A stretch of 64,000 bases of DNA from Stutzerimonas stutzeri (GTDB taxonomy: Bacteria > Pseudomonadota > Gammaproteobacteria > Pseudomonadales > Pseudomonadaceae), in the NCBI RefSeq assembly GCF_002909485.1, contig NZ_PPXG01000001.1:310001-374000 (forward strand). Direction: 5' to 3'. Of the stretch, positions 1-64,000 are shown piece after piece. Below the pieces are notes generated by a model, which was not told where the DNA came from, ran no database searches, and saw only the letters and a program-made list of their open reading frames with translations. Each line of letters opens with the position of its first letter. The stretch's first letter is position 1. A program made the position numbers and the translations under genes.

Positions 1-2
1 TC

Positions 3-596
3 GAGTGGTCCAACCCGGGCACGCTCGGCCCGATGGCCTGGGCGGACAAGATGCTCTCGGCGGCCTTCGTTTCCGTCTCGGCGCGTACAGCCGGCTTCAA
101 TGCCATCGACATCGGCGCGCTGACCCACGAGAGCTGGGCGCTGCACTATTTTCTGATGTTCATTGGCGGTGGCAGTGCCGGTACCGCGGGCGGGGTCAAG
201 GTCGGAACAGTGGCCATCCTGGCGCTGATGGTGATCGCCGAGATTCGCGGCCGGCCCGATGTCGAGGTGTTCGGCCGTCGGGTCGGCAGTTCCGTGCAGC
301 GCCAGGCCATTACCGTGCTCGTGCTGGGCAGCGCGCTGGTGGTGCTGGGTACGCTGGTCATCCTGCGCGACACCGATATCCCGACCGATCAGGTCATCTT
401 CGAAGTCATTTCGGCATTCGGCACGGTCGGCCTGTCCACCGGCATTACCGCGGACCTGCCGGAAACCAGTCAGCTCATGCTGACCCTACTGATGTATGTC
501 GGTCGGGTCGGCACCATCACGCTGGCCGCTTCCCTCGCACTGGGCGAGCACCGCATGCCATACCGCTATCCGGAGGAACACCCAATTGTTGGCTAA
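3..596 (+). CDS. TrkH/KtrB-family potassium channel subunit, C-terminal part
   Basis: The gene begins before the window; 197 C-terminal residues are visible. TrkH/KtrB proteins form the membrane pore of Trk/Ktr potassium uptake systems. The visible part has hydrophobic helices and two of the family's pore-loop signatures: SARTAGFN, with its filter glycine, and later a TVGLSTG segment. Between them lies the glycine-rich GGGSAGTAGG helix. The protein ends directly on the start of an RCK/TrkA subunit, which is the normal partner, so the two genes form a Trk/Ktr unit. Family assignment is firm. Whether it is best called TrkH or KtrB cannot be decided from the C-terminus, although the short, single-RCK partner suggests a Ktr-type system. 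Confidence 0.88.
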   Translation, partial: EWSNPGTLGPMAWADKMLSAAFVSVSARTAGFNAIDIGALTHESWALHYFLMFIGGGSAGTAGGVKVGTVAILALMVIAEIRGRPDVEVFGRRVGSSVQRQAITVLVLGSALVVLGTLVILRDTDIPTDQVIFEVISAFGTVGLSTGITADLPETSQLMLTLLMYVGRVGTITLAASLALGEHRMPYRYPEEHPIVG

Positions 597-1290
597 ATTG
601 TTGTTTTCAGAGCAGTTTTCGTTCTCTAAAGGCGACAGCGTGGTGGTCATCGGGCTGGGGCGGTTCGGCAGTTCGGTGGCGCGCTCATTGACGCGTCTGG
701 GCCATGATGTGATGGGTATCGATCAGGCGGCGGAGCCCGTGCATGCCTGGGCCGACCTGCTGACCCATGCGGTGCAGGCCGATTCCACCAATGTCATGGC
801 GCTGCGGCAGCTCGGCGTCGCCGATTTTCCCCACGCGATCGTCGGCATCGGCTCCGACATGGCGGCAAGCCTGATGACCATCATGGCGCTGACCGAGCTG
901 GGCATCAAAGACATCTGGGTCAAGGCGCTGACGGCCGAGCACGGGCAGATCGCGACGCGGATCGGCGCGCACCATGTGGTCTATCCCGAGGCGGACATGG
1001 GCGAGCGGGTCGCCCATCTGATCTCCGGGCGGATGGTGGATTTCATCGAGTTCGACGACGGTTTCGCCATCGCCAAGATCCATGCGCCGGAACGCGTTCA
1101 TAACGCGACGCTCGCCGCCGCCGGGGTGCGCGAGAAGTTCGGCGTGACCGTCGTGGGCCTCAAGCGCGCCAATGAGGATTTTCAGCATGCGACGCCCAGC
1201 ACCCAGGTGCTGCCGGGTGATCTGCTGATCGTTTCGGGCCCGACCCATGACATCCAGCGTTTCGCCGGCCAGGGGCGCAAGCGAAGCTGA
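586..1290 (+). CDS. TrkA/KtrA-family potassium uptake regulatory protein
   Basis: This is a cytoplasmic RCK protein of about 234 residues that gates the adjacent potassium channel by binding nucleotides. The N-terminal RCK domain shows the Rossmann signature GLGRFGSSVA followed by an acidic residue at the end of the second strand (MGID). The C-terminal RCK_C domain follows (KIHAPERVHNATLAA onward, ending near QVLPGDLLIVSG). The length fits single-RCK KtrA-type subunits rather than double-domain TrkA. There is no ATG at the right place. I chose the TTG at 586 because GGAGGA (572-577) lies 8 bases upstream and the start overlaps the channel gene's stop, implying translational coupling. A second TTG at 589 is equally in frame. 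Confidence 0.88.
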   Translation: MLAKLLFSEQFSFSKGDSVVVIGLGRFGSSVARSLTRLGHDVMGIDQAAEPVHAWADLLTHAVQADSTNVMALRQLGVADFPHAIVGIGSDMAASLMTIMALTELGIKDIWVKALTAEHGQIATRIGAHHVVYPEADMGERVAHLISGRMVDFIEFDDGFAIAKIHAPERVHNATLAAAGVREKFGVTVVGLKRANEDFQHATPSTQVLPGDLLIVSGPTHDIQRFAGQGRKRS

Positions 1291-1421
1291 GGCCTGGGGC
1301 TACGCGCTCCTTTAGTGCGGCAGCCGAGAGGCGACTACGCTTCTCGGGCGGTCGAGCCTGCGATTCAGTGATCGATAGCCTGGGCTCGCTGCTTCCTTCG
1401 TTGAATTAGAGGACGCCGAAC

Positions 1422-1811
1422 GTGAACTCATTAACCGGTGGCTGCCTGTGCGGCAACGTGCGGATCATGACGGTGGGGCAGCCTTATCGCGTCGGGATCT
1501 GTCATTGCCTGGACTGCCGCAAACATCATGGCGCGCTGTTCTATGCGGCTGCGGTGTTCCCCCAGGATGCGGTAACCGTCGAGGGCGAGACGGCCGAATA
1601 TGCCGGACGGCATTTCTGCCCGTGCTGTGGCTCGTCTGTTTTTTCCCGCCTCGCCGATGAAATCGAGGTGCATCTCGGCGCCCTGGATGCACCCGACCAA
1701 CTGACGCCGACCTACGAATGCTGGACCGTGCGTCGCGAAGGCTGGCTGCCGCCGTTTCCGCTCAACCGGCGCTACCAGCACGATCGCGACGACTCCAGCC
1801 GCTTCGAATGA
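1422..1811 (+). CDS. GFA-family (DUF636) zinc-binding protein
   Basis: This is a 129-residue protein of the GFA/Mss4-like fold, the family named after glutathione-dependent formaldehyde-activating enzyme, although most members have no proven activity. Zinc ligands are visible as C8-x-C10, C27-x-C29-x2-C32 and C66-x-C68-C69, the standard family arrangement. The start is a GTG at 1422 with AGAGGA at 1408-1413, 8 bases upstream. It sits alone between the potassium genes and the converging oxidoreductase operon, whose last gene ends 3 bases after this stop. Substrate is unknown, so I would not assign formaldehyde metabolism from family membership. Confidence 0.85.
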   Translation: MNSLTGGCLCGNVRIMTVGQPYRVGICHCLDCRKHHGALFYAAAVFPQDAVTVEGETAEYAGRHFCPCCGSSVFSRLADEIEVHLGALDAPDQLTPTYECWTVRREGWLPPFPLNRRYQHDRDDSSRFE

Positions 1812-1814
1812 GCG

Positions 1815-4163
1815 TCATTGGCCGCTGGCGATCAGCGGCTGCTCTGTTTTCTGGGTGTTCGGCAGCACGCGAATCGCGATGAATTTCGAAGTCGGCGTGT
1901 GGCTGCGCTCGCCAAAGCTCTCCAGCGGCACCAGCGGGTTGGTTTCCGGGTAGTAGGCGGCGGCCTGGCCGGGCGGGGTGTCGTAGGCGAGCAGGGTGAA
2001 ACCGCGCACGCGGCGTTCGATGCCGTCGTCCCACAGCGAGAGCAGATCGACCTGCTGGCCGGCTTCCAGGCCCAGTCGCTGGATGTCGGCGGGATTGACG
2101 AACACCACATCGCGCATGCCTTTTACCCCACGATAGCGATCATCCAGACCATAGAGCGTGGTGTTGTACTGATCGTGGGAGCGCAACGTCTGCAGGATCA
2201 GGTCGGCCTCCACGCCGCCGTGGCGGGCCTGCTCGGGTAGCAGATCGGCCGGCAACGGGTGCGCCTTGAGCTCGGCGCGACCGCTGGCGGTGTTCCATTC
2301 GCGCCGGGCAGCGGCATTGCCCAGGTAGAAGCCGCCAGGGCGATGCAGGCGGTGGTCGAAGCCGGTGAAACCGGGAATGGTCGCCGCAATCAGCTCGCGG
2401 ATACGGGCGTAGTCCTCCACCAGCCAGAGCCAGTCCACCGGGCGCTTGCCCAGCGTGGCGGCGGCGATGCCGGCGACGATGGCCGGCTCCGAGCGCATCT
2501 CGGCGGACGCGGGCTCGAGCTGGCCGCGGGAGGCGTGGATCATGCTGAACGAGTCTTCTACGGTGACCGCCTGCGGGCCGCAGGCCTGGCGGTCGATGTC
2601 GGTGCGGCCGAGGCACGGCAGGATCAGCGCGTCGCGGCCCATGGTCAGGTGACTGCGGTTGAGCTTGGTGCTGATCTGTACGGTCAGTTCGCAGTTGCGC
2701 AGCGCCTGCTGGGTGCGCGGGGTGTCCGGCGTGGCCTGGGCGAAGTTGCCGCCGAGACCGATGAACACCTTGACCTGCCCGGCGAGCATGGCCTGGATGC
2801 ATTCCACGGTGTTGTATCCGGGCTGGCGCGGCATCGGCAGGTCGAACTGGCGCTGCAGTGCATCGAGCAGCGCAAGCGGCGGCCGCTCATTGATGCCCAT
2901 GGTGCGGTCGCCCTGCACGTTGCTGTGGCCGCGCACCGGGCAGGCGCCAGCGCCGGGTTTGCCGAGGTTGCCGCGCAACAGCAGTAGGTTGGCGATTTCC
3001 TGGATGGTCGCCACCGAGTGCCGGTGCTGGGTAATGCCCATCGCCCAGCAGACGATGACCCGTTCGGCGTTGCGGTAGATCTCCGCGGCATGGCGAATGG
3101 TTTCGCGATCGAGCCCCGACTGCTGCTCGATCAGCGCCCAGGGCGTGGCTTCGACCTCGGCCAGATAGGCGTCCAGCCCGTGGCTGTGCTCAGCCAGAAA
3201 CGCGTGATCGAACACCGCCGGCGCGCCGCTGGCCTGGGCTTCCTGCTCCCATTGCAGCAGGTACTTGGCGATGCCGCGCAGCACCGCCAGATCGCCACCG
3301 AGATTGGGCCGCAAGTAGGCGCTGTGAGTCGGCGCGTCCTGGTTGGCGAGCATCTCGATGGGCTTCTGCGGGTGCTGGAAGCGTTCCAGCCCGCGCTCGC
3401 GCAATGGATTGAAGCAGACCACCTGAGCGCCGCGCTCCACAGCCTGCCGCAATGGTTCGAGCATGCGCGGATGGTTGGTGCCGGGGTTCTGCCCGAGGAC
3501 GAAGATCGCATCGGCGTGATCGAAATCCTCCAGCGTCACCGTGCCCTTGCCGACGCCGATGGATTCGGTCAGGGCGACGCCGCTGGCCTCGTGGCACATG
3601 TTCGAGCAGTCGGGAAAATTGTTGGTGCCGAAGCTGCGACCGAACAGCTGGTAGAGATAAGCCGCTTCGTTGCTGGCCCGGCCGGACGTGTAGAAGGCTG
3701 CCTGGTGCGGGCTGTCCAGGCCGTTCAGGTGATGGGCGATCAGCGCAAAGGCATCGTCCCAGCTGATCGGCAGGTAGCGGTCGCTGGCGGCGTCGTAACG
3801 GACCGGTTCACTCAGGCGACCTTGGTATTCGAGCCAGTAATCGCTCTGCTGGCGTAACTGGCTGACGCTGTGGCGGGCGAAGAAGGCGGCATCCACGCGG
3901 CGGCGCGTGGCTTCCCAGTTCACTGCCTTGGCGCCGTTTTCGCAGAACTTCACCGCACCGGCCTCCGGCGAATCACCCCAGGCGCAGCCGGGGCAGTCGA
4001 AGCCGCCGTTCTGGTTGGTGCGCAGCATGGCGCGGATGTTCTTCAGCGCGTTGCCACTGCCGAGCCAGGCGCTGGCCACGCTGCGCAGCGCGCCCCAGCC
4101 GCCTGCCGGGCCGGCGTAGGGCTGGAAACGGGTGGCGGGATGGAAGCGGGACGTGCGGCTCAT
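1815..4163 (-). CDS. FdhF/YdeP-family molybdopterin oxidoreductase
   Basis: This 782-residue molybdopterin-dependent oxidoreductase belongs to the FdhF/YdeP branch, related to formate dehydrogenase alpha subunits. The N-terminus carries the branch's CPGC pair (Cys57, Cys60) in GGFDCPGCAWGD instead of the longer ferredoxin-like four-cysteine motif of classical FdhF. The molybdopterin region includes NFPDCSNMCHEASG, and the C-terminal dinucleotide-binding domain includes LRSHDQYNTTLYG. No signal peptide is visible, so it should be cytoplasmic. Its start overlaps the stop of fdhD by 4 bases (ATGA), which fits because FdhD sulfurates the cofactor of such enzymes. The physiological substrate is not established; formate is possible but unproven for YdeP-type proteins. 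Confidence 0.9.
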   Translation of the reverse strand: MSRTSRFHPATRFQPYAGPAGGWGALRSVASAWLGSGNALKNIRAMLRTNQNGGFDCPGCAWGDSPEAGAVKFCENGAKAVNWEATRRRVDAAFFARHSVSQLRQQSDYWLEYQGRLSEPVRYDAASDRYLPISWDDAFALIAHHLNGLDSPHQAAFYTSGRASNEAAYLYQLFGRSFGTNNFPDCSNMCHEASGVALTESIGVGKGTVTLEDFDHADAIFVLGQNPGTNHPRMLEPLRQAVERGAQVVCFNPLRERGLERFQHPQKPIEMLANQDAPTHSAYLRPNLGGDLAVLRGIAKYLLQWEQEAQASGAPAVFDHAFLAEHSHGLDAYLAEVEATPWALIEQQSGLDRETIRHAAEIYRNAERVIVCWAMGITQHRHSVATIQEIANLLLLRGNLGKPGAGACPVRGHSNVQGDRTMGINERPPLALLDALQRQFDLPMPRQPGYNTVECIQAMLAGQVKVFIGLGGNFAQATPDTPRTQQALRNCELTVQISTKLNRSHLTMGRDALILPCLGRTDIDRQACGPQAVTVEDSFSMIHASRGQLEPASAEMRSEPAIVAGIAAATLGKRPVDWLWLVEDYARIRELIAATIPGFTGFDHRLHRPGGFYLGNAAARREWNTASGRAELKAHPLPADLLPEQARHGGVEADLILQTLRSHDQYNTTLYGLDDRYRGVKGMRDVVFVNPADIQRLGLEAGQQVDLLSLWDDGIERRVRGFTLLAYDTPPGQAAAYYPETNPLVPLESFGERSHTPTSKFIAIRVLPNTQKTEQPLIASGQ

Positions 4164-4963
4164 GGGTGGTATCCGTTCTGATCGGGCAGGGCTGGCGCCG
4201 GGCTATAGACCCGTGGCGCACTGCGATGAGGTAGGTGAATGAGGTTCAGGTTGTGTCGGCGCGCCCATTCGACGGTGAGTTGAGTCGGTGCCGATAGGCT
4301 GACTAGCGTGCCGATGTTGGCGCGCACGGCCTTGTGGATCAGCTCCAGGCTGCAGCGGCTGGTGACCACGACGAAGCCTTCGCTTGGCGTACGGCGCTGC
4401 AGCGTCAGCGCACCGATCAGCTTGTCCAGGGCGTTGTGCCGGCCGATGTCCTCGCGGCACAGGGCGATCTCTCCGTTGCCGTCGACATACAGCGCCGCGT
4501 GCAGTGCGCCGCTGTCGCGGGCCAGCAGCTGGGCGTTGGCGATGCGCTGGCGCAGATCGTGGAAATGCCCTTCGGGCGGCAGATCGATTGGCGAAAGTGG
4601 TGCGAGCTGCGGCAATGCCTGCTCCAGCGCCTGCACACCGCACAGGCCACAACCGCTGTGGCCGGCCAACTGCCGCCGTTGCTGCTTGATGTGCCAGAAC
4701 GCCCGCGGGCTCACCTGCACTTCGGCATGCTGCGCGCTGCCATCGCCCCGCAAACGCAGGTCGCGTAGATCATCGATGCACTCGATCAAGCCGGCGCTCA
4801 GGCTGAAGCCGATAACGAAGTCTTCCAGATCCAGCGGTGTCACCATCATCACGGCCTGATTGAGGCCGTTGTAGCTGATGGCCAAGGCACATTCGTCAGC
4901 CAAGGGCGCCGCGCCGAGATCCGGAGCATTGGCGCTTGGGGCGTTGAGGGTGGCGTATTGCAT
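4160..4963 (-). CDS. fdhD: Formate dehydrogenase accessory sulfurtransferase FdhD
   Basis: FdhD moves sulfur from the IscS cysteine desulfurase to the molybdenum cofactor of formate-dehydrogenase-like enzymes. The 267-residue protein has the diagnostic CGLCG loop (Cys105, Cys108) after the HSG motif, plus the family segments LDLEDFVIGFSLSAG and REDIGRHNALDK, the latter being the conserved cofactor-binding stretch. Length matches the family. It lies upstream of and overlaps the YdeP-type oxidoreductase by 4 bases, and follows a LysR gene on the same strand after about 100 bases. This is good evidence that the oxidoreductase needs a sulfurated cofactor. Confidence 0.95.
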   Translation of the reverse strand: MQYATLNAPSANAPDLGAAPLADECALAISYNGLNQAVMMVTPLDLEDFVIGFSLSAGLIECIDDLRDLRLRGDGSAQHAEVQVSPRAFWHIKQQRRQLAGHSGCGLCGVQALEQALPQLAPLSPIDLPPEGHFHDLRQRIANAQLLARDSGALHAALYVDGNGEIALCREDIGRHNALDKLIGALTLQRRTPSEGFVVVTSRCSLELIHKAVRANIGTLVSLSAPTQLTVEWARRHNLNLIHLPHRSAPRVYSPAPALPDQNGYHP

Positions 4964-5064
4964 GGCGGTTGCCTGCGACAGGTCGACGCAGGGAGCCTAG
5001 GAGCACGGGGAAGGATCGTCCAATCGCTATGTTCGATAGAGCAATCGAGCGTATCGATCGCCCG

Positions 5065-5967
5065 TCAGGGGATGGCGGGCCTTTGCCGCTGCAACAGCTC
5101 GCGCGCTTCGTTGAAACAGGCTTCGCCCAGCGCGGATCGAGGTGAGCCGCGGCGCAGAATCAGCCCCAGCGGCGCGAGGGTACTGGCATTGTCGATGGGC
5201 GTTAGGGTCAACCGGCTGTCCAGTGCTTCGAGGCCGCTATCCAGCGGCATGATTGCGCAACACAGGCCGGCCCCTACGGCCTGTAGCAGATGGTGCACGG
5301 CATCGGTCTGCAGCCGCGGTGCCAGGCTAAGGCCACGGCTACGCAGCGCGTGATCGATGGACTGGCGAAAATGCATGCCCCCGGTCAAAAGGCCAAGCGG
5401 CAGGTCGAGGAGGGCCTCCCAGCTCAGCGCACCTTTGTCGAAGCTGAAATGGCGTTCGTCGTGCAGCAGCCCCATTCGAGTTTCGCCTAATGGCAGGCTG
5501 GTGAAGTGCGCATCGTCCAGCCGTTCCAGATAGGACAGGCCCAGGTCCAGCAGATTGCGATTGAGCCGTTCGAGGATTTGTTCGCTGCTTAACGCGAACA
5601 ACTCGAAACGCAGATTTGGGTGGCGCTCGCCGAAGGCCTGTATCAACTGCATCGGGTCGAACCCGGCCAGCGGCACCACGCCCAGGCGTAAGGTGCCTAC
5701 CAGCTGGCCGCGACAGGAGGCGGCTTCGGCGAGCAGGCCGTCCTGCGCCGCGAGCAGGCTACGCGCCCAGGCCAGAATGCGCTCGCCCTCGGGGGTGAAG
5801 CCCTCGAAGCGCTGGCTGCGGATTACCAGTTGCAGGCCGAGTTCGTCTTCGAGGCTGCGCAGGCGCATCGAGAGGGTCGGCTGAGTGATATGGCAGCGCG
5901 CCGCCGCCTGACCGAAATGCCGCGTTTCGTCCAGCGCCACGAGAAACTTCAGCTGCTTGATATCCAT
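5065..5967 (-). CDS. LysR-family transcriptional regulator
   Basis: This is a 300-residue LysR-type regulator. The N-terminal winged helix-turn-helix is clear (LKFLVALDETRHFGQAAARC, then a TQPTLSMRLRSLEDELG recognition region), followed by a substrate-binding-like domain. I place the start at 5967 because the family normally begins with M-D-I-K-Q-L; an upstream in-frame ATG would add 11 unlikely residues. The gene precedes fdhD on the same strand with 101 bases between, so it may be an autoregulated first gene of the operon or an independent regulator of it. The inducer is unknown. It is LysR in general form and I could not match it to a named regulator. Confidence 0.9.
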   Translation of the reverse strand: MDIKQLKFLVALDETRHFGQAAARCHITQPTLSMRLRSLEDELGLQLVIRSQRFEGFTPEGERILAWARSLLAAQDGLLAEAASCRGQLVGTLRLGVVPLAGFDPMQLIQAFGERHPNLRFELFALSSEQILERLNRNLLDLGLSYLERLDDAHFTSLPLGETRMGLLHDERHFSFDKGALSWEALLDLPLGLLTGGMHFRQSIDHALRSRGLSLAPRLQTDAVHHLLQAVGAGLCCAIMPLDSGLEALDSRLTLTPIDNASTLAPLGLILRRGSPRSALGEACFNEARELLQRQRPAIP

Positions 5968-6012
5968 GCCCGCTCGCCTCGAAGGTAGTGCGGGTGGCAC
6001 CTTAGCATGCTG

Positions 6013-7050
6013 TCAGGGGGCGTCGAACAGCGGCTGCAGCCCGCTGGGCACCACGCCGGTCCAGCGCTTGAAGGCGCGGCGGAAGTTGGTGGTGTCGTTG
6101 AAGCCGAGGTGCCGCGCCACGGCCTCATTGCCGAGGCCGCGGGCCTGATAGAGGTAGAGCGCGACGTGCGTGCGCACCAGATCGAGTTGTTCCTGAAAAT
6201 GCGTGCCGTGCTTGGCCAGCTTGCGCTTGAGCGTCGCCGAGCTCATGGCGAACGCCAGCGCGACGCGCTCCAGGTTCAGCGGCTCGCGGATGTTGTCATG
6301 CAGGTATTGGTAGAACGCATCGAGAAACGCACAGGGGCCTTCCAGCGCCTCGATCTGCTGCTGGCTGGCCTGCTGCGCGACCTGGCCTACCGTGGCCGAA
6401 GCATCGGGCCAGGGCTGATGCAGGTACTCGCGAGGCAGGCTGAGCAGGGTCAGGTGGCGGTCGAACTGCAGCGCGTCACCCAGGTGCACCCAGTACTGCT
6501 CGACATGGCGCGGTTGCGGGTAGGCGAACTGGAAACGCCACGGCAGGCGCAGGCCGCTGCCGCGCTTGCACAGCGCGACGATGGCGGTCAGGTGCGCCTC
6601 GATGAGAAACCGTTGGTGGCGGCCGGCGCTGCCATTGTCCAGCCAATAGATGTGCAGCTGCTGCTCGTCCAGCAGCAGCCTCGGCGCCAGCAGCGGGCAG
6701 AGCAGGGCGCGGAACTGGCTAAGCCGCTCCAGCGCCTGTTCGAGGTTGCCGGCGTTGGCCAAGGCAAGGCTGACATCGCCGTAGTGCCCGGGCAGCAAGC
6801 GCTGGCCGAACAGAAAGCTGCTGTCCGCAGCACCCAACAAGCGCTCGGTATTGCCGATGAGCGTCAGCAGCTGCTCCGGGCTGACGCGGGCGCGGCCGCT
6901 GGCGACGTCCTCGTAGAACAGCCCGCTGCCGCGCAGCAGCGCATGGCTGTCGATACCGCGCGAGAGTGCCAGGTCGAGCAACACCGCCGGCTGGTGGTGG
7001 GCGGCGATGAAGCGGGTGTCCCATTCGTACCAGCGTAACGGGCTTTCCAT
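6013..7050 (-). CDS. AraC-family transcriptional regulator with Arabinose_bd-type N-terminal domain
   Basis: This 345-residue regulator has an N-terminal ligand-sensing domain of the type found in OruR/ArgR-like Pseudomonas regulators (starting around WDTRFIAAHHQPAVLLDLA) and a C-terminal double helix-turn-helix from about residue 245. The latter includes SSATLKRKLAKHGTHFQEQLD and the GFNDTTNFRRAFKRWTG signature. I chose the ATG at 7050, giving MESPLRWYEW, because it lies 7 bases after the stop of the GGDEF-like gene and gives a normal family length. Close spacing means the two genes are co-transcribed. The effector is unknown. Confidence 0.87.
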   Translation of the reverse strand: MESPLRWYEWDTRFIAAHHQPAVLLDLALSRGIDSHALLRGSGLFYEDVASGRARVSPEQLLTLIGNTERLLGAADSSFLFGQRLLPGHYGDVSLALANAGNLEQALERLSQFRALLCPLLAPRLLLDEQQLHIYWLDNGSAGRHQRFLIEAHLTAIVALCKRGSGLRLPWRFQFAYPQPRHVEQYWVHLGDALQFDRHLTLLSLPREYLHQPWPDASATVGQVAQQASQQQIEALEGPCAFLDAFYQYLHDNIREPLNLERVALAFAMSSATLKRKLAKHGTHFQEQLDLVRTHVALYLYQARGLGNEAVARHLGFNDTTNFRRAFKRWTGVVPSGLQPLFDAP

Positions 7051-7057
7051 GGTCGCC

Positions 7058-7972
7058 TCAGGCGCAGCGTGGCAGGGACTGCTTGGCCTTGGCCAAACCG
7101 AGGTTGAGGCGTTTGAGCAACTGCTCGGCATCGTCGTCGAAGGCCATCACCACCGCGGTGCTGGCGCGCAGATGCAGGCGCTCGCCGTGCTGGCGCGTCT
7201 TGTGCGCGAGGCTGGCGACGGCGGTCTGCAACTCCTCGGCGAGCTGCCGCGCCTGTTGCTCGGCGGTATCGGGCAGCAGCACGACGAAGCGATCCCCGGC
7301 GAGGCGGCAGAGCAGGTCCTGATGGCGCAGGTTGAGCACCAGCAACTGCGCCACGGCCTGCAACACGAGGTCCCCTTCTTCCTGACCGTAGCGCTGGTTG
7401 ACCCGGCTGAACTCGTCGAGGTCCACCGCCAGCAGCGACAGCGGCCTTTGCTCGTCGGCGGCCTGGCGCAGGGCCGAGTCCAGTTGCCGACGCAGGTACT
7501 CGGCCGTGCCGAGCGGGGTCAGGTTGTCGAACAGGCGATGCTCGCGGAAAAGCCGTTCGCGCTTGTGCATCTGCGCGTTGATGGCGCGCTGTTCCTGGTT
7601 CAGGTGGTAGATGCCGAAGGTCAGCAGGATCAGGCCGACCGGCATGGGCGCGGTTTCCAGCCAGTTGTCCCAGGCGATGGTGGCGGGGATCTGGATGAAT
7701 TCGTCGAGCAGGTCCATCCACCAGGAAAAACAGATACAGGCCAGCCCCAGCGCCAGCAACCGCGTCACCCGGCCGGCCGGGCGGCTGTGCAGCAGCATGA
7801 TCAGCCAGGCGAGGGCGAGGGCGGCGCAACCGCCTTCGCCGACCACGTCCATCCAGTCGATCTCGCCCCAGGATTTGAGCTGGCCGACGGCGAGGAGCAG
7901 CTGCAGGCCGACGTTGGCGGCCAGAGCGAGACCGAGGAGGGTGAGGGTGTGGAGTTTGAGGAGGGATTTCAT
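7058..7972 (-). CDS. Membrane protein with degenerate GGDEF domain
   Basis: This is a 304-residue inner-membrane protein. About four hydrophobic helices occupy residues 8-32, 41-62, 68-93 and 104-124, followed by a GGDEF-fold cytoplasmic domain. The signature loop reads A225-G-D-R-F instead of G-G-D/E-E-F, so the glutamate essential for diguanylate cyclase catalysis is an arginine. The usual D-x-L-T-G-L-x-N-R lead motif is also altered (DNLTPLGTAEYLRR). Known diguanylate cyclases need these residues, so I infer no cyclase activity; it may bind nucleotide or act as a membrane sensor. The start is the ATG at 7972, just before the first helix. The AraC gene follows after 7 bases, suggesting functional linkage. 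Confidence 0.85.
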   Translation of the reverse strand: MKSLLKLHTLTLLGLALAANVGLQLLLAVGQLKSWGEIDWMDVVGEGGCAALALAWLIMLLHSRPAGRVTRLLALGLACICFSWWMDLLDEFIQIPATIAWDNWLETAPMPVGLILLTFGIYHLNQEQRAINAQMHKRERLFREHRLFDNLTPLGTAEYLRRQLDSALRQAADEQRPLSLLAVDLDEFSRVNQRYGQEEGDLVLQAVAQLLVLNLRHQDLLCRLAGDRFVVLLPDTAEQQARQLAEELQTAVASLAHKTRQHGERLHLRASTAVVMAFDDDAEQLLKRLNLGLAKAKQSLPRCA

Positions 7973-8202
7973 CGGGTCTCCGTGGCGAGGGATCGCGCCA
8001 GTGCGTGAGGGCACGGAAACAGATGGATGTGACGGTTGGATGAATGGGGTGGGGGTTGAATTGGCTCAGGTTTTTTTTGGTTGATTGGACAGTTTGGTGG
8101 GGGGCTCGGGAATGTGGTTTGTCCTGATGGATCGGATCAGTTCTGGACGAGGTGCTTGCTGCATCGAGTCTATGCCGATTGCCGAGTTGCCTGGCGATTT
8201 AG

Positions 8203-8723
8203 GTTTCGCCCTGCTGGGCGAGTCACTTTCTCTTGCCTGGCCAAGAGAAAGTAACCAAAGAGAAGGCCACCCCGACATCCGGGTTTTGCTTCGCAAAACT
8301 CCCCTCCCTCCGGCGCTGCTCCGGGGGCCGTCGCGAAGGGACGTCCCTGTCCCTTCACTCCTCGCTCGGCGTCCTGCCTCGCGTCCCCCTGCGCAACGCC
8401 TACGTTCGGCCTCCTGACGGGGGAGTTAGTCCGAGATGCCTGACAGATTGAGAGGCTTGGTTTGTAGTTTTTGATCGATTGAAAACTATCAGGCGACTCC
8501 AATCGCCCCTTCAGGAGGGTGAACGGAGTCGTCGCGTAGAGGGGCGAGCGGCATGGATGCCGCGAGAGCCGTAAAGGGCCATGGATGGCCCTTGTACGGC
8601 GACCCTCGGAACGGCGGCGTAGTGAACGAACCCGGAGCGAAGCGAAGGGCCGGATGCAGGGGCAAGCGTTTTTGCCTACTTTTTCCGCGACTGGAAAAAG
8701 TAGGTCGCCCAGCAGGGCGAAAC
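8203..8723. repeat. 521-bp element of two head-to-head structured repeat copies
   Basis: The ends are a perfect 19-bp inverted repeat (GTTTCGCCCTGCTGGGCGA at 8203-8221 and its complement at 8705-8723). Just inside each end is a perfect hairpin: 8225-8235 with 8242-8252 (11 bp) on the left, and 8675-8686 with 8693-8704 (12 bp) on the right. The two hairpins differ in sequence but both arms change together. Further palindromes lie in the right copy at 8548-8563 and 8574-8593. Similar motifs are common between genes in Pseudomonas as far as I recall. There are no transposase genes or clear target-site duplications. Confidence 0.75.
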
Positions 8724-8875
8724 AGAGCTACCGGATACACGAAAAATCGGACTTGGCGCGGTGCTTATCCACCGCACCACAAAGCTATGGTCGCGCTCAA
8801 AAAACAGGTCATATCAGCTCAATCCCGCTCGCAAAATCCCCGAAAACCCCCTGTTCCAAGCCCTCCCCGAACCTC

Positions 8876-8893
8876 CTGTCACAGAACCGCCAT
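8876..8893 (+). promoter_or_regulatory. Pho-box-like site upstream of TonB-dependent receptor
   Basis: Two 7-base half-sites separated by 4 bases match the PhoB consensus CTGTCAT-N4-CTGTCAT at 11 of 14 positions: CTGTCAC (8876-8882) and CCGCCAT (8887-8893). The site is 66 bases upstream of the receptor start, a reasonable place for an activator of this operon. Alone it is only suggestive. It gains weight from the much better PhoB-type array in front of the exbB-like gene of the same cluster and from the phytase and PhoX genes. Confidence 0.45.
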
Positions 8894-8959
8894 ATCCCCC
8901 ACCTACCGTCCGCTGCAGTTCCGGGATGGACCCGGTAAACACCGTTCGGGGGATTGTTC

Positions 8960-11440
8960 ATGAGCACATACCGCAGCGGCATCCGCCATGCAGGATTCCG
9001 CATCAGCCTGCTGGCTCTGGCCGTCAGCGCCGGTTCGGCCTGGGCCGAGGAGCCGCTTGTCATCGAGCACGTCGAAGTCGTCGGCCAGGCCGTCAGCATC
9101 GATAAAGCACTGAAGGACCAGCGCCGTTCCGACAGCGTGAAGAGCGTCGTACATGCCGATGGCATCGGCCAACTGCCGGACGACAACGCCGCCGAGGCCC
9201 TGCAGCGCATTCCTGGCCTGTCCGTCGAGCGCGACCAGGGTGAAGGGCGCTTCGTAAGCGTGCGCGGCATCGCGCCGGATCTGAACAGCGTCACCATCAA
9301 CGGCACCCTGGTGCCCTCACCGGAAAGCGGTCGTCGCGCGGTAGCGCTGGACGTGCTGCCCTCGGAACTGGTGCAGTCGCTGTCGGTGGTCAAGACGCTG
9401 ACTCCGGACATGGATGCCAACTCCCTCGGCGGCACAATCGAAGTGGAGAGCTTGTCCGCCTTCGATCACGATGGGCTGTTCTACAGCATCAGCGGCGAGG
9501 GCAGTTACGACGATAACGTCGACAAGACCAGCCCGAAATTCTCTGGTGCGATCAGCAATCGCTTCAGCCTGGGCGATGGCATCGACAACTTCGGCGTTGC
9601 CGCGGCGGTTAGTTGGCAAGAGCGCGATTTCGGTTCGGAGAACGTTGAAACTGGCGGCAAGTGGGATTTCGAGGACGCGGCCCGGTTGGAGGAAGTCGAG
9701 CAGCGTGATTACGAAATCACTCGTGAACGCACCGGCTTTGGCTTGAACTTCGACTACAAGCCGGATGACGTCAGCAGCTACTACCTGCGCACGCTGTATA
9801 GCCGTTTCAAAGACACCGAAACCCGGAATGCCGCGGGCGTCGAGTTTGCAGATCCCCAGGCTCCCGGCGAGACCGGCGATGCCGAGGGCTGGCGCGAGCT
9901 GAAATCCCGCGAGGACACCCAGACCATCCAGTCCTACGTGTTCGGCGGCGAACGCATGATGGGTTTGTGGACGCTCAGCGGTCAGGCCGGTTACAGCCAG
10001 GCGCGCGAACGCAACCCAGGCGGTATTGCTGGTGCGACATTCGAAGGAGACTTTGCGGACGTCGGCTATTCCAGCAGCCGCAAGCCGCGTCTGACAGCGG
10101 GCTCGGCATTCTACGATCCGAACGCGTTCGAACTGGACGAGGTGGAGTGGGAGAAGAGCGACACCCGCGACCGCGAAAAGAATATCCGCCTGGATCTGGC
10201 GCGCGAATACGACATCCAGGGGTACGCCGCACAAGCCAAGTTCGGCGGCAAGGTCAGCCGACGCCACAAGGACAACGACAGCGAGGTCTGGGTTTACGAC
10301 GACTTCGACGACCTGACCTTGGCTGATTTCCAGAGTGGCAAGGTCGATTACGCCCTCGGCCGCTTTGGCCCGGGGATCAGTGCTTCGGCTATCAAGGGTG
10401 CCATCGCCGGTCTGGATTCCAGTCAGTTCTACGACGAGGAGGAGTCACGCATCAACGACTTCGACATGCACGAGGACATCAACGCTGGCTACCTGATGAA
10501 CACCGTGGACATCGACCGCTGGCGCTTCATTGCCGGCCTGCGCTACGAAGGCACCCGCTTTCGTGCCAAAGGCACCGGCATGCGCGATGACCAGTTCGAG
10601 TCGATTTCCAGTAGCAACAGCTATCACCACTGGCTGCCAGGCCTGCACGCACGTTATCAGCTGACGCCCGACACCATGATTCGTGCTGCCTGGACCAACA
10701 GCGTAGTCCGGCCGACCTTTGGCCAGCTTGCGCCTGGCTTCGTTATCGACGGCGACGATGCCTCGTTTGGCAACCCTGATCTCAAGCCGCTGGAGTCGGT
10801 GAACTACGACCTGGGCATCGAGCATTACATGGGGCGCGCCGGCGTGGTGTCGGCCTACCTGTTCTACAAGGACATCGACAACTTCATCTACAACACCGAC
10901 CTCGCCGGCACCGGCGAGTGGGGCGCGTTCGATGAAGCCCTGAGCTTCCAGAATGGCAGCAGCGCCAAGCTCTACGGCCTGGAGCTGGCCTACTCGCAGA
11001 AGCTCGACTGGCTGCCCGCACCGTGGAACGGTGTATTGCTGGGCGCCAATGCCACCTTCAGCCAGTCCGATGCGGACATCGAAGGGCAGGGCATGAAGCG
11101 CAGCATCGACCTGCCGAATCACTCCGACACGGTCGCCAACCTGATGCTCGGCTGGGAGAACGATCGCCTCAACGTGCGCCTGGCTGCCAACTACAAGTCC
11201 GATTACCTGTACGAAGTGGCCGGCATCGACGACAAGGCCCACGACCTGTACGTCGACGACCAGCTGTTCATCGACTTCAAGGCCGGCTACTTCCTCACGC
11301 CGAGCCTGCAGCTGACCTTCGAGGCGCTGAACCTGACGGACGAGTCCTACTACGTCTACACCGGGCGCCACGCCTTCAACGCTCAGTACGAAGAATACGG
11401 CCCGACCTACAAGCTCGGCCTGACCCTGACCCACTTCTGA
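8960..11440 (+). CDS. TonB-dependent outer-membrane receptor (phytase-linked)
   Basis: This is a TonB-dependent receptor of 826 residues. Residues 1-29 are a Sec signal peptide ending SAWA. The plug domain follows (LPDDNAAEALQRIPGLSVER, VSVRGIAPDLNSVTING), with the wording typical of the Xanthomonas/Caulobacter receptor subfamily. The rest is a beta-barrel ending in phenylalanine (LGLTLTHF), as outer-membrane barrels do. The ATG at 8960 is preferred to a TTG two codons earlier because GGGGGA sits 6 bases upstream of it. The next gene is a phytase, so I infer import of phytate or a phosphate-containing breakdown product. Ligand assignment is by context only. Confidence 0.93.
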   Translation: MSTYRSGIRHAGFRISLLALAVSAGSAWAEEPLVIEHVEVVGQAVSIDKALKDQRRSDSVKSVVHADGIGQLPDDNAAEALQRIPGLSVERDQGEGRFVSVRGIAPDLNSVTINGTLVPSPESGRRAVALDVLPSELVQSLSVVKTLTPDMDANSLGGTIEVESLSAFDHDGLFYSISGEGSYDDNVDKTSPKFSGAISNRFSLGDGIDNFGVAAAVSWQERDFGSENVETGGKWDFEDAARLEEVEQRDYEITRERTGFGLNFDYKPDDVSSYYLRTLYSRFKDTETRNAAGVEFADPQAPGETGDAEGWRELKSREDTQTIQSYVFGGERMMGLWTLSGQAGYSQARERNPGGIAGATFEGDFADVGYSSSRKPRLTAGSAFYDPNAFELDEVEWEKSDTRDREKNIRLDLAREYDIQGYAAQAKFGGKVSRRHKDNDSEVWVYDDFDDLTLADFQSGKVDYALGRFGPGISASAIKGAIAGLDSSQFYDEEESRINDFDMHEDINAGYLMNTVDIDRWRFIAGLRYEGTRFRAKGTGMRDDQFESISSSNSYHHWLPGLHARYQLTPDTMIRAAWTNSVVRPTFGQLAPGFVIDGDDASFGNPDLKPLESVNYDLGIEHYMGRAGVVSAYLFYKDIDNFIYNTDLAGTGEWGAFDEALSFQNGSSAKLYGLELAYSQKLDWLPAPWNGVLLGANATFSQSDADIEGQGMKRSIDLPNHSDTVANLMLGWENDRLNVRLAANYKSDYLYEVAGIDDKAHDLYVDDQLFIDFKAGYFLTPSLQLTFEALNLTDESYYVYTGRHAFNAQYEEYGPTYKLGLTLTHF

Positions 11441-11452
11441 CCTTATGCCGCC

Positions 11453-11488
11453 CCGGTGCCCGCCGTCCCCCTTTCGGCCGGGCATCGG
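11453..11488 (+). repeat. Hairpin between receptor and phytase genes
   Basis: A 10-bp stem (11453-11462 with 11479-11488, one G-T pair) and a 16-base loop fill much of the 74-base gap between the receptor stop and the phytase start. No T-run follows, so it does not look like an intrinsic terminator. It could stabilise or process the receptor message and set different expression of the two genes. Confidence 0.4.
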
Positions 11489-11514
11489 CACGCGGCAGCC
11501 TGAATGGAAACACC

Positions 11515-13428
11515 ATGTACGCATTATCCAAAACCGCGCTGCTCGGCCTGTGCATCGCCCTGGCGGCTTGCCAGTCCGTAAAGCAAGACGAACCCTTCAA
11601 CGCGGTGCAGTTGAGCTTTATCGAGCCCGTGCAGGATGGCCTCGAGTACGCCCAACTGATGAGTAACTCCCCCTGGTCCAGCGCCGAGCGCATCCAGCTT
11701 GATGCCAAGGGGCTGCACTTGGTGGACGCCAGCGGCCGCACCCTTGCTGAATATGCCGGGCGCTTCGAAGGGCTCGACCATCGCGCCGACCAGCAAGGGC
11801 TGCTGCTGGCTACCGTCGAGCGCAAGCGTCAGCAGGCGATGTTGATCGGCCTGGATGCCAAGCGCGCCTGGAGTCAGCCGCTCTATCTGCCGCGTACGGC
11901 CTTCGCCATCGAAGGGCTGTGCCTGTATCGCGACAGTGCCCGCAACGATTTCGTTTTCCTGGTTGGTGAGGAGGGTGTCGGCGAGCAATGGCTGGTGGCT
12001 AGCCAAGGCCGCCTGCTTGGCGAGGCGCGCCGGGTGCGCGGTCTAAGCTTGCCGCCGGAAAGCGCTTTCTGCCAGACCGACGACGCGACGGCACAGCTCT
12101 ACGTCAACGAGGAAAACGTCGGCTTGTGGCGGTATCCGGCTGATGCCGAGGCGCCGTTGCAGCGTGAGCCTGTGGATCTGCGCCAGCCCTTTGGCCATCT
12201 GGCTGAAGCTGCGGCCGGTATGGCGTTGGTGCCAGGCGGGCTGCTGGCACTCGACCCTGAAGCGCCGGCGTTGCACCTGTACCGCCAGACCCAGGACGGC
12301 TGGAAAGCCGACGGTGTCGTTGCTCTTGAGGATTTCGATGAGCCAGAGCAGATCAGCGCTCGCCGCTCTCAGAATGGCATCGAGCTATTGTTGGCGGACG
12401 AGCGCGGCCTGCATCGCGCTCGCCTGGCCTGGCAGCCGCAAGCGCTAGCGCAAACTGCGCCGATCATCAGCTTGCCGGCAGCAGCCGAGACCGACGCCGT
12501 GCCTAGCCTGGGCGATGCGGCGGATGATCCGGCCATCTGGGTCCACCCGCGCAATCCGGCACAGAGCCGCGTGCTTGGCACCGACAAAAAGGGCGGTCTG
12601 CTGGTGTACGACCTGAATGGGCATGAGGTTCAGGACCTGCGGGTCGGTCGGTTGAACAACGTCGATGTGCGCAGTGATTTCCGCTTGGGCGCTAAACAGG
12701 TCGATCTGGCAGTGGCGAGCAATCGGGATCGCAACAGCCTGCATCTGTTCGCCATTGATCGCGTTAGCGGCATGTTGGCCGACATCGGCCAGATCGCCAC
12801 ACCGCTGACCGATATCTACGGCCTGTGCATGTTCAAGGATCGCCAGGGCGGCATCCATGCTATCGCCAACGACAAGGATGGCACCTTCGTGCAGTACCGC
12901 CTCGACGGTTCGACCGGGCAGCCACGTGGCGAGTTGGTACGGCGCTTCAAGGTGGAGACCCAGCCGGAAGGATGTGTCGCGGACGACCGTAATGAGCGGC
13001 TCTTCGTCGGCGAAGAGGATGTCGCGGTATGGGTGTTGGACGCCCGAGCCGAGGCACCGACCGCGTTGGAAAAAGTGATCGGCGTAGGCGGGCCGGTGCA
13101 TGACGACATCGAAGGCCTGGCCCTTTACCAGGGCACGAGCGGCGATTACCTGGTCATTTCCAGCCAGGGCAACGACAGCTATGTGGTGCTCGATGCCCAG
13201 GCGCCCTATGCCGTACGCGGTGCTTTCCGCATCGGCCTGAATGCCGAGCGCGGTATCGACGGTGCATCCGAGACCGACGGTTTGGAAGTCACTTCAGCGA
13301 ACCTCGGCGGGATCTGGAGCCGCGGCATGCTGGTGGTGCAGGACGGCCGCAAGCGCATGCCCGAGGGGGCGCAAAACTACAAGTACCTGCCCTGGTCGGC
13401 GGTCGCCGATGCGCTCGGCCTGGACTGA
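11515..13428 (+). CDS. Two-domain beta-propeller phytase, lipoprotein
   Basis: This 637-residue protein releases phosphate from phytate. The C-terminal part, from about residue 320, is a full beta-propeller phytase domain: DDPAIWVHPRNPAQSRVLGT, TDKKGGLLVYDL, RLNNVDVR, QPEGCVADD, DDIEGLALY and SETDGLEV match the calcium- and phosphate-binding segments of the BPP family. The first 300 residues look like a second, degenerate propeller. Such dual-domain phytases are known, and their N-terminal part helps hydrolysis. The N-terminus is a lipoprotein signal with lipobox LAAC (Cys19), so the enzyme should be anchored to a membrane, probably the outer one. The start at ATG 11515 gives this signal. It follows the receptor gene after 74 bases. 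Confidence 0.93.
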   Translation: MYALSKTALLGLCIALAACQSVKQDEPFNAVQLSFIEPVQDGLEYAQLMSNSPWSSAERIQLDAKGLHLVDASGRTLAEYAGRFEGLDHRADQQGLLLATVERKRQQAMLIGLDAKRAWSQPLYLPRTAFAIEGLCLYRDSARNDFVFLVGEEGVGEQWLVASQGRLLGEARRVRGLSLPPESAFCQTDDATAQLYVNEENVGLWRYPADAEAPLQREPVDLRQPFGHLAEAAAGMALVPGGLLALDPEAPALHLYRQTQDGWKADGVVALEDFDEPEQISARRSQNGIELLLADERGLHRARLAWQPQALAQTAPIISLPAAAETDAVPSLGDAADDPAIWVHPRNPAQSRVLGTDKKGGLLVYDLNGHEVQDLRVGRLNNVDVRSDFRLGAKQVDLAVASNRDRNSLHLFAIDRVSGMLADIGQIATPLTDIYGLCMFKDRQGGIHAIANDKDGTFVQYRLDGSTGQPRGELVRRFKVETQPEGCVADDRNERLFVGEEDVAVWVLDARAEAPTALEKVIGVGGPVHDDIEGLALYQGTSGDYLVISSQGNDSYVVLDAQAPYAVRGAFRIGLNAERGIDGASETDGLEVTSANLGGIWSRGMLVVQDGRKRMPEGAQNYKYLPWSAVADALGLD

Positions 13429-13457
13429 ATGTCATCGTCCTGTAACTGACCTGTCAT
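13429..13457 (+). promoter_or_regulatory. Triple Pho-box array upstream of exbB-like gene
   Basis: Three 7-base half-sites occur at an exact 11-base period: ATGTCAT (13429-13435), CTGTAAC (13440-13446) and CTGTCAT (13451-13457). PhoB dimers bind 11-bp direct repeats of CTGTCAT-N4, and the last two halves match at 12 of 14 positions. The array starts on the phytase stop codon's last base and ends 40 bases before the exbB-like ATG. I infer an internal phosphate-starvation promoter that drives the motor genes and probably phoX independently of the receptor promoter. Confidence 0.75.
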
Positions 13458-13497
13458 CCAATAGCAGCTGCCCACTCGGGGCAGGAGGAAACGATTT

Positions 13498-14211
13498 ATG
13501 CAAACGACTCTTGAGCACATGTCCGTCTGGGGCCTGATCAGTGAAGCCAGCCTGGTGGTTCAGGCGGTGATGGTCATTCTGGTGCTGGCTTCGGTGTCCA
13601 GCTGGTATCTGATCATTCGCCGCAGTGTTGCGTTGCGCAGCGCCGAGCGCTTGCAGCGTGGTTTCCAGCAGCGCTTCCGTCAGGGTGGCGATCTTGCCCA
13701 GCTTTACCGCGAAGGCCAGGAAAAACCGTTGCCGGAAGAGGCCGCGTTGCAACGCATTTTCCTTGCCGGCTATGCGGAATTCGCCCAGTTGCAGCGCCAG
13801 CCAGGCATCGCGGCGGATGCGGTGGCGCAAGGTGTCGAGCGCAGCCTGTACGTGGCCATCGCCGAGCAGGAAGAGCGTCTGGAGAAGGGCCTGCAGTTTC
13901 TCGCTACGGTAGGCTCGGTCAGCCCTTACATCGGCCTGTTCGGCACCGTTTGGGGGATCATGAACTCCTTCCTCGGGCTGTCGCAGGTGCAGCAGGCGAC
14001 GCTTTCCACGGTTGCTCCAGGTATCGCTGAAGCGCTGATCGCCACGGCCATCGGTCTGTTCGCGGCGATTCCCGCGGTGATGGCCTACAACCGCTTCGCC
14101 GCGCGCGGGCAGACGCTGACCGGACGTTACTACGCCTTCGGTAACGAGCTGCAGGCGCGACTGCATCGTCGGCTGCACGCCGGTTCGCCCAGCGTTGCCG
14201 CAGCCGCCTGA
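13498..14211 (+). CDS. TolQ/ExbB-family proton channel protein
   Basis: This 237-residue MotA/TolQ/ExbB family inner-membrane protein, with three expected transmembrane segments, uses the proton gradient to energise an outer-membrane process. The conserved region TVGSVSPYIGLFGTVWGIMN, then TVAPGIAEALIATAIGLFAAIP, is closer in wording to TolQ than to typical ExbB. Gene order nevertheless favours a TonB role: there is no tolB or pal, and a TonB-domain protein and PhoX follow. The start is ATG 13498 with GGAGG at 13482-13486, in a long purine-rich ribosome-binding site. A Pho-box array lies immediately upstream. The gene is followed by its ExbD/TolR partner after 11 bases. Confidence 0.93.
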   Translation: MQTTLEHMSVWGLISEASLVVQAVMVILVLASVSSWYLIIRRSVALRSAERLQRGFQQRFRQGGDLAQLYREGQEKPLPEEAALQRIFLAGYAEFAQLQRQPGIAADAVAQGVERSLYVAIAEQEERLEKGLQFLATVGSVSPYIGLFGTVWGIMNSFLGLSQVQQATLSTVAPGIAEALIATAIGLFAAIPAVMAYNRFAARGQTLTGRYYAFGNELQARLHRRLHAGSPSVAAAA

Positions 14212-14222
14212 GGAGGTTTGTC

Positions 14223-14683
<461 letters not shown>

Positions 14684-14687
<4 letters not shown>

Positions 14688-15490
14688 TGAGCACGTTCAG
14701 CCCGTCTGCAGCGCAGGGCTACGAACCTCATCATCAGCGGCAATGGGTTGGGTCAGCCGGGGCGGCGCTGCTGACGGTCGGGCTGCACGCCGGGTTGTTC
14801 ACGTTGTTGCTCACAGGCTGGACACCGGCGCTGGAGATGCCTCGCGCTACGCAGGTAATGCATACCGAGCTGATCAGCCAGCCACCGCCTGCAGTGCCTG
14901 AGGCGCTGGCAGAACCGCCTGTCGAGCCGGTGGTGGAACCGCCGCCAGTCGAACCGCAGGATACCGCGGCTGAGCAGTTGCGGCTGGAACAGGCTGAACT
15001 GGCGTTCAAGCGTGCCGAGCAGGAGCGTGAGGCCGAACAGCAAAAGTTGCAGCGCGAACGCCTCGAGCGGCGTCGTGAAGAGCAGCGCCAGGAGCAAGCC
15101 CGCGAGCAGGAGCGACTGGCCGAGCAGGCACGGGTGGAAGAAGCCCGGCGCCAGGTGCAAGCGACGCAACGTGCCGAGGCTGCTGAACGCGCGCGTCAGG
15201 CTGCGGCGGCCGAAGCGGCTAGTCGTCAGTACCTGCCGATTGCCAAGAAGCCCCCGGTATACCCGCAACGGGCGCTGGACTCCGGCCTGCAGGGCTCGTG
15301 CACGGTGAGCTACACGGTGGATGCCCAGGGTCGCGCGCGCTCGCCCAAGGTGGTCGGCGACTGCCACCCGCTGTTCATTCGTCCATCGCTTACGGCTGCC
15401 GAGAGCTTCCGTTACCAGCCGCGCATCGTCGATGTTCGGGCCGTGCCCGTACCGGATGTACGGAACACCTTTCACTACCGCATCGAATGA
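14684..15490 (+). CDS. TonB-family protein with TolA-like helical domain
   Basis: This 268-residue periplasm-spanning energy transducer has an unusual middle. A transmembrane helix at about residues 24-45 anchors it. A proline-rich stretch follows (PPPAVPEALAEPPVEPVVEP, about 67-90), as in TonB. Residues about 95-185 are then a highly charged E/Q/R/A-rich helix resembling the TolA stalk. The C-terminal 80 residues are a TonB_C domain (KPPVYPQRALDSGLQGSCTV). It is therefore a TolA/TonB hybrid. It overlaps the exbD-like gene by 4 bases. Being encoded with a receptor, phytase and PhoX, it probably energises the receptor at 8960-11440. Confidence 0.88.
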
Positions 15491-15520
15491 TGCGAGTTGC
15501 AGACCAAGGATTCATTTTCG

Positions 15521-17482
15521 ATGAAACAGGGTTTCACTGAATTCCACTCCAGCGTTGCTGCTCATGACGATCAGCCGGTCAATCCGAGCGGCAACGCATC
15601 GCTGGCGCAGACTATCGATCAACGCCGCCGTGGCTTGCTAAAGGGCGGCCTCGGCCTGGCTGGCATCGCTTTTCTCGGTGGAGGCATGGCAGGGGCACGA
15701 GCCGCAGCCCGACAAGATTCGCTGCTCGGCTTCGAAGGTATTCCCGCCCAGCTCGACCTAAATTTCGACCGTGTCGAGGTGGCGCCCGGCTATAGCGCCC
15801 GGGTGTTCTTTTCCTGGGGCGATCCGGTGTTGGCTGATGCGCCGCAGTGGCAGCCGGACGCCAGTGACGACTGGCAGGCCCAACTCAAGCAGGCCGGTGA
15901 CAACCATGACGGCATGCATTTCTTTGCCTTTCCCGATGCGCCAGACAGCCGCGGACTGCTGGCCATCAACCACGAGTACGTCAATCCGACGCTGCATCCC
16001 GAGGGCATCAGCGTGGTCGACGGCCGGCGCCCGCTGGAGCAGGTGCGCAAGGAGCAGGCGGCCCATGGCCTGAGCGTCATCGAAGTGCGCAAGGATGCGC
16101 AGGGTAAATGGCAGCGGGTGATGGATTCGCCGTACAACCGCCGCATCTCCGGCCTTACACCAATGGCGGTTGCCGGGCCGCTGGCCGGCCACGCAGCGAT
16201 GAAAACCAAGGACGACCCGGAAGGAATGACGGTGCTGGGCACGCTGAACAACTGCTCCAGCGGGCTCACGCCCTGGGGCACCTATCTGGTCTGCGAGGAG
16301 AACTGGCACAACTACTTCGTCAACCACGACCCCCAGGACCTCGCCGCACGCGTCTCGCATAACCGCTACGGTATCGCCGGCAGCGGCATGAGCAAGCTCT
16401 ATGGCTGGGGCACGGTTGATCCGCGCTTCGATGCCACGCCGCAGGCGGATCAGCCCCATGGCGGCTTCGTCAACGAGCCGCACCGTTTCGGCTGGGTGGT
16501 GGAGGTCGATCCGTTCGATCCGCAGAGCACTCCGATCAAGCGCACCGCCTTCGGCCGTTATTGCCGCGAGTGCTCGGTGCTGTCGCTGGGCGAGGACGGG
16601 CGCATGGCGTTCTACTCAGGCGACGATACCAAGGGCGAGTACGTCTACAAGTTCGTCCCCAACGGCCGCTTCGTGGCCGGTGCGGATGCCGCCAACCGCC
16701 GCCTGCTGGATGAGGGCACGCTGTACGTCGCCCGGTTCGACGCCGACGGCAGCGGTGAGTGGCTGGCGCTGGTGCACGGCGAGCACGGCCTGACCGCGGA
16801 GAACGGCTTTCCCAGCCAGGCCGAGGTGCTGCTCAACGCCCGCGCCGCCGCCGACCGCGCCGGCGCGACGCCGATGGATCGGCCGGAGTGGGTGGCGGTG
16901 CATCCTGACAGCCGCGAGGTCTACGTCACGCTGACCAACAATGACGGGCGCGGCGCCAAGCAGCCGCTGGACAAGGCCAATCCGCGCCCGAACAACCTGC
17001 ACGGGCAGATTCTGCGCTGGAATGAAGAAGGCGGTGACCCGACGGCAACGCGCTTCCAGTGGGAAGTCTTTCTGCTTGCCGGTGAGCAACACGGGGCACG
17101 GGATGCCCAGGGTAATGCGGTTGCCGCCAATCTGATTGGCACCATCGATGGCGACCGCTTTTCCTCGCCGGATGGGCTGGCGTTCGACCGTGATGGACGG
17201 CTGTGGATCGAAACCGACTTCGACGATGATCAGCCGGCGATGCAGGCGATGGGCACCAATCAGCTGCTCTGTGCCGATCCGAAAACGCGCGAGGTGCGGC
17301 GTTTTCTGGTCGGACCACGAGGTTGCGAGATTACCGGCATCACCTGGAGCCCGGATTACCGCGCCATGTGGATCAACGTGCAGCACCCCGGGCTGAGCTT
17401 CCCGGCCAGCGACGGCCAGTCACGCCCACGTTCATCCACGATGCTGATCACCAAGAACGATGGTGGGGTGATCGGCAGCTGA
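15521..17482 (+). CDS. phoX: PhoX-family alkaline phosphatase, Tat-exported
   Basis: This 653-residue PhoX (DUF839) phosphatase is a calcium/iron-dependent enzyme that releases phosphate from phosphoesters in the periplasm or outside the cell. A twin-arginine signal is visible (R36-R-G-L-L-K followed by a hydrophobic glycine-rich stretch), so it is folded before export. Family segments include LLAINHEYVNPTLHPEG, GTLNNCSSGLTPWGTYLVCE, RCSV-like RECSVLSLGEDGRM and SPDGLAFDRDGRLWIETD. The start at ATG 15521 keeps the Tat signal close to the N-terminus; AAGGA lies at 15506-15510. It follows the tonB-like gene after 30 bases, and phosphate regulation through the upstream Pho box is likely. Confidence 0.93.
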   Translation: MKQGFTEFHSSVAAHDDQPVNPSGNASLAQTIDQRRRGLLKGGLGLAGIAFLGGGMAGARAAARQDSLLGFEGIPAQLDLNFDRVEVAPGYSARVFFSWGDPVLADAPQWQPDASDDWQAQLKQAGDNHDGMHFFAFPDAPDSRGLLAINHEYVNPTLHPEGISVVDGRRPLEQVRKEQAAHGLSVIEVRKDAQGKWQRVMDSPYNRRISGLTPMAVAGPLAGHAAMKTKDDPEGMTVLGTLNNCSSGLTPWGTYLVCEENWHNYFVNHDPQDLAARVSHNRYGIAGSGMSKLYGWGTVDPRFDATPQADQPHGGFVNEPHRFGWVVEVDPFDPQSTPIKRTAFGRYCRECSVLSLGEDGRMAFYSGDDTKGEYVYKFVPNGRFVAGADAANRRLLDEGTLYVARFDADGSGEWLALVHGEHGLTAENGFPSQAEVLLNARAAADRAGATPMDRPEWVAVHPDSREVYVTLTNNDGRGAKQPLDKANPRPNNLHGQILRWNEEGGDPTATRFQWEVFLLAGEQHGARDAQGNAVAANLIGTIDGDRFSSPDGLAFDRDGRLWIETDFDDDQPAMQAMGTNQLLCADPKTREVRRFLVGPRGCEITGITWSPDYRAMWINVQHPGLSFPASDGQSRPRSSTMLITKNDGGVIGS

Positions 17483-17683
17483 CGGTGGCGTCAGCGAATT
17501 GGGCCGAGGCAAAGCGACCTCTGCATCCTGGGCTAGCTCATGCACGACTTGCTGCGGAGCTTGCACATGCGCAGCATGATTCGCTGCGCTGGTTGGCACC
17601 CTGCGCTGTTACGGGCGCCTATGCCAGCCCACGGGTGCATGGTGAATCAAGGGCAGCGCCCGTTAGCTGGACATTGACCGGAA
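17483..17683. other. Intergenic region downstream of phoX
   Basis: This is a convergent intergenic stretch between phoX and pgpA. A small hairpin (GCTGACG at 17478-17484 paired with 17489-17495) overlaps the phoX stop codon but has no T-run, so it is at best a weak terminator. Nothing else is recognisable. Confidence 0.5.
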
Positions 17684-18175
17684 CTACGCTCGCTGCCGTA
17701 GCGCTAGAGTCCAGCGCAGGACGAGCCAGGCTAACAGCGCGGCGAGCACGTCATCCAATACGATTCCCAGGCCGCCACCAATGGTTTCGACGAATCCAAT
17801 GGGCGGAGGCTTGGTGATATCGAAGAGCCGGTAAAGTAGAAATCCAGCGCCTATCGTCCACCGCCGATGAGCCGTTGCCAGGCCAACGAAAACGAGCGGA
17901 AAGGCGAGGTACTCATCGGCGACGATCTGCGCAGCATCGCCGCCTCCAAGCCAGTGCGAGGCCCAGTGGCACAGCGGAACACCGACCAATAGCAGCGCGG
18001 TGATGATCAGCAGTTGTCTTGCTAAAGGCTGGCCCCAAAGCCACCACACTAACGGTATACCCAGCAGTGATCCCAAGGTTCCGGGCATCCAGGGCGATGA
18101 TCCCAACCCGAAACCGGTGGCAATCAATAAAACGACATGCTCCGTGATCAATTGTCGAACCTCTGTGATGACCAT
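17684..18175 (-). CDS. pgpA: Phosphatidylglycerophosphatase A
   Basis: PgpA dephosphorylates phosphatidylglycerol phosphate in the inner membrane to make phosphatidylglycerol. The 163-residue protein has the family's start GFGLGSSPWMPGTLGSLLG, the middle QIVADEYLAFP and the final VETIGGGLGIVLDDVLAALL, with several hydrophobic helices between. In most Pseudomonas genomes the main pgpA lies beside thiL and nusB, which are absent here, so this may be a second copy; that needs the rest of the genome. It stands alone between phoX and the antiporter gene, converging on phoX. Confidence 0.85.
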   Translation of the reverse strand: MVITEVRQLITEHVVLLIATGFGLGSSPWMPGTLGSLLGIPLVWWLWGQPLARQLLIITALLLVGVPLCHWASHWLGGGDAAQIVADEYLAFPLVFVGLATAHRRWTIGAGFLLYRLFDITKPPPIGFVETIGGGLGIVLDDVLAALLAWLVLRWTLALRQRA

Positions 18176-18390
18176 CTGGCGTAGCTCAAAAAATGCCTCG
18201 CAACGTGTGGCATGAAATCAATTCGACCGTTGGGTATCGAACATCGCACAAATTGAACGCCGCTTTCTCCTGCCGCTAGCAAATGCGGCCACGAGGCACG
18301 TTGGTGCCGGCGTGGCTCGCTGCGCTTACTACGATGCTGCGCCGGCTCACGAAACATCAAGGCGGCGCATTGATTAAATAAGGACCCACG

Positions 18391-20115
18391 GTGTTTGCAA
18401 TCGACAAGCTACTGCTGCTGGCCGCAGTACTGATTCTCTTCGGCGTGCTATCCAGCAAGTTGTCAGCTCGTCTCGGGCTCCCCGTGCTGGTGTTGTTTCT
18501 GATCACCGGCATGCTTGCGGGTGAGAACGGCATTGGCGGGGTCGTTTTCGATAATGCGGTCGCTGCTCATGCGCTCGGCACCCTGGCATTGGCGCTTATT
18601 CTTTTCGACGGTGGCCTGCAAACGCCCGTCTCATCAATACGGAAGGTCTGGAAGCCAGCTTCGCTGCTAGCAACCGTCGGGGTACTTGCAACGGCCGCCA
18701 TCGCAGGGTTGGCAGCGGCATGGATGCTTGAGCTCCCGGTTCTTGAAGGCATGTTGCTGGGGGCAATCATCGGATCGACCGATGCTGCAGCAGTGTTTTC
18801 GTTATTGCGCAATGCCGGAATTCACGTCAATCAGCGGCTCAAGTCGGTCTTGGAGATCGAAAGCGCTTCCAACGACCCCATGGCAATCTTCCTGACGGTG
18901 GGCCTATTAGAGGTCCTGGTCAACGGCATGCCCCTTGGCTGGGGGCTGCTCCAACTGTTCCTGATGCAAATGGGGGTAGGTGCGCTGGTCGGGCTTGGCG
19001 TCGGCTGGTCGGTGCTCAGGCTACTGAGCAGGATAAAGCTGGTCGCGACCGGCTTGTATCCGGTGCTCGTCGCGGCCGGCGGACTGCTCGCCTATGGGGT
19101 ATCCGCAAATCTGGGCGGCAGCGGCTTTCTGGCGATCTTCGTCGCCGGCGTGATGATCGGAAACCAGAAATTCATTTTTCAACGCAGCACGTTCCTGTTC
19201 ATGGACGGCCTGGCCTGGCTGAGCCAGATCACCATGTTCGTGGTCCTAGGTCTGCTCGTCGATCCGGTTTCGCTGCTCGACGTCTGGTTCGAGGGGCTGG
19301 TGATTGCGCTGGTTCTGGTGTTGCTGGCCAGACCCCTGGCGGTTGCTCCGCTGCTTGCGCTGTTTGGTTTCAACCTCAGGGAGACGGCGCTCGTTTCCTG
19401 GGTGGGTCTGCGCGGTTCGGTGCCAATCATCCTGGCAATCTTCCCTCTGCTTTTCGGACTGCCAAATGCGCCACTGATCTTCAACGTGGTTTTCTTCGTG
19501 GTTTTGCTGTCCGCAACGGTGCAGGGCTCAACGCTCCCGCTCGTGGCGCGCAAGCTCGGGCTGACTGAGAAACCGCCGGCGGCTCCCGCCGCGACCCTTG
19601 AGATCTCATCTCTGCACGATGTCGACGCGGAAATCGTCGAATACAAACTTGGCAACGATGCGAGAGCCTCCGGCCGACTGCTCTCGCAGATGGCGCTGCC
19701 CGAAGGCGTAGTCGTGGCGATGATTACGCGAGGATCGGCCGTCATCCCGCCCCGGGGGTCGACGCGGCTTGAAGCCGGTGATCATCTGTTTGTCGTCCTC
19801 AAACCCACCAATCAACCTTTCGTCGACTGCGTTTTCTCTCAGGCGGTAGAAGCATCGAGAACCGATCTGCCCAACCTTGAGCTTCGGCTCAAGGGCAGCA
19901 CCAAGGTCGTAGACGTATGGAATTCCTACGGCATCGACTTGGCAGCAGAGAAGGGGCAGACCCTGGACCAGTTGATCAAGCAGGCACTCGGCGGCAGTGT
20001 TCGCCAAGGGGCTGAATTCATGGCCGGATCAGCTCTGTTAATCGTCCGCGAGCAATTGCAGGGGCGCATTACCACGGTTGGCATTCAGGCGGCTTCGGCT
20101 GACGCAGGCGGGTAA
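18391..20115 (+). CDS. CPA1-type potassium/proton antiporter (NhaP2/CvrA-like)
   Basis: This 574-residue cation/proton antiporter carries about 12 transmembrane helices in residues 1-395, with the exchanger core around LGAIIGSTDAAAVFSLLRN and ESASNDPMAIFL, which contain the conserved aspartates. A cytoplasmic RCK_C (TrkA_C) domain follows (EYKLGNDARASGRLLSQMAL to GDHLFVVLKP), and then a CorC/HlyC-like C-terminal domain. This order is that of NhaP2/YcgO, which expel potassium. The start is a GTG at 18391 with AAGGA at 18380-18384, 6 bases upstream. A separate Trk/Ktr uptake system occurs at the start of the window, but nothing links the two directly. Confidence 0.92.
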   Translation: MFAIDKLLLLAAVLILFGVLSSKLSARLGLPVLVLFLITGMLAGENGIGGVVFDNAVAAHALGTLALALILFDGGLQTPVSSIRKVWKPASLLATVGVLATAAIAGLAAAWMLELPVLEGMLLGAIIGSTDAAAVFSLLRNAGIHVNQRLKSVLEIESASNDPMAIFLTVGLLEVLVNGMPLGWGLLQLFLMQMGVGALVGLGVGWSVLRLLSRIKLVATGLYPVLVAAGGLLAYGVSANLGGSGFLAIFVAGVMIGNQKFIFQRSTFLFMDGLAWLSQITMFVVLGLLVDPVSLLDVWFEGLVIALVLVLLARPLAVAPLLALFGFNLRETALVSWVGLRGSVPIILAIFPLLFGLPNAPLIFNVVFFVVLLSATVQGSTLPLVARKLGLTEKPPAAPAATLEISSLHDVDAEIVEYKLGNDARASGRLLSQMALPEGVVVAMITRGSAVIPPRGSTRLEAGDHLFVVLKPTNQPFVDCVFSQAVEASRTDLPNLELRLKGSTKVVDVWNSYGIDLAAEKGQTLDQLIKQALGGSVRQGAEFMAGSALLIVREQLQGRITTVGIQAASADAGG

Positions 20116-20568
20116 CTCAGCACCTATCGAATCGGTGAGAAGGAAAGGGTTTCGTTTGCCGCAAGACCTACGCCTTGCGCTTGCCTTCCTTTGCCTCGAC
20201 ACGAGAATGCCTGATGGTGAGGAGCGTGTTGGGGCTGTTGTAATCGGTGGTCCTGGCCGCACGATCTCGCTCTGCCGTGCGAAGGTCCAGCACGGCGCCC
20301 GCGCCAACCACGCCAATGCTGAGCACGGCGCAAAGGATCATCATGGGAGTATTCATGTGGTTCTCGTAGGGTAGAAAGTTGGGGACGGCGAGTAGGTTGG
20401 GGCGCCGCGCCTGTTTTCAATCCCGCTGCTGCAAGATGGGCTCTCGAGGTGCCCACCTGCAATGGGCTTGATGTTGAATGGTGCCGCGGATTGCGGGGGA
20501 TGGTTACGGTGGATAGGGGCCCCGTGGGGCCACTTCCAACAGCGACGGTGCCCGCTGTGCGAGCTTGC
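20116..20568. other. Intergenic region with one possible small gene
   Basis: This 453-base region lies between the antiporter stop and the end of the hybrid kinase gene. It contains only the small minus-strand frame listed at 20168-20356. The remainder (20357-20568) shows no recognisable gene, repeat or clear terminator. Confidence 0.5.
20168..20356 (-). CDS. Small hypothetical membrane-anchored protein
   Basis: This possible 62-residue protein has one hydrophobic N-terminal segment (MMILCAVLSIGVVGAGAVLD) followed by a charged tail rich in Arg and Lys. The start is ATG at 20356; a ribosome-binding site is weak (ACGAGAA). Codon use is plausible for the genome and no other gene occupies the stretch, but I do not recognise a family. 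It may be a real small membrane protein or chance coding. Confidence 0.4.
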   Translation of the reverse strand: MNTPMMILCAVLSIGVVGAGAVLDLRTAERDRAARTTDYNSPNTLLTIRHSRVEAKEGKRKA

Positions 20569-23556
20569 TCAGGCGCCGCCGGCGCGCAGCTGCTCGATGG
20601 CGTCGAAAAGTTCGCCCTGGCTGAATGGTTTGGCCAGCCGTCGCAATGGCAGCGCAGGCACAGCGGCTGGCAGCTCGGCATAGCCGGACACCAGCAGAAT
20701 AGGCAGGTGCGGCCGACTTTGCCGTGCCACGGCTGCCAATTGCGCGCCGCTCATAAGCGGCATCGCGTGGTCGGTGATGAGCATGTCTACCTGAGCAACG
20801 CGCAGCAGATCCAGCGCTTCGCTGGCTGAGCGAGCGGTGATGACGTGGTGCCCTGCGGCTTCAAGCATGCCGGCGGTGCCAAACAGCACCAGTTCATCGT
20901 CATCGACGGCCAGCACCGTTAGCGGTTTTGCGGTGCGCCGAGGTGGGCTATCTGCGAAAGCCCGACCAGTGACTTGCTGGTCGGTGTCGTCCAGCGCGGG
21001 TAACCAGATCGCGGCGGTGGTGCCTGCACCTGGGCTGCTGTGCAGTACCAGGCGCCCGCCGGATTGCTCGGCCAGACCGTGCACCATAGACAGCCCGAGG
21101 CCGGTGCCCTTGCCGACACCCTTGGTGGTGAAGAATGGTTCGACCGCGCGCTTTAGCGTCGTCTGGTCCATGCCCGCGCCGCTGTCGCTGACCTGGAGGC
21201 GAACATAACGTCCGGTAGCCAGGCCGTTCTGTTCGCTGGTCAGCGTCAGTTCCTCGGCCTGCAGCAGAATGCGGCCTTCGCCAGCCATGGCGTCGCGTGC
21301 GTTGCCGGCGAGGTTGAGCAGGGCGGTTTCCAATTGATTCGGATCGGTCTTCACCCGTGCCAGGTGTTGCGGCAGGTTGACGTCCAGCTGGATGGTCGGG
21401 CCGAGTGAGCTAAGCAGCAGTGCGCGCATGCCCTCGATCAACTGGTGAAGGTCGATAGGTGTCTTGTGCAGTTCCTGCTTGCGCGCGAACGAGAGCATGC
21501 GCGCTGTGAGCGAGGCGCCGCGTTCGGCACCGGCCCGGGCGTTGTCCACCAAGCGCAGCAGTGCAGGGTCGGCTGGCATGCGCCGGCGCAGCAATTCCAG
21601 GCTGCCGAGCACCGCCATCAGCAGATTGTTGAAGTCGTGGGCGATGCCACCGGTGAGATTGCCTAGCGCTTCCATCTTGTGCAGCTGCTGCAACGCCTGC
21701 TCGGCAGCGACGCGCTCGCTGATGTCCAGTGCTTCTGGGACCAGTGCAACGACGCTGCCGTCGTCACCCAGCACCGGGCGCATGGAAAAGTCGAACGTGC
21801 GCGTGCCGCTCGGCATGTTCAGGGTCATGGTCACGTGCTCGGTACCGCCGGCAGCAACGCGCAGGGTCATCGCTTTTATTGTTTCCGGCATCCCTGGGGT
21901 TGCAGTGAACCATGGCGATTCCCAGAACGGTATGCCGGCCAGCTGGTGGAAGCGCGCCTCGATGCCCGACAGCGCGGTGGCGTTCACATAGAGGATTGAG
22001 CCATTCGGTGCGAGCATCGCCTTGTACAGGTGAGAGGTTTCCAGCACCGCACGGATATTGGCCTCGCTGCGGGCCAGGGCCGCTGTGCGCTCTGCCACTT
22101 TGGCTTCGAGCTGTTCCAGAAAGCATTGCTCGCGCTGCCTGACCGCGGCAGCCGAGCGCACGCGCTCGATATGGGCCCATGAGCGGTCGGCGACTTCGGT
22201 GAGCAAGGCCAGCTCGCAGCTACTCCAGACGCGTGGCTCGCGGTCGTGAATGGCCATCAGGGCGGTCAGTCGCCCTTCCTTGACCAGCGGCATGCAGATG
22301 GTTGCGGCAATGTCGAGTTGCTGGAAGGTGGCGGCGTCGGCCGGCGGCAGTTGTGCGCAATGATCGGCACTGACGAAGGCTTCGCCGCCGCGCAGCTTGG
22401 TTGCCGCGAGTGTGCCGAACGCCTCCAGCCGGTAGCGTCCGACGATGCTGACGCAGCCCGGAGCGGCCCAGTCGCCGCGGATGGTGAAGCCGTTCTGGTC
22501 GGGGTCCATGTCGGCGTAGGCGCAGCTCGATAGAGCTAAGTGCTCGCCGAGCATGCGTGTGGTGATCGTCAGGATGGCATCGGCATCAACGCTACGAGCG
22601 GTTTCCTTGGCTAACGCATCGAGGAAACGCAGGCGCTGCTCATTTTCGCGCAGTGCCTGTTCGGCCTCGGCACGTTCGGTGACATCGTAGCCCTCGACGA
22701 AGATGCCACTGACATTGCCATCGGCGTCGGTCACCGGCTGGAAGACGAAATCCAGCAGGCGCTCTTCCTCCGCTTCACCCTGGATGCGTTGCAAGCCGAT
22801 ACGGATGCTGGAGCCGACGAAGGCGGTGCCGCTGCGGTAGACCCGGTCAAGAATGTCGATGAAACCCTGACGCTCGACTTCCGGCAGCGCTTCGCGCACC
22901 GGCTTGCCGATCACGTCCCGCTCGCCAACCACCCGCAGATAGGCCGGATTGGCCATTTCGAAGATGTGCTCCGGGCCGCGCAGCATCGCCATCAGCCCGG
23001 GCGCCTGCTCGAACATCTCTTGCAGGCGTGCCTGCTGGCCTTGCAGCTCACGCTCGGCCATTACCCGTTCGGTGGTTTCCACGACGAGGGCAATCACGCC
23101 GGCCGGCTGCGCCAGGTCATCGAATACCGGTGAATAGTCCAGATTCATCCAGGCGCGCTCAGGGCGGCCGTTGCGGTACAGCACCAGCTCCTGGTCCTTG
23201 TATGACAGGGTGCCGCCGGCCAGGCCGACCTTCATCACGTTGTCGTTGAAGTCGGCGACCTCCGGCCAACCCTCGCGTACCTCAGAGCCCAGCAGTTGCG
23301 GGTGCCGGCTACCAGCAAACACGGAGTAGGCGTCGTTGTAGATCATGATGCCGCGCTCGCCCCAGAGCAGCACGATAGGGGTCGGCGAAAGGAGCAGCAT
23401 GGCGGTGACGGTTTTCAGGCTCGATGGCCAGCCAGCCAGGGGCCCTAGCGCAGTTTGCGACCAGTCGAAGCGGCGAATCAGCGCGCTGAGCTCACCACCG
23501 TCTGGGAGAAAGATGTGGCTCGAGTCGTCAGGCGAGGGGGTGGCTGCCGGTTCCAT
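20569..23556 (-). CDS. Hybrid sensor histidine kinase (PAS-GAF-HisKA-HATPase-REC)
   Basis: This 995-residue soluble-looking hybrid kinase has two or more N-terminal PAS-type segments (up to about residue 280), a GAF domain (ALAKETARSVDADAILTITT onward, about 305-470), another PAS, then the phosphoacceptor region GGIAHDFNNLL (histidine near residue 638). An HATPase_c domain (LLNLAGNARDAM, GTGLGLSMVHGL) and a C-terminal receiver domain (VLAVDDDEL; likely phosphoacceptor Asp in MLITDHAMPLMSG) complete it. No transmembrane segments are evident, so it senses cytoplasmic signals. No response regulator gene is adjacent. The ATG at 23556 was chosen over a TTG one codon earlier. It diverges from a helicase gene. 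The signal is unknown. Confidence 0.92.
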   Translation of the reverse strand: MEPAATPSPDDSSHIFLPDGGELSALIRRFDWSQTALGPLAGWPSSLKTVTAMLLLSPTPIVLLWGERGIMIYNDAYSVFAGSRHPQLLGSEVREGWPEVADFNDNVMKVGLAGGTLSYKDQELVLYRNGRPERAWMNLDYSPVFDDLAQPAGVIALVVETTERVMAERELQGQQARLQEMFEQAPGLMAMLRGPEHIFEMANPAYLRVVGERDVIGKPVREALPEVERQGFIDILDRVYRSGTAFVGSSIRIGLQRIQGEAEEERLLDFVFQPVTDADGNVSGIFVEGYDVTERAEAEQALRENEQRLRFLDALAKETARSVDADAILTITTRMLGEHLALSSCAYADMDPDQNGFTIRGDWAAPGCVSIVGRYRLEAFGTLAATKLRGGEAFVSADHCAQLPPADAATFQQLDIAATICMPLVKEGRLTALMAIHDREPRVWSSCELALLTEVADRSWAHIERVRSAAAVRQREQCFLEQLEAKVAERTAALARSEANIRAVLETSHLYKAMLAPNGSILYVNATALSGIEARFHQLAGIPFWESPWFTATPGMPETIKAMTLRVAAGGTEHVTMTLNMPSGTRTFDFSMRPVLGDDGSVVALVPEALDISERVAAEQALQQLHKMEALGNLTGGIAHDFNNLLMAVLGSLELLRRRMPADPALLRLVDNARAGAERGASLTARMLSFARKQELHKTPIDLHQLIEGMRALLLSSLGPTIQLDVNLPQHLARVKTDPNQLETALLNLAGNARDAMAGEGRILLQAEELTLTSEQNGLATGRYVRLQVSDSGAGMDQTTLKRAVEPFFTTKGVGKGTGLGLSMVHGLAEQSGGRLVLHSSPGAGTTAAIWLPALDDTDQQVTGRAFADSPPRRTAKPLTVLAVDDDELVLFGTAGMLEAAGHHVITARSASEALDLLRVAQVDMLITDHAMPLMSGAQLAAVARQSRPHLPILLVSGYAELPAAVPALPLRRLAKPFSQGELFDAIEQLRAGGA

Positions 23557-23764
23557 CAAAGCGATCCGTAACGGGTTGGATGAAGTGACACGTTGGGGTA
23601 ATCCGAACCAAGGGCTGTTTCAGCTCGGACAGCCGTTTGCTCTGGAAGTCTTGCCGCTTCGACGCCCGGCATCGATTTGCTGTTGTTGGTCGCTGCGGCG
23701 GCGAGAATACAGGGGAAAACCCGTACCATATCAACGATATGTAAGAGCCACAGTGAGTTTTCGG

Positions 23765-25711
23765 ATGCTTTCTGCAGTCAAGCGCTACAGGTCCCTCGTT
23801 GCCCGGGTGCTGCAGCGCTGTTTTCCACGCACCTCGGCTCATCTGCGCGACGAGGATGAGCTGTTGTTTCGCCGCTGGCGAACCGCCCAAGGCAAAGCGC
23901 CTAAGGCAGGTAACGGCAAAGGTAGGGGCAAAAACAAGTCCGCCAGTACGAAATGCGCTGCGGCGAAACCGCGCAAGCCGGCCAATCAGGGCATCTACGC
24001 GGCAGCGCAGCTGAAAGTTGAGGATGCACAGGCTCAGGTGATGCGCGACCGCGTCGAGCAGGCGGTGACTGCCGGCATCATCAGCGCGCCGTCGGAGGAG
24101 CAGTGGGCGATGATCCTCAGCCGCAGCCCGGTGACGCGAATCTTCGCCGGTGCCGGCTCCGGCAAATCCACCACCTTGTTGCTACGCGTGGTGTTCATGC
24201 TCTGTCACATGGGCGTCGAGCCCGGGCGCCTGACCGTTATCTCGTTCACCAACGCCTCCTGCGCGCAGCTGCGCGAACAGTTGGTGCGGGTGCTCGGCTT
24301 CTGGCAGGTACCGTTCGATGCGCAGCAGGCGCGCCAGTGCGTGCGCACCTTCCATTCGGCCATGGCGCAGCTTGCGCGCGAGGTCTTGAATCGGCCGGTG
24401 TGGTTCGAGCAGCTGGACGACAAGGCCGCCGCGGCGGACGAACCGGACAACCCGTTGGCCTCCGCGCGCCTGCGTCCCGCGCAAACTCGCCTGCTCAAAC
24501 AGGCCTATCAGCAGTGTTACGCCGAACAAGCGACATTCCGCGAACGAGTGCACCGCTTGCTCGATCTGCCCGTGCCGCCGGCCGAAGCCGAGCAGGGCAG
24601 GCGCGTCGCACCGAAAGCGCCAGGCGATACCTTCACCCTGGCCGGCGAGTTCACGCCGCTGCCGCTGTACGAGGCCTTCTATGCCCAGGCAGGCTTTATC
24701 GAGAGCATCGGCATTCGTATCGATCAGCTGCAGCCGGGCAGGCTGCAGTGCGCGGCGCGCGAACGAGATTTCGTCGAAGCGCTGATGAGCTTCCATGGCT
24801 ACTTCAGGGCCGCGCTGGGTGAGCAGGGGCTGATGACCTTCAACGAGGCCTTTCAACAGCTCACCGAGCGTTTGGTCTCGGGCACGGATGTGCCGCAGGC
24901 CAGCCTTGCGCCGTTCGAGCACCTGCTGATCGACGAATTCCAGGACATTTCCCCGCAGATCGTCCAATGGCTGCAAGCGCTGCATCGCCAGCTGGCGCGA
25001 CAGAAGAGCAGCCCAAGCCTGATGGCCATCGGTGACGATTGGCAGTCGATCTACGGCTGGCGCGGCAGTTCGCCGGAGTTGTTCATGGACTTCGACAAGT
25101 ACTTTCCGCGGCGCGGCGCCAAGGGCAGCGAGACGCTGCTGCTGGAAACAAACTACCGCTCCATCGAGCCGGTGATTCGCGATGGCGAGGCGGTGCTGGC
25201 CGGCGTGCAGTTCAAGCAGGCCAAGACCAGCCGGCCATGCAAGCCGACGCTGCCGGGCGACCACGGGGTAAAGCTGGTCACCGGTTTCGACCTGAACAGG
25301 GGGCTGCCGAACCTGATCGAGGCGATCACTGCGCAATGTGCCCATGTGGCCGAACGGCAAAGCCGCGAACGCACCGCGGTGCTGTTGCTCAGCCGGCGTA
25401 ACGAGCCGCTGCGGACCATTCAGGCGCAGCTGGACCGCAAGCTGCCGGTCAAGGCCTACACCATCCACCGCGCCAAGGGGCTGCAGGCCGAAGTGGCGAT
25501 CATCGTCGACGACTGCGCGCCGGTTCAGCCGCACCCGTTGCGCAACGCGCTGTATACCTACTCGGGCTTCTTCCGCAACAGCTATGACCAGGCCATGGCC
25601 GATGAAAGCCTGCGCCTGGGCTATGTGGCGATCACCCGCGGCGTCAGCCGGGTGTTCTGGTACACGCGCAGGGCCCAGGGCGCCACCGAGCGCCTGGCGC
25701 GGCGTGGCTAG
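23765..25711 (+). CDS. UvrD/Rep-type superfamily 1 DNA helicase
   Basis: This 648-residue ATP-dependent helicase contains Walker A FAGAGSGKST (about residues 128-137), motif Ia VISFTNASC, Walker B LIDEFQDISPQ (about 392), motif III GDDWQSIYGWRGS, motif IV ETNYRS and motif V/VI IHRAKGLQAEVAII (about 567). Ahead of the motor core is a 125-residue N-terminal region with a strongly basic linker (Lys/Arg-rich, about residues 45-80) not found in UvrD or Rep proper. The ATG at 23765 is my choice; a GTG at 23753 is also in frame and neither has a strong ribosome-binding site. The gene diverges from the hybrid kinase. Role in repair or in handling stalled replication is likely but unproven. Confidence 0.85.
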   Translation: MLSAVKRYRSLVARVLQRCFPRTSAHLRDEDELLFRRWRTAQGKAPKAGNGKGRGKNKSASTKCAAAKPRKPANQGIYAAAQLKVEDAQAQVMRDRVEQAVTAGIISAPSEEQWAMILSRSPVTRIFAGAGSGKSTTLLLRVVFMLCHMGVEPGRLTVISFTNASCAQLREQLVRVLGFWQVPFDAQQARQCVRTFHSAMAQLAREVLNRPVWFEQLDDKAAAADEPDNPLASARLRPAQTRLLKQAYQQCYAEQATFRERVHRLLDLPVPPAEAEQGRRVAPKAPGDTFTLAGEFTPLPLYEAFYAQAGFIESIGIRIDQLQPGRLQCAARERDFVEALMSFHGYFRAALGEQGLMTFNEAFQQLTERLVSGTDVPQASLAPFEHLLIDEFQDISPQIVQWLQALHRQLARQKSSPSLMAIGDDWQSIYGWRGSSPELFMDFDKYFPRRGAKGSETLLLETNYRSIEPVIRDGEAVLAGVQFKQAKTSRPCKPTLPGDHGVKLVTGFDLNRGLPNLIEAITAQCAHVAERQSRERTAVLLLSRRNEPLRTIQAQLDRKLPVKAYTIHRAKGLQAEVAIIVDDCAPVQPHPLRNALYTYSGFFRNSYDQAMADESLRLGYVAITRGVSRVFWYTRRAQGATERLARRG

Positions 25712-25714
25712 GCG

Positions 25715-27442
25715 TCAACGCAACAGCAGCGCAACTACTGTACCGGCCAGCAGCAGCGACAGGCCCTTCCAGAACAGCAGCGGGTTGCGCTCGAGTAACG
25801 GCGGGCGGGCCCGGTTGAGAAACGCCGGGTTGGGCTGGCGCAGCTCGAAGACGAACTCCGACAGCTCGGCATAGCGCCGCGCCGGATCGGGATGCAGTGC
25901 CTTGCCCAGCACTTCGTCGATCCACGCTGGAATATCGCGCTGCGCATGGCGTAGCGGCTGATAGCACAGGCGTTTCTGCGCTGCAGTGGTGCGCGCCCTG
26001 GCGACGTCGGCGCCATAGGGCAAGCGACCGCTGAGCAGCTGATAGGCGATCACCGCAAGGGAGAATTGATCCGAGCGCGGCGTGCCGGCTTCGCCGAGAA
26101 AATACTCCGGTGCGGTATAGGCCGCGGTGCCGAGCAGGTTGTCCTGCGTGCCCGGCGCGTTGCGTTCGGCGAGCCCGGCGACACGGGTCGAGCCGAAGTC
26201 GATGAGCTTCAGCGTGCCGGTGGCGTCGATCATCAGGTTCTGCGGGCGCAGGTCCTGGTGCAGCATTTCCAGGCGGTGGAAGGCACGCAGGCCGCGAGCG
26301 ATCTGCTCGACGATGCCGCGCACGGTTTCCAGGTCCGGCGCTGGGTGGTCCAGCATCCATTGCGCCAGCGTCTGGCCATCGATGAATTCGCTGACCGTGT
26401 ACAGGTAGCGGCGCTGCCGTGGTGGCGGACAGGCCTTGACCACATGGGGGTTGTCCAGGCGGCGGGCGATCCACTCTTCCAGGAGGAAGCGCTCCAGATA
26501 GGCGGGGTCGCCACGCAGATCCATCGACGGCGTCTTCAGTACCACGGTGGCGCCGCTGGCTTCGTCGACGGCCAGATGCACATGGCTGCGGCTGCTGACA
26601 TGCAGCTCGCGAACGATGCGATAGCCGTCGAACTGCATGCGCGGCTCCAGCAGTGGCGGCAGCGCCAGTTCGCCGAGCTGCCGCTGCACATCGTCGACAG
26701 CCTGCTCCGGCAGGCTGTCGATGCGCACCAGCTGTGCGGTGAGGTTGTCGTCGCTGCCGTTGGCCAATGCCAGCTCGACGATCCGTCGCGCCGCCAGGTC
26801 GAGGTCGTCGCCATGCTCGGCAACGAGCTGCGCCACCTCCCGTGCGCCGATGTGCTCGTAGACGCCATCGGTGGCGAGCAGGAACAGATCGCCGGCCGCC
26901 AGCGGCAGAGTGCGGTAGTCGATCTCCAGGTGCCGGTCGATGCCCAGCGCTCGGCCGAGGTAGCTGGTGTCCGCCGACACGCGCACGCGGTGATCTTCGG
27001 TCAGTTGTTCGAGGCCGCCGTCGCGCAGTCGATAGATGCGCGCATCGCCGACGTGGAACAGGTGCGCGCTGGCGGACTTGAGCACCAGCGCGCTGAAGGT
27101 GCAGACATAGCCGCGGTCGCGGTCATAGCGGTGCGGGCTGTGGCGGGTCTGCGCATGCAGCCAGGAATTGATCGCCACCAGCACCCGCTGCGCCGACTGC
27201 TTCACCGACCAGGCGTCGGAGGTGCAAAAGTAGTCGGAAAGAAAGCTCGCCACCGCGGTTTCGCTGGCGACATGGCTGACGTCGCTGCTGCTTATGCCAT
27301 CGGCCAGCGCAATGGCGATGCCCTTGCTGGCGAGCTGGGCGTCAGTGGGCACGCAGGCGCCGTGAAAGTCCTGGTTGGCCGGCTTGCGCCCGCGGTCCGA
27401 GTGCTGGCCGAGGGAAATGGCGAGTTGGCTGGGCATCTTCAT
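25715..27442 (-). CDS. Bifunctional PP2C phosphatase / Ser-Thr protein kinase
   Basis: This 575-residue fusion has an N-terminal PP2C-type phosphatase (residues about 1-240: QHSDRGRKPANQDFHG, IALADGISSSDVSH, FHVGDARIYRL, LLATDGVYEHI, SDDNLTAQLV) and a C-terminal Hanks-type kinase (about 270-545: VVLKTPSM with the ATP-binding lysine, HQDLRPQNLM catalytic loop, LIDFGSTRV). A transmembrane helix ends the protein, so it is tail-anchored in the inner membrane. The kinase HRD is HQD, a mild change. Proteins of this design lie in nitrate/nitrite assimilation clusters of Pseudomonas, as here behind nirBD and the FNT channel. A likely terminator sits directly upstream, so expression may depend on read-through. 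The substrate is unknown. Confidence 0.92.
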   Translation of the reverse strand: MKMPSQLAISLGQHSDRGRKPANQDFHGACVPTDAQLASKGIAIALADGISSSDVSHVASETAVASFLSDYFCTSDAWSVKQSAQRVLVAINSWLHAQTRHSPHRYDRDRGYVCTFSALVLKSASAHLFHVGDARIYRLRDGGLEQLTEDHRVRVSADTSYLGRALGIDRHLEIDYRTLPLAAGDLFLLATDGVYEHIGAREVAQLVAEHGDDLDLAARRIVELALANGSDDNLTAQLVRIDSLPEQAVDDVQRQLGELALPPLLEPRMQFDGYRIVRELHVSSRSHVHLAVDEASGATVVLKTPSMDLRGDPAYLERFLLEEWIARRLDNPHVVKACPPPRQRRYLYTVSEFIDGQTLAQWMLDHPAPDLETVRGIVEQIARGLRAFHRLEMLHQDLRPQNLMIDATGTLKLIDFGSTRVAGLAERNAPGTQDNLLGTAAYTAPEYFLGEAGTPRSDQFSLAVIAYQLLSGRLPYGADVARARTTAAQKRLCYQPLRHAQRDIPAWIDEVLGKALHPDPARRYAELSEFVFELRQPNPAFLNRARPPLLERNPLLFWKGLSLLLAGTVVALLLR

Positions 27443-27447
27443 CTGCG

Positions 27448-27480
27448 CAAAAGCCCCGGCGCGCGTGCGAACCGGGGCCT
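27448..27480 (-). terminator. Intrinsic terminator between FNT channel and kinase/phosphatase
   Basis: On the minus strand, a 7-bp GC stem (27472-27478 paired with 27453-27459) with a 12-base loop is followed by TTTTG. It lies in the 53-base gap after the FNT stop and ends 6 bases before the kinase ATG. Its position implies that the kinase is made at a lower level than the transporter, by read-through, or from its own weak start. Confidence 0.65.
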
Positions 27481-27495
27481 TCGTTCACTCCAGGG

Positions 27496-28308
27496 TCAGT
27501 AGACGGCGCGCTTGGGTGCGGTGCGCACATGGGTGGTGTAGAGCGTGAGGCCGGTGAAGGCCAGGCCGCCGACCAGATTGCCCAGTGCGGTGGGGATTTC
27601 GTTCCAGACCATGTAATCCATCACCGAGAAGTCGCCGCCCATGATCATCGCCGAGGGGAACAGAAACATGTTCACCACCGAATGCTCGAAGCCCATGAAA
27701 AAGAACAGCATGATCGGCATCCACATGGCGATCACCTTGCCGCTGACCGAGGTGGAGATCATCGCGCCGACCACGCCCATCGACACCATCCAGTTGCACA
27801 GCATGCCGCGCAGGAAGATGGTCGCCCAACCGGCCGCGCCGAACTCGGCGTAGCCCAGGGTGCGGTCCTCACCGATGTGCGAGATCTTCTCGCCGATTGG
27901 CCCCGGGTCGGTGGAAAAGCCCATGGTAAAGACGAAGGCCATCATGAAGGCGACCACCAGCGCGCCGGCGAAGTTGCCGAGAAATACCCAGCCCCAGTTG
28001 CGCAGAATGCCATTCACGGTCACGCCAGGACGGCGGTCGAGCAGGGCCAGCGGGGTGAGCATGAATACCCCGGTGAGCAGGTCGAAGCCCATCAGGTAAA
28101 GCATGATGAAACCCACCGGGAACAGCATCGCGCCAACCAACGGCGAGCCGGTCTGCACGGTAACGGCTACGGCGAACACCGCGGCGAGGGAGAGGATGGC
28201 GCCAGCCATGAAGGCGCGGATCAGCGTGTCGCGGGTGGACATGAAGATCTTCGATTCGCCGGCGTCCACCATCTTGGTGACGAACTCGGCAGGGACTATG
28301 TAGGACAT
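27496..28308 (-). CDS. Formate/nitrite (FNT) family channel
   Basis: This 270-residue inner-membrane channel of the FNT family has six expected transmembrane helices. Family signatures are visible in MGFDLLTGVFMLTPLALLD, GNFAGALVVAFMMA, GMLCNWMVSMGVVGA and FEHSVVNMFLFP, the last containing the central pore-type histidine. Because it follows nirBD on the same strand, it most likely carries nitrite (a NirC-like role), but sequence alone cannot exclude formate. It is 180 bases from nirD, with a strong hairpin in the gap, and is followed by a terminator. Confidence 0.92.
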   Translation of the reverse strand: MSYIVPAEFVTKMVDAGESKIFMSTRDTLIRAFMAGAILSLAAVFAVAVTVQTGSPLVGAMLFPVGFIMLYLMGFDLLTGVFMLTPLALLDRRPGVTVNGILRNWGWVFLGNFAGALVVAFMMAFVFTMGFSTDPGPIGEKISHIGEDRTLGYAEFGAAGWATIFLRGMLCNWMVSMGVVGAMISTSVSGKVIAMWMPIMLFFFMGFEHSVVNMFLFPSAMIMGGDFSVMDYMVWNEIPTALGNLVGGLAFTGLTLYTTHVRTAPKRAVY

Positions 28309-28336
28309 GGCGGAATCTCTTTATTGGCAATGGAAG

Positions 28337-28366
28337 GCCGGCCCCGGCGGTCGTACCGGGGCTGGC
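28337..28366 (-). repeat. Hairpin in the nirD-FNT gap
   Basis: An 11-bp stem with one G-T pair (28337-28347 with 28356-28366) and an 8-base loop sits between nirD and the FNT gene. There is no T-run on the minus strand, so I read it as an RNA-stabilising or processing hairpin rather than a terminator. Its CCCCGG...CCGGGG core is the same as in the terminator after the FNT gene. Confidence 0.45.
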
Positions 28367-28488
28367 TGGGCGTTGTCAGGTTGCGGGGCGAAGCGTTGGG
28401 CGTTGCTGAAGGCTCGGTCGCGGTCAAGACCGCTCCGATGGATCGGTGCGGTTTGGGAGCGGGGAGCCGCGCGAGTAAACGTTGGCAA

Positions 28489-28872
28489 TCAGCCGGCGGC
28501 GATTTGCACCACGTCGCCCTCCAGGCGCACCGGCCAGACGCGCAGGCTTTGTTCGGGGTATTCCATGCAACTGCCGTCCTGCAGGCGGAAATGCTGCTTG
28601 TACAACGGCGAAGCGATCACAAGCTCACCCTTGAGGTTGCCGACGATGCCGCGGCCGATCACGTTGGCGCCAGACTTGGGGTCGCGGTTGTCGATGGCGA
28701 ACAGCTGCTCGCCTTCGGCGTTATCGGGCAGGTGAAACAGCGCCACCTGGGCGCCTTCGTGCCAGGCCACCACACCGGAATTGGCGACCAAATCGGCGCG
28801 GCTGCACAGCACCTGCCAGACCGCTGGTGCGGTTGAACGGGAGTCGAGACGAACGACGTTGGACTGGCTCAT
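28489..28872 (-). CDS. nirD: Nitrite reductase (NADH) small subunit NirD
   Basis: NirD is the small subunit of cytoplasmic assimilatory nitrite reductase. The 127-residue protein has a Rieske-like fold (VWHEGAQVALFHLP-type strand region, IDNRDPKSGANVIGRGIVG) but lacks the cysteine and histidine ligands of true Rieske proteins, as is normal for NirD. Its ATG overlaps the nirB stop as TGATG, so the two subunits are translationally coupled. A longer upstream reading frame exists but would overlap nirB extensively, so I chose 28872. Confidence 0.95.
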   Translation of the reverse strand: MSQSNVVRLDSRSTAPAVWQVLCSRADLVANSGVVAWHEGAQVALFHLPDNAEGEQLFAIDNRDPKSGANVIGRGIVGNLKGELVIASPLYKQHFRLQDGSCMEYPEQSLRVWPVRLEGDVVQIAAG

Positions 28873-31430
28873 CAGAGCACCTCCTGGGTAAGGGGAATCA
28901 GGTGAAGTTCGCTGGCGCGCACCGGCCGACGCTGGCCGCGCTCCTTGACGAAGTGGATGTCGGGGTCGCCGCGCCCGTCGTTGACGAAGGTGCGGAAGCG
29001 CTTGAGCTTTTCCGGATCGCTGATGGCGTTGGCCCATTCGCACTGGTAGCTATCGACCACCTGCTGCATCTGGCTTTCCAGCTCGGCGGCCAGACCCAGG
29101 CTGTCGTCGAGGATGACTGCCTTCAGGTAGTCCAGGCCGCCTTCCAGGCTCTCGCGCCAGACCGAGGTGCGCTGCAGCTTGTCTGCGGTGCGTACGTAGA
29201 ACATCAGCACGCGGTCGATGGTGCGTATCAGCGCTTCGTCGTCGAGGTCGGTGGCGAACAGCTCGGCATGCCGCGGGCGCATACCGCCGTTGCCGCAGAC
29301 ATAGAGGTTCCAGCCCTTGTCGGTGGCGATCACGCCGATGTCCTTGCTCTGCGCCTCGGCGCATTCGCGGGTACAACCGGATACGGCGAACTTGATCTTG
29401 TGTGGTGCACGCAGGCCCTTGTAGCGGTCCTCCAGGCGCAGTGCCATGCCGACGCTGTCCTGCACGCCGTAACGGCACCAGGTGCTGCCGACGCAGGATT
29501 TCACCGTACGCAGGCTCTTGCCGTAGGCGTGACCGGTCTCGAAACCGGCGGCGATCAGCTCGCCCCAGATGTCCGGCAGCTCGTGCAGCTGGGCGCCGAA
29601 CAGGTCGATGCGCTGGCCGCCGGTGATCTTGGTGTAAAGATCGTATTTCTTCGCCACCTGGCCGATGGCGATCAGCCCTTCGGGAGTGATCTCGCCACCG
29701 GGAATACGCGGCACCACCGAGTAGGTGCCGTTCTTCTGCATGTTGGCCATGAAGGTGTCGTTGGTGTCCTGCAGCGGAATCAGCGCCGGATCGGTGATCG
29801 GCTGGTTCCAGCAAGAGGCGAGGATTGAACCCACCGTCGGCTTGCAGATGTCGCAGCCGACATGCCCGCGACCGTGCTTGGCCAGCAGTTCGGCGAAGCT
29901 CTGGATGCCCTCGACGCGGACGATGCCGTAGAGCTCCTGGCGGGTGTAGGCGAAGTGCTCGCAGAGGCTCTTGTCCACCGCCACGCCGCGCGCCGCCAGC
30001 TCGGAATCGAACACCAGCTTGAGCAGGGCGTTGCAACCGCCGCAGCCGGTAGCCGCCTTGGTCGCGGCCTTGAGCTCACCGAGGTCGGTGACGCCGGCAT
30101 CGACCTGGCAGCACACCGCGCCCTTGCTGACGTTGTGACAGGAACAGATGGTCGCGCTGGCCGGCAGGGCGTCCGGGCCAAGGGTCGGAGCGCCTTCGGT
30201 CTGCGGCAGGATCAGCGCGGACGGGTCGGCCGGCAGCTTGATGCCGTTCTGCGCATACTGCAGCAGGGTGTCGTAGTAGCTGTTGTCGCCGACCAGTACC
30301 GCGCCGAGCACGGTCTTGCCATCGGCGGATACCACCAAACGGCGGTAGCTGGCGGTGGCCTCGTCGATGAAGCGGTAACTGCGCGAGCCCGGCGTGGCAC
30401 CATGGGCATCGCCGATGGATCCTACATCCACGCCAAGCAGCTTGAGCTTGGTCGACATGTCGGCGCCGTAGAAGAGTTCGTGCGGTTCCTCGGCCAGCTG
30501 CGCGGCGACACTGCGCGCCATGCTGTAGCCCGGTGCAACCAGGCCGAACACGCTGCCGTTCCAGCTGGCGCACTCGCCGATGGCGAAGATCGCCGGGTCC
30601 GAGGTGCGGCATTCGCTGTCGATCACGATGCCGCCGCGCGGAGCAATCTCCAGATCCGCGACATGGCCGAGGGCGTCCTGCGGGCGGATGCCGGCGGAAA
30701 ACACAATCAGGTCGGTTTCGAGGAATTCGCCATCGGTGAAGTTCATCCGCCAGGCGTAGTCCTCGCCGGCGACAATTTCCTGAGTGGCGCGCGACAGGTG
30801 CACGCCGACGCCGAGCGACTCGATGCGGGCCTTCAATGCCGCACCGCCTTCGCCGTCCAGCTGCACTGGCATCAGGCGCGGGGCGAATTCGACGACATGG
30901 GCTTCCAGACCGAGCGATTTCAGCGCGTTGGCCGCTTCCAGGCCGAGCAGACCGCCACCAACCACCACACCGCGCGTGGCGCCGCTGGCGGCCGCACGAA
31001 TCGCATCAAGGTCGTCGAGGGTGCGGTAGACCAGCCGCGCGCTGCCTTCGGCACCGGTGATCGGTGGCACGAAGGGGTAGGAGCCGGTGGCAAGAATCAG
31101 TTGGTCGTAGGGCTGGCGGCCGGCACTGGTAACGACTTCCTTGCGCTCGCGGTCGATGCCCAGCACCTGTACGCCCAGATGGGTGTAGACGCCGTGGCTG
31201 CTGTAGTAGTCGGCATCGCACATGGCCAGCGACTCGGCATCGCGGCCGCCGAAGTATTCGGACAGGTGCACGCGGTCGTAGGCGCGCTGGCGCTCCTCGC
31301 CGAACACATGCAGCTCGTAGCGCGTGAGGGCACCGCGCTCGATCAGCTGTTCGATGCAGTGGTGACCGACCATGCCGTTGCCGACGATGACCAGTTTTTC
31401 GAGCGTGAGCGGAGTGACGGTAGAACTCAT
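28872..31430 (-). CDS. nirB: Nitrite reductase (NADH) large subunit NirB
   Basis: This 852-residue NADH-dependent nitrite reductase reduces nitrite to ammonium in the cytoplasm. Its modules are FAD/NAD-binding (LVIVGNGMVGHHC at the N-terminus; GVVVGGGLLGLEAANAL near 150), a BFD-type [2Fe-2S] region (ICSCHNVSKGAVCC and TKAATGCGGCN), and the C-terminal sirohaem/[4Fe-4S] part with CVGSTWCRYG and SGCTRECAEAQ providing cluster cysteines. All expected residues are present. It heads the operon nirB-nirD-FNT-kinase. An apparent sigma54 promoter, an ANTAR-type hairpin and an intrinsic terminator lie in its leader, indicating nitrogen control plus nitrate/nitrite-dependent antitermination. Confidence 0.96.
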   Translation of the reverse strand: MSSTVTPLTLEKLVIVGNGMVGHHCIEQLIERGALTRYELHVFGEERQRAYDRVHLSEYFGGRDAESLAMCDADYYSSHGVYTHLGVQVLGIDRERKEVVTSAGRQPYDQLILATGSYPFVPPITGAEGSARLVYRTLDDLDAIRAAASGATRGVVVGGGLLGLEAANALKSLGLEAHVVEFAPRLMPVQLDGEGGAALKARIESLGVGVHLSRATQEIVAGEDYAWRMNFTDGEFLETDLIVFSAGIRPQDALGHVADLEIAPRGGIVIDSECRTSDPAIFAIGECASWNGSVFGLVAPGYSMARSVAAQLAEEPHELFYGADMSTKLKLLGVDVGSIGDAHGATPGSRSYRFIDEATASYRRLVVSADGKTVLGAVLVGDNSYYDTLLQYAQNGIKLPADPSALILPQTEGAPTLGPDALPASATICSCHNVSKGAVCCQVDAGVTDLGELKAATKAATGCGGCNALLKLVFDSELAARGVAVDKSLCEHFAYTRQELYGIVRVEGIQSFAELLAKHGRGHVGCDICKPTVGSILASCWNQPITDPALIPLQDTNDTFMANMQKNGTYSVVPRIPGGEITPEGLIAIGQVAKKYDLYTKITGGQRIDLFGAQLHELPDIWGELIAAGFETGHAYGKSLRTVKSCVGSTWCRYGVQDSVGMALRLEDRYKGLRAPHKIKFAVSGCTRECAEAQSKDIGVIATDKGWNLYVCGNGGMRPRHAELFATDLDDEALIRTIDRVLMFYVRTADKLQRTSVWRESLEGGLDYLKAVILDDSLGLAAELESQMQQVVDSYQCEWANAISDPEKLKRFRTFVNDGRGDPDIHFVKERGQRRPVRASELHLIPLTQEVL

Positions 31431-31476
31431 GGCCTTTCCTCAGTCGAGCTGCTGCGGCACGTGGCCGGCAAAACGC

Positions 31477-31516
31477 AAAAAGGCGCCTGGAGCTGGTATC
31501 AGCTCCAGGCGCCTTT
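31477..31516 (-). terminator. Leader terminator (attenuator) upstream of nirB
   Basis: A perfect 17-bp stem (31479-31495 with 31500-31516) closed by a 4-base loop is followed on the minus strand by a run of five T and then GCGTTTTG. It lies 46 bases before the nirB start and after no gene. It must therefore act on transcripts heading into nirB, which is attenuation rather than ordinary termination. Confidence 0.8.
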
Positions 31517-31594
31517 GCCTGGTAATTAGTGGTGTGTGGGGTGGTCGATCAGGCCTCGTTGCCTGCTGCACCCGGTCCCGCGCCTGTTGGCTTG

Positions 31595-31612
31595 ACGGTC
31601 GCCGCTGACCGT
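31595..31612 (-). ncRNA. ANTAR-type hexaloop hairpin in nirB leader
   Basis: On the minus strand a 6-bp stem ACGGTC/GACCGT encloses the hexanucleotide loop AGCGGC. ANTAR-domain antiterminators such as NasR and NasT recognise hexaloops with A at position 1 and G at position 4, which this loop has. A neighbouring palindrome (31621-31641) provides the second hairpin expected of tandem ANTAR sites, although its loop is 5 bases. The hairpin precedes an intrinsic terminator, as in the Klebsiella nasF leader. Confidence 0.65.
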
Positions 31613-31620
31613 TTGGGACG

Positions 31621-31641
31621 ACCTGCCGCGACGCGGCAGGT
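31621..31641 (-). ncRNA. First leader hairpin of nirB transcript
   Basis: An 8-bp perfect stem ACCTGCCG/CGGCAGGT with a 5-base loop CGTCG starts about 4 bases after the predicted transcription start. It precedes the hexaloop hairpin by 8 bases. Together they resemble the paired hairpins of ANTAR-responsive leaders, but this loop does not fit the six-base rule, so its role is uncertain. Confidence 0.5.
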
Positions 31642-31655
31642 GTTGCGAGGAAGAC

Positions 31656-31671
31656 TGCAGGTTGTATGCCA
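31656..31671 (-). promoter_or_regulatory. Sigma54-type promoter of the nirBD operon
   Basis: The minus strand reads TGGCATACAACCTGCA, matching the sigma54 consensus TGGCAYRNNNNTTGCW at all but one defined position and keeping the invariant GG-N10-GC spacing. The predicted start is near 31645, immediately before the leader hairpins. Nitrite assimilation operons in related bacteria are transcribed by sigma54 with NtrC. I did not find a convincing NtrC dyad upstream. Confidence 0.7.
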
Positions 31672-31859
31672 GCTTGTTCAGATGAGCGTTTTTCCCGGTA
31701 GTCAGGCGCGTGATGGCGCGGTGTTGCGGGGCATCGAGGGTTAGGCCGCAGACCGAGTCAGCGTCGGTTGTGAGGCCAGATCGAATCAGAGTTGAACCAG
31801 AACGGTGCGGTGGAGCGAGGGCGCTCCCCGCATTGGGGCGGGCTAGGGAATGCGCACTA

Positions 31860-32618
31860 TCAGCCGCCAAACGCCTCGCGGAGCAATTCGGGTAGTGCCT
31901 TGCCAGCGGGCAGGGCGAGCAGATGTTCGCGGTTGTCTGCAGTCGGTTCGCCGTGCGGATTGATATGCACCACGGTGGCTCCGGCGTCACGCGCCCGATG
32001 CGGCACCTCTGCAGCGGGGTACACCACGCCGGAGGTGCCGACCGACAGCAACAGGTCGCATTCGCCAGCCGCCTGGAACGCGGCATTGAGTGCAGCGATG
32101 GGCAGACTCTCGCCGAACCAGACGACGCCGGGCCGCAGCCGTCCGCCGCAGTGGCTGCAACGGGGTGGCTCGAGGCGACGACCGCCTTCGGGCTCGTCGG
32201 CATCTGGCAGTGGCTCGGCTGGCTCACGGGCGCAGGCGAAGCAGCGCGGCTGATGCAGGCTGCCATGCAGGTGGATCACGTTCTGGCTACCGGCACGTTC
32301 GTGCAGGTCATCGACGTTCTGCGTGATCAGCGTTAGTTGCGGTACATGGTGCGCCAGTTCGGCGATGGCCAGGTGAGCAGGGTTCGGCTGGGACTGCAGC
32401 ACGCGCATGCGCCGCCATTCGTACCACCCCCATACCATTGGCGGATCACGGCGGAAGGCCTCGGGCGTGGCCAGCTCGCTGGGATCGAAGCGCTCCCATA
32501 AACCGGTCAGCGCATCGCGGAAGGTCGGAATGCCGCTTTCGGCGGAAACGCCGGCGCCGGTGAATACGACTACGTGGCGCGCCGCGCGCAGGGCGCAAAT
32601 CAGGGAAGCAGGAATCAC
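31860..32618 (-). CDS. NAD-dependent protein deacylase, sirtuin family (CobB-like)
   Basis: This 252-residue sirtuin removes acyl groups from lysine using NAD. The NAD site GAGVSAESGIPTFRD (residues 21-35), QNVDDLHERAG, the catalytic histidine in HLHGSL and zinc cysteines in two CxxC pairs (RCFAC and RCSHC) are all present. Tyr66 and Arg69 form the YxxR motif that lets CobB and SIRT5 accept succinyl or malonyl groups, so desuccinylation is likely as well as deacetylation. It is 237 bases upstream of the nirB promoter region on the same strand and diverges from the HemN-like gene; no operon partner is seen. Confidence 0.93.
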   Translation of the reverse strand: MIPASLICALRAARHVVVFTGAGVSAESGIPTFRDALTGLWERFDPSELATPEAFRRDPPMVWGWYEWRRMRVLQSQPNPAHLAIAELAHHVPQLTLITQNVDDLHERAGSQNVIHLHGSLHQPRCFACAREPAEPLPDADEPEGGRRLEPPRCSHCGGRLRPGVVWFGESLPIAALNAAFQAAGECDLLLSVGTSGVVYPAAEVPHRARDAGATVVHINPHGEPTADNREHLLALPAGKALPELLREAFGG

Positions 32619-32786
32619 GAGCGGCTCCGGATCAGGGATGGCTGGCTATCAATACCATCGCGCTGCCAGCTTTTACAAAGCGTCTGTTGAGCGAATGCGC
32701 TCGATGGACGTGTTCTTGAAGGGCTGTCTTTCTCAGCGTCGAAGTTCTGACCGTTTAGCCGCTCGTCTTGGCCATCTGTCACCTAC

Positions 32787-32827
32787 TTGACGGACGTCAA
32801 CGTCATCGGCAGTGGCTCGCGGATGAT
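32787..32827 (+). promoter_or_regulatory. FNR/Anr/Dnr-type promoter of the HemN-like gene
   Basis: TTGAC-GGAC-GTCAA (32787-32800) is a perfect dyad close to the FNR/Anr/Dnr consensus TTGAT-N4-ATCAA. A GATGAT hexamer at 32822-32827 lies where a -10 element should be if the dyad is centred at -41.5, which is the standard activating geometry. The predicted start is near 32835, leaving a 38-base leader before the ATG at 32873. This suggests induction at low oxygen or by NO. Confidence 0.6.
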
Positions 32828-32872
32828 GCCCCGTACAGCAATAGAAGCGATATTCGATGCCGGGAGGCGCTT

Positions 32873-34210
32873 ATGCTTGGCTCAGTGGACTGGGACGACA
32901 GCCTGGTACAACGCTACGGACAAGTCGGGCAACTGCATTGCAGCTATCCGACCGCGGTTGATTTCAGCGACCGTATCGCACCACTGGACTTGCTGCGTGC
33001 GCTACGTGAAAGCCGCCGGGCGGGGCGCTCGCTTTCCATCGCGATCCACCAGCCAGACGGCGCGGAATTGAAGCCCGGCGAAGCAACAGCCTATCAGTTG
33101 CGCTTGGAACGCGAGATCGAACAGCTCGGTTGTCATGTTGGGCCAATGCAGCAAGTCGAGCAGCTGCGGCTGAGCGCCGGCACTCTGGGTATAGAGGCGC
33201 TGCGGAGGTTGGTAACGCTGCTCAAGACGCGGTTCAGTTTTGCCGATCCTTGCGCAGGCAGTTTTACTGCCGAGGTAGAACTCGCTCACGTCGACTGGCC
33301 CCTGATTGGCGCCCTGCATGAGCTTGGCTTCAATCAGCTCAGCGTCGCCGTGCCGGATTTGCGAGCCGATGATGGCGCAACGGTGGAGTATTTCCGCAGC
33401 TCGGCGCGCATCCGTGCGGTGATCGAGGCAGCGCACGCATTGCACTACCGCTCGGTAAACCTTGATCTCGGCTATGGCAGGTCATGGCAGACGCCTGCGA
33501 GCTTTGCACGCAAGCTTGCCTCGATCATCGAATTGGCGCCCGATCAGGTCACGATGTTCGACTACCGCGACGTCACATCAGGGGCCTCGCCAGGTGGTGC
33601 ACGGCTCGGTCTGGCCTCGGTTGCCGACACACTGGCGATGTACCGGCATGGAGTCGAGCAGCTGAACGCGGCCGGCTATCGCTATATCGGATTAGGCAAG
33701 TTCGTCCTGCCGCACGATGACCTGGCCATGGCACAGGAAATAGGCGCGCTGCATCACGATGTCCTCGGCTACACGCCGCATGGTGACTGCGATCATCTGG
33801 GGTTGGGCGTCGGCGCCATCAGCCGGATCGGTGGATTGTTCTGCCAGAACGCCAGCACCGTCCAGACCTATCAGCAGGCACTCGATCAGGGCCAGTTACC
33901 CAGCAGCTGCGGCCTGCACGCGAGCCACGTCGACCCGCTGCATAGCAGGCTGATCGAGCGCTTGCTCTGCACCTTCGAACTGGACTTCGATGCGCTCAGC
34001 CTGCAAAGCGGTGTGGACGTGCGGCAGCATTACGCCCAGCACTGGGCAACGCTAAGGCAGTTGCACATCGACGGTGTAATCGTGCTGGGAGAAAACGGGT
34101 TGGCAATTCCTCCGCAAGCGCGGCTGCTGGTTGCCGCGGTGTGTGAGGCGTTCAACCGGCCCAGTGCTATGGCGACTGGCAATTCAGTAGGCCACGGCTG
34201 GCTTCGCTGA
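32873..34210 (+). CDS. HemN-like protein lacking the radical-SAM cysteines
   Basis: This 445-residue protein is homologous along its length to oxygen-independent coproporphyrinogen III oxidase HemN (about 457 residues). It starts with WDDSLVQRYGQVG...SYPTA, has YRSVNLDLGYGR and GYTPHGDCDHLGLGVGAISRIGG, and ends with the HemN C-terminal domain. But where HemN has HIPFC-x3-C-x2-C, this protein reads HQPDG and continues AELKPGEAT. Gly63 replaces the first cysteine and the other two are also missing. It cannot hold the usual [4Fe-4S] cluster, so normal HemN chemistry is excluded. It may bind haem or porphyrin. ATG 32873 has GGGAGG at 32862-32867. An FNR-type promoter lies upstream. Confidence 0.88.
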   Translation: MLGSVDWDDSLVQRYGQVGQLHCSYPTAVDFSDRIAPLDLLRALRESRRAGRSLSIAIHQPDGAELKPGEATAYQLRLEREIEQLGCHVGPMQQVEQLRLSAGTLGIEALRRLVTLLKTRFSFADPCAGSFTAEVELAHVDWPLIGALHELGFNQLSVAVPDLRADDGATVEYFRSSARIRAVIEAAHALHYRSVNLDLGYGRSWQTPASFARKLASIIELAPDQVTMFDYRDVTSGASPGGARLGLASVADTLAMYRHGVEQLNAAGYRYIGLGKFVLPHDDLAMAQEIGALHHDVLGYTPHGDCDHLGLGVGAISRIGGLFCQNASTVQTYQQALDQGQLPSSCGLHASHVDPLHSRLIERLLCTFELDFDALSLQSGVDVRQHYAQHWATLRQLHIDGVIVLGENGLAIPPQARLLVAAVCEAFNRPSAMATGNSVGHGWLR

Positions 34211-34225
34211 GCCTAAGCGACGACT

Positions 34226-35722
34226 TCAGCGCACTGTGAAACGGCCGCTCAGATTGCCCAGGCGACCGGCCAGCTCGTGCAGCTGCCGGCCGTCGCTGTC
34301 CAGCTGGCTGGCGTCACCGGCGTTACGCTCGGCAACTTGTTGGACACTCTGTAAATGACGCCCCATATCGGCTGAAACCGCCGTCTGCTGGTGGGTCGCT
34401 GCGGCGATCTTCTCGTTCATCTGGCTGATGCTCTCGATCTCGCTGGCGATGGCGTCCAATAGTGAAGTGGTGTCCTGGCTGCTATTTACACAGCGGGCAA
34501 CGCTATCGCGGCTGTTCTGCATCGCCTCGGTCGCTTTGCGACTGCCTTGCTGCAGACGACTGATGATGCCCTGGATCTCGGTGGTCGAAGCCGCGGTTTT
34601 CTGCGCGAGATTGCGCACTTCGTCGGCAACTACGGCAAAACCTCGGCCCTGTTCGCCAGCCCGCGCTGCCTCGATGGCGGCGTTGAGTGCGAGTAGGTTG
34701 GTCTGATCGGCGATGGTGCGAATGACCTCCAGCACGCGGTCGATCTGTTCCGATTGTGCCGCTAGATCCCGGACCACACGGTCGGTGCCTTCGATATGTT
34801 CGGCAAGGCAGCTGATTTCGCCGCGGACACCGCTGACCGCATTACGCCCCTGTCCGGCCTTCTGGCTGGCGCCTTGTGCTGCCTGAGCAGCGCGATCGGC
34901 GTGGCCGGCAACGTCATTGATGGCCACGGTCATCTGTTGCATGGCTTCGACCATGTAAGCCGTTTCATCCAGCTGGCGGCTGGCACCATCACGCAGCTGG
35001 CGAGTCGCTTCGCTCAGGTTTGCGGCAGTTCCGCCCAAGCCGGCGGTGTCGCGCACCACCGATCCGACCAGCTCGCCCAGTTGATCGAGCAGGTGATTGA
35101 AACGCTGGGTGACCGGGCCAGTGGCCTTGCTGCGATAGCTCAGGTCGATGCGGTCGGGATGTGCGGTGATGGCGGCAGCAGCGCCGAGCAGCGCTTCGCC
35201 CTCACGGGCTTCGGCGGCGGCACGGATCGCCAGATAGATCAGGATCGCGCTTTCGAGTACCACGTAGAACGCGTGCAGGAATACTTCGCCCCAGTTGCCA
35301 TCGGGCATCAGGAACACGCCAGTGCCTTGCTGCTGCAGTGCAAAGAAGCTCAGATGGTGAACGGCGATTGTCAGCGCGGCGACGACGATGGGCAGCCAGT
35401 CACGGTAATAAACCAAAAATGCCAGCAGCGCGAAGATGCCGAAGTGCATTTCCAGCATGCCGTGGGCCTGGTTGATATGCAGAGCGGAGAGCACCATGAA
35501 CGCCGCGCCAATCAGGCAACGCAGCAGGCGCTGGCCAGGGATAAGCAGGTAAAGCGCCGTTACTGCAACGCCAGTCAGCCCGCCGATGACCAACGCCTGT
35601 GCCCAGGTGTCATAAAACGCCGCTACTCCGAAGGAATAGATCACCAGAAACCAGATCACACCCAGCATGATGCGATCGGCCTTGAGGTAATGCGCTTGCA
35701 GCGTGACGCTTTCGGTGTTCAT
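34226..35722 (-). CDS. Methyl-accepting chemotaxis protein
   Basis: This 498-residue chemoreceptor has about five or six transmembrane helices in the first 170 residues and no large periplasmic sensor domain, so it probably senses a membrane or intracellular cue. The cytoplasmic signalling hairpin is unmistakable: [20 protein letters not shown] and [13 protein letters not shown] near residue 345. It begins 31 bases after the stop of the Cfa-like gene on the same strand and may be read from that operon. Signal unknown. Confidence 0.92.
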
Positions 35723-35753
35723 GGGGTGCTCCGGGTGAAGTTACGCAAGGCTG

Positions 35754-37043
35754 TTAGCGGCTTGCACTCGAGCCACTTGACCCGTCGTAGAGCGGTTTCC
35801 GACGAGCGCCCGGTTTGGCCAGCAGCAGCTGTGCGGTGCCGATGGCGCGTTCGAGAAATCCGCCTTCGCAGTAGCACAGGTAGAACTCCCAGAGCCGATA
35901 GAAATAGTCGTCGTAACCGTGGCGCTCCAGCTCGCCGCGGGCGAGGCGGAAGTTTTCGTGCCACAGGCGCAGGGTGCGCGCGTAGTGCTCGCCGAAGTCC
36001 TCCATGTGCAGCAGGTTCATGTCGGTGTCTTGGGAGACGACGTTGAGCATGCGTTGCAGCGAGGGCAGCGCGCCGCCGGGGAAGATGTAGCGCTGGATGA
36101 AGTCGACGCTGCGGCGCGCCTGTTCGTAGCGCTGGTCGCGAATGGTGATGGCTTGCAGCAGCATCAGCCCGTCTTTTTTGAGCAGGCGTGCGCATTGGCG
36201 GAAATAGCTGGGCAGGAAATCGTGGCCAACGGCTTCGATCATCTCGATGGAGACCAGTTTGTCGAACTCGCCATCGAGGTCGCGATAGTCCTTGAGCAGC
36301 AGGGTGATGCGGTCCTGCAGGCCCTGTTCTTCAATACGCCGCTGGGTGTAGGCGAACTGCTCGCGCGACAGCGTGGTGGTGGTCACCCGGCAGCCACGGT
36401 GGGTTGCGGCATAGAGCGCCATGCTGCCCCAGCCGGTGCCGATTTCCAGCAAATGATCCTCGGGCTGCAGGTCAAGCTTTTCGCAGATGCGCTCGAGCTT
36501 GTGCAGTTGGGCCTGTTCCAGATCCTGTTCGGGTGTGGCGAACATCGCCGCCGAGTACATCATGGTCGGGTCGAGAAACTGCTCGAACAGCTCGTTGCCC
36601 AGGTCGTAATGCGCGGCGATGTTGCGTTGCGACCCGGTGCGGGTGTTGCGGTTGAGCCAGTGCAGCGCCTTGATCACCGGTTGGCCAAACAACGCCAGGC
36701 TGCCGCGTTCGATGTTATCCAACACATCCATATTTGCGACGAACAGGCGGATCACCGCAGTCAGGTCCGGGCTGTGCCAGTAGCCATGAATGTAGGCTTC
36801 GCCGGCGCCTATCGAGCCGCGAGCGGCGATCAGACCCCAGGCCGCGTCGTCTACCACATTGATTTCGGCCTGCAGCGAGCTTGCGAGGTCACCGAACAGC
36901 CGGCACTCGCCACCGAACTTCAGCGTCAGCTGGCCATGGCGCAGCTTGTCCAGCTGCCGCAGCACGGTGCGGCGCAGCAGGCTGCTGGTAAGACCCATAC
37001 CGGCCAGCGGGTGGGCTTTGACAGTCAGGCTAGGGCTCTTCAT
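35754..37043 (-). CDS. Cfa-like fatty acyl phospholipid methyltransferase
   Basis: This 429-residue SAM-dependent methyltransferase belongs to the cyclopropane-fatty-acid synthase family. The SAM site LLEIGTGWGSMALYAA is near residue 200, and family segments AHYDLGNELFEQFLDPTMMYS and IFPGGALPSL are present. It may form cyclopropane fatty acids. In operons also holding an FAD oxidoreductase and DUF1365, however, related proteins methylate unsaturated acyl chains as a step towards furan fatty acids (UfaM of Rhodobacter, from memory). It overlaps the DUF1365 gene by 14 bases, so it is part of the photolyase operon. Confidence 0.9.
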   Translation of the reverse strand: MKSPSLTVKAHPLAGMGLTSSLLRRTVLRQLDKLRHGQLTLKFGGECRLFGDLASSLQAEINVVDDAAWGLIAARGSIGAGEAYIHGYWHSPDLTAVIRLFVANMDVLDNIERGSLALFGQPVIKALHWLNRNTRTGSQRNIAAHYDLGNELFEQFLDPTMMYSAAMFATPEQDLEQAQLHKLERICEKLDLQPEDHLLEIGTGWGSMALYAATHRGCRVTTTTLSREQFAYTQRRIEEQGLQDRITLLLKDYRDLDGEFDKLVSIEMIEAVGHDFLPSYFRQCARLLKKDGLMLLQAITIRDQRYEQARRSVDFIQRYIFPGGALPSLQRMLNVVSQDTDMNLLHMEDFGEHYARTLRLWHENFRLARGELERHGYDDYFYRLWEFYLCYCEGGFLERAIGTAQLLLAKPGARRKPLYDGSSGSSASR

Positions 37044-37845
37044 GGCGGGCTCCGGTGCGTTGCGTGATGGCCAGGCCGTACGCTGAGGTGGTGGGTTGGT
37101 GGGGGAAGATCGGGGTGCGCTTGAGTAGCAGGCGCAACGCTTGCCAGTAGATGGCGAGCAAGGTCTTGGCTGTCATCCAGGGAAAGTTGAGCAGGTAGCG
37201 GTGCACGGTGCCGGAAGTCAGCGCCTGACGGTCCAGACCAAGGGTGGCGTCGAAAAGCTTCTGCTCGCCTTGCCAGTCCTCCATATGCACGCCGATGCGC
37301 CGTCCCGGCTGGTTAAAGCGCATGCGGTATTCCAGTTCGCCAGGCAGGAACGGCGAGACGTGGAAGGTCTTCGCCACCGTGCAGCGCAGGTTGCGATTGC
37401 CACTGGCCGGCAGCACGTAGTGGTAGCGCTCGCGCCAGGGCGTGTTGCTGACTTCGCAGAGCACCGCCGTCAGCTGCTCCTGCTCGTCGAAGCAATAGAA
37501 GAAGCTGACCGGGTTGAAACACAGCCCCCAGCTGCGCGGCTGGGTCAGCACACGCACGGCGCCGGTGACCGGCCGGCCGAGGGCCTCGGAAACGCGCTGG
37601 CGAACCGCATCTGCCAGCGCAATGCCCTGGCGGGTGTATTGCGGCAGGTAGTCGCGCTCACGGAAGGAGAACGGCGCGAAGCGCGCTCGGCCACTCAGCG
37701 GCGAGAGCCCGAAAACGGCGTCCTGTTCGGCTAGATCGAGGTACAGCAGCCCCATGCGATAGCTGAACGCGTGGACGCGTGGAGCGAAGCGCCGATGCTG
37801 CACCCAGCCGAGATACAGCGCGCTGTGCAACACGGCGCTGCTCAC
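37030..37845 (-). CDS. DUF1365-family protein
   Basis: This 271-residue protein of DUF1365 has unknown biochemical function. Recognisable segments are HSALYLGWVQHRRFAPRVHA, FNPVSFFYCFD and VSPFLPGELEYRMRF. The gene is nearly always found between an FAD oxidoreductase and a Cfa-like methyltransferase, as here, where it overlaps both (4 and 14 bases). A role in membrane lipid modification is inferred from this context. No transmembrane signal or catalytic motif is obvious to me. Confidence 0.9.
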   Translation of the reverse strand: MSSAVLHSALYLGWVQHRRFAPRVHAFSYRMGLLYLDLAEQDAVFGLSPLSGRARFAPFSFRERDYLPQYTRQGIALADAVRQRVSEALGRPVTGAVRVLTQPRSWGLCFNPVSFFYCFDEQEQLTAVLCEVSNTPWRERYHYVLPASGNRNLRCTVAKTFHVSPFLPGELEYRMRFNQPGRRIGVHMEDWQGEQKLFDATLGLDRQALTSGTVHRYLLNFPWMTAKTLLAIYWQALRLLLKRTPIFPHQPTTSAYGLAITQRTGARHEEP

Positions 37846-39089
37846 AGGGTTTCTCCGAACGCGGCAGCGACACGCAGGGCACTGACCACGCCATCTTCGT
37901 GGAAGCCGTTGCCCCAGTAGGCACCACAGAAGTAGCTATGGCGCGCACCGAGCAACTCGTCGGCGCGGGCCTGGGCGGCAATGCCGGCCAGGCTGTATTG
38001 CGGGTGGTCATAGGTGAAGCGTGCGAGGATTTGTTCCGGGTCAATGGCCTCGGTCTGATTGAGGCTGACACAGAAGGTCTCGGGGGCGTCGATGCCCTGC
38101 AGGATATTCATGTTGTAGGTCACCGCGGCCTGCTGCTCGCTCGGTCCACCAAGGCGGTAATTCCAGCTGGCCCAGGCACGGCGACGCTTGGGCAGCAGGC
38201 GAGTGTCGGTATGCAGTACCACGTCATTACTGGCATAGCCGATGGCGCCAAGGATGTCCCTCTCGGCTGCACGCGGTTCGGCCAGCAGGCGCAGGGCCTG
38301 ATCGCTGTGGCAGGCGAAGATGACCTTGTCGAATCGCTCTGCGCCCGCCGGGCTATGGATCGTCACGCCATGCGCGTCGCGCAGTACTTCGAACACCGGG
38401 CAATTGAGGCGGATGTGCTGGCTGAAGCCCTTGGTCAGTGGCGATACATAGGCGCTGGAGCCGCCTTCGACGACGTACCATTGCGGGCGATCACTCACTG
38501 AAAGCAGCCCGTGGTTCTTGAAAAAACGGATGAAGAAATCGACTGGAAATTCCAGCATGTCGGCCAGCGGCATCGACCAGATTGCCGCGCCCATCGGCAC
38601 GATGTAGTGATCGATGAAGCGTTGGCTGTAGCGGCCTAGCTCTAGATAGGTGCCCAGCGTGACGTGGGCGCCGATACGGCCGCTCTGGTAGTCGTCCAGC
38701 GCCTCGCGGTTGAAGCGCAGGATGTCGCGGATCATGCCCCAGAAGGGTGGCGACAACAGATTGCTGCGCTGGGCGAACAGGGTGTTCAGGTCGTGCCCGT
38801 TGTACTCAAGATCACTTAGCGGATTGCTCACCGAAAAGCTCATCTCGGTTGCTTTGTAACGCACCCCGAGTTGACCCAGCAGCTTGATGAAGTTGGGATA
38901 GGTCCAATCGTTGAAGACGATGAAGCCGGTGTCCACCGCATAGTCCTGGCCGTGCACACGGACATCCACGGTATGGGTGTGGCCACCGATCCAGCTGGCC
39001 GATTCGAACACCGCGATCTGGTGCTGACGGGACAGCAGATGCGCACAGGTAAGTCCGGCAATACCGCTGCCGATGATGGCAATCTTCAT
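37842..39089 (-). CDS. FAD-dependent oxidoreductase (amine-oxidase/desaturase-like)
   Basis: This 415-residue flavoprotein has the N-terminal dinucleotide fold MKIAIIGSGIAGLTCAHLLS and a second conserved stretch ESASWIGGHTHTV. It resembles amine-oxidase/phytoene-desaturase type enzymes. In the furan-fatty-acid pathway of Rhodobacter a flavoprotein of this kind dehydrogenates the methylated acyl chain, and the Cfa-like neighbour makes that a plausible role here. Start ATG 39089 is set by the Rossmann motif at the very N-terminus; GGAAGG-like sequence lies just upstream. It is 2 bases after the SDR gene and overlaps the DUF1365 gene by 4. Confidence 0.88.
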   Translation of the reverse strand: MKIAIIGSGIAGLTCAHLLSRQHQIAVFESASWIGGHTHTVDVRVHGQDYAVDTGFIVFNDWTYPNFIKLLGQLGVRYKATEMSFSVSNPLSDLEYNGHDLNTLFAQRSNLLSPPFWGMIRDILRFNREALDDYQSGRIGAHVTLGTYLELGRYSQRFIDHYIVPMGAAIWSMPLADMLEFPVDFFIRFFKNHGLLSVSDRPQWYVVEGGSSAYVSPLTKGFSQHIRLNCPVFEVLRDAHGVTIHSPAGAERFDKVIFACHSDQALRLLAEPRAAERDILGAIGYASNDVVLHTDTRLLPKRRRAWASWNYRLGGPSEQQAAVTYNMNILQGIDAPETFCVSLNQTEAIDPEQILARFTYDHPQYSLAGIAAQARADELLGARHSYFCGAYWGNGFHEDGVVSALRVAAAFGETL

Positions 39090-39091
39090 GG

Positions 39092-39859
39092 TTATCCTTC
39101 CTTGAGTGACGTGCGTGCCAGTCGCCGGCCGAGGGCGACTTGCAGGCGTGCGGGCAGCAGTGAGAGCAGGCGCAGTACAGCGATGAACGGCGCGGGAAAA
39201 GCGATGTGCAGCGGGCGGCGCTCGAGGCATCGGGCGATGTGTCGTGCGGCCTTGTTCGCCGGCCAGCTCATTGGCATGGGAAAGTCGTTGCGGCGGGTCA
39301 GTGGCGTGTCGACGAACCCCGGACTGACCAGGCTGATGTCGATGCCTTCGCTGGCCAGATCCAGGCGCAGGGACTCGAGCAGGTAGCGCAGCGCTGCCTT
39401 GGACGCGCCATAGGCACCGGCACGAGGTAGCGGCAGCCAGGTAACCGAGCTGCCGACGCCGACCAGATGTGGTCGTACGCCTTGGCGCAATAGCGGTAAT
39501 GCCACCTCGATGCAGTAACCTACAGCGAGTACATTGGCTCGCATTACGCGCTCCAGCAATGCCGCCTCGAACTGTCCCGCGTCGATGTATTCGCAGGTGC
39601 CGGCGTTGAGAATCACGCTGTCGAGCGCGCCCCATTGCGCTTCGATCGTCGCGCCCATGGCACGCACCTGTTCGATGTCGCCGAGGTCGCCGGACAGGAC
39701 GAGAACCTGGCCTGGATAACGCCGGGCAAAGGCGTCCAAGGGCTCGACACGGCGTGCGGACAGGGCCAGGCAGTGGCCCTCTGCGAGCAAGATGCGCGCG
39801 AGTTCGTGACCGATGCCGCTGCTGGCGCCGGTCAGCCAGATTCGCCGCGAGAGGTTCAC
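39092..39859 (-). CDS. Short-chain dehydrogenase/reductase
   Basis: This 255-residue NAD(P)-dependent SDR has cofactor motif TGASSGIG (residues 10-17), NAG in VILNAGTCEYID and catalytic YGASK. The substrate is unknown. The start is the GTG at 39859, which overlaps the stop of the upstream NTF2-like gene as GTGA, the same coupling pattern seen through this operon. Longer upstream reading would run far into that gene. It is part of the photolyase/LitR operon and probably acts on a lipid or oxidised metabolite. Confidence 0.9.
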   Translation of the reverse strand: MNLSRRIWLTGASSGIGHELARILLAEGHCLALSARRVEPLDAFARRYPGQVLVLSGDLGDIEQVRAMGATIEAQWGALDSVILNAGTCEYIDAGQFEAALLERVMRANVLAVGYCIEVALPLLRQGVRPHLVGVGSSVTWLPLPRAGAYGASKAALRYLLESLRLDLASEGIDISLVSPGFVDTPLTRRNDFPMPMSWPANKAARHIARCLERRPLHIAFPAPFIAVLRLLSLLPARLQVALGRRLARTSLKEG

Positions 39860-40284
39860 GCCAGCCTCCGCTGTAACCAGCGAATCATCCAGCTGAGCAC
39901 CGGAACGTGTTGATAGAGCAGGGCGCCGGCATCGAAATAGTCGCGGTGCCGTTCGACCTTCCCTTCGTCGTTCCAGCGCAACAGCGAACAACCTTCCAGG
40001 CTGATCAGTCCACCGCCGTTCAGTCGCGGATGACGGTAGCTCATGATCCAGCGCAGATAGCCTTGGCCGTCGCATACCTCGTCGTGGCTGATGAATTCGA
40101 AGTGCAGATGTTCGACGTTGGCGTACAACTCGCTGAAGTAGCGCTGCAGTTCAACGAGCCCACACACCTCGTGCAGCGGATCGGTGAAGTGGATGTCGGT
40201 GCTGTATAAATCGGCGAGCCGATCGAGATTGCTCGCATTAAGACTCGCAAACTCACCAGCGAAGTGCTGCAGAAAGCGGCTCAT
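39856..40284 (-). CDS. NTF2/SnoaL-like protein
   Basis: This 142-residue protein of the NTF2/SnoaL-like fold has LADLYSTDIHFTDPLHEV near the N-terminus and RHRDYFDAGALLYQHVPVL near the C-terminus. Members include isomerases and small binding proteins, and the exact role is unknown. It overlaps the photolyase gene (4 bases) and the SDR gene (4 bases), so it is translated as part of the light-response operon. Confidence 0.85.
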   Translation of the reverse strand: MSRFLQHFAGEFASLNASNLDRLADLYSTDIHFTDPLHEVCGLVELQRYFSELYANVEHLHFEFISHDEVCDGQGYLRWIMSYRHPRLNGGGLISLEGCSLLRWNDEGKVERHRDYFDAGALLYQHVPVLSWMIRWLQRRLA

Positions 40285-41711
40285 GACGCGGCTTCCGGCA
40301 GGTTGCGGAAGGCATCTAGTGCCCGCGCCCGGGTCGCGCTCAGGTCGACGATCGGCGCCGGATACTCCGTTACGCCGAACAGGCTGCGGTGCGCCGACGG
40401 GTTATGCACGTCGCGCTTGCTCAGGTGCTGCAGCTCGGGAAGCCAGCGGCGCAGGAACTGCCCGTCCGGGTCGAAGCGTTGCGACTGGCTGATCGGATTG
40501 AACAGCCGGAAGTAGGGCACCGAATCCGTACCGGTTGAGGCGCTCCATTGCCAGCCGCCGTTGTTGGCAGCCAGATCGCCGTCCACCAGATGGCGCATGA
40601 ACCAGCGTTCGCCTTCACGCCAATCGATCAGCAGGTTCTTGCTGAGGAACATGGCGACGACCATGCGCAGGCGGTTGTGCATCCAGCCAGTTTCTTGAAG
40701 CTGGCGCATGGCGGCATCGATGATCGGAAAGCCGGTGCGTCCCTGCTGCCAGGCTTCCAGTTCGTAGGGCGCTCGACGCCAGGGCAGCGCATCGGTTTCG
40801 CTACGGAAGGCGCGGTGCATCGAAACCCGCGGGTATCCTTCCAGAATGTGCTTGTAGAACTCGCGCCAGAGCAGTTCGTTGACCCAGGTTGTGGCGCCGG
40901 TGCTGCCGCTGTCCAATTCGCCCTGGTTGTAGCCGAGCGCTGCATGCAGGCACTGGCGGATGGAGATGACGCCGGCCGCGAGGTACGCCGACAGCTGGCT
41001 GGTTCCAGGTTCGGCGGGAAAGTCGCGGCGCTGGTGATAATCGCTCAGATCATCTTCGACGAACGTTGCCAGCCGTCGCTGCGCGAAGGCCTCGCCAGCA
41101 GGCCACAACGCGCGCAGATAGTCGGTCGGACGCGGGAAGCCCGCTACGGCGCTGGGCACGGGATCGCTGGCAATGGACATAGGCGCCTGTGCTGCCGGCA
41201 GATGCACGCAATACGGCAGCGACACGCTCAGGCGCGCGAGGCACTGTTTGCGGAACTGGCTGAAGACCTTGAAGTAGCCACCCGACTGAGTCAGAACGCT
41301 GCCCGGCGCGAACAACAGCTGATCGAGATAGCTACGTACGCGCACATCGTGGGTATCCAGTCTCGCCGCGACGGCTCGATCACGACGCTGCTCGTTGACG
41401 CCGTACTCTTCGTTGTAATGCACACCCTGTACGCCAAGTTCACGGCATAGCTTCAGCAGCGCTTCGGGCACCGCCTGCCAATCGTCCACCTCACGAATCA
41501 ACAGCGGAACGTTGAGTGCGCGCAGTTGGGTGGATAGCTCGGCGAGGTTGCGCAGCCAGAAGTCCACCTTGCAGGGCGCGTCGTCGTGGGCAAGCCATTG
41601 CCCTGGCGTGACCAGATACAGCGCCACGGTGGGGCCAGCGGCCATCGCGGCGGCCAGGGCGGTGTTGTCGCTTGTGCGCAGGTCGGTGCGCAACCAGAGC
41701 AGTTGGGTCAT
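40281..41711 (-). CDS. phrB: Deoxyribodipyrimidine photolyase
   Basis: This 476-residue class I CPD photolyase uses blue light to split UV-induced pyrimidine dimers. The N-terminal antenna domain begins LLWLRTDLRTSDNTAL and the C-terminal FAD domain has MHNRLRMVVAMFLSKNLLIDW and GGWQWSASTGTD, the core of the family. Length fits. The antenna cofactor is a folate or deazaflavin, which may explain the linked folE/folX operon. It overlaps both the merR-type gene (4 bases) and the NTF2-like gene (4 bases). Confidence 0.95.
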   Translation of the reverse strand: MTQLLWLRTDLRTSDNTALAAAMAAGPTVALYLVTPGQWLAHDDAPCKVDFWLRNLAELSTQLRALNVPLLIREVDDWQAVPEALLKLCRELGVQGVHYNEEYGVNEQRRDRAVAARLDTHDVRVRSYLDQLLFAPGSVLTQSGGYFKVFSQFRKQCLARLSVSLPYCVHLPAAQAPMSIASDPVPSAVAGFPRPTDYLRALWPAGEAFAQRRLATFVEDDLSDYHQRRDFPAEPGTSQLSAYLAAGVISIRQCLHAALGYNQGELDSGSTGATTWVNELLWREFYKHILEGYPRVSMHRAFRSETDALPWRRAPYELEAWQQGRTGFPIIDAAMRQLQETGWMHNRLRMVVAMFLSKNLLIDWREGERWFMRHLVDGDLAANNGGWQWSASTGTDSVPYFRLFNPISQSQRFDPDGQFLRRWLPELQHLSKRDVHNPSAHRSLFGVTEYPAPIVDLSATRARALDAFRNLPEAAS

Positions 41712-42643
41712 GACGCGCTCCCTTCGCTACCCGGCAGCAGGCCGGCACCTTGCAGCTGTTGCAGAGCGGCCAGCGGATCGTCGGCCAGCATCAGCCCACC
41801 GTGCCGATGGAGTTCCGGGGCATGGATATGGACGGCCGGGCCGGCCAGCAACAGCGGCGCGGCGCTTTGCTCGACCAGGCGGGGTAGATGGCGCTGCAGG
41901 CAACTGCTGGGCAAGCTGTTGCTGGCATACAGAAGCAGTGCGCGCGGCCAGATACGTTCCATCGCCAGATTCAGCTCGTTCAACGGTACGGGCCATTCGA
42001 TGACTTCGACCGGGCAGTCGGTACTCGACACGAGCCAAGCAGTCAGCCACAGGCCTGGGGCAAAGGATTCGCCATCGAGATTTGCAAGCAGCAGCGGCCG
42101 GCCGGCCTGCTGTCGGTTGTTGAAATAGATGCGAGTGGCCAGCTTGCTGCGCAGCCAGGAATGAAACAGAACCCGTTCCACTGCGGCGCCGTACTGTCCT
42201 TGCCAGCGCTGGTCAAGCGCGTCGAGCAGGGGCTGCACGAGGTGCTGGCAAAGCGTGCGCGGCGGATACAAGGCCATGGCGCGGTTGAAGGCATCGTCCA
42301 GCTGGCGTTCGCTGAGGCGCTCGATGGCTTGCAGCAGTTCGTCGAGCATCTCGGACCACTGATTCTGCTGCGGCAGCTCCGGCGGGGTGGTGGCATCCAG
42401 CAGGGGCTTTATCTGGCTGACCGCTACACCGCGATTGAGCCAGGTGAGGATGTCGCGGATGCGCTGGATATGCGCCTCTTCGTACAGCCGATGCCCCTTG
42501 GGCGTGCGCAGCGGGACGATCAGACCATAGCGGCGCTCCCAGGCTCGCAGGGTGACGGCGTTGACGCCGGTAATACGCGCCACTTCGCGGATCGGCAGCA
42601 GGCCGTCGGCGTTCAGCTCCACCAGGTCCGTTGATTCACTCAT
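41708..42643 (-). CDS. MerR-family regulator, class II LitR-like
   Basis: This 311-residue regulator begins with a MerR helix-turn-helix (PIREVARITGVNAVTLRAWERRYG) followed by a B12-binding-like fold. The cobalamin ligand motif of CarH/LitR class I (E/DxH...HxxG) is broken: the site reads G-E-S-F-A-P-G. It therefore resembles the class II LitR proteins of Pseudomonas, which do not bind B12 and depend on a separate photoreceptor. It lies in the photolyase operon 2 bases after the DUF523 gene, so it probably autoregulates through the TTGTACA sites at 43622-43696. Confidence 0.88.
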   Translation of the reverse strand: MSESTDLVELNADGLLPIREVARITGVNAVTLRAWERRYGLIVPLRTPKGHRLYEEAHIQRIRDILTWLNRGVAVSQIKPLLDATTPPELPQQNQWSEMLDELLQAIERLSERQLDDAFNRAMALYPPRTLCQHLVQPLLDALDQRWQGQYGAAVERVLFHSWLRSKLATRIYFNNRQQAGRPLLLANLDGESFAPGLWLTAWLVSSTDCPVEVIEWPVPLNELNLAMERIWPRALLLYASNSLPSSCLQRHLPRLVEQSAAPLLLAGPAVHIHAPELHRHGGLMLADDPLAALQQLQGAGLLPGSEGSAS

Positions 42644-42645
42644 GT

Positions 42646-43605
42646 TCAGATTCCGTTGCGCAGGCTGAGGGTTTCGGGGTGCGGCTGCATGTATGCCTGG
42701 CGCGCGATGTAGTGATCGGGATGACGGCGGAAGTGGTGCTTGAGCAGCGTCAGCGGCACCACCAGCGGAATGACGCCGTCGCGGTACTGGTCGATGAGGT
42801 GCCGCATCTCGCGGCGGTCCTCCGAGCCCAGTGCGTTCTTGAGATAGCCACTCAAATGCAGCAGAACGTTGCAGTGCGTGCCGCGAGTTGCCGGCTTTTT
42901 AAGTGCTTGCATCATTTGGCTGAAGTAGTGGGGCGCAAACTCCTCCAGGGAGTGTTCGGCCAATTTGGCGACCAGTTGGCCGAGCACCTTGTATTGCAGG
43001 GGGTTGCTAGCCATCAGCTGGTATTTGTAGCGCGAGTGGAAATCGACGATCGCTCGGCGGGTAAGTCCGGCGTGGAGCAGACGCTGCCAGTCGGCATAGG
43101 CGTAGACGCGGGTAAGGAAGTTCTCGCGCAGCACGGCGTCATTCAGTCGGCCGTCCTCTTCTACCGGCAGGTCGGGGCAGGCCTGCATCAGTGCCTGGGC
43201 GAACACGCCGGCGCCGCCACCGGGCAGGGTGTGGCCGTTGGCGCCATAGACCTTGACCCGTTCCATTCCGCAGGACGGCGACTTCTGCATGAGGATGTAG
43301 CCGCTGATGTCGTGCAGCTGTTCAGCGATCTGTCGCCCATACGCGGCCAGGGCCTCGGTCACATCCAGTTCGGGGCGTACGGTGCCCACGGCACGGGGCG
43401 CGTCGCTTTCACCTACCAGACGAATCGGTTCGCGTGGCGTACCGAGCCCGATGGCCACCTCCGGGCATACCGGAATGAACTCGAAGTGATGCGCCAGGGT
43501 TTCGCTGCACAGGCGTGATTCCTTGTGTCCGCCATTGAAGCGCACCGGGTTACCTAACAGACAGGCACTGATTCCAATCTTGGGCGTGGGAAGCGTGGTG
43601 TGCAT
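42646..43605 (-). CDS. DUF523/DUF1722 protein (YbgA-like)
   Basis: This 319-residue two-domain protein has an N-terminal DUF523 (ISACLLGNPVRFNGGHK, MQKSPSCGMERVKVY with conserved cysteines) and a C-terminal DUF1722 (YKYQLMASNPLQYKVLGQLV). The combination is found next to photolyase genes in many gammaproteobacteria, but its function is unknown. It is the first gene of the minus-strand light-response operon. ATG 43605 has GAGG 8 bases upstream (43614-43617), and the promoter with TTGTACA elements lies directly before it. Confidence 0.9.
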   Translation of the reverse strand: MHTTLPTPKIGISACLLGNPVRFNGGHKESRLCSETLAHHFEFIPVCPEVAIGLGTPREPIRLVGESDAPRAVGTVRPELDVTEALAAYGRQIAEQLHDISGYILMQKSPSCGMERVKVYGANGHTLPGGGAGVFAQALMQACPDLPVEEDGRLNDAVLRENFLTRVYAYADWQRLLHAGLTRRAIVDFHSRYKYQLMASNPLQYKVLGQLVAKLAEHSLEEFAPHYFSQMMQALKKPATRGTHCNVLLHLSGYLKNALGSEDRREMRHLIDQYRDGVIPLVVPLTLLKHHFRRHPDHYIARQAYMQPHPETLSLRNGI

Positions 43606-43621
43606 GATGGTGACCTCGTCC

Positions 43622-43696
43622 TGTACAAGTTGGAGTTTTGTACAACTTGAGGTCATCATAATGTCGATATTGTACAAGTCAATATGAAATGTACAA
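43622..43696 (-). promoter_or_regulatory. Promoter and four TTGTACA operators of the photolyase operon
   Basis: TGTACAA cores lie at 43622-43628, 43638-43645, 43670-43677 and 43690-43696, in two pairs with 17- and 19-base offsets. On the minus strand TTGACT (43677-43682) and TATGAT (43655-43660), 16 bases apart, form a good sigma70 promoter, with one core inside the spacer and two downstream of the start. This layout suits repression in the dark by the operon's own MerR/LitR protein. The same core recurs at other promoters here. Confidence 0.75.
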
Positions 43697-43864
43697 CTTA
43701 ATGGGAATTCCTATACGAAGATGATTCGCAGCCCCTGAGTGATGCAGGTTTCTTCGTTCCATAGTGCAGCATGCGAAGAGGAGATCACCCAGAGAGCGGT
43801 CTTTGCGTCAGGTCGGCCTCACCGTTTTGAATCTGCTTATATGAGAGGCACGGCATTGATGTGC

Positions 43865-43903
43865 TGTACATTCGAATATCGCTGTATAGGTGTATGCTGT
43901 ACG
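43865..43903 (+). promoter_or_regulatory. TGTAC elements upstream of TIGR01777 gene
   Basis: TGTACA (43865-43870) and CTGTACG (43897-43903) lie 48-86 bases before the ATG at 43951. A TATAGG hexamer at 43885-43890 could be a -10 element between them. The match to the TTGTACA operator is weaker than at the photolyase operon, so LitR control of this gene is possible but not established. Confidence 0.4.
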
Positions 43904-43950
43904 GAAAGCTGTCGAACGAGCACAGCGCGGTTGCGCACCAGGAGTTCACC

Positions 43951-44853
43951 ATGAACATTTTGCTGACTGGCGGTACCGGTTTGATTGGTCGCGCGTTGTG
44001 TCAACGTTGGCTGGCGGACGGGCATCGGCTGTGGGTCTGGAGTCGTCAACCACAGCGGGTTGCGCAGCTGTGCGGTGCCCAGGTGCAGGGGGTTGGCAGC
44101 TTGCAACAGCTCGATGCGGTGGCTCTGGACGCAGTGGTCAACCTGGCCGGCGCACCTATTGCCGATCGGCCATGGACCAAGTCGCGCAAGGCTCTGCTAT
44201 GGGATAGCCGGGTGAAGCTGACGGATCAGTTAGTCGAGTGGCTCGGCCGGCGTGAGCAGAAACCGCCGCTGCTGATCTCCGGGTCCGCAGTGGGTTGGTA
44301 TGGCGACGGCGGTGAACATCGGCTCACCGAAGCCGATCAGCCGGTGTCAGCCGATTTCGCCAGCCAGCTGTGCAATGCCTGGGAAGAGCGGGCGATGGAG
44401 GCGACCGTACTGGGTATACGTGTGGTGCTGGTTCGTACCGGGTTGGTGCTGGCAAAAGACGGCGGGTTTCTAAAGCGCCTGTTGCCGGTGTTCAAGTTTG
44501 GCCTAGGGGGGCGTTTGGGGAACGGCCGTCAATGGATGCCCTGGATTCACATAGAAGATCAAATCGGCCTGATTGATTTTCTTCTGCGGCAGCCCGCGGC
44601 CAGTGGCCCCTACAATGCGTGTGCGCCGGAGCCGGTGCGCAACGCGGATTTCACTCGCAGCTTGGGGCATGCCCTTGGTCGCCCGGCGGTGCTGCCGGTA
44701 CCGGCGGCGATACTCAAGCCAATGTTGGGAGAGCTTGCAGGGCTGTTGCTCGGTGGCCAGCACACGTCACCGCAGCGGTTGCAGGACGAAGGCTTTCGCT
44801 TTCATTTCAGTGATCTGGATTCGGCCCTGGCCGACCTATTGACGCACCCCTGA
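43951..44853 (+). CDS. TIGR01777-family SDR-like epimerase
   Basis: This 300-residue protein of the TIGR01777 (YfcH) family of extended SDR-like proteins starts with the NAD(P) motif MNILLTGGTGLIGRAL. It continues with VVNLAGAPIADRPWT and SGSAVGWYGD, and ends with the DUF1731 domain (PMLGELAGLLLGGQ). Function is unknown. ATG 43951 has GGAG at 43941-43944. It diverges from the photolyase operon and precedes hemH by 78 bases; similar genes often neighbour photolyase genes. Confidence 0.92.
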   Translation: MNILLTGGTGLIGRALCQRWLADGHRLWVWSRQPQRVAQLCGAQVQGVGSLQQLDAVALDAVVNLAGAPIADRPWTKSRKALLWDSRVKLTDQLVEWLGRREQKPPLLISGSAVGWYGDGGEHRLTEADQPVSADFASQLCNAWEERAMEATVLGIRVVLVRTGLVLAKDGGFLKRLLPVFKFGLGGRLGNGRQWMPWIHIEDQIGLIDFLLRQPAASGPYNACAPEPVRNADFTRSLGHALGRPAVLPVPAAILKPMLGELAGLLLGGQHTSPQRLQDEGFRFHFSDLDSALADLLTHP

Positions 44854-44879
44854 AGGGCGCACCCTGTGTGAAAATAGCG

Positions 44880-44900
44880 CGCCTCGCTTGCAGCGAGGCG
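44880..44900 (+). terminator. Hairpin between TIGR01777 gene and hemH
   Basis: A 9-bp stem (44880-44888 with 44892-44900) and a 3-base loop are followed by TCAATCTT. It lies 27 bases after the TIGR01777 stop and 31 bases before hemH. The T-run is poor, so it may be a weak terminator or a hairpin in the hemH leader. Confidence 0.4.
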
Positions 44901-44931
44901 TCAATCTTAAACAGTAGTCAGGAAAGTTTGC

Positions 44932-45957
44932 ATGACAGAGCAGGCGTTGTTGTTGGTCAATCTGGGTTCACCAGCCTCTACGGAGGTCGCCGATGTGCGC
45001 CGCTACCTCAACCAGTTCCTGATGGATCCCTACGTGATCGATCTGCCGTGGCCACTGCGGCGTCTGCTGGTTTCGCTGATTCTGGTCAAGCGCCCCGAGC
45101 AATCTGCCCACGCTTATGCGTCGATCTGGTGGCCGGAAGGCTCTCCGCTGGTCGTGCTCAGCCGCCGTCTGCAGGAAGCTGTACGGCCACACTGGACGCA
45201 AGGGCCAGTCGAACTGGCGATGCGTTACGGTGAGCCGTCCATCGACACCACACTGACCCGTCTGGCCGGGCAGGGCATCAGCCAGGTGACGCTGGCTCCG
45301 CTCTATCCGCAATTCGCCGACAGCACGACCACCACTGTCATCCAGGAAGCCCGACGGGTCATTCGTGAGCGGGGACTCAACCTGCAACTGTCGATCCTCC
45401 AGCCATTCTATGACCAGCCGGAATACCTTGAAGCGCTGGCGGCCAGTGCCAAGCCGCATCTGGAGCAGGATTTCGATCACCTGCTGCTGAGCTTTCACGG
45501 GTTGCCCGAGCGTCATCTGCACAAGGTCGATCCGACAGGCTCGCATTGCCTGAAGAGTGATGACTGCTGTCAGCGGGCAGAGGGCGCTGTGCTCGCCAGC
45601 TGCTATCGCGCACAGTGCATGCGCACCGCAGCCGGGTTCGCCGCGCAGGCGGGGTTGCGTGATGATCAGTGGTCGGTTTCATTCCAGTCGCGCCTGGGGC
45701 GGGCCAAGTGGATCGAGCCCTATACCGAGGCGCGCTTGGACGAGCTAGCCGAGCGTGGGGTAAAGAAGCTGTTGGTGATGTGCCCGGCCTTCGTCGCCGA
45801 TTGCATCGAAACCCTAGAGGAAATCGGTGATCGTGGGCGCGAGCAGTTCATCGATGCCGGCGGTGAAGAGCTGGTGCTGGTGCCTTGTCTGAACACCCAC
45901 GAGGACTGGGTGCAGGCGTTGGTCAAGCTTTGCAGTCGCGCGCCTCTGGCACTGTAG
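44932..45957 (+). CDS. hemH: Ferrochelatase
   Basis: HemH inserts iron into protoporphyrin IX, the last step of haem synthesis. The 341-residue protein has the start [12 protein letters not shown], the catalytic-histidine segment [18 protein letters not shown] (near residue 189) and [15 protein letters not shown] with the conserved glutamate. Length is normal. Placement beside a photolyase/LitR operon is common in gammaproteobacteria, perhaps because free protoporphyrin is a photosensitiser that makes singlet oxygen in light. It converges on the GGDEF-EAL gene. Confidence 0.96.
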
Positions 45958-46000
45958 CAACAGTGGCTGGGAAGCGGCGTTGCGGCGGCTCTTTCCAGCT

Positions 46001-48658
46001 CTATCCCTTGGTCCCCTTGGCGATTCTGGCATCGTGGACCATTTGCTCGAATGCAGACACGGACAGCGGTTTACCGAACAGGTAGCCCTGAAAGTGGCAA
46101 CAGCCGTTGGCGAGCAATATCACCCTCTGCGGCTCGTGCTCGACGCCTTCAGCGATAACTTCCAGGCCCAACCCGGTGGCCAGCGCGCAGATCGAACGCA
46201 CGATGGTCAGGCTGCTGGCATCTTCTGGAAGTCGGCAAATGAAGGTCTGATCGATCTTCAGCTGATCCAGCGGTAGTTGCTGCAGGTAGCTCATCGACGA
46301 ATAGCCGGTGCCGAAATCGTCGATGGAAAAGCGAATGCCACGTTCTTTCAGCCGGGTCATGCGGGTAATGGCTTCGGCCATGTTGTCCAGTAGCAGCGTT
46401 TCGGTGAGCTCCAGCTTGAGCCTGGAAGGGTCGGCGCCGCTGTGCTCCAGTAATCCGAGCAGCTTTTCGACGAAGTCGTCCTGATACAGAAGGTGTGCGC
46501 TGAGGTTCACCGAAAGGGTCAGTTCGGCGAATTCCGGTGTCTTCGCCCAATGCGCGAGCTGGGCACATGCTTGAGCCAATACCTGCTGGTCGAGCGCGTG
46601 GATGAGCCCGGCGTGTTCCGCCTGGCTGATGAAGGCAGTCGGTGTCAGCAGACCGCGCTGTGGATGCTGCCAACGCACCAGGGCCTCGGCGCCGACGATG
46701 CCTTCGGCATGTTCGAGCTGCGGCTGGAAGTGGAGTACGAACTCACCATTCTTCAGCCCCCGGCGAATCTCGTCCTCCAGGCGCAGGCGCTCTTGCACGG
46801 CCTGTTGCATGCGTGGGTCGAAGAAGCGCAGGGCGTTCTTGCCGGAGATCTTCGCCTCGTACATCGACATATCGGCGCGCTTCATCAACTCGTCGCTGCT
46901 ACTGGCATCCGCACCGAACAGCACCACGCCGATACTCGCGCTGCTGTACAGGCTGATTTCGTTCAGCCGGTACGGTCGATCCAGTGAGTTCAGCAACTTC
47001 ATGCCGATATGCTCGGCCTGGGCTGCGGCCTGTAGTGCATCGTCCCCAAGACTCTCCAGCATCACCACGAACTCATCACCACCAAGTCGTGCCACGGTGT
47101 CGCTGGCCCGCACGTCCCCATGCAGCCGCTCGGCGGCGATGCGCAGCACCTGATCGCCGGTCTGGTGGCCATGCAGATCGTTAATGTTCTTGAAGTTGTC
47201 CAGATCGATGAACATCAGCGCGCCCAGTTGGCTGCTGCGTCGACTTGCAGCCATGGCCTGGTGCAGACGATCCAGCAATAAGCGCCGGTTAGGCAGGCCG
47301 GTCAGAGGGTCGTAGAACGCCAGGTTGTGGATGTGTTCTTCGGCCGCCTTGCGATCGGTTATGTCAGTGAAAGCCGCGACGTAGTGGGTAGTTTCATCTC
47401 GCATGTTGCGCACTGCGCTGATCGACAGCCACTCGGGGAAGATCTGACCGCTCTTGCGGCGATTCCAAATTTCGCCCTCCCACACACCAATGGTTTCGAT
47501 GCTGGACCACATGGTGCGATAGAACTCGGCGCTGTGTTTGCCGGAGGCAAGCAGGGCGGTGGTCTGGCCGATGGCCTCCTCGGCGCTGTACCCGCTGATG
47601 CGGGTGAAGGCTCCGTTTACCCGCAGGATGCGGTTCTGCGCATCGGTAATCAGCATGCCCTGCTGTGACTCGAACGCGATGGCGGCTATCCGGCGCTCTA
47701 GCTCGGTATTCACCCTGTCGGTGATATCGCGGCTCAGCCAGACTACCGCACGCTTTTGTCCTTCCGGCAATTCCAGCGGTAAGGCACGACCCTCAAATAC
47801 TTTAGGGCCGCCCAGGGTAGCCATGCTGTATTCGATCAGCTGCGGTGCGTCGCTGTTAAGGGTGCGCTTGATGAAGTCGAGAAAGCGGCGCTCGTCCGCT
47901 TCGGGCATAACGTCATGCAGGCGTCGGCCGAGCAGCTTGCTGGCATCGTCGTATAGCATGTTGCGTTCGGCGCAGAGGATTTCCAGGTAGCGGCCATCTT
48001 CGTCGATCACCATGAGCAGGTCAGGGATTGCCTTTGTAATGGCCCGCAGCCGTGCTTCGCTGAAGCGCAGCGCCTGCTCGAAGCGATCACGCTCCAGCAG
48101 GTCATTGAGCATTACGCCAAGGGTGGCAGTGGCCAGGGGCAGCGCGAGCAACACCGGTAGGGCGATTTCCGCCATCGCGGCGGCGGCAAGTGGACTGGGC
48201 AGCAGCAGCGCGACGATGCCCAGTACACCGAGGTGTAGCAGCAGACCGAAGCCGAGCAGCTGCCAGAAGCCGATACGCAGCCAACGCTGTCGGTAGGCGC
48301 ACCGGTAGCCGATGCCAAGCAGGATAGGTAGCAGGATATTGGCAAGTCCAGGCACGACACCGGGTCCGCCAATCCAAAGACGGTAGCCGCCAGCCAGCAC
48401 GCCTGCGGTGCCAGCCACCAGCGGGCCGCCGAACAAGCCAGCCATGCTCAGGACAACGGTACGTGCGTCGAGAATGATCCCGGTCTGGCCGATGCTGGTG
48501 TTCAGCATGCCGAAAATGCAGGCGCTGCCGAACCAGAGCCCAGCGAGCAGTTTTGCAGAGAGTTGACCGCTTCGGTTCCAACTACGTGTGGTGAAAGCCA
48601 GCAGCCAACATAACGCGAGCAGCATGACCGCGTTTTCTACGACAGCGTTGATCGTCAA
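46001..48658 (-). CDS. 5TM-LYT/PAS/GGDEF/EAL cyclic-di-GMP protein
   Basis: This 885-residue membrane protein makes or breaks cyclic di-GMP. An N-terminal multi-helix region with the 5TM-LYT look (ARTVVLSMAGLFGGPLVAGT) spans about residues 1-190. Two PAS domains follow (about 205-315 and 325-445). The GGDEF domain has an intact RLGGDEFVVM near residue 524, and the EAL domain has an intact AEALVRWQHP near 657, with DDFGTGYSSMSYL and LKIDQTFI. Both catalytic signatures look complete, so either activity is possible. It follows the LOV gene on the same strand after 181 bases. Confidence 0.93.
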   Translation of the reverse strand: MTINAVVENAVMLLALCWLLAFTTRSWNRSGQLSAKLLAGLWFGSACIFGMLNTSIGQTGIILDARTVVLSMAGLFGGPLVAGTAGVLAGGYRLWIGGPGVVPGLANILLPILLGIGYRCAYRQRWLRIGFWQLLGFGLLLHLGVLGIVALLLPSPLAAAAMAEIALPVLLALPLATATLGVMLNDLLERDRFEQALRFSEARLRAITKAIPDLLMVIDEDGRYLEILCAERNMLYDDASKLLGRRLHDVMPEADERRFLDFIKRTLNSDAPQLIEYSMATLGGPKVFEGRALPLELPEGQKRAVVWLSRDITDRVNTELERRIAAIAFESQQGMLITDAQNRILRVNGAFTRISGYSAEEAIGQTTALLASGKHSAEFYRTMWSSIETIGVWEGEIWNRRKSGQIFPEWLSISAVRNMRDETTHYVAAFTDITDRKAAEEHIHNLAFYDPLTGLPNRRLLLDRLHQAMAASRRSSQLGALMFIDLDNFKNINDLHGHQTGDQVLRIAAERLHGDVRASDTVARLGGDEFVVMLESLGDDALQAAAQAEHIGMKLLNSLDRPYRLNEISLYSSASIGVVLFGADASSSDELMKRADMSMYEAKISGKNALRFFDPRMQQAVQERLRLEDEIRRGLKNGEFVLHFQPQLEHAEGIVGAEALVRWQHPQRGLLTPTAFISQAEHAGLIHALDQQVLAQACAQLAHWAKTPEFAELTLSVNLSAHLLYQDDFVEKLLGLLEHSGADPSRLKLELTETLLLDNMAEAITRMTRLKERGIRFSIDDFGTGYSSMSYLQQLPLDQLKIDQTFICRLPEDASSLTIVRSICALATGLGLEVIAEGVEHEPQRVILLANGCCHFQGYLFGKPLSVSAFEQMVHDARIAKGTKG

Positions 48659-48839
48659 GACAGATCCTAGGGCGTGAACTGCCCACTGCAGGATTTAAAT
48701 GGCAAGTTGCCAGTATCCCACATCTGCCGTGCCCCGGGTTACGACACTTAGGTCTCGTTTTTTTTGGCTAGAAGTCGAGGCGCATCGGCATAAGTGCGCC
48801 TTAAGTCTGTGGCCGACCAGCGTTGGCCAAGCGCTACGG

Positions 48840-49286
48840 TCAGCTCTGCTGCTGGCTCAACTTCAACTTGAGTTCGCAGATTTCCGCTTCCAGCGCTTCG
48901 ACTCGCTGCAGTGCGTCGACCTCGGCGGTGACGTTCTTCTGAATGCCGATAAAGTAGGTTAGCTGGTCGGCTTCGTTGAACACCGGCGTGATCGACAGCT
49001 CGTTCCAGAACGGCGTGCCGTCCTTGCGGTAGTTGCGGATGATCTGACGGCACGGCTGATTGCTTTTCACGGCTTCGCGGATCGCCTGCAGCGCTGGCTG
49101 GTCGCGATCCTCACCCTGCAGGAAGCGGCAGTCGCGGTAGAGGATATCGTCCACCGCATAGCCGGTCAGGCGCTCGAACGCCGGGTTGGCGTAGATCAGG
49201 ATGTTGTCGTCGCCTTCCTGCTCGGCGACCACGATTCCATCGTTGGAGGCTTCGATAACCAGTTGCAGCAGCTTGGCATTGATCAT
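48840..49286 (-). CDS. Short LOV-domain blue-light photoreceptor
   Basis: This 148-residue single LOV domain has a short C-terminal helix and no output domain. The photoactive cysteine is Cys53 in YRDCRFLQGEDRDQ, and the flavin-binding glutamine lies in FIGIQKNVT; NYRKDGTPFWNELSITPV completes the core. The whole protein is strikingly similar in layout to the P. putida short LOV proteins, which also have Cys53. It should bind FMN and form a light-induced adduct. It lies between the folE operon and the cyclic-di-GMP gene on the same strand, within reach of two class II LitR genes that it may control. Confidence 0.93.
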   Translation of the reverse strand: MINAKLLQLVIEASNDGIVVAEQEGDDNILIYANPAFERLTGYAVDDILYRDCRFLQGEDRDQPALQAIREAVKSNQPCRQIIRNYRKDGTPFWNELSITPVFNEADQLTYFIGIQKNVTAEVDALQRVEALEAEICELKLKLSQQQS

Positions 49287-49371
49287 GTCACGACATCCTG
49301 AAAGGGCATGCGGCGCATTCTAGAACAACTTGGCCTGATCGGTGCCTTGCCGTAGTGCTCGAAACATCAGC

Positions 49372-49905
49372 TCACTCGATGCGCTTGCGGAAGAACAACG
49401 TGACCTGACCCACCTCGACACCGAATTTGCTCATGAACGAGCGATTAGCCAGGGTGTTCTCGTCGATGAGATACATCCAGTCGTCCAGATGCACGTCGTA
49501 GACCTTGTCATCCACCGGCAGGCTAAGCACGTAGCGCCAGCGCAGGGCGTTGCCGGCCACTTCGCCAATGGCCTCGCCGACCACATCGGCGGCGGTGCCA
49601 CGCCAGTGACCAGGGCTTTGCTCGGTCAGCGTCCAGACGCGCTGCTGCGTGGTGCCGTCGCTGTAGCGGAAGTGTTCATCGAGAATCAGCTTGTCGCCAT
49701 CGAGGCTGCCGTCGATCTCGACATGGAAGCGCTTGACCACCTCGCCTGAGCGTTTCTGGAACATGCCCCAGGCATCCACCTTGCCAACGAAGTATTTGCG
49801 CAGGTCCAGCTGCGGCTCCTCGTTGCGGTAGTGCTCGACGTCGACGTCGACAGCGGTGCAGCTGAGCAGTAGCAGGCAGCAGGCCAGGATCAATGCCTTT
49901 TTCAT
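49372..49905 (-). CDS. DUF3833-family lipoprotein
   Basis: This 177-residue predicted lipoprotein has lipobox LLSC (Cys16). The mature part contains VDAWGMFQKRSGEVVKRFHV and VYDVHLDDWMYLIDENTLANR, typical of DUF3833. The family belongs to the conserved set of genes that travel with Cfa-like enzymes and photolyase in singlet-oxygen responses, but its function is unknown. It overlaps the MFS gene by 4 bases at its start and is the last clear member of the folE operon. Confidence 0.9.
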   Translation of the reverse strand: MKKALILACCLLLLSCTAVDVDVEHYRNEEPQLDLRKYFVGKVDAWGMFQKRSGEVVKRFHVEIDGSLDGDKLILDEHFRYSDGTTQQRVWTLTEQSPGHWRGTAADVVGEAIGEVAGNALRWRYVLSLPVDDKVYDVHLDDWMYLIDENTLANRSFMSKFGVEVGQVTLFFRKRIE

Positions 49906-51140
49906 GGTTTCGGTTCTCCGCAGGGAAGGGATGTGAGCAGCCCAGCCGCCAGCAGCTTCAGCAGGCAGGGCAGGTCGGCGTAGACCAGCGCGAGGCTCCA
50001 GCCGGCCGGCGTGCCCGGTTGGTAGCTACTCAAGGCCAGCAGGGGCAGGGCGAGGCCGGCTATGGCGAGCGCCAGCTTGGCGAGAAAACTCCATAGACCG
50101 AAGTAGGCGGCGGTCGAGTCGCGCTCATCGGCGGGAATGATGTCCGCCAGCAAGGCCGGCGGCAGCGCCAGATCGGCTCCGAGGGCGAGGCCGGACATCA
50201 CGCATACACCGGCATAGGCCCAGGCGGAGCCGGGCTCCAGCAGCACCGCCCAGATGAAGGCGGCACAACCGGTGAGCATGCCGATCCGCCAGCTGCGGCG
50301 CTTGCCCAGCCGATCGGCCAGGCGCGTCCATAGTGGCAGGCCCAATGCGCCGCTAATGAAGTAAAGCGCGAGGAACAGGCCGGTCAGCTGCGCCAGCTGC
50401 AGGCGGTCGGCAATGAAGAACAGTGCCAAAGTGGCTGGAATCGCCACCGCCACGGCGTTGATGAAATAGACGCCCGCCAGTCGCCGAAATGCCGGGTTGC
50501 GCAGCGGCAGATGCCAGCTTCCGGCAGCGGTGCGTGCAGTGCGACGCGGCCTTGGTGCTGCTAGCAGGAGGACAGCGGTGCCAATACACAGTAGTACGGC
50601 GAATGTGGCGGCGAAGGTTGCCAGGGCCGCAGCCATGCCGTACTCCGTCGCCAGCACTGCCGGCAGAACGCTGGCCAGAACCACGCCGAAAAGTCCTGCG
50701 CCTTCGCGCCATGCGGCGACTCGCGTGCGGGTGTCCCGCTGATCGGAGAGGCGTGCGCCCCACGCCAGGTAGGTGATATTGACCAGGCTGTGCAGGGTGT
50801 AGGTAAGGGCCAGCAATGCACCCAGCCAAAGGGCAAGGCTGAATCTGCCAAGACTGTCCGGTGGTATCAGCAGCGCTGCCATCGCCAGGCTCAGCAGTAC
50901 GGCCGCGCCGGCCAGCAGGATGGTCCAGCCGCGTGGCGAACGGCGGTCGATGAAGCGGCCGAGCCAGGGGTCTTGCATGGTGTCCAGCAAACGGGCAAGG
51001 AACAGCACGGCGCCGGTCAGCGTCAGGCCGAGGCCGAGATCGGTCGCATAGAAATTCGGCACCAGCACGTAGATCGGCAGCATGGCCATCGCCAGCGGCA
51101 GGCCGAGCACGCCATAGGCTGCCAGCGCAGTGCTCTTCAT
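49902..51140 (-). CDS. MFS transporter (GPH/MelB-like)
   Basis: This 412-residue inner-membrane transporter has about 12 hydrophobic helices. It starts LAAYGVLGLPLAMAMLPIYV and contains ARLLDTMQDPWLGRFIDRR, the cation-sugar-symporter style motif 1. The start is ATG 51140, overlapping the stop of the chalcone-isomerase-like gene as ATGA. Its substrate is unknown; its family companions suggest transport of a lipid-derived or pterin-related compound. It is part of the folE operon. Confidence 0.88.
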   Translation of the reverse strand: MKSTALAAYGVLGLPLAMAMLPIYVLVPNFYATDLGLGLTLTGAVLFLARLLDTMQDPWLGRFIDRRSPRGWTILLAGAAVLLSLAMAALLIPPDSLGRFSLALWLGALLALTYTLHSLVNITYLAWGARLSDQRDTRTRVAAWREGAGLFGVVLASVLPAVLATEYGMAAALATFAATFAVLLCIGTAVLLLAAPRPRRTARTAAGSWHLPLRNPAFRRLAGVYFINAVAVAIPATLALFFIADRLQLAQLTGLFLALYFISGALGLPLWTRLADRLGKRRSWRIGMLTGCAAFIWAVLLEPGSAWAYAGVCVMSGLALGADLALPPALLADIIPADERDSTAAYFGLWSFLAKLALAIAGLALPLLALSSYQPGTPAGWSLALVYADLPCLLKLLAAGLLTSLPCGEPKP

Positions 51141-51655
51141 TGTTCGCCCAGCAGGTTGCGCCGCAACTTCTGGTCGCGGCTGCGTGGGTCGAGCCATATG
51201 GCGAAAAAGGCCTCGGCAAACAGCGGATCGACGACCTCGTGCTGTAATCGATCATTGACATAGAAGCGGCAGCCGCGCCCGGGCAAAAAGATGCCGGTGA
51301 TTCGGTCACCCGCCTGCACATCGACGAAGGCCTGCTGCATGTCTGCACGCCAGCGGAGCAGCTGTTCGGCATCGAGCGGTTCGCTGGAGAATCGCTGAAT
51401 CTCTTCCAGGCTGGTGCGTACCAGGTCGTCGCGGCTGATGGAGCGGTGATAGGTCAGCTCCAACGCGAACGGCGTCCGGGCTTGCAGCGGCGCAGCTTCG
51501 CTCCACAAGCGCGCGTCATAGATGCGCAAGCCGAAAAAGCGCAACTGACCTTCGCCGATCAGCCGTGCCTTAGGCACTAACTCTCGCCAGTTCGCCTCAG
51601 CCACCAAGGGGATCAGCGACAGCAGGCTGGCGAGCACAGCGCGGCGGATATTCAC
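51137..51655 (-). CDS. Chalcone-isomerase-like exported protein
   Basis: This 172-residue protein of the bacterial chalcone-isomerase-like family has a likely signal peptide (RRAVLASLLSLIPLVAEA). The mature part, with GEGQLRFFGLRIYDARLWSE, LTYHRSISRDDLVRTS and FLPGRGCRFYVND, matches the family. Bacterial members bind fatty acids or have unknown roles; flavonoid isomerisation is not implied. The start is the GTG at 51655, 10 bases after the folX stop. It overlaps the MFS gene by 4 bases. Confidence 0.85.
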   Translation of the reverse strand: MNIRRAVLASLLSLIPLVAEANWRELVPKARLIGEGQLRFFGLRIYDARLWSEAAPLQARTPFALELTYHRSISRDDLVRTSLEEIQRFSSEPLDAEQLLRWRADMQQAFVDVQAGDRITGIFLPGRGCRFYVNDRLQHEVVDPLFAEAFFAIWLDPRSRDQKLRRNLLGEQ

Positions 51656-51665
51656 GACACCGTGC

Positions 51666-52037
51666 TCAGCGACTGCTGGCGAGGGTGATCGAAACCGAGT
51701 CGGCAAAGCGCAGCGCGTGGGGCTTGTCGACTTCCACCTCGGCGTAACTCACCGCCGGATGAGTCATCACCAGGTCGAGGATTTCCTGGGTCATGCGCTC
51801 GAGCAGGGCGAAGCGGTTCAGCTCCACATGGCGAATGATCGCCTTGGTGATGGTGCGGTAGTTGAGCGCCAGCCCGATGTCGTTATCGCGCACCGCCTCG
51901 ACGGCGGGGTAGAGGATATTCAGGTTGATCAGCACATCCTGGCGGTTATGGATCTCGTCCTCGTTGATGCCAATGTAAGTGCGCAGGCGTAGGTCCTTTA
52001 CCCGGATGCGCGCCATGCCCGGTTCCAGACGCGGCAT
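51666..52037 (-). CDS. folX: Dihydroneopterin triphosphate 2'-epimerase / aldolase FolX
   Basis: This 123-residue FolB/FolX-family protein has [18 protein letters not shown] at the N-terminus, QDVLINLNI and [17 protein letters not shown] at the C-terminus. FolX epimerises dihydroneopterin triphosphate, leading to tetrahydromonapterin, a Pseudomonas pterin. The closely related FolB is an aldolase; FolX is favoured by the direct coupling to folE (TGATG overlap) but not proven. It may supply a pterin connected with the photolyase/light operon. Confidence 0.88.
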
Positions 52038-52594
52038 CACTGCCCCCTCCCGATCAGCTGGAGGAATTCCATCCGAGTGTTGCAGGAGTTGCGGAAGGCA
52101 CCGAGCATCACGGAGGTGTTCATTACCGAGTTCTGCTTCTCCACGCCGCGCATCATCATGCACATGTGCTTGGCTTCGATGACCACGGCAACACCAGCGG
52201 CGCCGGTGACTTCCTGAATGGCTTCGGCGATCTGGCGGGTCAGGTTTTCCTGAATCTGTAGGCGGCGGGCAAACATGTCGACGATTCGCGCGATCTTGGA
52301 CAAGCCCAGTACGCGCCCGGTGGGGATGTAAGCCACATGGGCCTTGCCGATGAAGGGCAGTATGTGGTGCTCGCACAGGGAGTACAGCTCGATGTCCTTG
52401 ACGATGACCATCTCGTCGTTGTCCGAGGCGAACAGCGCGCCGTTGACGATCTCCTCCAGGCTGCGGTTGTAGCCGCCGCACAGGTATTGCATCGCCTTCG
52501 CCGCGCGTTGCGGCGTGTCGCGCAGACCTTCGCGCTCCGGGTCTTCGCCTACGCCGGACAGTATTTCGCGGTAATGACCAGGCAAATCGTTCAT
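52037..52594 (-). CDS. folE: GTP cyclohydrolase I
   Basis: This 185-residue enzyme converts GTP to dihydroneopterin triphosphate, the first step in folate and pterin synthesis. Zinc-site motif [19 protein letters not shown] and [19 protein letters not shown] are intact. It is the first gene of an operon with folX, a chalcone-isomerase-like gene, an MFS transporter and a DUF3833 lipoprotein. Two TTGTACA elements sit about 90-110 bases upstream, so this copy is probably light-regulated; another housekeeping folE may exist elsewhere. Confidence 0.95.
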
Positions 52595-52682
52595 GACGGG
52601 TTCCTTTCGTAAGACGGACGCGACTGCTGTGGAAGAGTCGAGGTGAACTCTGGATGTGATAAAGCTATACGAATACTAGTTA

Positions 52683-52703
52683 TTGTACAATTAAATGTAC
52701 AAG
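52683..52703. promoter_or_regulatory. Paired TTGTACA operators between folE and the 104-aa gene
   Basis: TTGTACAA (52683-52690) and TGTACAA (52696-52702) lie 13 bases apart in an AT-rich patch. Towards folE, TTGTAC and TAGTAT are separated by 18 bases; towards the plus strand, TTGTAC and TATTCT by 17. Both are plausible promoters, so this looks like one shared divergent operator. A further CTGTACAGG occurs at 52788-52796. Confidence 0.65.
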
Positions 52704-52805
52704 AATATTCTGCTCCAAATAGACGAAGCCCAGGCTTTGCGGTCAACCGGGCGTTGCTTGCGTTCTGGGCAGCGCAAGATTCTGAATCTGTACAGGTATC
52801 CGAGT

Positions 52806-53120
52806 ATGAAACCGGGCATGTCGAGGCTTGGGCTGCGTATTGCGCTATGTCGCGGCCGAGTAGAGCGGGTCGAGCTGCATGGTCTGCGCTGCTGCGGGTA
52901 CAGCGCCTGGGTGGTCGAGCGCAGCGGTTGCCGCCGGCAGTTCGGCGATGGCCAGCGCAACGTCTGGATTGACCTGGGCAGCTTGAAGCGGGTGCTTCGG
53001 GCGTGCGGTGTGCTTGAAGTCTACTGGCGGCAGCCGGTCAGCCATGACGAAATGATCGGCCGCCCGGCTGCTGTGGAGTTCGGGCTCGGCCTGCGCATGC
53101 CGCTGCTCGCCGAGAACTAA
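52806..53120 (+). CDS. Small uncharacterised protein, possibly DUF6482-like
   Basis: This 104-residue protein begins MKPGMSRLGLRIALCRG and ends with SHDEMIGRPAAVEFGLGL. The HDEMIG segment recalls small Pseudomonas proteins filed as DUF6482, but I cannot confirm this. An in-frame ATG at 52695 would add 37 residues, but that start lies within the paired TTGTACA operator, so I prefer 52806 (or 52818). A CTGTACAGG element sits 10 bases upstream of the chosen start. The 3' end overlaps the converging DCC gene by 4 bases. Confidence 0.55.
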   Translation: MKPGMSRLGLRIALCRGRVERVELHGLRCCGYSAWVVERSGCRRQFGDGQRNVWIDLGSLKRVLRACGVLEVYWRQPVSHDEMIGRPAAVEFGLGLRMPLLAEN

Positions 53121-53563
53121 TGGTGATCTTCGGTTGTGCCGTCAGTGTTCGACGGCTTCTGCGGGACGTTGCACTGGGTGGCGCAACGATTCGCACCGTC
53201 GGGATGCGGCAGCCAATCCAGATGGGGGCGTAGTACGGCGAACAGCTGGTAACCGAGCAGTAGCAGCGGGCGCATTGGCCGCCAGCCGAGCGGTGCGGCC
53301 CAGCGACCGTGGCCCGCCAGGCGCCAGCTCCAGTATGTGGCGTCCACGCCGATCAGCCAGCTGCCGCTGGCGCTGCGCGCATGCAACCGTCGGCGAAGCT
53401 GCGCCAGATCCCGGTCGAGCCCCTCGGGATCGAAGTCCGCCGCGCTGATATCCACCAGCAGCAAACGCCCTGGCTTGGCGCTGCGTTCCAGCCAGCGAAT
53501 CTCGCGCGCGCAGAGCGGACAGTTGCGATCGACATAGAGCGTCAGGGGCAGATCGGGCGTCAT
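53117..53563 (-). CDS. DCC-family (DUF393) thiol-disulfide protein
   Basis: This 148-residue protein is of DUF393, named for its DxxCPxC start: here Y-V-D-R-N-C15-P-L-C18. The pair of cysteines suggests thiol-disulfide exchange, and the C-terminal part (LGWRPMRPLLLLGYQLFAVLR) is hydrophobic. Members are often found with photolyase/LitR genes. GAGG lies 8 bases upstream of the ATG at 53563. It diverges from a second LitR-like gene across a TTGTACAA element. Confidence 0.88.
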   Translation of the reverse strand: MTPDLPLTLYVDRNCPLCAREIRWLERSAKPGRLLLVDISAADFDPEGLDRDLAQLRRRLHARSASGSWLIGVDATYWSWRLAGHGRWAAPLGWRPMRPLLLLGYQLFAVLRPHLDWLPHPDGANRCATQCNVPQKPSNTDGTTEDHH

Positions 53564-53580
53564 TTCATCGCACCTCGGGT

Positions 53581-53627
53581 TTGTACAACGTTTGTAAAGG
53601 GTATGCGGCGAAACGCTGGGTTACAAT
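53581..53627. promoter_or_regulatory. TTGTACAA operator between DCC gene and second LitR gene
   Basis: A perfect TTGTACAA palindrome (53581-53588) is followed by a degenerate TTTGTAAA (53591-53598). On the plus strand TACAAT at 53622-53627 is a good -10 element for the merR-type gene. On the minus strand TTGTAA and TACCCT, 17 bases apart, could serve the DCC gene. The element places both genes in the TTGTACA set. Confidence 0.6.
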
Positions 53628-53656
53628 CTCGGAATTATCTTCAAGCGAGCCGCCCC

Positions 53657-54604
53657 ATGACCGATTCTTCCGGCGCTTCGACCCTGGCTTCGAACGCCTT
53701 CGAGCAGCAGGATCTATTCCCTATCCGTGAAGTTTCCCGCCTGACCGGCGTCAACCCGGTCACTTTGCGCGCGTGGGAACGCCGCTACGGGCTGATTCGG
53801 CCGACGCGTACGGACAGCGGTCATCGCCTGTACTCGATGGCCGACGTGGAAGCGGTACGCAGCATCCTTTCCTGGACCGAACGTGGGGTGGCCGTTAGCA
53901 AGGTTGGCAGCATCCTGGCGCGCAGCGCGGCGACCCGCGAGGCCGAGGAGCCCACTGCAACGCCCAGCGGTGAGTGGAGCGAATGGCAAGGGCAACTGCG
54001 TGACGCTGTGAATGGCTTCGACGAGGCGCGCCTGGAGCAGCTGTATGGCCAGGTCTTCTCCACCTATCCACTGGCTGTGGTTTTTCAGGATGTTCTGTTG
54101 CCGGTTTGGCAGGAGCTTCTGCTGCGTCAGGATGAGTTCGGCGGCACCAGCGAGTGGCTCTTCCTCGACGCTTTTTTGCGTGCACGGGTGCTGCAGCGTC
54201 TGCAACTGGCGCGTATGCCTGGCGGCGAGCGTGTGCTGCTCGCGGCCATGCCCGGCCAGTGCCGCGAGTTGGAACTGCTGGTCGCAGGGCTGATGTTGAG
54301 CGGCGACAGCCTCACCGTCAGCGTGCTACCGATCGGCCAGCCCCTCGAAGAGCTTGCGCTGGTCTGCGACAAGATGAAGCCGCAGGGGCTGGTGCTGTTC
54401 TCCAACGTTCCCCATGGCGAGGCGCAGCTGCGTCAGCTCAACAAGCTCTCACTGGGCCTCGATTGCCCGCTGGCGCTTGCTGGCGAGGCGGCCGAACTGG
54501 GCCGTGAGGCCCTAGCGGGTACGCCAATAGCGTGCCTGGGCAATTCTGGCAAGCTCATGCAACGCCGCCTGCGGCAGTTTCTCGCCGGTCAGCTGGATAC
54601 CTGA
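53657..54604 (+). CDS. MerR-family regulator, second class II LitR-like protein
   Basis: This 315-residue protein has a MerR DNA-binding domain (FPIREVSRLTGVNPVTLRAW) followed by a B12-binding-like fold without the cobalamin ligand histidine: the HxxG region reads G-Q-C-R-E-L-E. It is a paralogue of the regulator at 41708-42643 and likewise resembles class II LitR. ATG 53657 is chosen because it directly precedes the conserved N-terminus. It probably binds the TTGTACAA site upstream and other copies in the region. pqqF follows after 38 bases. Confidence 0.87.
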   Translation: MTDSSGASTLASNAFEQQDLFPIREVSRLTGVNPVTLRAWERRYGLIRPTRTDSGHRLYSMADVEAVRSILSWTERGVAVSKVGSILARSAATREAEEPTATPSGEWSEWQGQLRDAVNGFDEARLEQLYGQVFSTYPLAVVFQDVLLPVWQELLLRQDEFGGTSEWLFLDAFLRARVLQRLQLARMPGGERVLLAAMPGQCRELELLVAGLMLSGDSLTVSVLPIGQPLEELALVCDKMKPQGLVLFSNVPHGEAQLRQLNKLSLGLDCPLALAGEAAELGREALAGTPIACLGNSGKLMQRRLRQFLAGQLDT

Positions 54605-54642
54605 GCGGTGCGTTTGGCTGTTCGGCAAAAGGAGATCAATCC

Positions 54643-57189
54643 ATGACGCCAGCCAGCGTTCCGTCTGCCGTGATACCGCAGCGACATGTTCTGCCCAATG
54701 GGTTGCGACTGGGCTTTATCCAGCAGCCCGCGGGTAGCCAGGCCGCAGCCCTGGTTCGCGTAAATGCGGGGGCGCACGATGCGCCGAGCGAATACCCGGG
54801 GCTGGCGCATTTCCTCGAGCACCTGCTGTTTCTGGGCAGCCATGCCTTTGCGCCGGCACAGAGCCTAATGCCCTTCGTGCAGGGGCGAGGCGGGCAGCTC
54901 AATGCGTCGACCCGTGAGCGCCACACCGACTTCTTCTTTCAGGTGTCGGCCGATGCCTTCGAAGGCGCACTCAAGCGTTTGCTCGATATGCTCGCCCGGC
55001 CGCTGCTCGACGAGGACGCGCAGCTGCGAGAACGCGAGGTTTTGCAGGCAGAATTTCTGGCCCGTGGGAGGGATCGGGAAACGCTGTGCGACACCGCTAT
55101 CGGTACGGCGCTTGCCCTACACCCCTTTTGCGCCTTTCACGCAGGCAATCGCGACACGCTGCCGGTAGAGACGCCTGCGTTTCAGCAGGCGCTGCACGGG
55201 TACCACCGACGCTTCTATCACACGGGGCAGATGGAATTGCTGGTCGCCGCGCCCTGCAGTCTCGAACAGGTGCTGGAGCTGCTGCATTGCGTTGAATGCC
55301 GGCTGCCTATTGCATCGGCGGTAGAGCGAACGGTTCCGCCGCTGCAGGCGAACGGCGATGCCACGTTGCATCTGAGAGTCGACGGCGAACAGCCCTGTCT
55401 GGATATGGCATTCGCGCTGGATGGCCTGCCGGCTGAAACCGCGGTGGCGCTGGATATCCTGGGAACATGCATGGCTTCCCAAGCCAGTGGCAGTCTTTTC
55501 GCGGTCATGGGCGAGGCGCGCTGGTGCAACGCGCTGAAGCTACGGGCGCCGTACTGGCATGACGGACAAGGTGTGGTCGTCCTCGAGTTTCAGCTGACCG
55601 AGCAGGGCATGGCGGATCGCGCGCAGGTTGTCGCAGCCGTTCGAGACTGGCTGCACTTTATGACGGTGAATGCGCCCTGGTCCGAGCTGTGGAATGAATA
55701 CGTGCAGATCAGACGACGCGAGCTGCTGGGCAAGGAGCCGTTGGCGCTGTTGCGCTATTGGATCGATCCGGCAGCCTGGGCTCCATCCACCGACTCCGAA
55801 GGGGTACAGCATGCGCTCAGGGCGCTGGGTGCCAAGCTCGACAGCTGCGAGCCAATCATTCTCACAGCAGATGACAAAGACGGTGAATGTGGCGAGCGAA
55901 TCGATACGGTAGGTGCTGGTTTTGCGCTACAGCTGACCTCGGAACCGCTGCCGACTGTTGATCGGCGGACCTGGCAATGGCGGCTGCCCGAACATAATCC
56001 CTGGCTCAGTGAGCACGTGCGGCGATGGGTGGCGCCGGTGGTGTCACCATCGCTGTGTTGGCTCGAACATGGCGATGGTGCGAGCGGGCAGGGCGCGTTG
56101 TTTTTGCGTTGGCGCTTCGCCAACGGTCAGCCGGCAGCCGGCTTATGGCACTGTCTGCAGGCCGCGTTGCGAGCACACGCTCATGCCGCTGCACAAGCCG
56201 GGGTAGAGCTACGTTTCGAAGATCACGGGCGCAGCTGGAGCCTGGCGCTGATTGGCTATGCCGAGACGCTACCGCTCATTCTTAGGGACTTGCTTGTGAT
56301 TCTGAAAACACCACCAGCCGGTGCGTTCGATGAAGGTGCGCGACTCCTCAGCAAGGCCGAACGGCCATGCGCCGACGAGATACTCATACGGCAGTTGCTG
56401 CGCCGGATTCCAGTTCTGCTCGAGCCGACGATGCAAGCCGCTGATCTTCCTCCGCATCAGGTGCTGCTCGATCAAACCTGGCAGCAGTTGCGTTGGGATG
56501 CCCTGGCCATCGGTTTACCAGCTCATTTGAGCGGACCGCTGCAGGATATTCTCGATGCTGTGCCCGGTGTGCCCGGTGTGCCCGGGGCGCCTGATCGGGT
56601 CAGCAGTGAACGATCCGGCGACTTGCCGCGCTACCAGTGGTCCCGCTTCGGCGAGTCAGGTGAAGAGACGGCCTTGGTATTGTTTTGTCCACTGCCTGAT
56701 CGAACGGCCGCCACTGAAGCGGCCTGGCGGCAGCTTTCGCAGCTCATGGAAGGTGCGTTCTTCCGCCGGCTGCGCAGCGAGCTGCAACTTGGGTACGCGG
56801 TGTTTTGCGGCTTTCGCCAGTTCGGCGAGCGGCTCGGCATCGTTTTCGCCGTGCAGTCTCCCAGCGCTTCGGCTGCGGAAATTCTGTGGCATATCGAAGC
56901 CTTTCTCGACGCCTTCGCTGGCAACCTGACAGCGCAAATCGGCGAGATGTCACTCGGCGACGGTTCGGTTCCCACACAAAGCGATGACTTGCGACGGAGC
57001 GCCGAGCGCATCTGGCAAGCGCACTTGGCCGGTGGTGACAACGGTCATCCCGCTGCCGTGGCTGCTGCAATGGCTGTGCTCCAGCCTCAGGACATTCGTG
57101 ACCAGCTACAGGGCCTGCGAGCCGCCGTGGGCGGTTGGTGTGTCGTAGCGAATGCAGACGCGCCGGACGCACGCTGGCAGCAACGCTGA
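54643..57189 (+). CDS. pqqF: PqqF-like M16 zinc peptidase
   Basis: This 848-residue insulinase-family (M16) protease has the inverted zinc motif H56-F-L-E59-H60 and a downstream EREVLQAEF glutamate. Its length and wording fit PqqF, which processes the PqqA precursor peptide in pyrroloquinoline quinone synthesis. It has AAAAGGAG 8 bases upstream of the ATG. Unlike many Pseudomonas loci, pqqA-E do not follow; the next gene is a porin. The protein contains three tandem 9-base repeats (56560-56586) encoding a VPG repeat in a linker. The role in PQQ synthesis is therefore inferred from family only. Confidence 0.85.
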   Translation: MTPASVPSAVIPQRHVLPNGLRLGFIQQPAGSQAAALVRVNAGAHDAPSEYPGLAHFLEHLLFLGSHAFAPAQSLMPFVQGRGGQLNASTRERHTDFFFQVSADAFEGALKRLLDMLARPLLDEDAQLREREVLQAEFLARGRDRETLCDTAIGTALALHPFCAFHAGNRDTLPVETPAFQQALHGYHRRFYHTGQMELLVAAPCSLEQVLELLHCVECRLPIASAVERTVPPLQANGDATLHLRVDGEQPCLDMAFALDGLPAETAVALDILGTCMASQASGSLFAVMGEARWCNALKLRAPYWHDGQGVVVLEFQLTEQGMADRAQVVAAVRDWLHFMTVNAPWSELWNEYVQIRRRELLGKEPLALLRYWIDPAAWAPSTDSEGVQHALRALGAKLDSCEPIILTADDKDGECGERIDTVGAGFALQLTSEPLPTVDRRTWQWRLPEHNPWLSEHVRRWVAPVVSPSLCWLEHGDGASGQGALFLRWRFANGQPAAGLWHCLQAALRAHAHAAAQAGVELRFEDHGRSWSLALIGYAETLPLILRDLLVILKTPPAGAFDEGARLLSKAERPCADEILIRQLLRRIPVLLEPTMQAADLPPHQVLLDQTWQQLRWDALAIGLPAHLSGPLQDILDAVPGVPGVPGAPDRVSSERSGDLPRYQWSRFGESGEETALVLFCPLPDRTAATEAAWRQLSQLMEGAFFRRLRSELQLGYAVFCGFRQFGERLGIVFAVQSPSASAAEILWHIEAFLDAFAGNLTAQIGEMSLGDGSVPTQSDDLRRSAERIWQAHLAGGDNGHPAAVAAAMAVLQPQDIRDQLQGLRAAVGGWCVVANADAPDARWQQR

Positions 57190-57466
57190 CTGGCCAGCCC
57201 TGCTGCCTGCGCAAAGCACGGCAGAAACGCCCCTTCCACCTGCAGCAGCACTGGCCCGTGGTTCCTCAGCCGGTAGGCGCGCTGCTTTGGGCGTAGTACC
57301 TAAGCCCACGCCAGCCAGGCCCTGGGATGACATGCTTTGCACGCAGGACGGCCCCCGCAGCGAAAGTACTAGCCTTTCGCCGCCATCGAAGCGTATGTGC
57401 GCTCTGATGGCCTTTCGATAATCGCTCCCGTCACGACTGCTTGTCGTCATTACCGCGGAGAGCGCC

Positions 57467-58654
57467 ATGCACAACAACAAGAAAGCCGTATCAACCCTGC
57501 TACCACTGGCCCTTGCCAGTGCCGTCGCCATGACCGTAAGCCAATCGGCACTTGCCGAAATCATGCTTTACGATGAAGGGGACACCACCTTCGCCGTAGA
57601 TGGTTACTTCAACACCTTCTACGTCCACAGCGACATCGAACGGGATGGCGAGCAGTTCGACCGCAAGCAGTCGCGGGTGAAAATGGGCTTTCTGCCCAAC
57701 TGGATCGGCTTCAACTTCGGCAAACAGGTCGGCGACCTCAAGCTGGGCGGACGCTCCTCTTTCTGGGTAACGATCAACGACAGCGACACCAATGGCACCG
57801 AAACCGGCATCGACGTTCGTCAGTTCTATGCCACCGCCGGCAACGAGCAGTGGGGTGAAGTGCTGTTCGGTAAGGACTTCGGTCTGTTCGGTCGTTCCAA
57901 CATCCTGCTCGACGAGATGCTCAGCGGCTACGGCCAGGTCAGCGACACCCTGGGTCTGGTCGATGGCGGCGGCGTCTCCTTCGGCAACATCGGTACTGGC
58001 TACCCATACCCGTTCCCGACTTCGCAGATCACCTACCGCTCGCCGAAAATGAGCGGCCTGCGCATCGCTGCAGGCATCATGGACCCGGTGGACACCACCG
58101 AAGACACTACATCCACTCTGGATAAGGCCTACCAGGATGCACCTCGTTTCGAAACCGAGGTGACCTACGAGTTCGAACTGGGCGGTACTCAGTTCTATAC
58201 CTGGATCAACGGTATGCAGCAGAGCTCGGACAACACCGACAGCAGCATCGACAAGGTCGACTCCAAGGGGCTGGGCTACGGTGTGCAAGCCAAGATGGGC
58301 AGCCTATCGCTGACCGCTTCGGGCTTCCAGGCCGAGGGCATCAATCCGTTCTTCACCAATAACGCTAACAAGGCTTTCCTGCGCGAGGTCGATACCGACG
58401 GCTATCTGCTGCAGGGCTCCTATCGCTTCGGTAAGAACCGCGTGGCGTTGTCTTACGGCAAGACCAAAGACGATGGCAACGGATTGGGCAGTGCAGCCGA
58501 TTATGAAACCCGCGGCGTAGCTTTCTTCCACAGCATCAACGACAACCTGACGCTGGTGGCCGAGCTGAACCAGTTCGAAATCGAAGGTCGCGACACTCCA
58601 ACCCTGGACGAAGAAACCCGTACCTTCGCTGTGGGCGCGGCGCTGAGCTTCTAA
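57467..58654 (+). CDS. Outer-membrane porin
   Basis: This 395-residue porin-like protein has a signal peptide ending SALA (residues 1-30), alternating beta-strand pattern, and a final phenylalanine (AAALSF). DVRQFYATAGNEQWGEVLFGKD and GYGVQAKMGSLSLTASGFQ are typical of Gram-negative barrel proteins. In other Pseudomonas genomes a porin of this sort lies close to the alcohol-oxidation and nosP/nahK genes. Specificity is unknown. A strong terminator follows. Confidence 0.88.
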   Translation: MHNNKKAVSTLLPLALASAVAMTVSQSALAEIMLYDEGDTTFAVDGYFNTFYVHSDIERDGEQFDRKQSRVKMGFLPNWIGFNFGKQVGDLKLGGRSSFWVTINDSDTNGTETGIDVRQFYATAGNEQWGEVLFGKDFGLFGRSNILLDEMLSGYGQVSDTLGLVDGGGVSFGNIGTGYPYPFPTSQITYRSPKMSGLRIAAGIMDPVDTTEDTTSTLDKAYQDAPRFETEVTYEFELGGTQFYTWINGMQQSSDNTDSSIDKVDSKGLGYGVQAKMGSLSLTASGFQAEGINPFFTNNANKAFLREVDTDGYLLQGSYRFGKNRVALSYGKTKDDGNGLGSAADYETRGVAFFHSINDNLTLVAELNQFEIEGRDTPTLDEETRTFAVGAALSF

Positions 58655-58971
58655 GTCGCTGGAACAGGGCGCGGATGGCAGCCGAACCGTAGGTCGTGCC
58701 ATCCGTTGCGATGCAGTGCAGTGTACGTTGATCGTCCCCACGCCCTGACTGCAGCGGTTACCGCTGTATCCTGAAAGGCTGGCACCCGTGAGGGGCCAGC
58801 CTTTTCGCTGTCTGCACATCCCGAGAGAATTGCTGCCGGCAGCGGAACTGTTTGCTGCCTGCGTTGTTTCGTCGCGGTGCTACCTAGGCAGGTCTTTTCC
58901 GGTACTCAAGTAGCATTTTCGTCCCATATGCCCTGCCCAAGAATGGGGTCATCCGATTCAAGTGGTGCGGG
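58655..58971. other. Intergenic region between porin and nosP
   Basis: These 317 bases contain a 9-bp stem (58672-58680 with 58697-58705), the porin terminator at 58774-58804, and otherwise only presumed promoter sequence for nosP. No gene or repeat family is recognisable. Confidence 0.6.
58774..58806 (+). terminator. Intrinsic terminator of the porin gene
   Basis: A 10-bp perfect stem (AAAGGCTGGC at 58774-58783 with 58795-58804) and an 11-base loop end in CTTTTC. It lies 120 bases after the porin stop and 166 bases before nosP, in the right place to end the porin transcript. Confidence 0.75.
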
Positions 58972-60144
58972 GTGCCGTGCGTGACCGATGAACAAGGTGA
59001 AGTAATCCGCACGGCGATGTCCGACGCTCGGCTGGCCGAGACGGTGGCGCAGGATCTGGCGCGTCAACTGATGCACCCGCATCTGGGCTTCGTGCTGTTT
59101 TTCTGTTCGGCTGAATATGACCTGCCGGCGCTGGGCGATGCGCTGCGCCAGTACTTTGGTGGTGTGCGTCTGGTTGGTTGCACGTCGGCGGGCGAGATCA
59201 CCTCGCAAGGCTATGGTCGCAGCTGCGTGACGGCAGTTGGCTTCGACCATCGCAGTTTTTCCATCGCCTGCGAGCTTATCGACGAGATGGATCGCTTCAG
59301 CCTCATCGAAGCGCAGCAGCTGGTGGAGCGTCTGGGGAGCGATTGCCGCAGCAATTCGCTGGCGCCGATCAAGGACCACAGCTTTGCGCTGACCCTGCTT
59401 GACGGGCTGTCCAGTCGCGAGGAGATCGTGCTCTCCGCGCTCAGCGCCGCCTTCGGCAGCATTCCACACTTTGGCGGTTCGGCTGGTGACGACAACCATC
59501 TAAGCGATACCTACGTGTATTACGACGGCCGCTTCTACAGCAATGCGGCCATCGTGGTGTTGATCAACACCTGGCTGGATTTCGAGGTGTTCACCACCCA
59601 TCACATCCTGCCGCTCGAGGACAAGCTGGTGGTGACCCGCGCCGATAGCAACAGCCGTCGGGTCTATGAGCTGAATGCTGAGCCGGCCGCCGAGGAATAT
59701 GCACGGCTGATTGGCGTGCCGGTCAGCGATCTCGACCATAGGCTGTTTGCCGCGCACCCGCTGGCGGTGCGTATCAACGAGCACTACTACGTTCGCTCGA
59801 TCCAGAAGGTCAACGAGGACATGAGCCTGACCTTCTATTGCGCGGTGGAGAACGGCATCGTGCTCACCGCCATGGAACCCGGCCCGCTGATGCCGAACCT
59901 GGAAGCTCTGTTTCAGCGTCTGGAGCAGCGCCTCGGCCCGCCGCTGCTCACGATTGGGTGCGACTGTTTTCTGCGTCGCCTGGAGATCGAGGCCAACGAC
60001 ACCAGCGAGCAAACCTCGGCTTTTCTCCGACGCCAGCAGGTGATCGGCTTCAACACCTACGGAGAGCAGTTCAATGGCATGCACATCAACCAGACCTTCA
60101 CCGGTGTCGCCATTGGCCGACCGGGAGGCCGGGCAGGTCGCTGA
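58972..60144 (+). CDS. nosP: FIST-domain nitric-oxide sensing protein NosP
   Basis: This 390-residue FIST_N/FIST_C protein is of the NosP type. NosP binds haem and NO and controls a partner histidine kinase, affecting cyclic-di-GMP and biofilm behaviour in Pseudomonas (established for P. aeruginosa). Segments include LGFVLFFCSAEYDLPALG, VGCTSAGEITSQGYG, FGGSAGDDN and LTIGCDCFLRRLE. The identity as NosP rests strongly on the kinase that overlaps it. The start is uncertain: GTG 58972, GTG 58981 and ATG 59017 are all in frame and none has a good ribosome-binding site. I give the longest. Confidence 0.85.
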   Translation: MPCVTDEQGEVIRTAMSDARLAETVAQDLARQLMHPHLGFVLFFCSAEYDLPALGDALRQYFGGVRLVGCTSAGEITSQGYGRSCVTAVGFDHRSFSIACELIDEMDRFSLIEAQQLVERLGSDCRSNSLAPIKDHSFALTLLDGLSSREEIVLSALSAAFGSIPHFGGSAGDDNHLSDTYVYYDGRFYSNAAIVVLINTWLDFEVFTTHHILPLEDKLVVTRADSNSRRVYELNAEPAAEEYARLIGVPVSDLDHRLFAAHPLAVRINEHYYVRSIQKVNEDMSLTFYCAVENGIVLTAMEPGPLMPNLEALFQRLEQRLGPPLLTIGCDCFLRRLEIEANDTSEQTSAFLRRQQVIGFNTYGEQFNGMHINQTFTGVAIGRPGGRAGR

Positions 60145-62713
60145 GCTGTTGGCGCGTCAGGCCGAACTCGAGCGCGAAAACCTCAAGCTCAAGCGGATCA
60201 ATGCCGCACTCATCGAACGCGTCGAATCCAGCGGTGCCGGCCGCGATGCCTCCTACGCGGCCTTCCAGCATTCTGTGGAACTGGCCGAGCAAGTGCGCGA
60301 GCGCACCGATGCGCTGAATCAGGCGATGGCCGAGCTCAAGGGCAGCAACCAACTACTCAGCGATGCGCGTTTACGTGCAGAAACCGCCCACCAGCACTTG
60401 GTAGATGCCATCGAGAGCATTTCCGACGCCTTTGTGCTGTTCGACCGAGACCAGCGCATCGTTCTGTTCAACCGTCGTTTCAAGTCGCTATGGACACGCA
60501 CGCGCGCGCGCATCAACGCCGGCACACGCCTGGCGGAAGTGCGGCGGCTGGCCGAAAGCACTGGGCTGATCGTCGAAGAGCACCGTGGCAAGGGCGATGA
60601 GCCGACGGTGTACCGGCTGAACACCGGCCGTTGGGTTCAGGTCAGCGAACGGCCGACTCGCGAAGGTGGGCTGGTTATCCTCTATACGGATATCACCGAA
60701 GTAAAAGTCAGCGAGACCATGCGCCGCGAGCAGGCACTGGCGCAGAAGTCGCGGCTGTTGCAGCGCGCCGTGGATAACCTGTCCCAGGGCGTGGCGATGG
60801 TCAGTGCCGAGGGTGCTCTGGAATTGTGGAACCGGCGCTTTCTCGAGCTCTGCGGGCTGGCGCCGATCGAGGCGCATCGGCCGTTCGAGGAAGTCATGGC
60901 CGACAGCGAGCTGACCCTGCTTACGCCCAACAGCCGAGATGCCCGCGGCCGGCCGATTCGCGAGCTGGAGCAGCGCCTGTTCGATGGCCGTGTATTGGAA
61001 ATCCGCACCCATGCACTGCCCACCGGCGGCTTCGTCAATACCTTCACCGACATTACCGAGCGTTATCGCCATGCCGAGGCGCTGCGCGAAAGCGAGCGCT
61101 GGATCCGCCTGATCACCGACCATGTGCCGGCGCTGATCGCCTATGTCTCGGCCGATCTCACCTACGAGTTCACTAACAAGGTCTACGAAGAATGGTACCG
61201 CTGGCCCAGCGACGGCATGCTCGGTCAGTCCTTGCGCGAAGTACACAGCGGCGAGCACTGGCGGCAGCTGGAGCCTTACATCGACCGCGCGCTGTCGGGC
61301 GAAAGCGTCAGTTTCGAAATGGCCGAGCGCAATCATGCTGGCCAACAGCGCTACATGCTGCGTTCCTACGTGCCGAACCGGCAGGCCAATGGTGAGGTGG
61401 CCGGTATTTTCGTGCTGATCCAGGACATCACCGATCGCCGACGCACCGCCGAGGCACTGCACCAGGCCTATCAGAACCTCGAACAGCGGGTGCGTGAGCG
61501 CACTGCCGAACTCACCAGCCTCAACGATCAGCTACTGCGCGAGATCGACGAGCGCAGCCACGTCGAAGCACGTCTGCGCGAAGCCAAGCGCGAGGCGGAA
61601 GTGGCCAACCTGTCCAAAACCAAGTTCCTCGCCGCGGTCAGCCATGACCTTCTGCAGCCGCTGAATGCAGCCCGACTGTTTACCAGTGCCTTGCTCGAGC
61701 AACCAGGCGCGCCCAACGGCGGGTTGATCCGCAATATCAGTAATTCACTGGAAGACGTTGAAAACCTGCTGGGCACGTTGGTTGATATTTCCAAGCTGGA
61801 TGCCGGCGTGATCAAGCCGGATATCGCCCCGTTTGCTGTCAGCGAGCTGCTGGAGAATCTTGCCGCGGAGTTTCGTCAGATCGCCGGGGCTGAGCAACTG
61901 CAGTTGGACTTCATTCCCTGTTCCGCGCTGGTGCGCAGTGATATCCAGCTGCTGGCGCGCATCCTGCGCAACCTCCTGACCAACGCCATTCGCTATACGC
62001 CGCAGGGGCGTGTGCTGCTGGGCTGCCGCCGGCATCGGCAGAGCCTGTCCATCGAGGTATGGGATACCGGGGTAGGTATCGCTTCGGACAAGCTTGAGGA
62101 GATCTTTCACGAGTTCAAGCGCGGGGAGGGCGTACGGCCCAACCAGGACCGCGGCCTGGGGCTCGGCCTGGCGATCGTGGAGAAAATCGCGCGCATGCTC
62201 GGCCATCGCATTCGGGTTAGCTCGCACCCGGGGCGTGGCTCGTGCTTCGCCATCGACGTGCCGCTGGCCAAGCGTGCACCCAAGGCACGGCCGGAGCCAA
62301 GTACGACCGAGCTGGTACTGCAGCGGTTGCAGGGGGCTCGGGTATGGGTGCTGGACAACGATACGGCGATCTGCGCCGGCATGCGCACGCTGCTGGAGGG
62401 TTGGGGTTGCAAGGTGATCACGGCGCTGTCCGAGGAGGATCTGGCGCGGCAGGTAGACAACTTCCATGCCGAAGCGGACCTGATGATCGCCGACTATCAC
62501 CTGGACAACGGCCACACTGGCATCGACGTGGTTGCCACCGTCAACGCACGACGCGCCAGCCCGTTACCGGCACTGATGATCACCGCCAACTACAGCAACG
62601 AACTTAAGCAGCAGGTTCGCGAATTGGGTCATATGCTGATGCACAAGCCGGTGCGGCCGATGAAGCTGAAGACTGCCATGTGCCACATGCTCGAACATGG
62701 CAGCGCCGGATAA
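60074..62713 (+). CDS. nahK: Hybrid histidine kinase NahK (NosP-associated)
   Basis: This 879-residue kinase has no membrane segments. A coiled-coil (residues about 20-95) precedes three PAS-type domains (about 110-210, 230-335, 340-460). The phosphoacceptor region SHDLLQPLNAARLF (histidine near 523), HATPase motifs LRNLLTNAIRY and GLGLGLAIVEKI, and a C-terminal receiver (VWVLDNDTAI; aspartate in LMIADYHLDNG) follow. It matches NahK/ErcS', which works with NosP and the HptB/Gac pathway in P. aeruginosa. ATG 60074 was chosen because GGAGAG (60061-60066) lies 7 bases upstream; this makes a 71-base out-of-frame overlap with nosP. GTG 60104 and TTG 60113 are alternatives. Confidence 0.9.
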   Translation: MACTSTRPSPVSPLADREAGQVAELLARQAELERENLKLKRINAALIERVESSGAGRDASYAAFQHSVELAEQVRERTDALNQAMAELKGSNQLLSDARLRAETAHQHLVDAIESISDAFVLFDRDQRIVLFNRRFKSLWTRTRARINAGTRLAEVRRLAESTGLIVEEHRGKGDEPTVYRLNTGRWVQVSERPTREGGLVILYTDITEVKVSETMRREQALAQKSRLLQRAVDNLSQGVAMVSAEGALELWNRRFLELCGLAPIEAHRPFEEVMADSELTLLTPNSRDARGRPIRELEQRLFDGRVLEIRTHALPTGGFVNTFTDITERYRHAEALRESERWIRLITDHVPALIAYVSADLTYEFTNKVYEEWYRWPSDGMLGQSLREVHSGEHWRQLEPYIDRALSGESVSFEMAERNHAGQQRYMLRSYVPNRQANGEVAGIFVLIQDITDRRRTAEALHQAYQNLEQRVRERTAELTSLNDQLLREIDERSHVEARLREAKREAEVANLSKTKFLAAVSHDLLQPLNAARLFTSALLEQPGAPNGGLIRNISNSLEDVENLLGTLVDISKLDAGVIKPDIAPFAVSELLENLAAEFRQIAGAEQLQLDFIPCSALVRSDIQLLARILRNLLTNAIRYTPQGRVLLGCRRHRQSLSIEVWDTGVGIASDKLEEIFHEFKRGEGVRPNQDRGLGLGLAIVEKIARMLGHRIRVSSHPGRGSCFAIDVPLAKRAPKARPEPSTTELVLQRLQGARVWVLDNDTAICAGMRTLLEGWGCKVITALSEEDLARQVDNFHAEADLMIADYHLDNGHTGIDVVATVNARRASPLPALMITANYSNELKQQVRELGHMLMHKPVRPMKLKTAMCHMLEHGSAG

Positions 62714-62744
62714 CTATGCGATCCCATACAGACCAGACCACGCA

Positions 62745-62820
62745 ATCGCCCCGAGGTCGGGCCTCCCATAAAGGCACCACGAGCTGCACAAAGCTGTGGG
62801 AGGCGCGCCCTCGCGGCGAT
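62745..62820. repeat. REP-like inverted repeat doublet
   Basis: Two 24-base arms, 62745-62768 and 62797-62820, are inverted copies that match at 21 of 24 positions, enclosing 28 bases. Each arm has the TGGGAGGC...CGGCGAT look of Pseudomonas REP-type repeats. The doublet lies just after nahK and converging GHR genes, the usual place for such elements, and may stabilise the 3' ends of their messages. Confidence 0.75.
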
Positions 62821-62823
62821 GCT

Positions 62824-62865
62824 CTTCAAGCTTCAAGCTTCAAGCTTCACGCTTGCAGCTTCGCG
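62824..62865. repeat. Heptamer tandem repeat CTTCAAG
   Basis: Six consecutive 7-base units begin with three exact CTTCAAG copies (62824-62844), followed by three diverging ones (CTTCACG, CTTGCAG, CTTCGCG). The last units encode the C-terminus of the glutathionyl-hydroquinone reductase, whose stop is at 62847-62849. Copy number in such short repeats can vary between strains and would change this gene's tail. Confidence 0.7.
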
Positions 62866-63863
62866 CGCTCCCTCGTCCAAATCCCGCGTCCCGGAAGCCG
62901 CTCACGGTCATGAGGTCGATCAAATCCAGCAAGCGGGCCCTTCGGCACGATGCCATTGGCGTTGATCTGCCGATGGCTGGCGTAGTAGTGATTCTTGATG
63001 TGAGTGAAATCCACCGTTTCGGCGATTCCGGGCCACTGGTACAGCTCGCGTAGCCAGTTCGACAGGTTCGGATAATCCTCGATGCGACGCAGGTTGCACT
63101 TGAAGTGCCCGTAGTACACCGCATCGAAGCGCACAGCTGTGGTGAACAGGCGCCAATCGGCTTCCGTGAGATATTCGCCAGTCAGATAGCGTTGTTTGCC
63201 AAGACGCCGCTCGACCCAATCGAGCTCGTGAAACAGCTCTTCGAATGCCTCTTCGTAGGCGTCCTGAGTGGTCGCGAATCCGGCGCGATACACCCCGTTG
63301 TTGATTGCCGGGTAAATCCTCGCGTTGAGTGCGTCGATCTCGCCGCGTAGCGGTTCGGGGTAGAAATCCAGCTGCGAGCCGGTCAGCTCGTCGAACGCGC
63401 CGTTGAAAATGCGGATGATCTCGGCGGACTCATTGTTGACGATGCAGTGGCGTTCCCGATCCCACAGGATAGGAACCGTCACGCGGCCAGAGTAGCCCGA
63501 GTCATCGCGGGTGTAGCGTTGATGCAGATATTCAAGGCCGTCCAGCGCGTCGCCGCTGGAGCCGGTGGCCTTGTCGAAGGTCCAGCCGTTCTCCGCCATC
63601 AGCCAGCTGACCACAGACACGTCGATCAGCGTCTCCAGACCTTTGAGCTTGCGGTAGATCAGTGTGCGGTGAGCCCAGGGGCACGCTAGCGCAACGTACA
63701 GGTGATAGCGCCCGGGCTCGGCCGGATAGCCGGCCTTGCCGCCGGGCCCCGGCGAGCCGTCCCGGGTGATCCAGTTGTGGCGCTTGGAGTGTTCGCGTTC
63801 GAACCTGCCATCTCTGCTTGAATACCAGCGGTCGTGCCACTGGCCATCGATAAGTAATCCCAT
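62847..63863 (-). CDS. Glutathionyl-hydroquinone reductase (YqjG/ECM4-like)
   Basis: This 338-residue Xi-class glutathione transferase reduces glutathionyl-hydroquinones. Catalytic Cys61 lies in ALACPWAHRT; the family segment RVTVPILWDRERHCIVNNES and the C-terminal WRLFTTAVRFDAVYYGHFK are clear. AGGAGG lies just upstream of the ATG at 63863. The final residues (RERAKLQA) are encoded inside the heptamer repeat at 62824-62865, so the exact C-terminus may vary. It converges on nahK. Confidence 0.93.
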   Translation of the reverse strand: MGLLIDGQWHDRWYSSRDGRFEREHSKRHNWITRDGSPGPGGKAGYPAEPGRYHLYVALACPWAHRTLIYRKLKGLETLIDVSVVSWLMAENGWTFDKATGSSGDALDGLEYLHQRYTRDDSGYSGRVTVPILWDRERHCIVNNESAEIIRIFNGAFDELTGSQLDFYPEPLRGEIDALNARIYPAINNGVYRAGFATTQDAYEEAFEELFHELDWVERRLGKQRYLTGEYLTEADWRLFTTAVRFDAVYYGHFKCNLRRIEDYPNLSNWLRELYQWPGIAETVDFTHIKNHYYASHRQINANGIVPKGPLAGFDRPHDRERLPGRGIWTRERAKLQA

Positions 63864-63947
63864 TTTGTCCTCCTGTTACAGCATAGGAGGGCAGTCTAGG
63901 AAGCATCGTTCGATTGATGTGACCGAATGGCGGGTTAATCCTATCGC

Positions 63948-64000
63948 TTAAATTGATGAATGGCGGGCCTGCCAGAAACGTTGCGCTTGCTCGAAAGCCG
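63948..64000 (-). CDS. Possible 3' end of a further gene (edge of window)
   Basis: On the minus strand one frame runs from the window edge to TAA at 63948-63950. Its 17 visible codons read AFEQAQRFWQARHSSI plus stop, which resembles the tail of a LysR-type regulator but is far too short to classify. The 84 bases between it and the glutathionyl-hydroquinone reductase would then be its downstream spacer. Confidence 0.25.
   Translation of the reverse strand, partial: AFEQAQRFWQARHSSI

Follow-up and report, generated by a model that had tools for sequence, protein, structure and literature searches.

HemN is a textbook radical-SAM enzyme. Its family also includes proteins that lack coproporphyrinogen dehydrogenase activity, namely HemW and C. 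jejuni CgdH2, according to excerpts of two reports (PMC10320005, PMC11834973). In Pseudomonas, hemN belongs to the core targets of Anr, as stated in the consulted part of another report (PMC6588701). HemN relatives without iron are a known kind, since NCBIfam names a HemN-related non-iron pseudo-SAM protein, PsgB (TIGR04419).

We analysed a 64-kb stretch of Stutzerimonas stutzeri DNA, hereafter the window, that encodes a cluster-less paralogue of HemN, which we labelled psN. Going by the title of the PsgB model, psN is similar to PsgB in being HemN-related and without iron. However, it does not match TIGR04419 at E ≤10, whereas the HemN1, HemN2 and HemW proteins of the same genome match it weakly. 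HemW and CgdH2 are haem chaperones that keep the cluster motif, in the excerpts cited above, unlike psN; the latter also scores only 32.1 bits against the HemW model (TIGR00539; cut-off 205.4) and has no HNxxYW motif. With HemN (TIGR00538; 1olt), psN shares near-full-length homology, the predicted fold, the HemN_C domain and an FNR/ANR-type box, but it has neither CxxxCxxC nor GGG, its SAM-site residues are replaced, and it scores 217 bits where the cut-off is 325. A PHROGs search with psN gave no match. In a full-text literature search judged by titles and the starts of abstracts, we recognised no paper on the psN family, its adjacency to hemN or its box, which does not prove absence from print.

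A HemN homologue devoid of the radical-SAM motifs

The gene and the parts of its product that matter for the comparison with HemN are as follows.

32873..34210, + strand: psN, cluster-less HemN paralogue, 445 aa, from ATG 32873 to the stop at 34210
32862..32867, + strand: ribosome-binding site GGGAGG, read in the sequence
33041..33070, + strand: remnant of the radical-SAM loop, A-I-H-Q-P-D-G-A-E-L, with ~12 residues deleted
33173..33184, + strand: degenerate GGGT motif, S-A-G-T, identified by alignment, including 1olt
33464..33490, + strand: psN signature D-L-G-Y-G-R-S-W-Q (D-L-I-Y-G-L-P-x-Q in HemN)
33926..34129, + strand: HemN_C domain PF06969 (Pfam, E 6.3e-8)

The 445-codon frame has no internal stops, and the ribosome-binding site ends 5 nt before the ATG, in agreement with an earlier note on this DNA that described an intact frame preceded by such a site. 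That note set the start of the feature at 32787; this is the first base of the promoter box described below, and the gene itself starts at ATG 32873. Its main observation, a HemN homologue without the radical-SAM cysteines, is borne out: HQPDG replaces HIPFC, and the CxxxCxxC motif is gone.

The alignment of psN with E. coli HemN (1olt) spans residues 4-428 (7.9e-54). In this alignment, S-A replaces G111-G112 of 1olt. Among the residues that we take to contact SAM, Q172 is replaced by P161, R184 by Y173, I211 by G200, F310 by V and Q311 by L, and E145 and D209 are retained. The hemN model TIGR00538 gives psN 217.4 bits, below its curated cut-off of 324.95. Pfam reports no radical-SAM domain (PF04055) in psN, HemN_C being the sole match at E ≤0.001. 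The AlphaFold model of psN (pLDDT 85.2, pTM 0.86) superimposes on 1olt with a Z score of 41.0 and an rmsd of 2.4 over 411 residues, although eight of the 58 rows in the input alignment were Cys-bearing HemN proteins, which may have biased the model towards HemN. The Foldseek matches ranked under 1olt appear to be generic barrels. No HemN chemistry is expected of psN, because the catalytic set is gone. We give even odds to the proposal that psN is a pseudoenzyme that would have lost the [4Fe-4S]/SAM machinery while keeping the HemN fold, the latter as predicted.

The genome of the window has four HemN-family places: two proteins above the hemN cut-off, psN and one HemW. Its HemN2 (L002, G000:C10:162968-164329) retains CxxxCxxC but has CHYCVRNRVITK; the fourth Cys and the CNK of the other aligned HemN proteins are missing.

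Distribution and conservation of the Cys-less form

Orthologues of psN are present in 27 of 56 genomes of the genus, window included, with 53-100% identity and open frames. A scan of ~85,000 species yielded 95 relatives, 80 of which were kept and form the basis of our counts; they are titled Pseudomonas, Stutzerimonas or, once each, Pseudomonadaceae bacterium and Pseudomonadales bacterium. The two sets overlap: each of the 18 named loci of the Stutzerimonas type has a psN core that also occurs, unchanged, in the genus set. The earlier note had proposed a comparison of homologues and held that cysteine-bearing orthologues would speak against its reading. The comparison revealed the opposite: CxxxCxxC is absent and the signature D[LI]G[YF]G[RH].WQ present in 27/27 genus orthologues and in 79/80 kept relatives, the sole Cys-bearing one (L144) being a HemN2. 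The recurrence of the missing motif, the open frame and the box in relatives excludes chance, and the loss of the cysteines is not recent.

A profile trained on the genus and run on 398 genomes of the family found these 27 orthologues, set apart by a wide gap (1e-203 to 1e-141). Second copies in Pseudomonas (g15), chosen for a late match start, were Cys-less in 5/5 cases read. Variants of the signature occur in G242 and G271 (GS.W), whose psN proteins are full-length, and in G300 (GN.W). A corrected search for the exact signature in 194 genomes of the order gave one match, the window's own genome. As evidence against psN outside the family this is weak, because the search demanded the exact signature and the draw is not known to include another carrier.

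A few copies are damaged. The frame of L128 has an apparent frameshift. In G250 (L153) and G300 (L152), psN ends early, ~75 residues short at the C-terminus, and stops ~20 nt before an intact hemN gene. These three cases speak against the explanation favoured below.

Origin and evolutionary constraint

We built a tree of 58 proteins, comprising 41 psN hand-picked from the 80 relatives, 9 HemN1, 7 HemN2 and one HemW. The 41 psN rows form one clade (support 100/100) that divides into two branches, one of Stutzerimonas type (100/100) and one of Pseudomonas type (96/92). HemN1 proteins are separate (99/99), and the HemN2 proteins are not resolved. Residues R48, H88, W142, W391 and C424 are common to psN and 6 or 7 of the 7 HemN2, and C87 to 4 of the 7, unlike most HemN1. 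Because these residues are shared with HemN2, an origin from the latter is likely, and psN probably split from a HemN2 paralogue.

Residue conservation was determined for 79 psN proteins (78 relatives and the window, L128 being dropped) in comparison with 53 HemN. G200, W205, K214 and G275 are fixed in 79/79 and P161 in 78/79 psN; all differ from HemN, with the exception of a G at position 275 in one of seven HemN2. The dN/dS values of the window against eight relatives are 0.08-0.16, rough figures as dS exceeds 1 in seven of the comparisons. In nine hand-picked Pseudomonas pairs, they are 0.046-0.222 for psN and 0.035-0.111 for HemN1 of the same locus. The psN value is the higher one in 7/9 pairs, which we count against the explanation favoured below. 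By these estimates, psN is under purifying constraint, mostly less than HemN1.

Promoter and gene neighbourhood

Three elements lie upstream of the gene.

32787..32800, + strand: FNR/ANR/DNR-type box TTGAC-GGAC-GTCAA, 10/10 match
32822..32827, + strand: weak -10-like hexamer GATGAT, 4/6, with a spacing that fits a class II FNR promoter
31860..32618, - strand: divergent Sir2-family gene

The box, TTGACGGACGTCAA at 32787, is the sole 10/10 match to TTGAYN4RTCAA within the 64 kb. By the presence of this predicted upstream site (TTGAY-N4-RTCAA), psN would qualify as a member of the ANR/DNR regulon. The hexamer at 32822-32827 obeys what we take to be the spacing rule for class II FNR promoters. Thus, of the dyad with a well-placed -10 element reported in the earlier note, the perfect box and the position stand, but the hexamer itself is weak. 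When a minimum of nine matches to the ten specified bases was demanded between ~350 nt upstream and 60 nt past the match start, a box was found in 79/79 relatives, perfect in 78 and 9/10 in L086. In comparison, among 1400 stretches of 410 nt drawn at random from these loci, 129 had a box, perfect in 53. This supports the proposed FNR-type promoter site. In the window's genome, HemN2 has a perfect box, and HemN1 has none within 400 nt.

Of the 61 Pseudomonas-type loci, 45 have a Cys-bearing hemN gene next to psN and in the same orientation, downstream in 43 and upstream in two. In 18 of the 43 downstream cases it overlaps psN by 14-17 nt, and in 25 it lies at +2 to +24 nt, distances that depend on our choice of start codons. 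No own box was found for hemN in any of these 43 pairs. This adjacency strengthens the idea, raised in the earlier note, that psN might regulate HemN, although hemN is adjacent in none of the 19 Stutzerimonas-type loci (window included). The latter fact counts against the explanation that we favour.

Using tblastn on ~7-kb flanks, some of them shorter at contig ends, we detected denitrification or NO-stress genes near psN in 56 of the 61 Pseudomonas-type loci: nosR (26), nosZ (25), NorR (14), RIC/YtfE (12), nirJ (11), NirN-like (9), NorB-like (9) and NnrS (8). In the five loci without such a neighbour (L095, L098, L137, L138 and L142), hemN adjoins psN. The queries were named by models, save for two whose names are our assumption: NirN-like (cytochrome D1 and cytochrome c domains) and NorB-like, for which Pfam gives COX1 alone and which NCBIfam does not call NorB. 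The 19 Stutzerimonas-type flanks harbour the Sir2-family gene (19), nirB (15) and a cytochrome c gene (5).

The Sir2-family neighbour is divergent in some Stutzerimonas-type loci and co-directional in others. A gene for a 147-aa protein with a hydrophobic N-terminus is present on the strand of psN in 54/61 Pseudomonas-type loci (e.g. L090:3747-4190), usually shortly upstream, with a median start 560 nt before the match; the protein has no Pfam or NCBIfam match.

Association with denitrification genes across genomes

We determined co-occurrences in 80 genomes of Pseudomonas (g15), which were selected by the order of their handles and not at random; G267, which has no profile match, was left out. 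psN is present in 17 of them, 15 times full-length and twice truncated, each confirmed by sequence. Genomes were deemed psN-negative by score, except G268 and G243, whose single matches are Cys-bearing HemN2. The tests below ignore kinship. With NosZ, called above the cut-off of TIGR04244, 11 genomes have both, six psN only (G233, G242, G262, G271, G281 and G300), one NosZ only (G243) and 62 neither (Fisher, 1e-8). The NorB-like protein gives the same picture: 16 genomes have both, one psN only (G281, which has no NosZ either), two NorB-like only (G268 and G243) and 61 neither (9e-14). The six psN carriers without NosZ, and G281 in particular, weigh against the explanation favoured below. For HemN1, called at E ≤1e-155, the numbers are 15 both, two psN only, none HemN1 only and 63 neither (2e-14). 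The two exceptions at this threshold, G242 and G271, have a full-length psN, which counts against the favoured explanation. In G307, HemN1 is encoded some 42 kb away from psN.

In the genus of the window, psN is found in none of the six genomes without a NorB-like match and in 27 of the 50 with one (p 0.024, kinship ignored); one genome, G019 (73% complete), has a weaker NorB-like match only. HemN1, assigned there by identity, is present in 27/27 psN-positive vs 23/29 psN-negative genomes (p 0.024, kinship ignored). The corresponding numbers for NosZ are 25/27 and 22/29, a difference that is not significant (p 0.15). As psN is absent from 23/50 NorB-like-positive and 22/47 NosZ-positive genomes of the genus, it is not needed for denitrification as such, another point against the favoured explanation. 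Two genomes, G026 and G042, have no HemN match to psN at 1e-5, no NorB-like gene and no NosZ.

Possible functions of psN

Sequence comparisons show that psN is conserved, has a single origin among the tested copies, is preceded by an FNR-type box, adjoins hemN in Pseudomonas and is associated with denitrification genes. We favour the explanation, to which we assign a probability of about one half, that psN is a non-catalytic helper or partner of HemN and of anaerobic haem supply under denitrification, because the catalytic set is gone while the box stays and so, in Pseudomonas, does the proximity to hemN and to denitrification genes. Its history probably began when the gene for a HemN2-type coproporphyrinogen III dehydrogenase was duplicated in the lineage leading to Pseudomonas and Stutzerimonas. 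One of the two copies would have dropped the [4Fe-4S]/SAM machinery, retained the HemN fold and fixed P161, G200, W205, K214 and G275. Regulators of the ANR/DNR type would induce psN under low oxygen in the presence of N-oxides. The protein would do no chemistry of its own; as a partner, scaffold or porphyrinogen handler, it would associate physically with HemN, the catalytic protein, or with its pathway. In this way it would raise or protect the supply of haem that the haem-rich enzymes of denitrification need, and NO may be what it protects against. A docking role is conceivable, since P. aeruginosa HemN has been found attached to a denitrification supercomplex, according to the part of the report consulted (PMC5658584).

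In a more specific and less likely version, psN would be a dedicated pseudo-subunit of HemN. HemN1 and psN would together form a two-protein coproporphyrinogen III dehydrogenase serving denitrification, with psN binding porphyrinogen or shielding the cluster of HemN, which would let haem synthesis go on in the presence of nitric oxide.

It is possible, though we consider it rather unlikely, that psN instead serves as a chaperone for haem or porphyrin, akin to the carrier suggested in the earlier note, which would hold haem in the barrel of the former active site and pass it to denitrification cytochromes. Haem binders do exist in the HemN family, as C. jejuni CgdH2 is described in the excerpt of PMC10320005 as binding haem and taking it from ferrochelatase. 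Candidate ligands in psN are H308 (73/79) and H139 (70/79), both enriched in psN and absent from the compared HemN, and also C87/H88; five of the 19 Stutzerimonas-type loci have a cytochrome c gene in the vicinity of psN. However, H308 and H139 are not invariant, C87/H88 are mostly common to HemN2, and the HemW motif HNxxYW occurs in 0/79 psN. Moreover, the HemW of the window's genome and, per the same excerpt, CgdH2 (PMC10320005) retain the cluster motif. Finally, psN adjoins hemN, and no ferrochelatase or cytochrome assembly genes were seen among the 40 most frequent clusters of the ~7-kb flanks.

A new, non-radical activity acquired by the barrel is improbable. In its favour, K214 and W205 are fixed and D198 is kept, each in 79/79 psN, but we recognised no known active-site set, and the haem and denitrification context is the only hint of a substrate. 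Still less probable is a passenger role, in which operon structure would account for the retention of psN, e.g. if it merely coupled the translation of hemN. The overlapping genes in 18 of 43 psN-hemN pairs and the two genomes with a truncated psN next to an intact hemN would fit such a role. Nevertheless, in the window and the 18 named loci of the Stutzerimonas type, psN has its own box, no adjacent hemN and a dN/dS of 0.08-0.16, and the family has private invariant residues. Lastly, a recent HemN pseudogene, which the lost catalytic residues and the two truncated and one apparently frameshifted relatives might have suggested, is refuted by the spread in the genus, the Cys-less relatives, the single clade and the dN/dS values, and the open frames of the other relatives read, the purifying selection and the conserved box make it very hard to sustain. 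The earlier note's view that the gene is maintained, not decaying, is thus upheld by its presence in 27/56 genus genomes, one Cys-less clade among 41 tested copies and dN/dS values of 0.05-0.22.

Annotation based on similarity may label psN-type genes as hemN, which calls for caution. The interest of psN lies in its being kept through Pseudomonas and Stutzerimonas, in its operon-like order with HemN and in its ties to denitrification genes. It offers a starting point for asking how anaerobic haem synthesis is sustained under NO.
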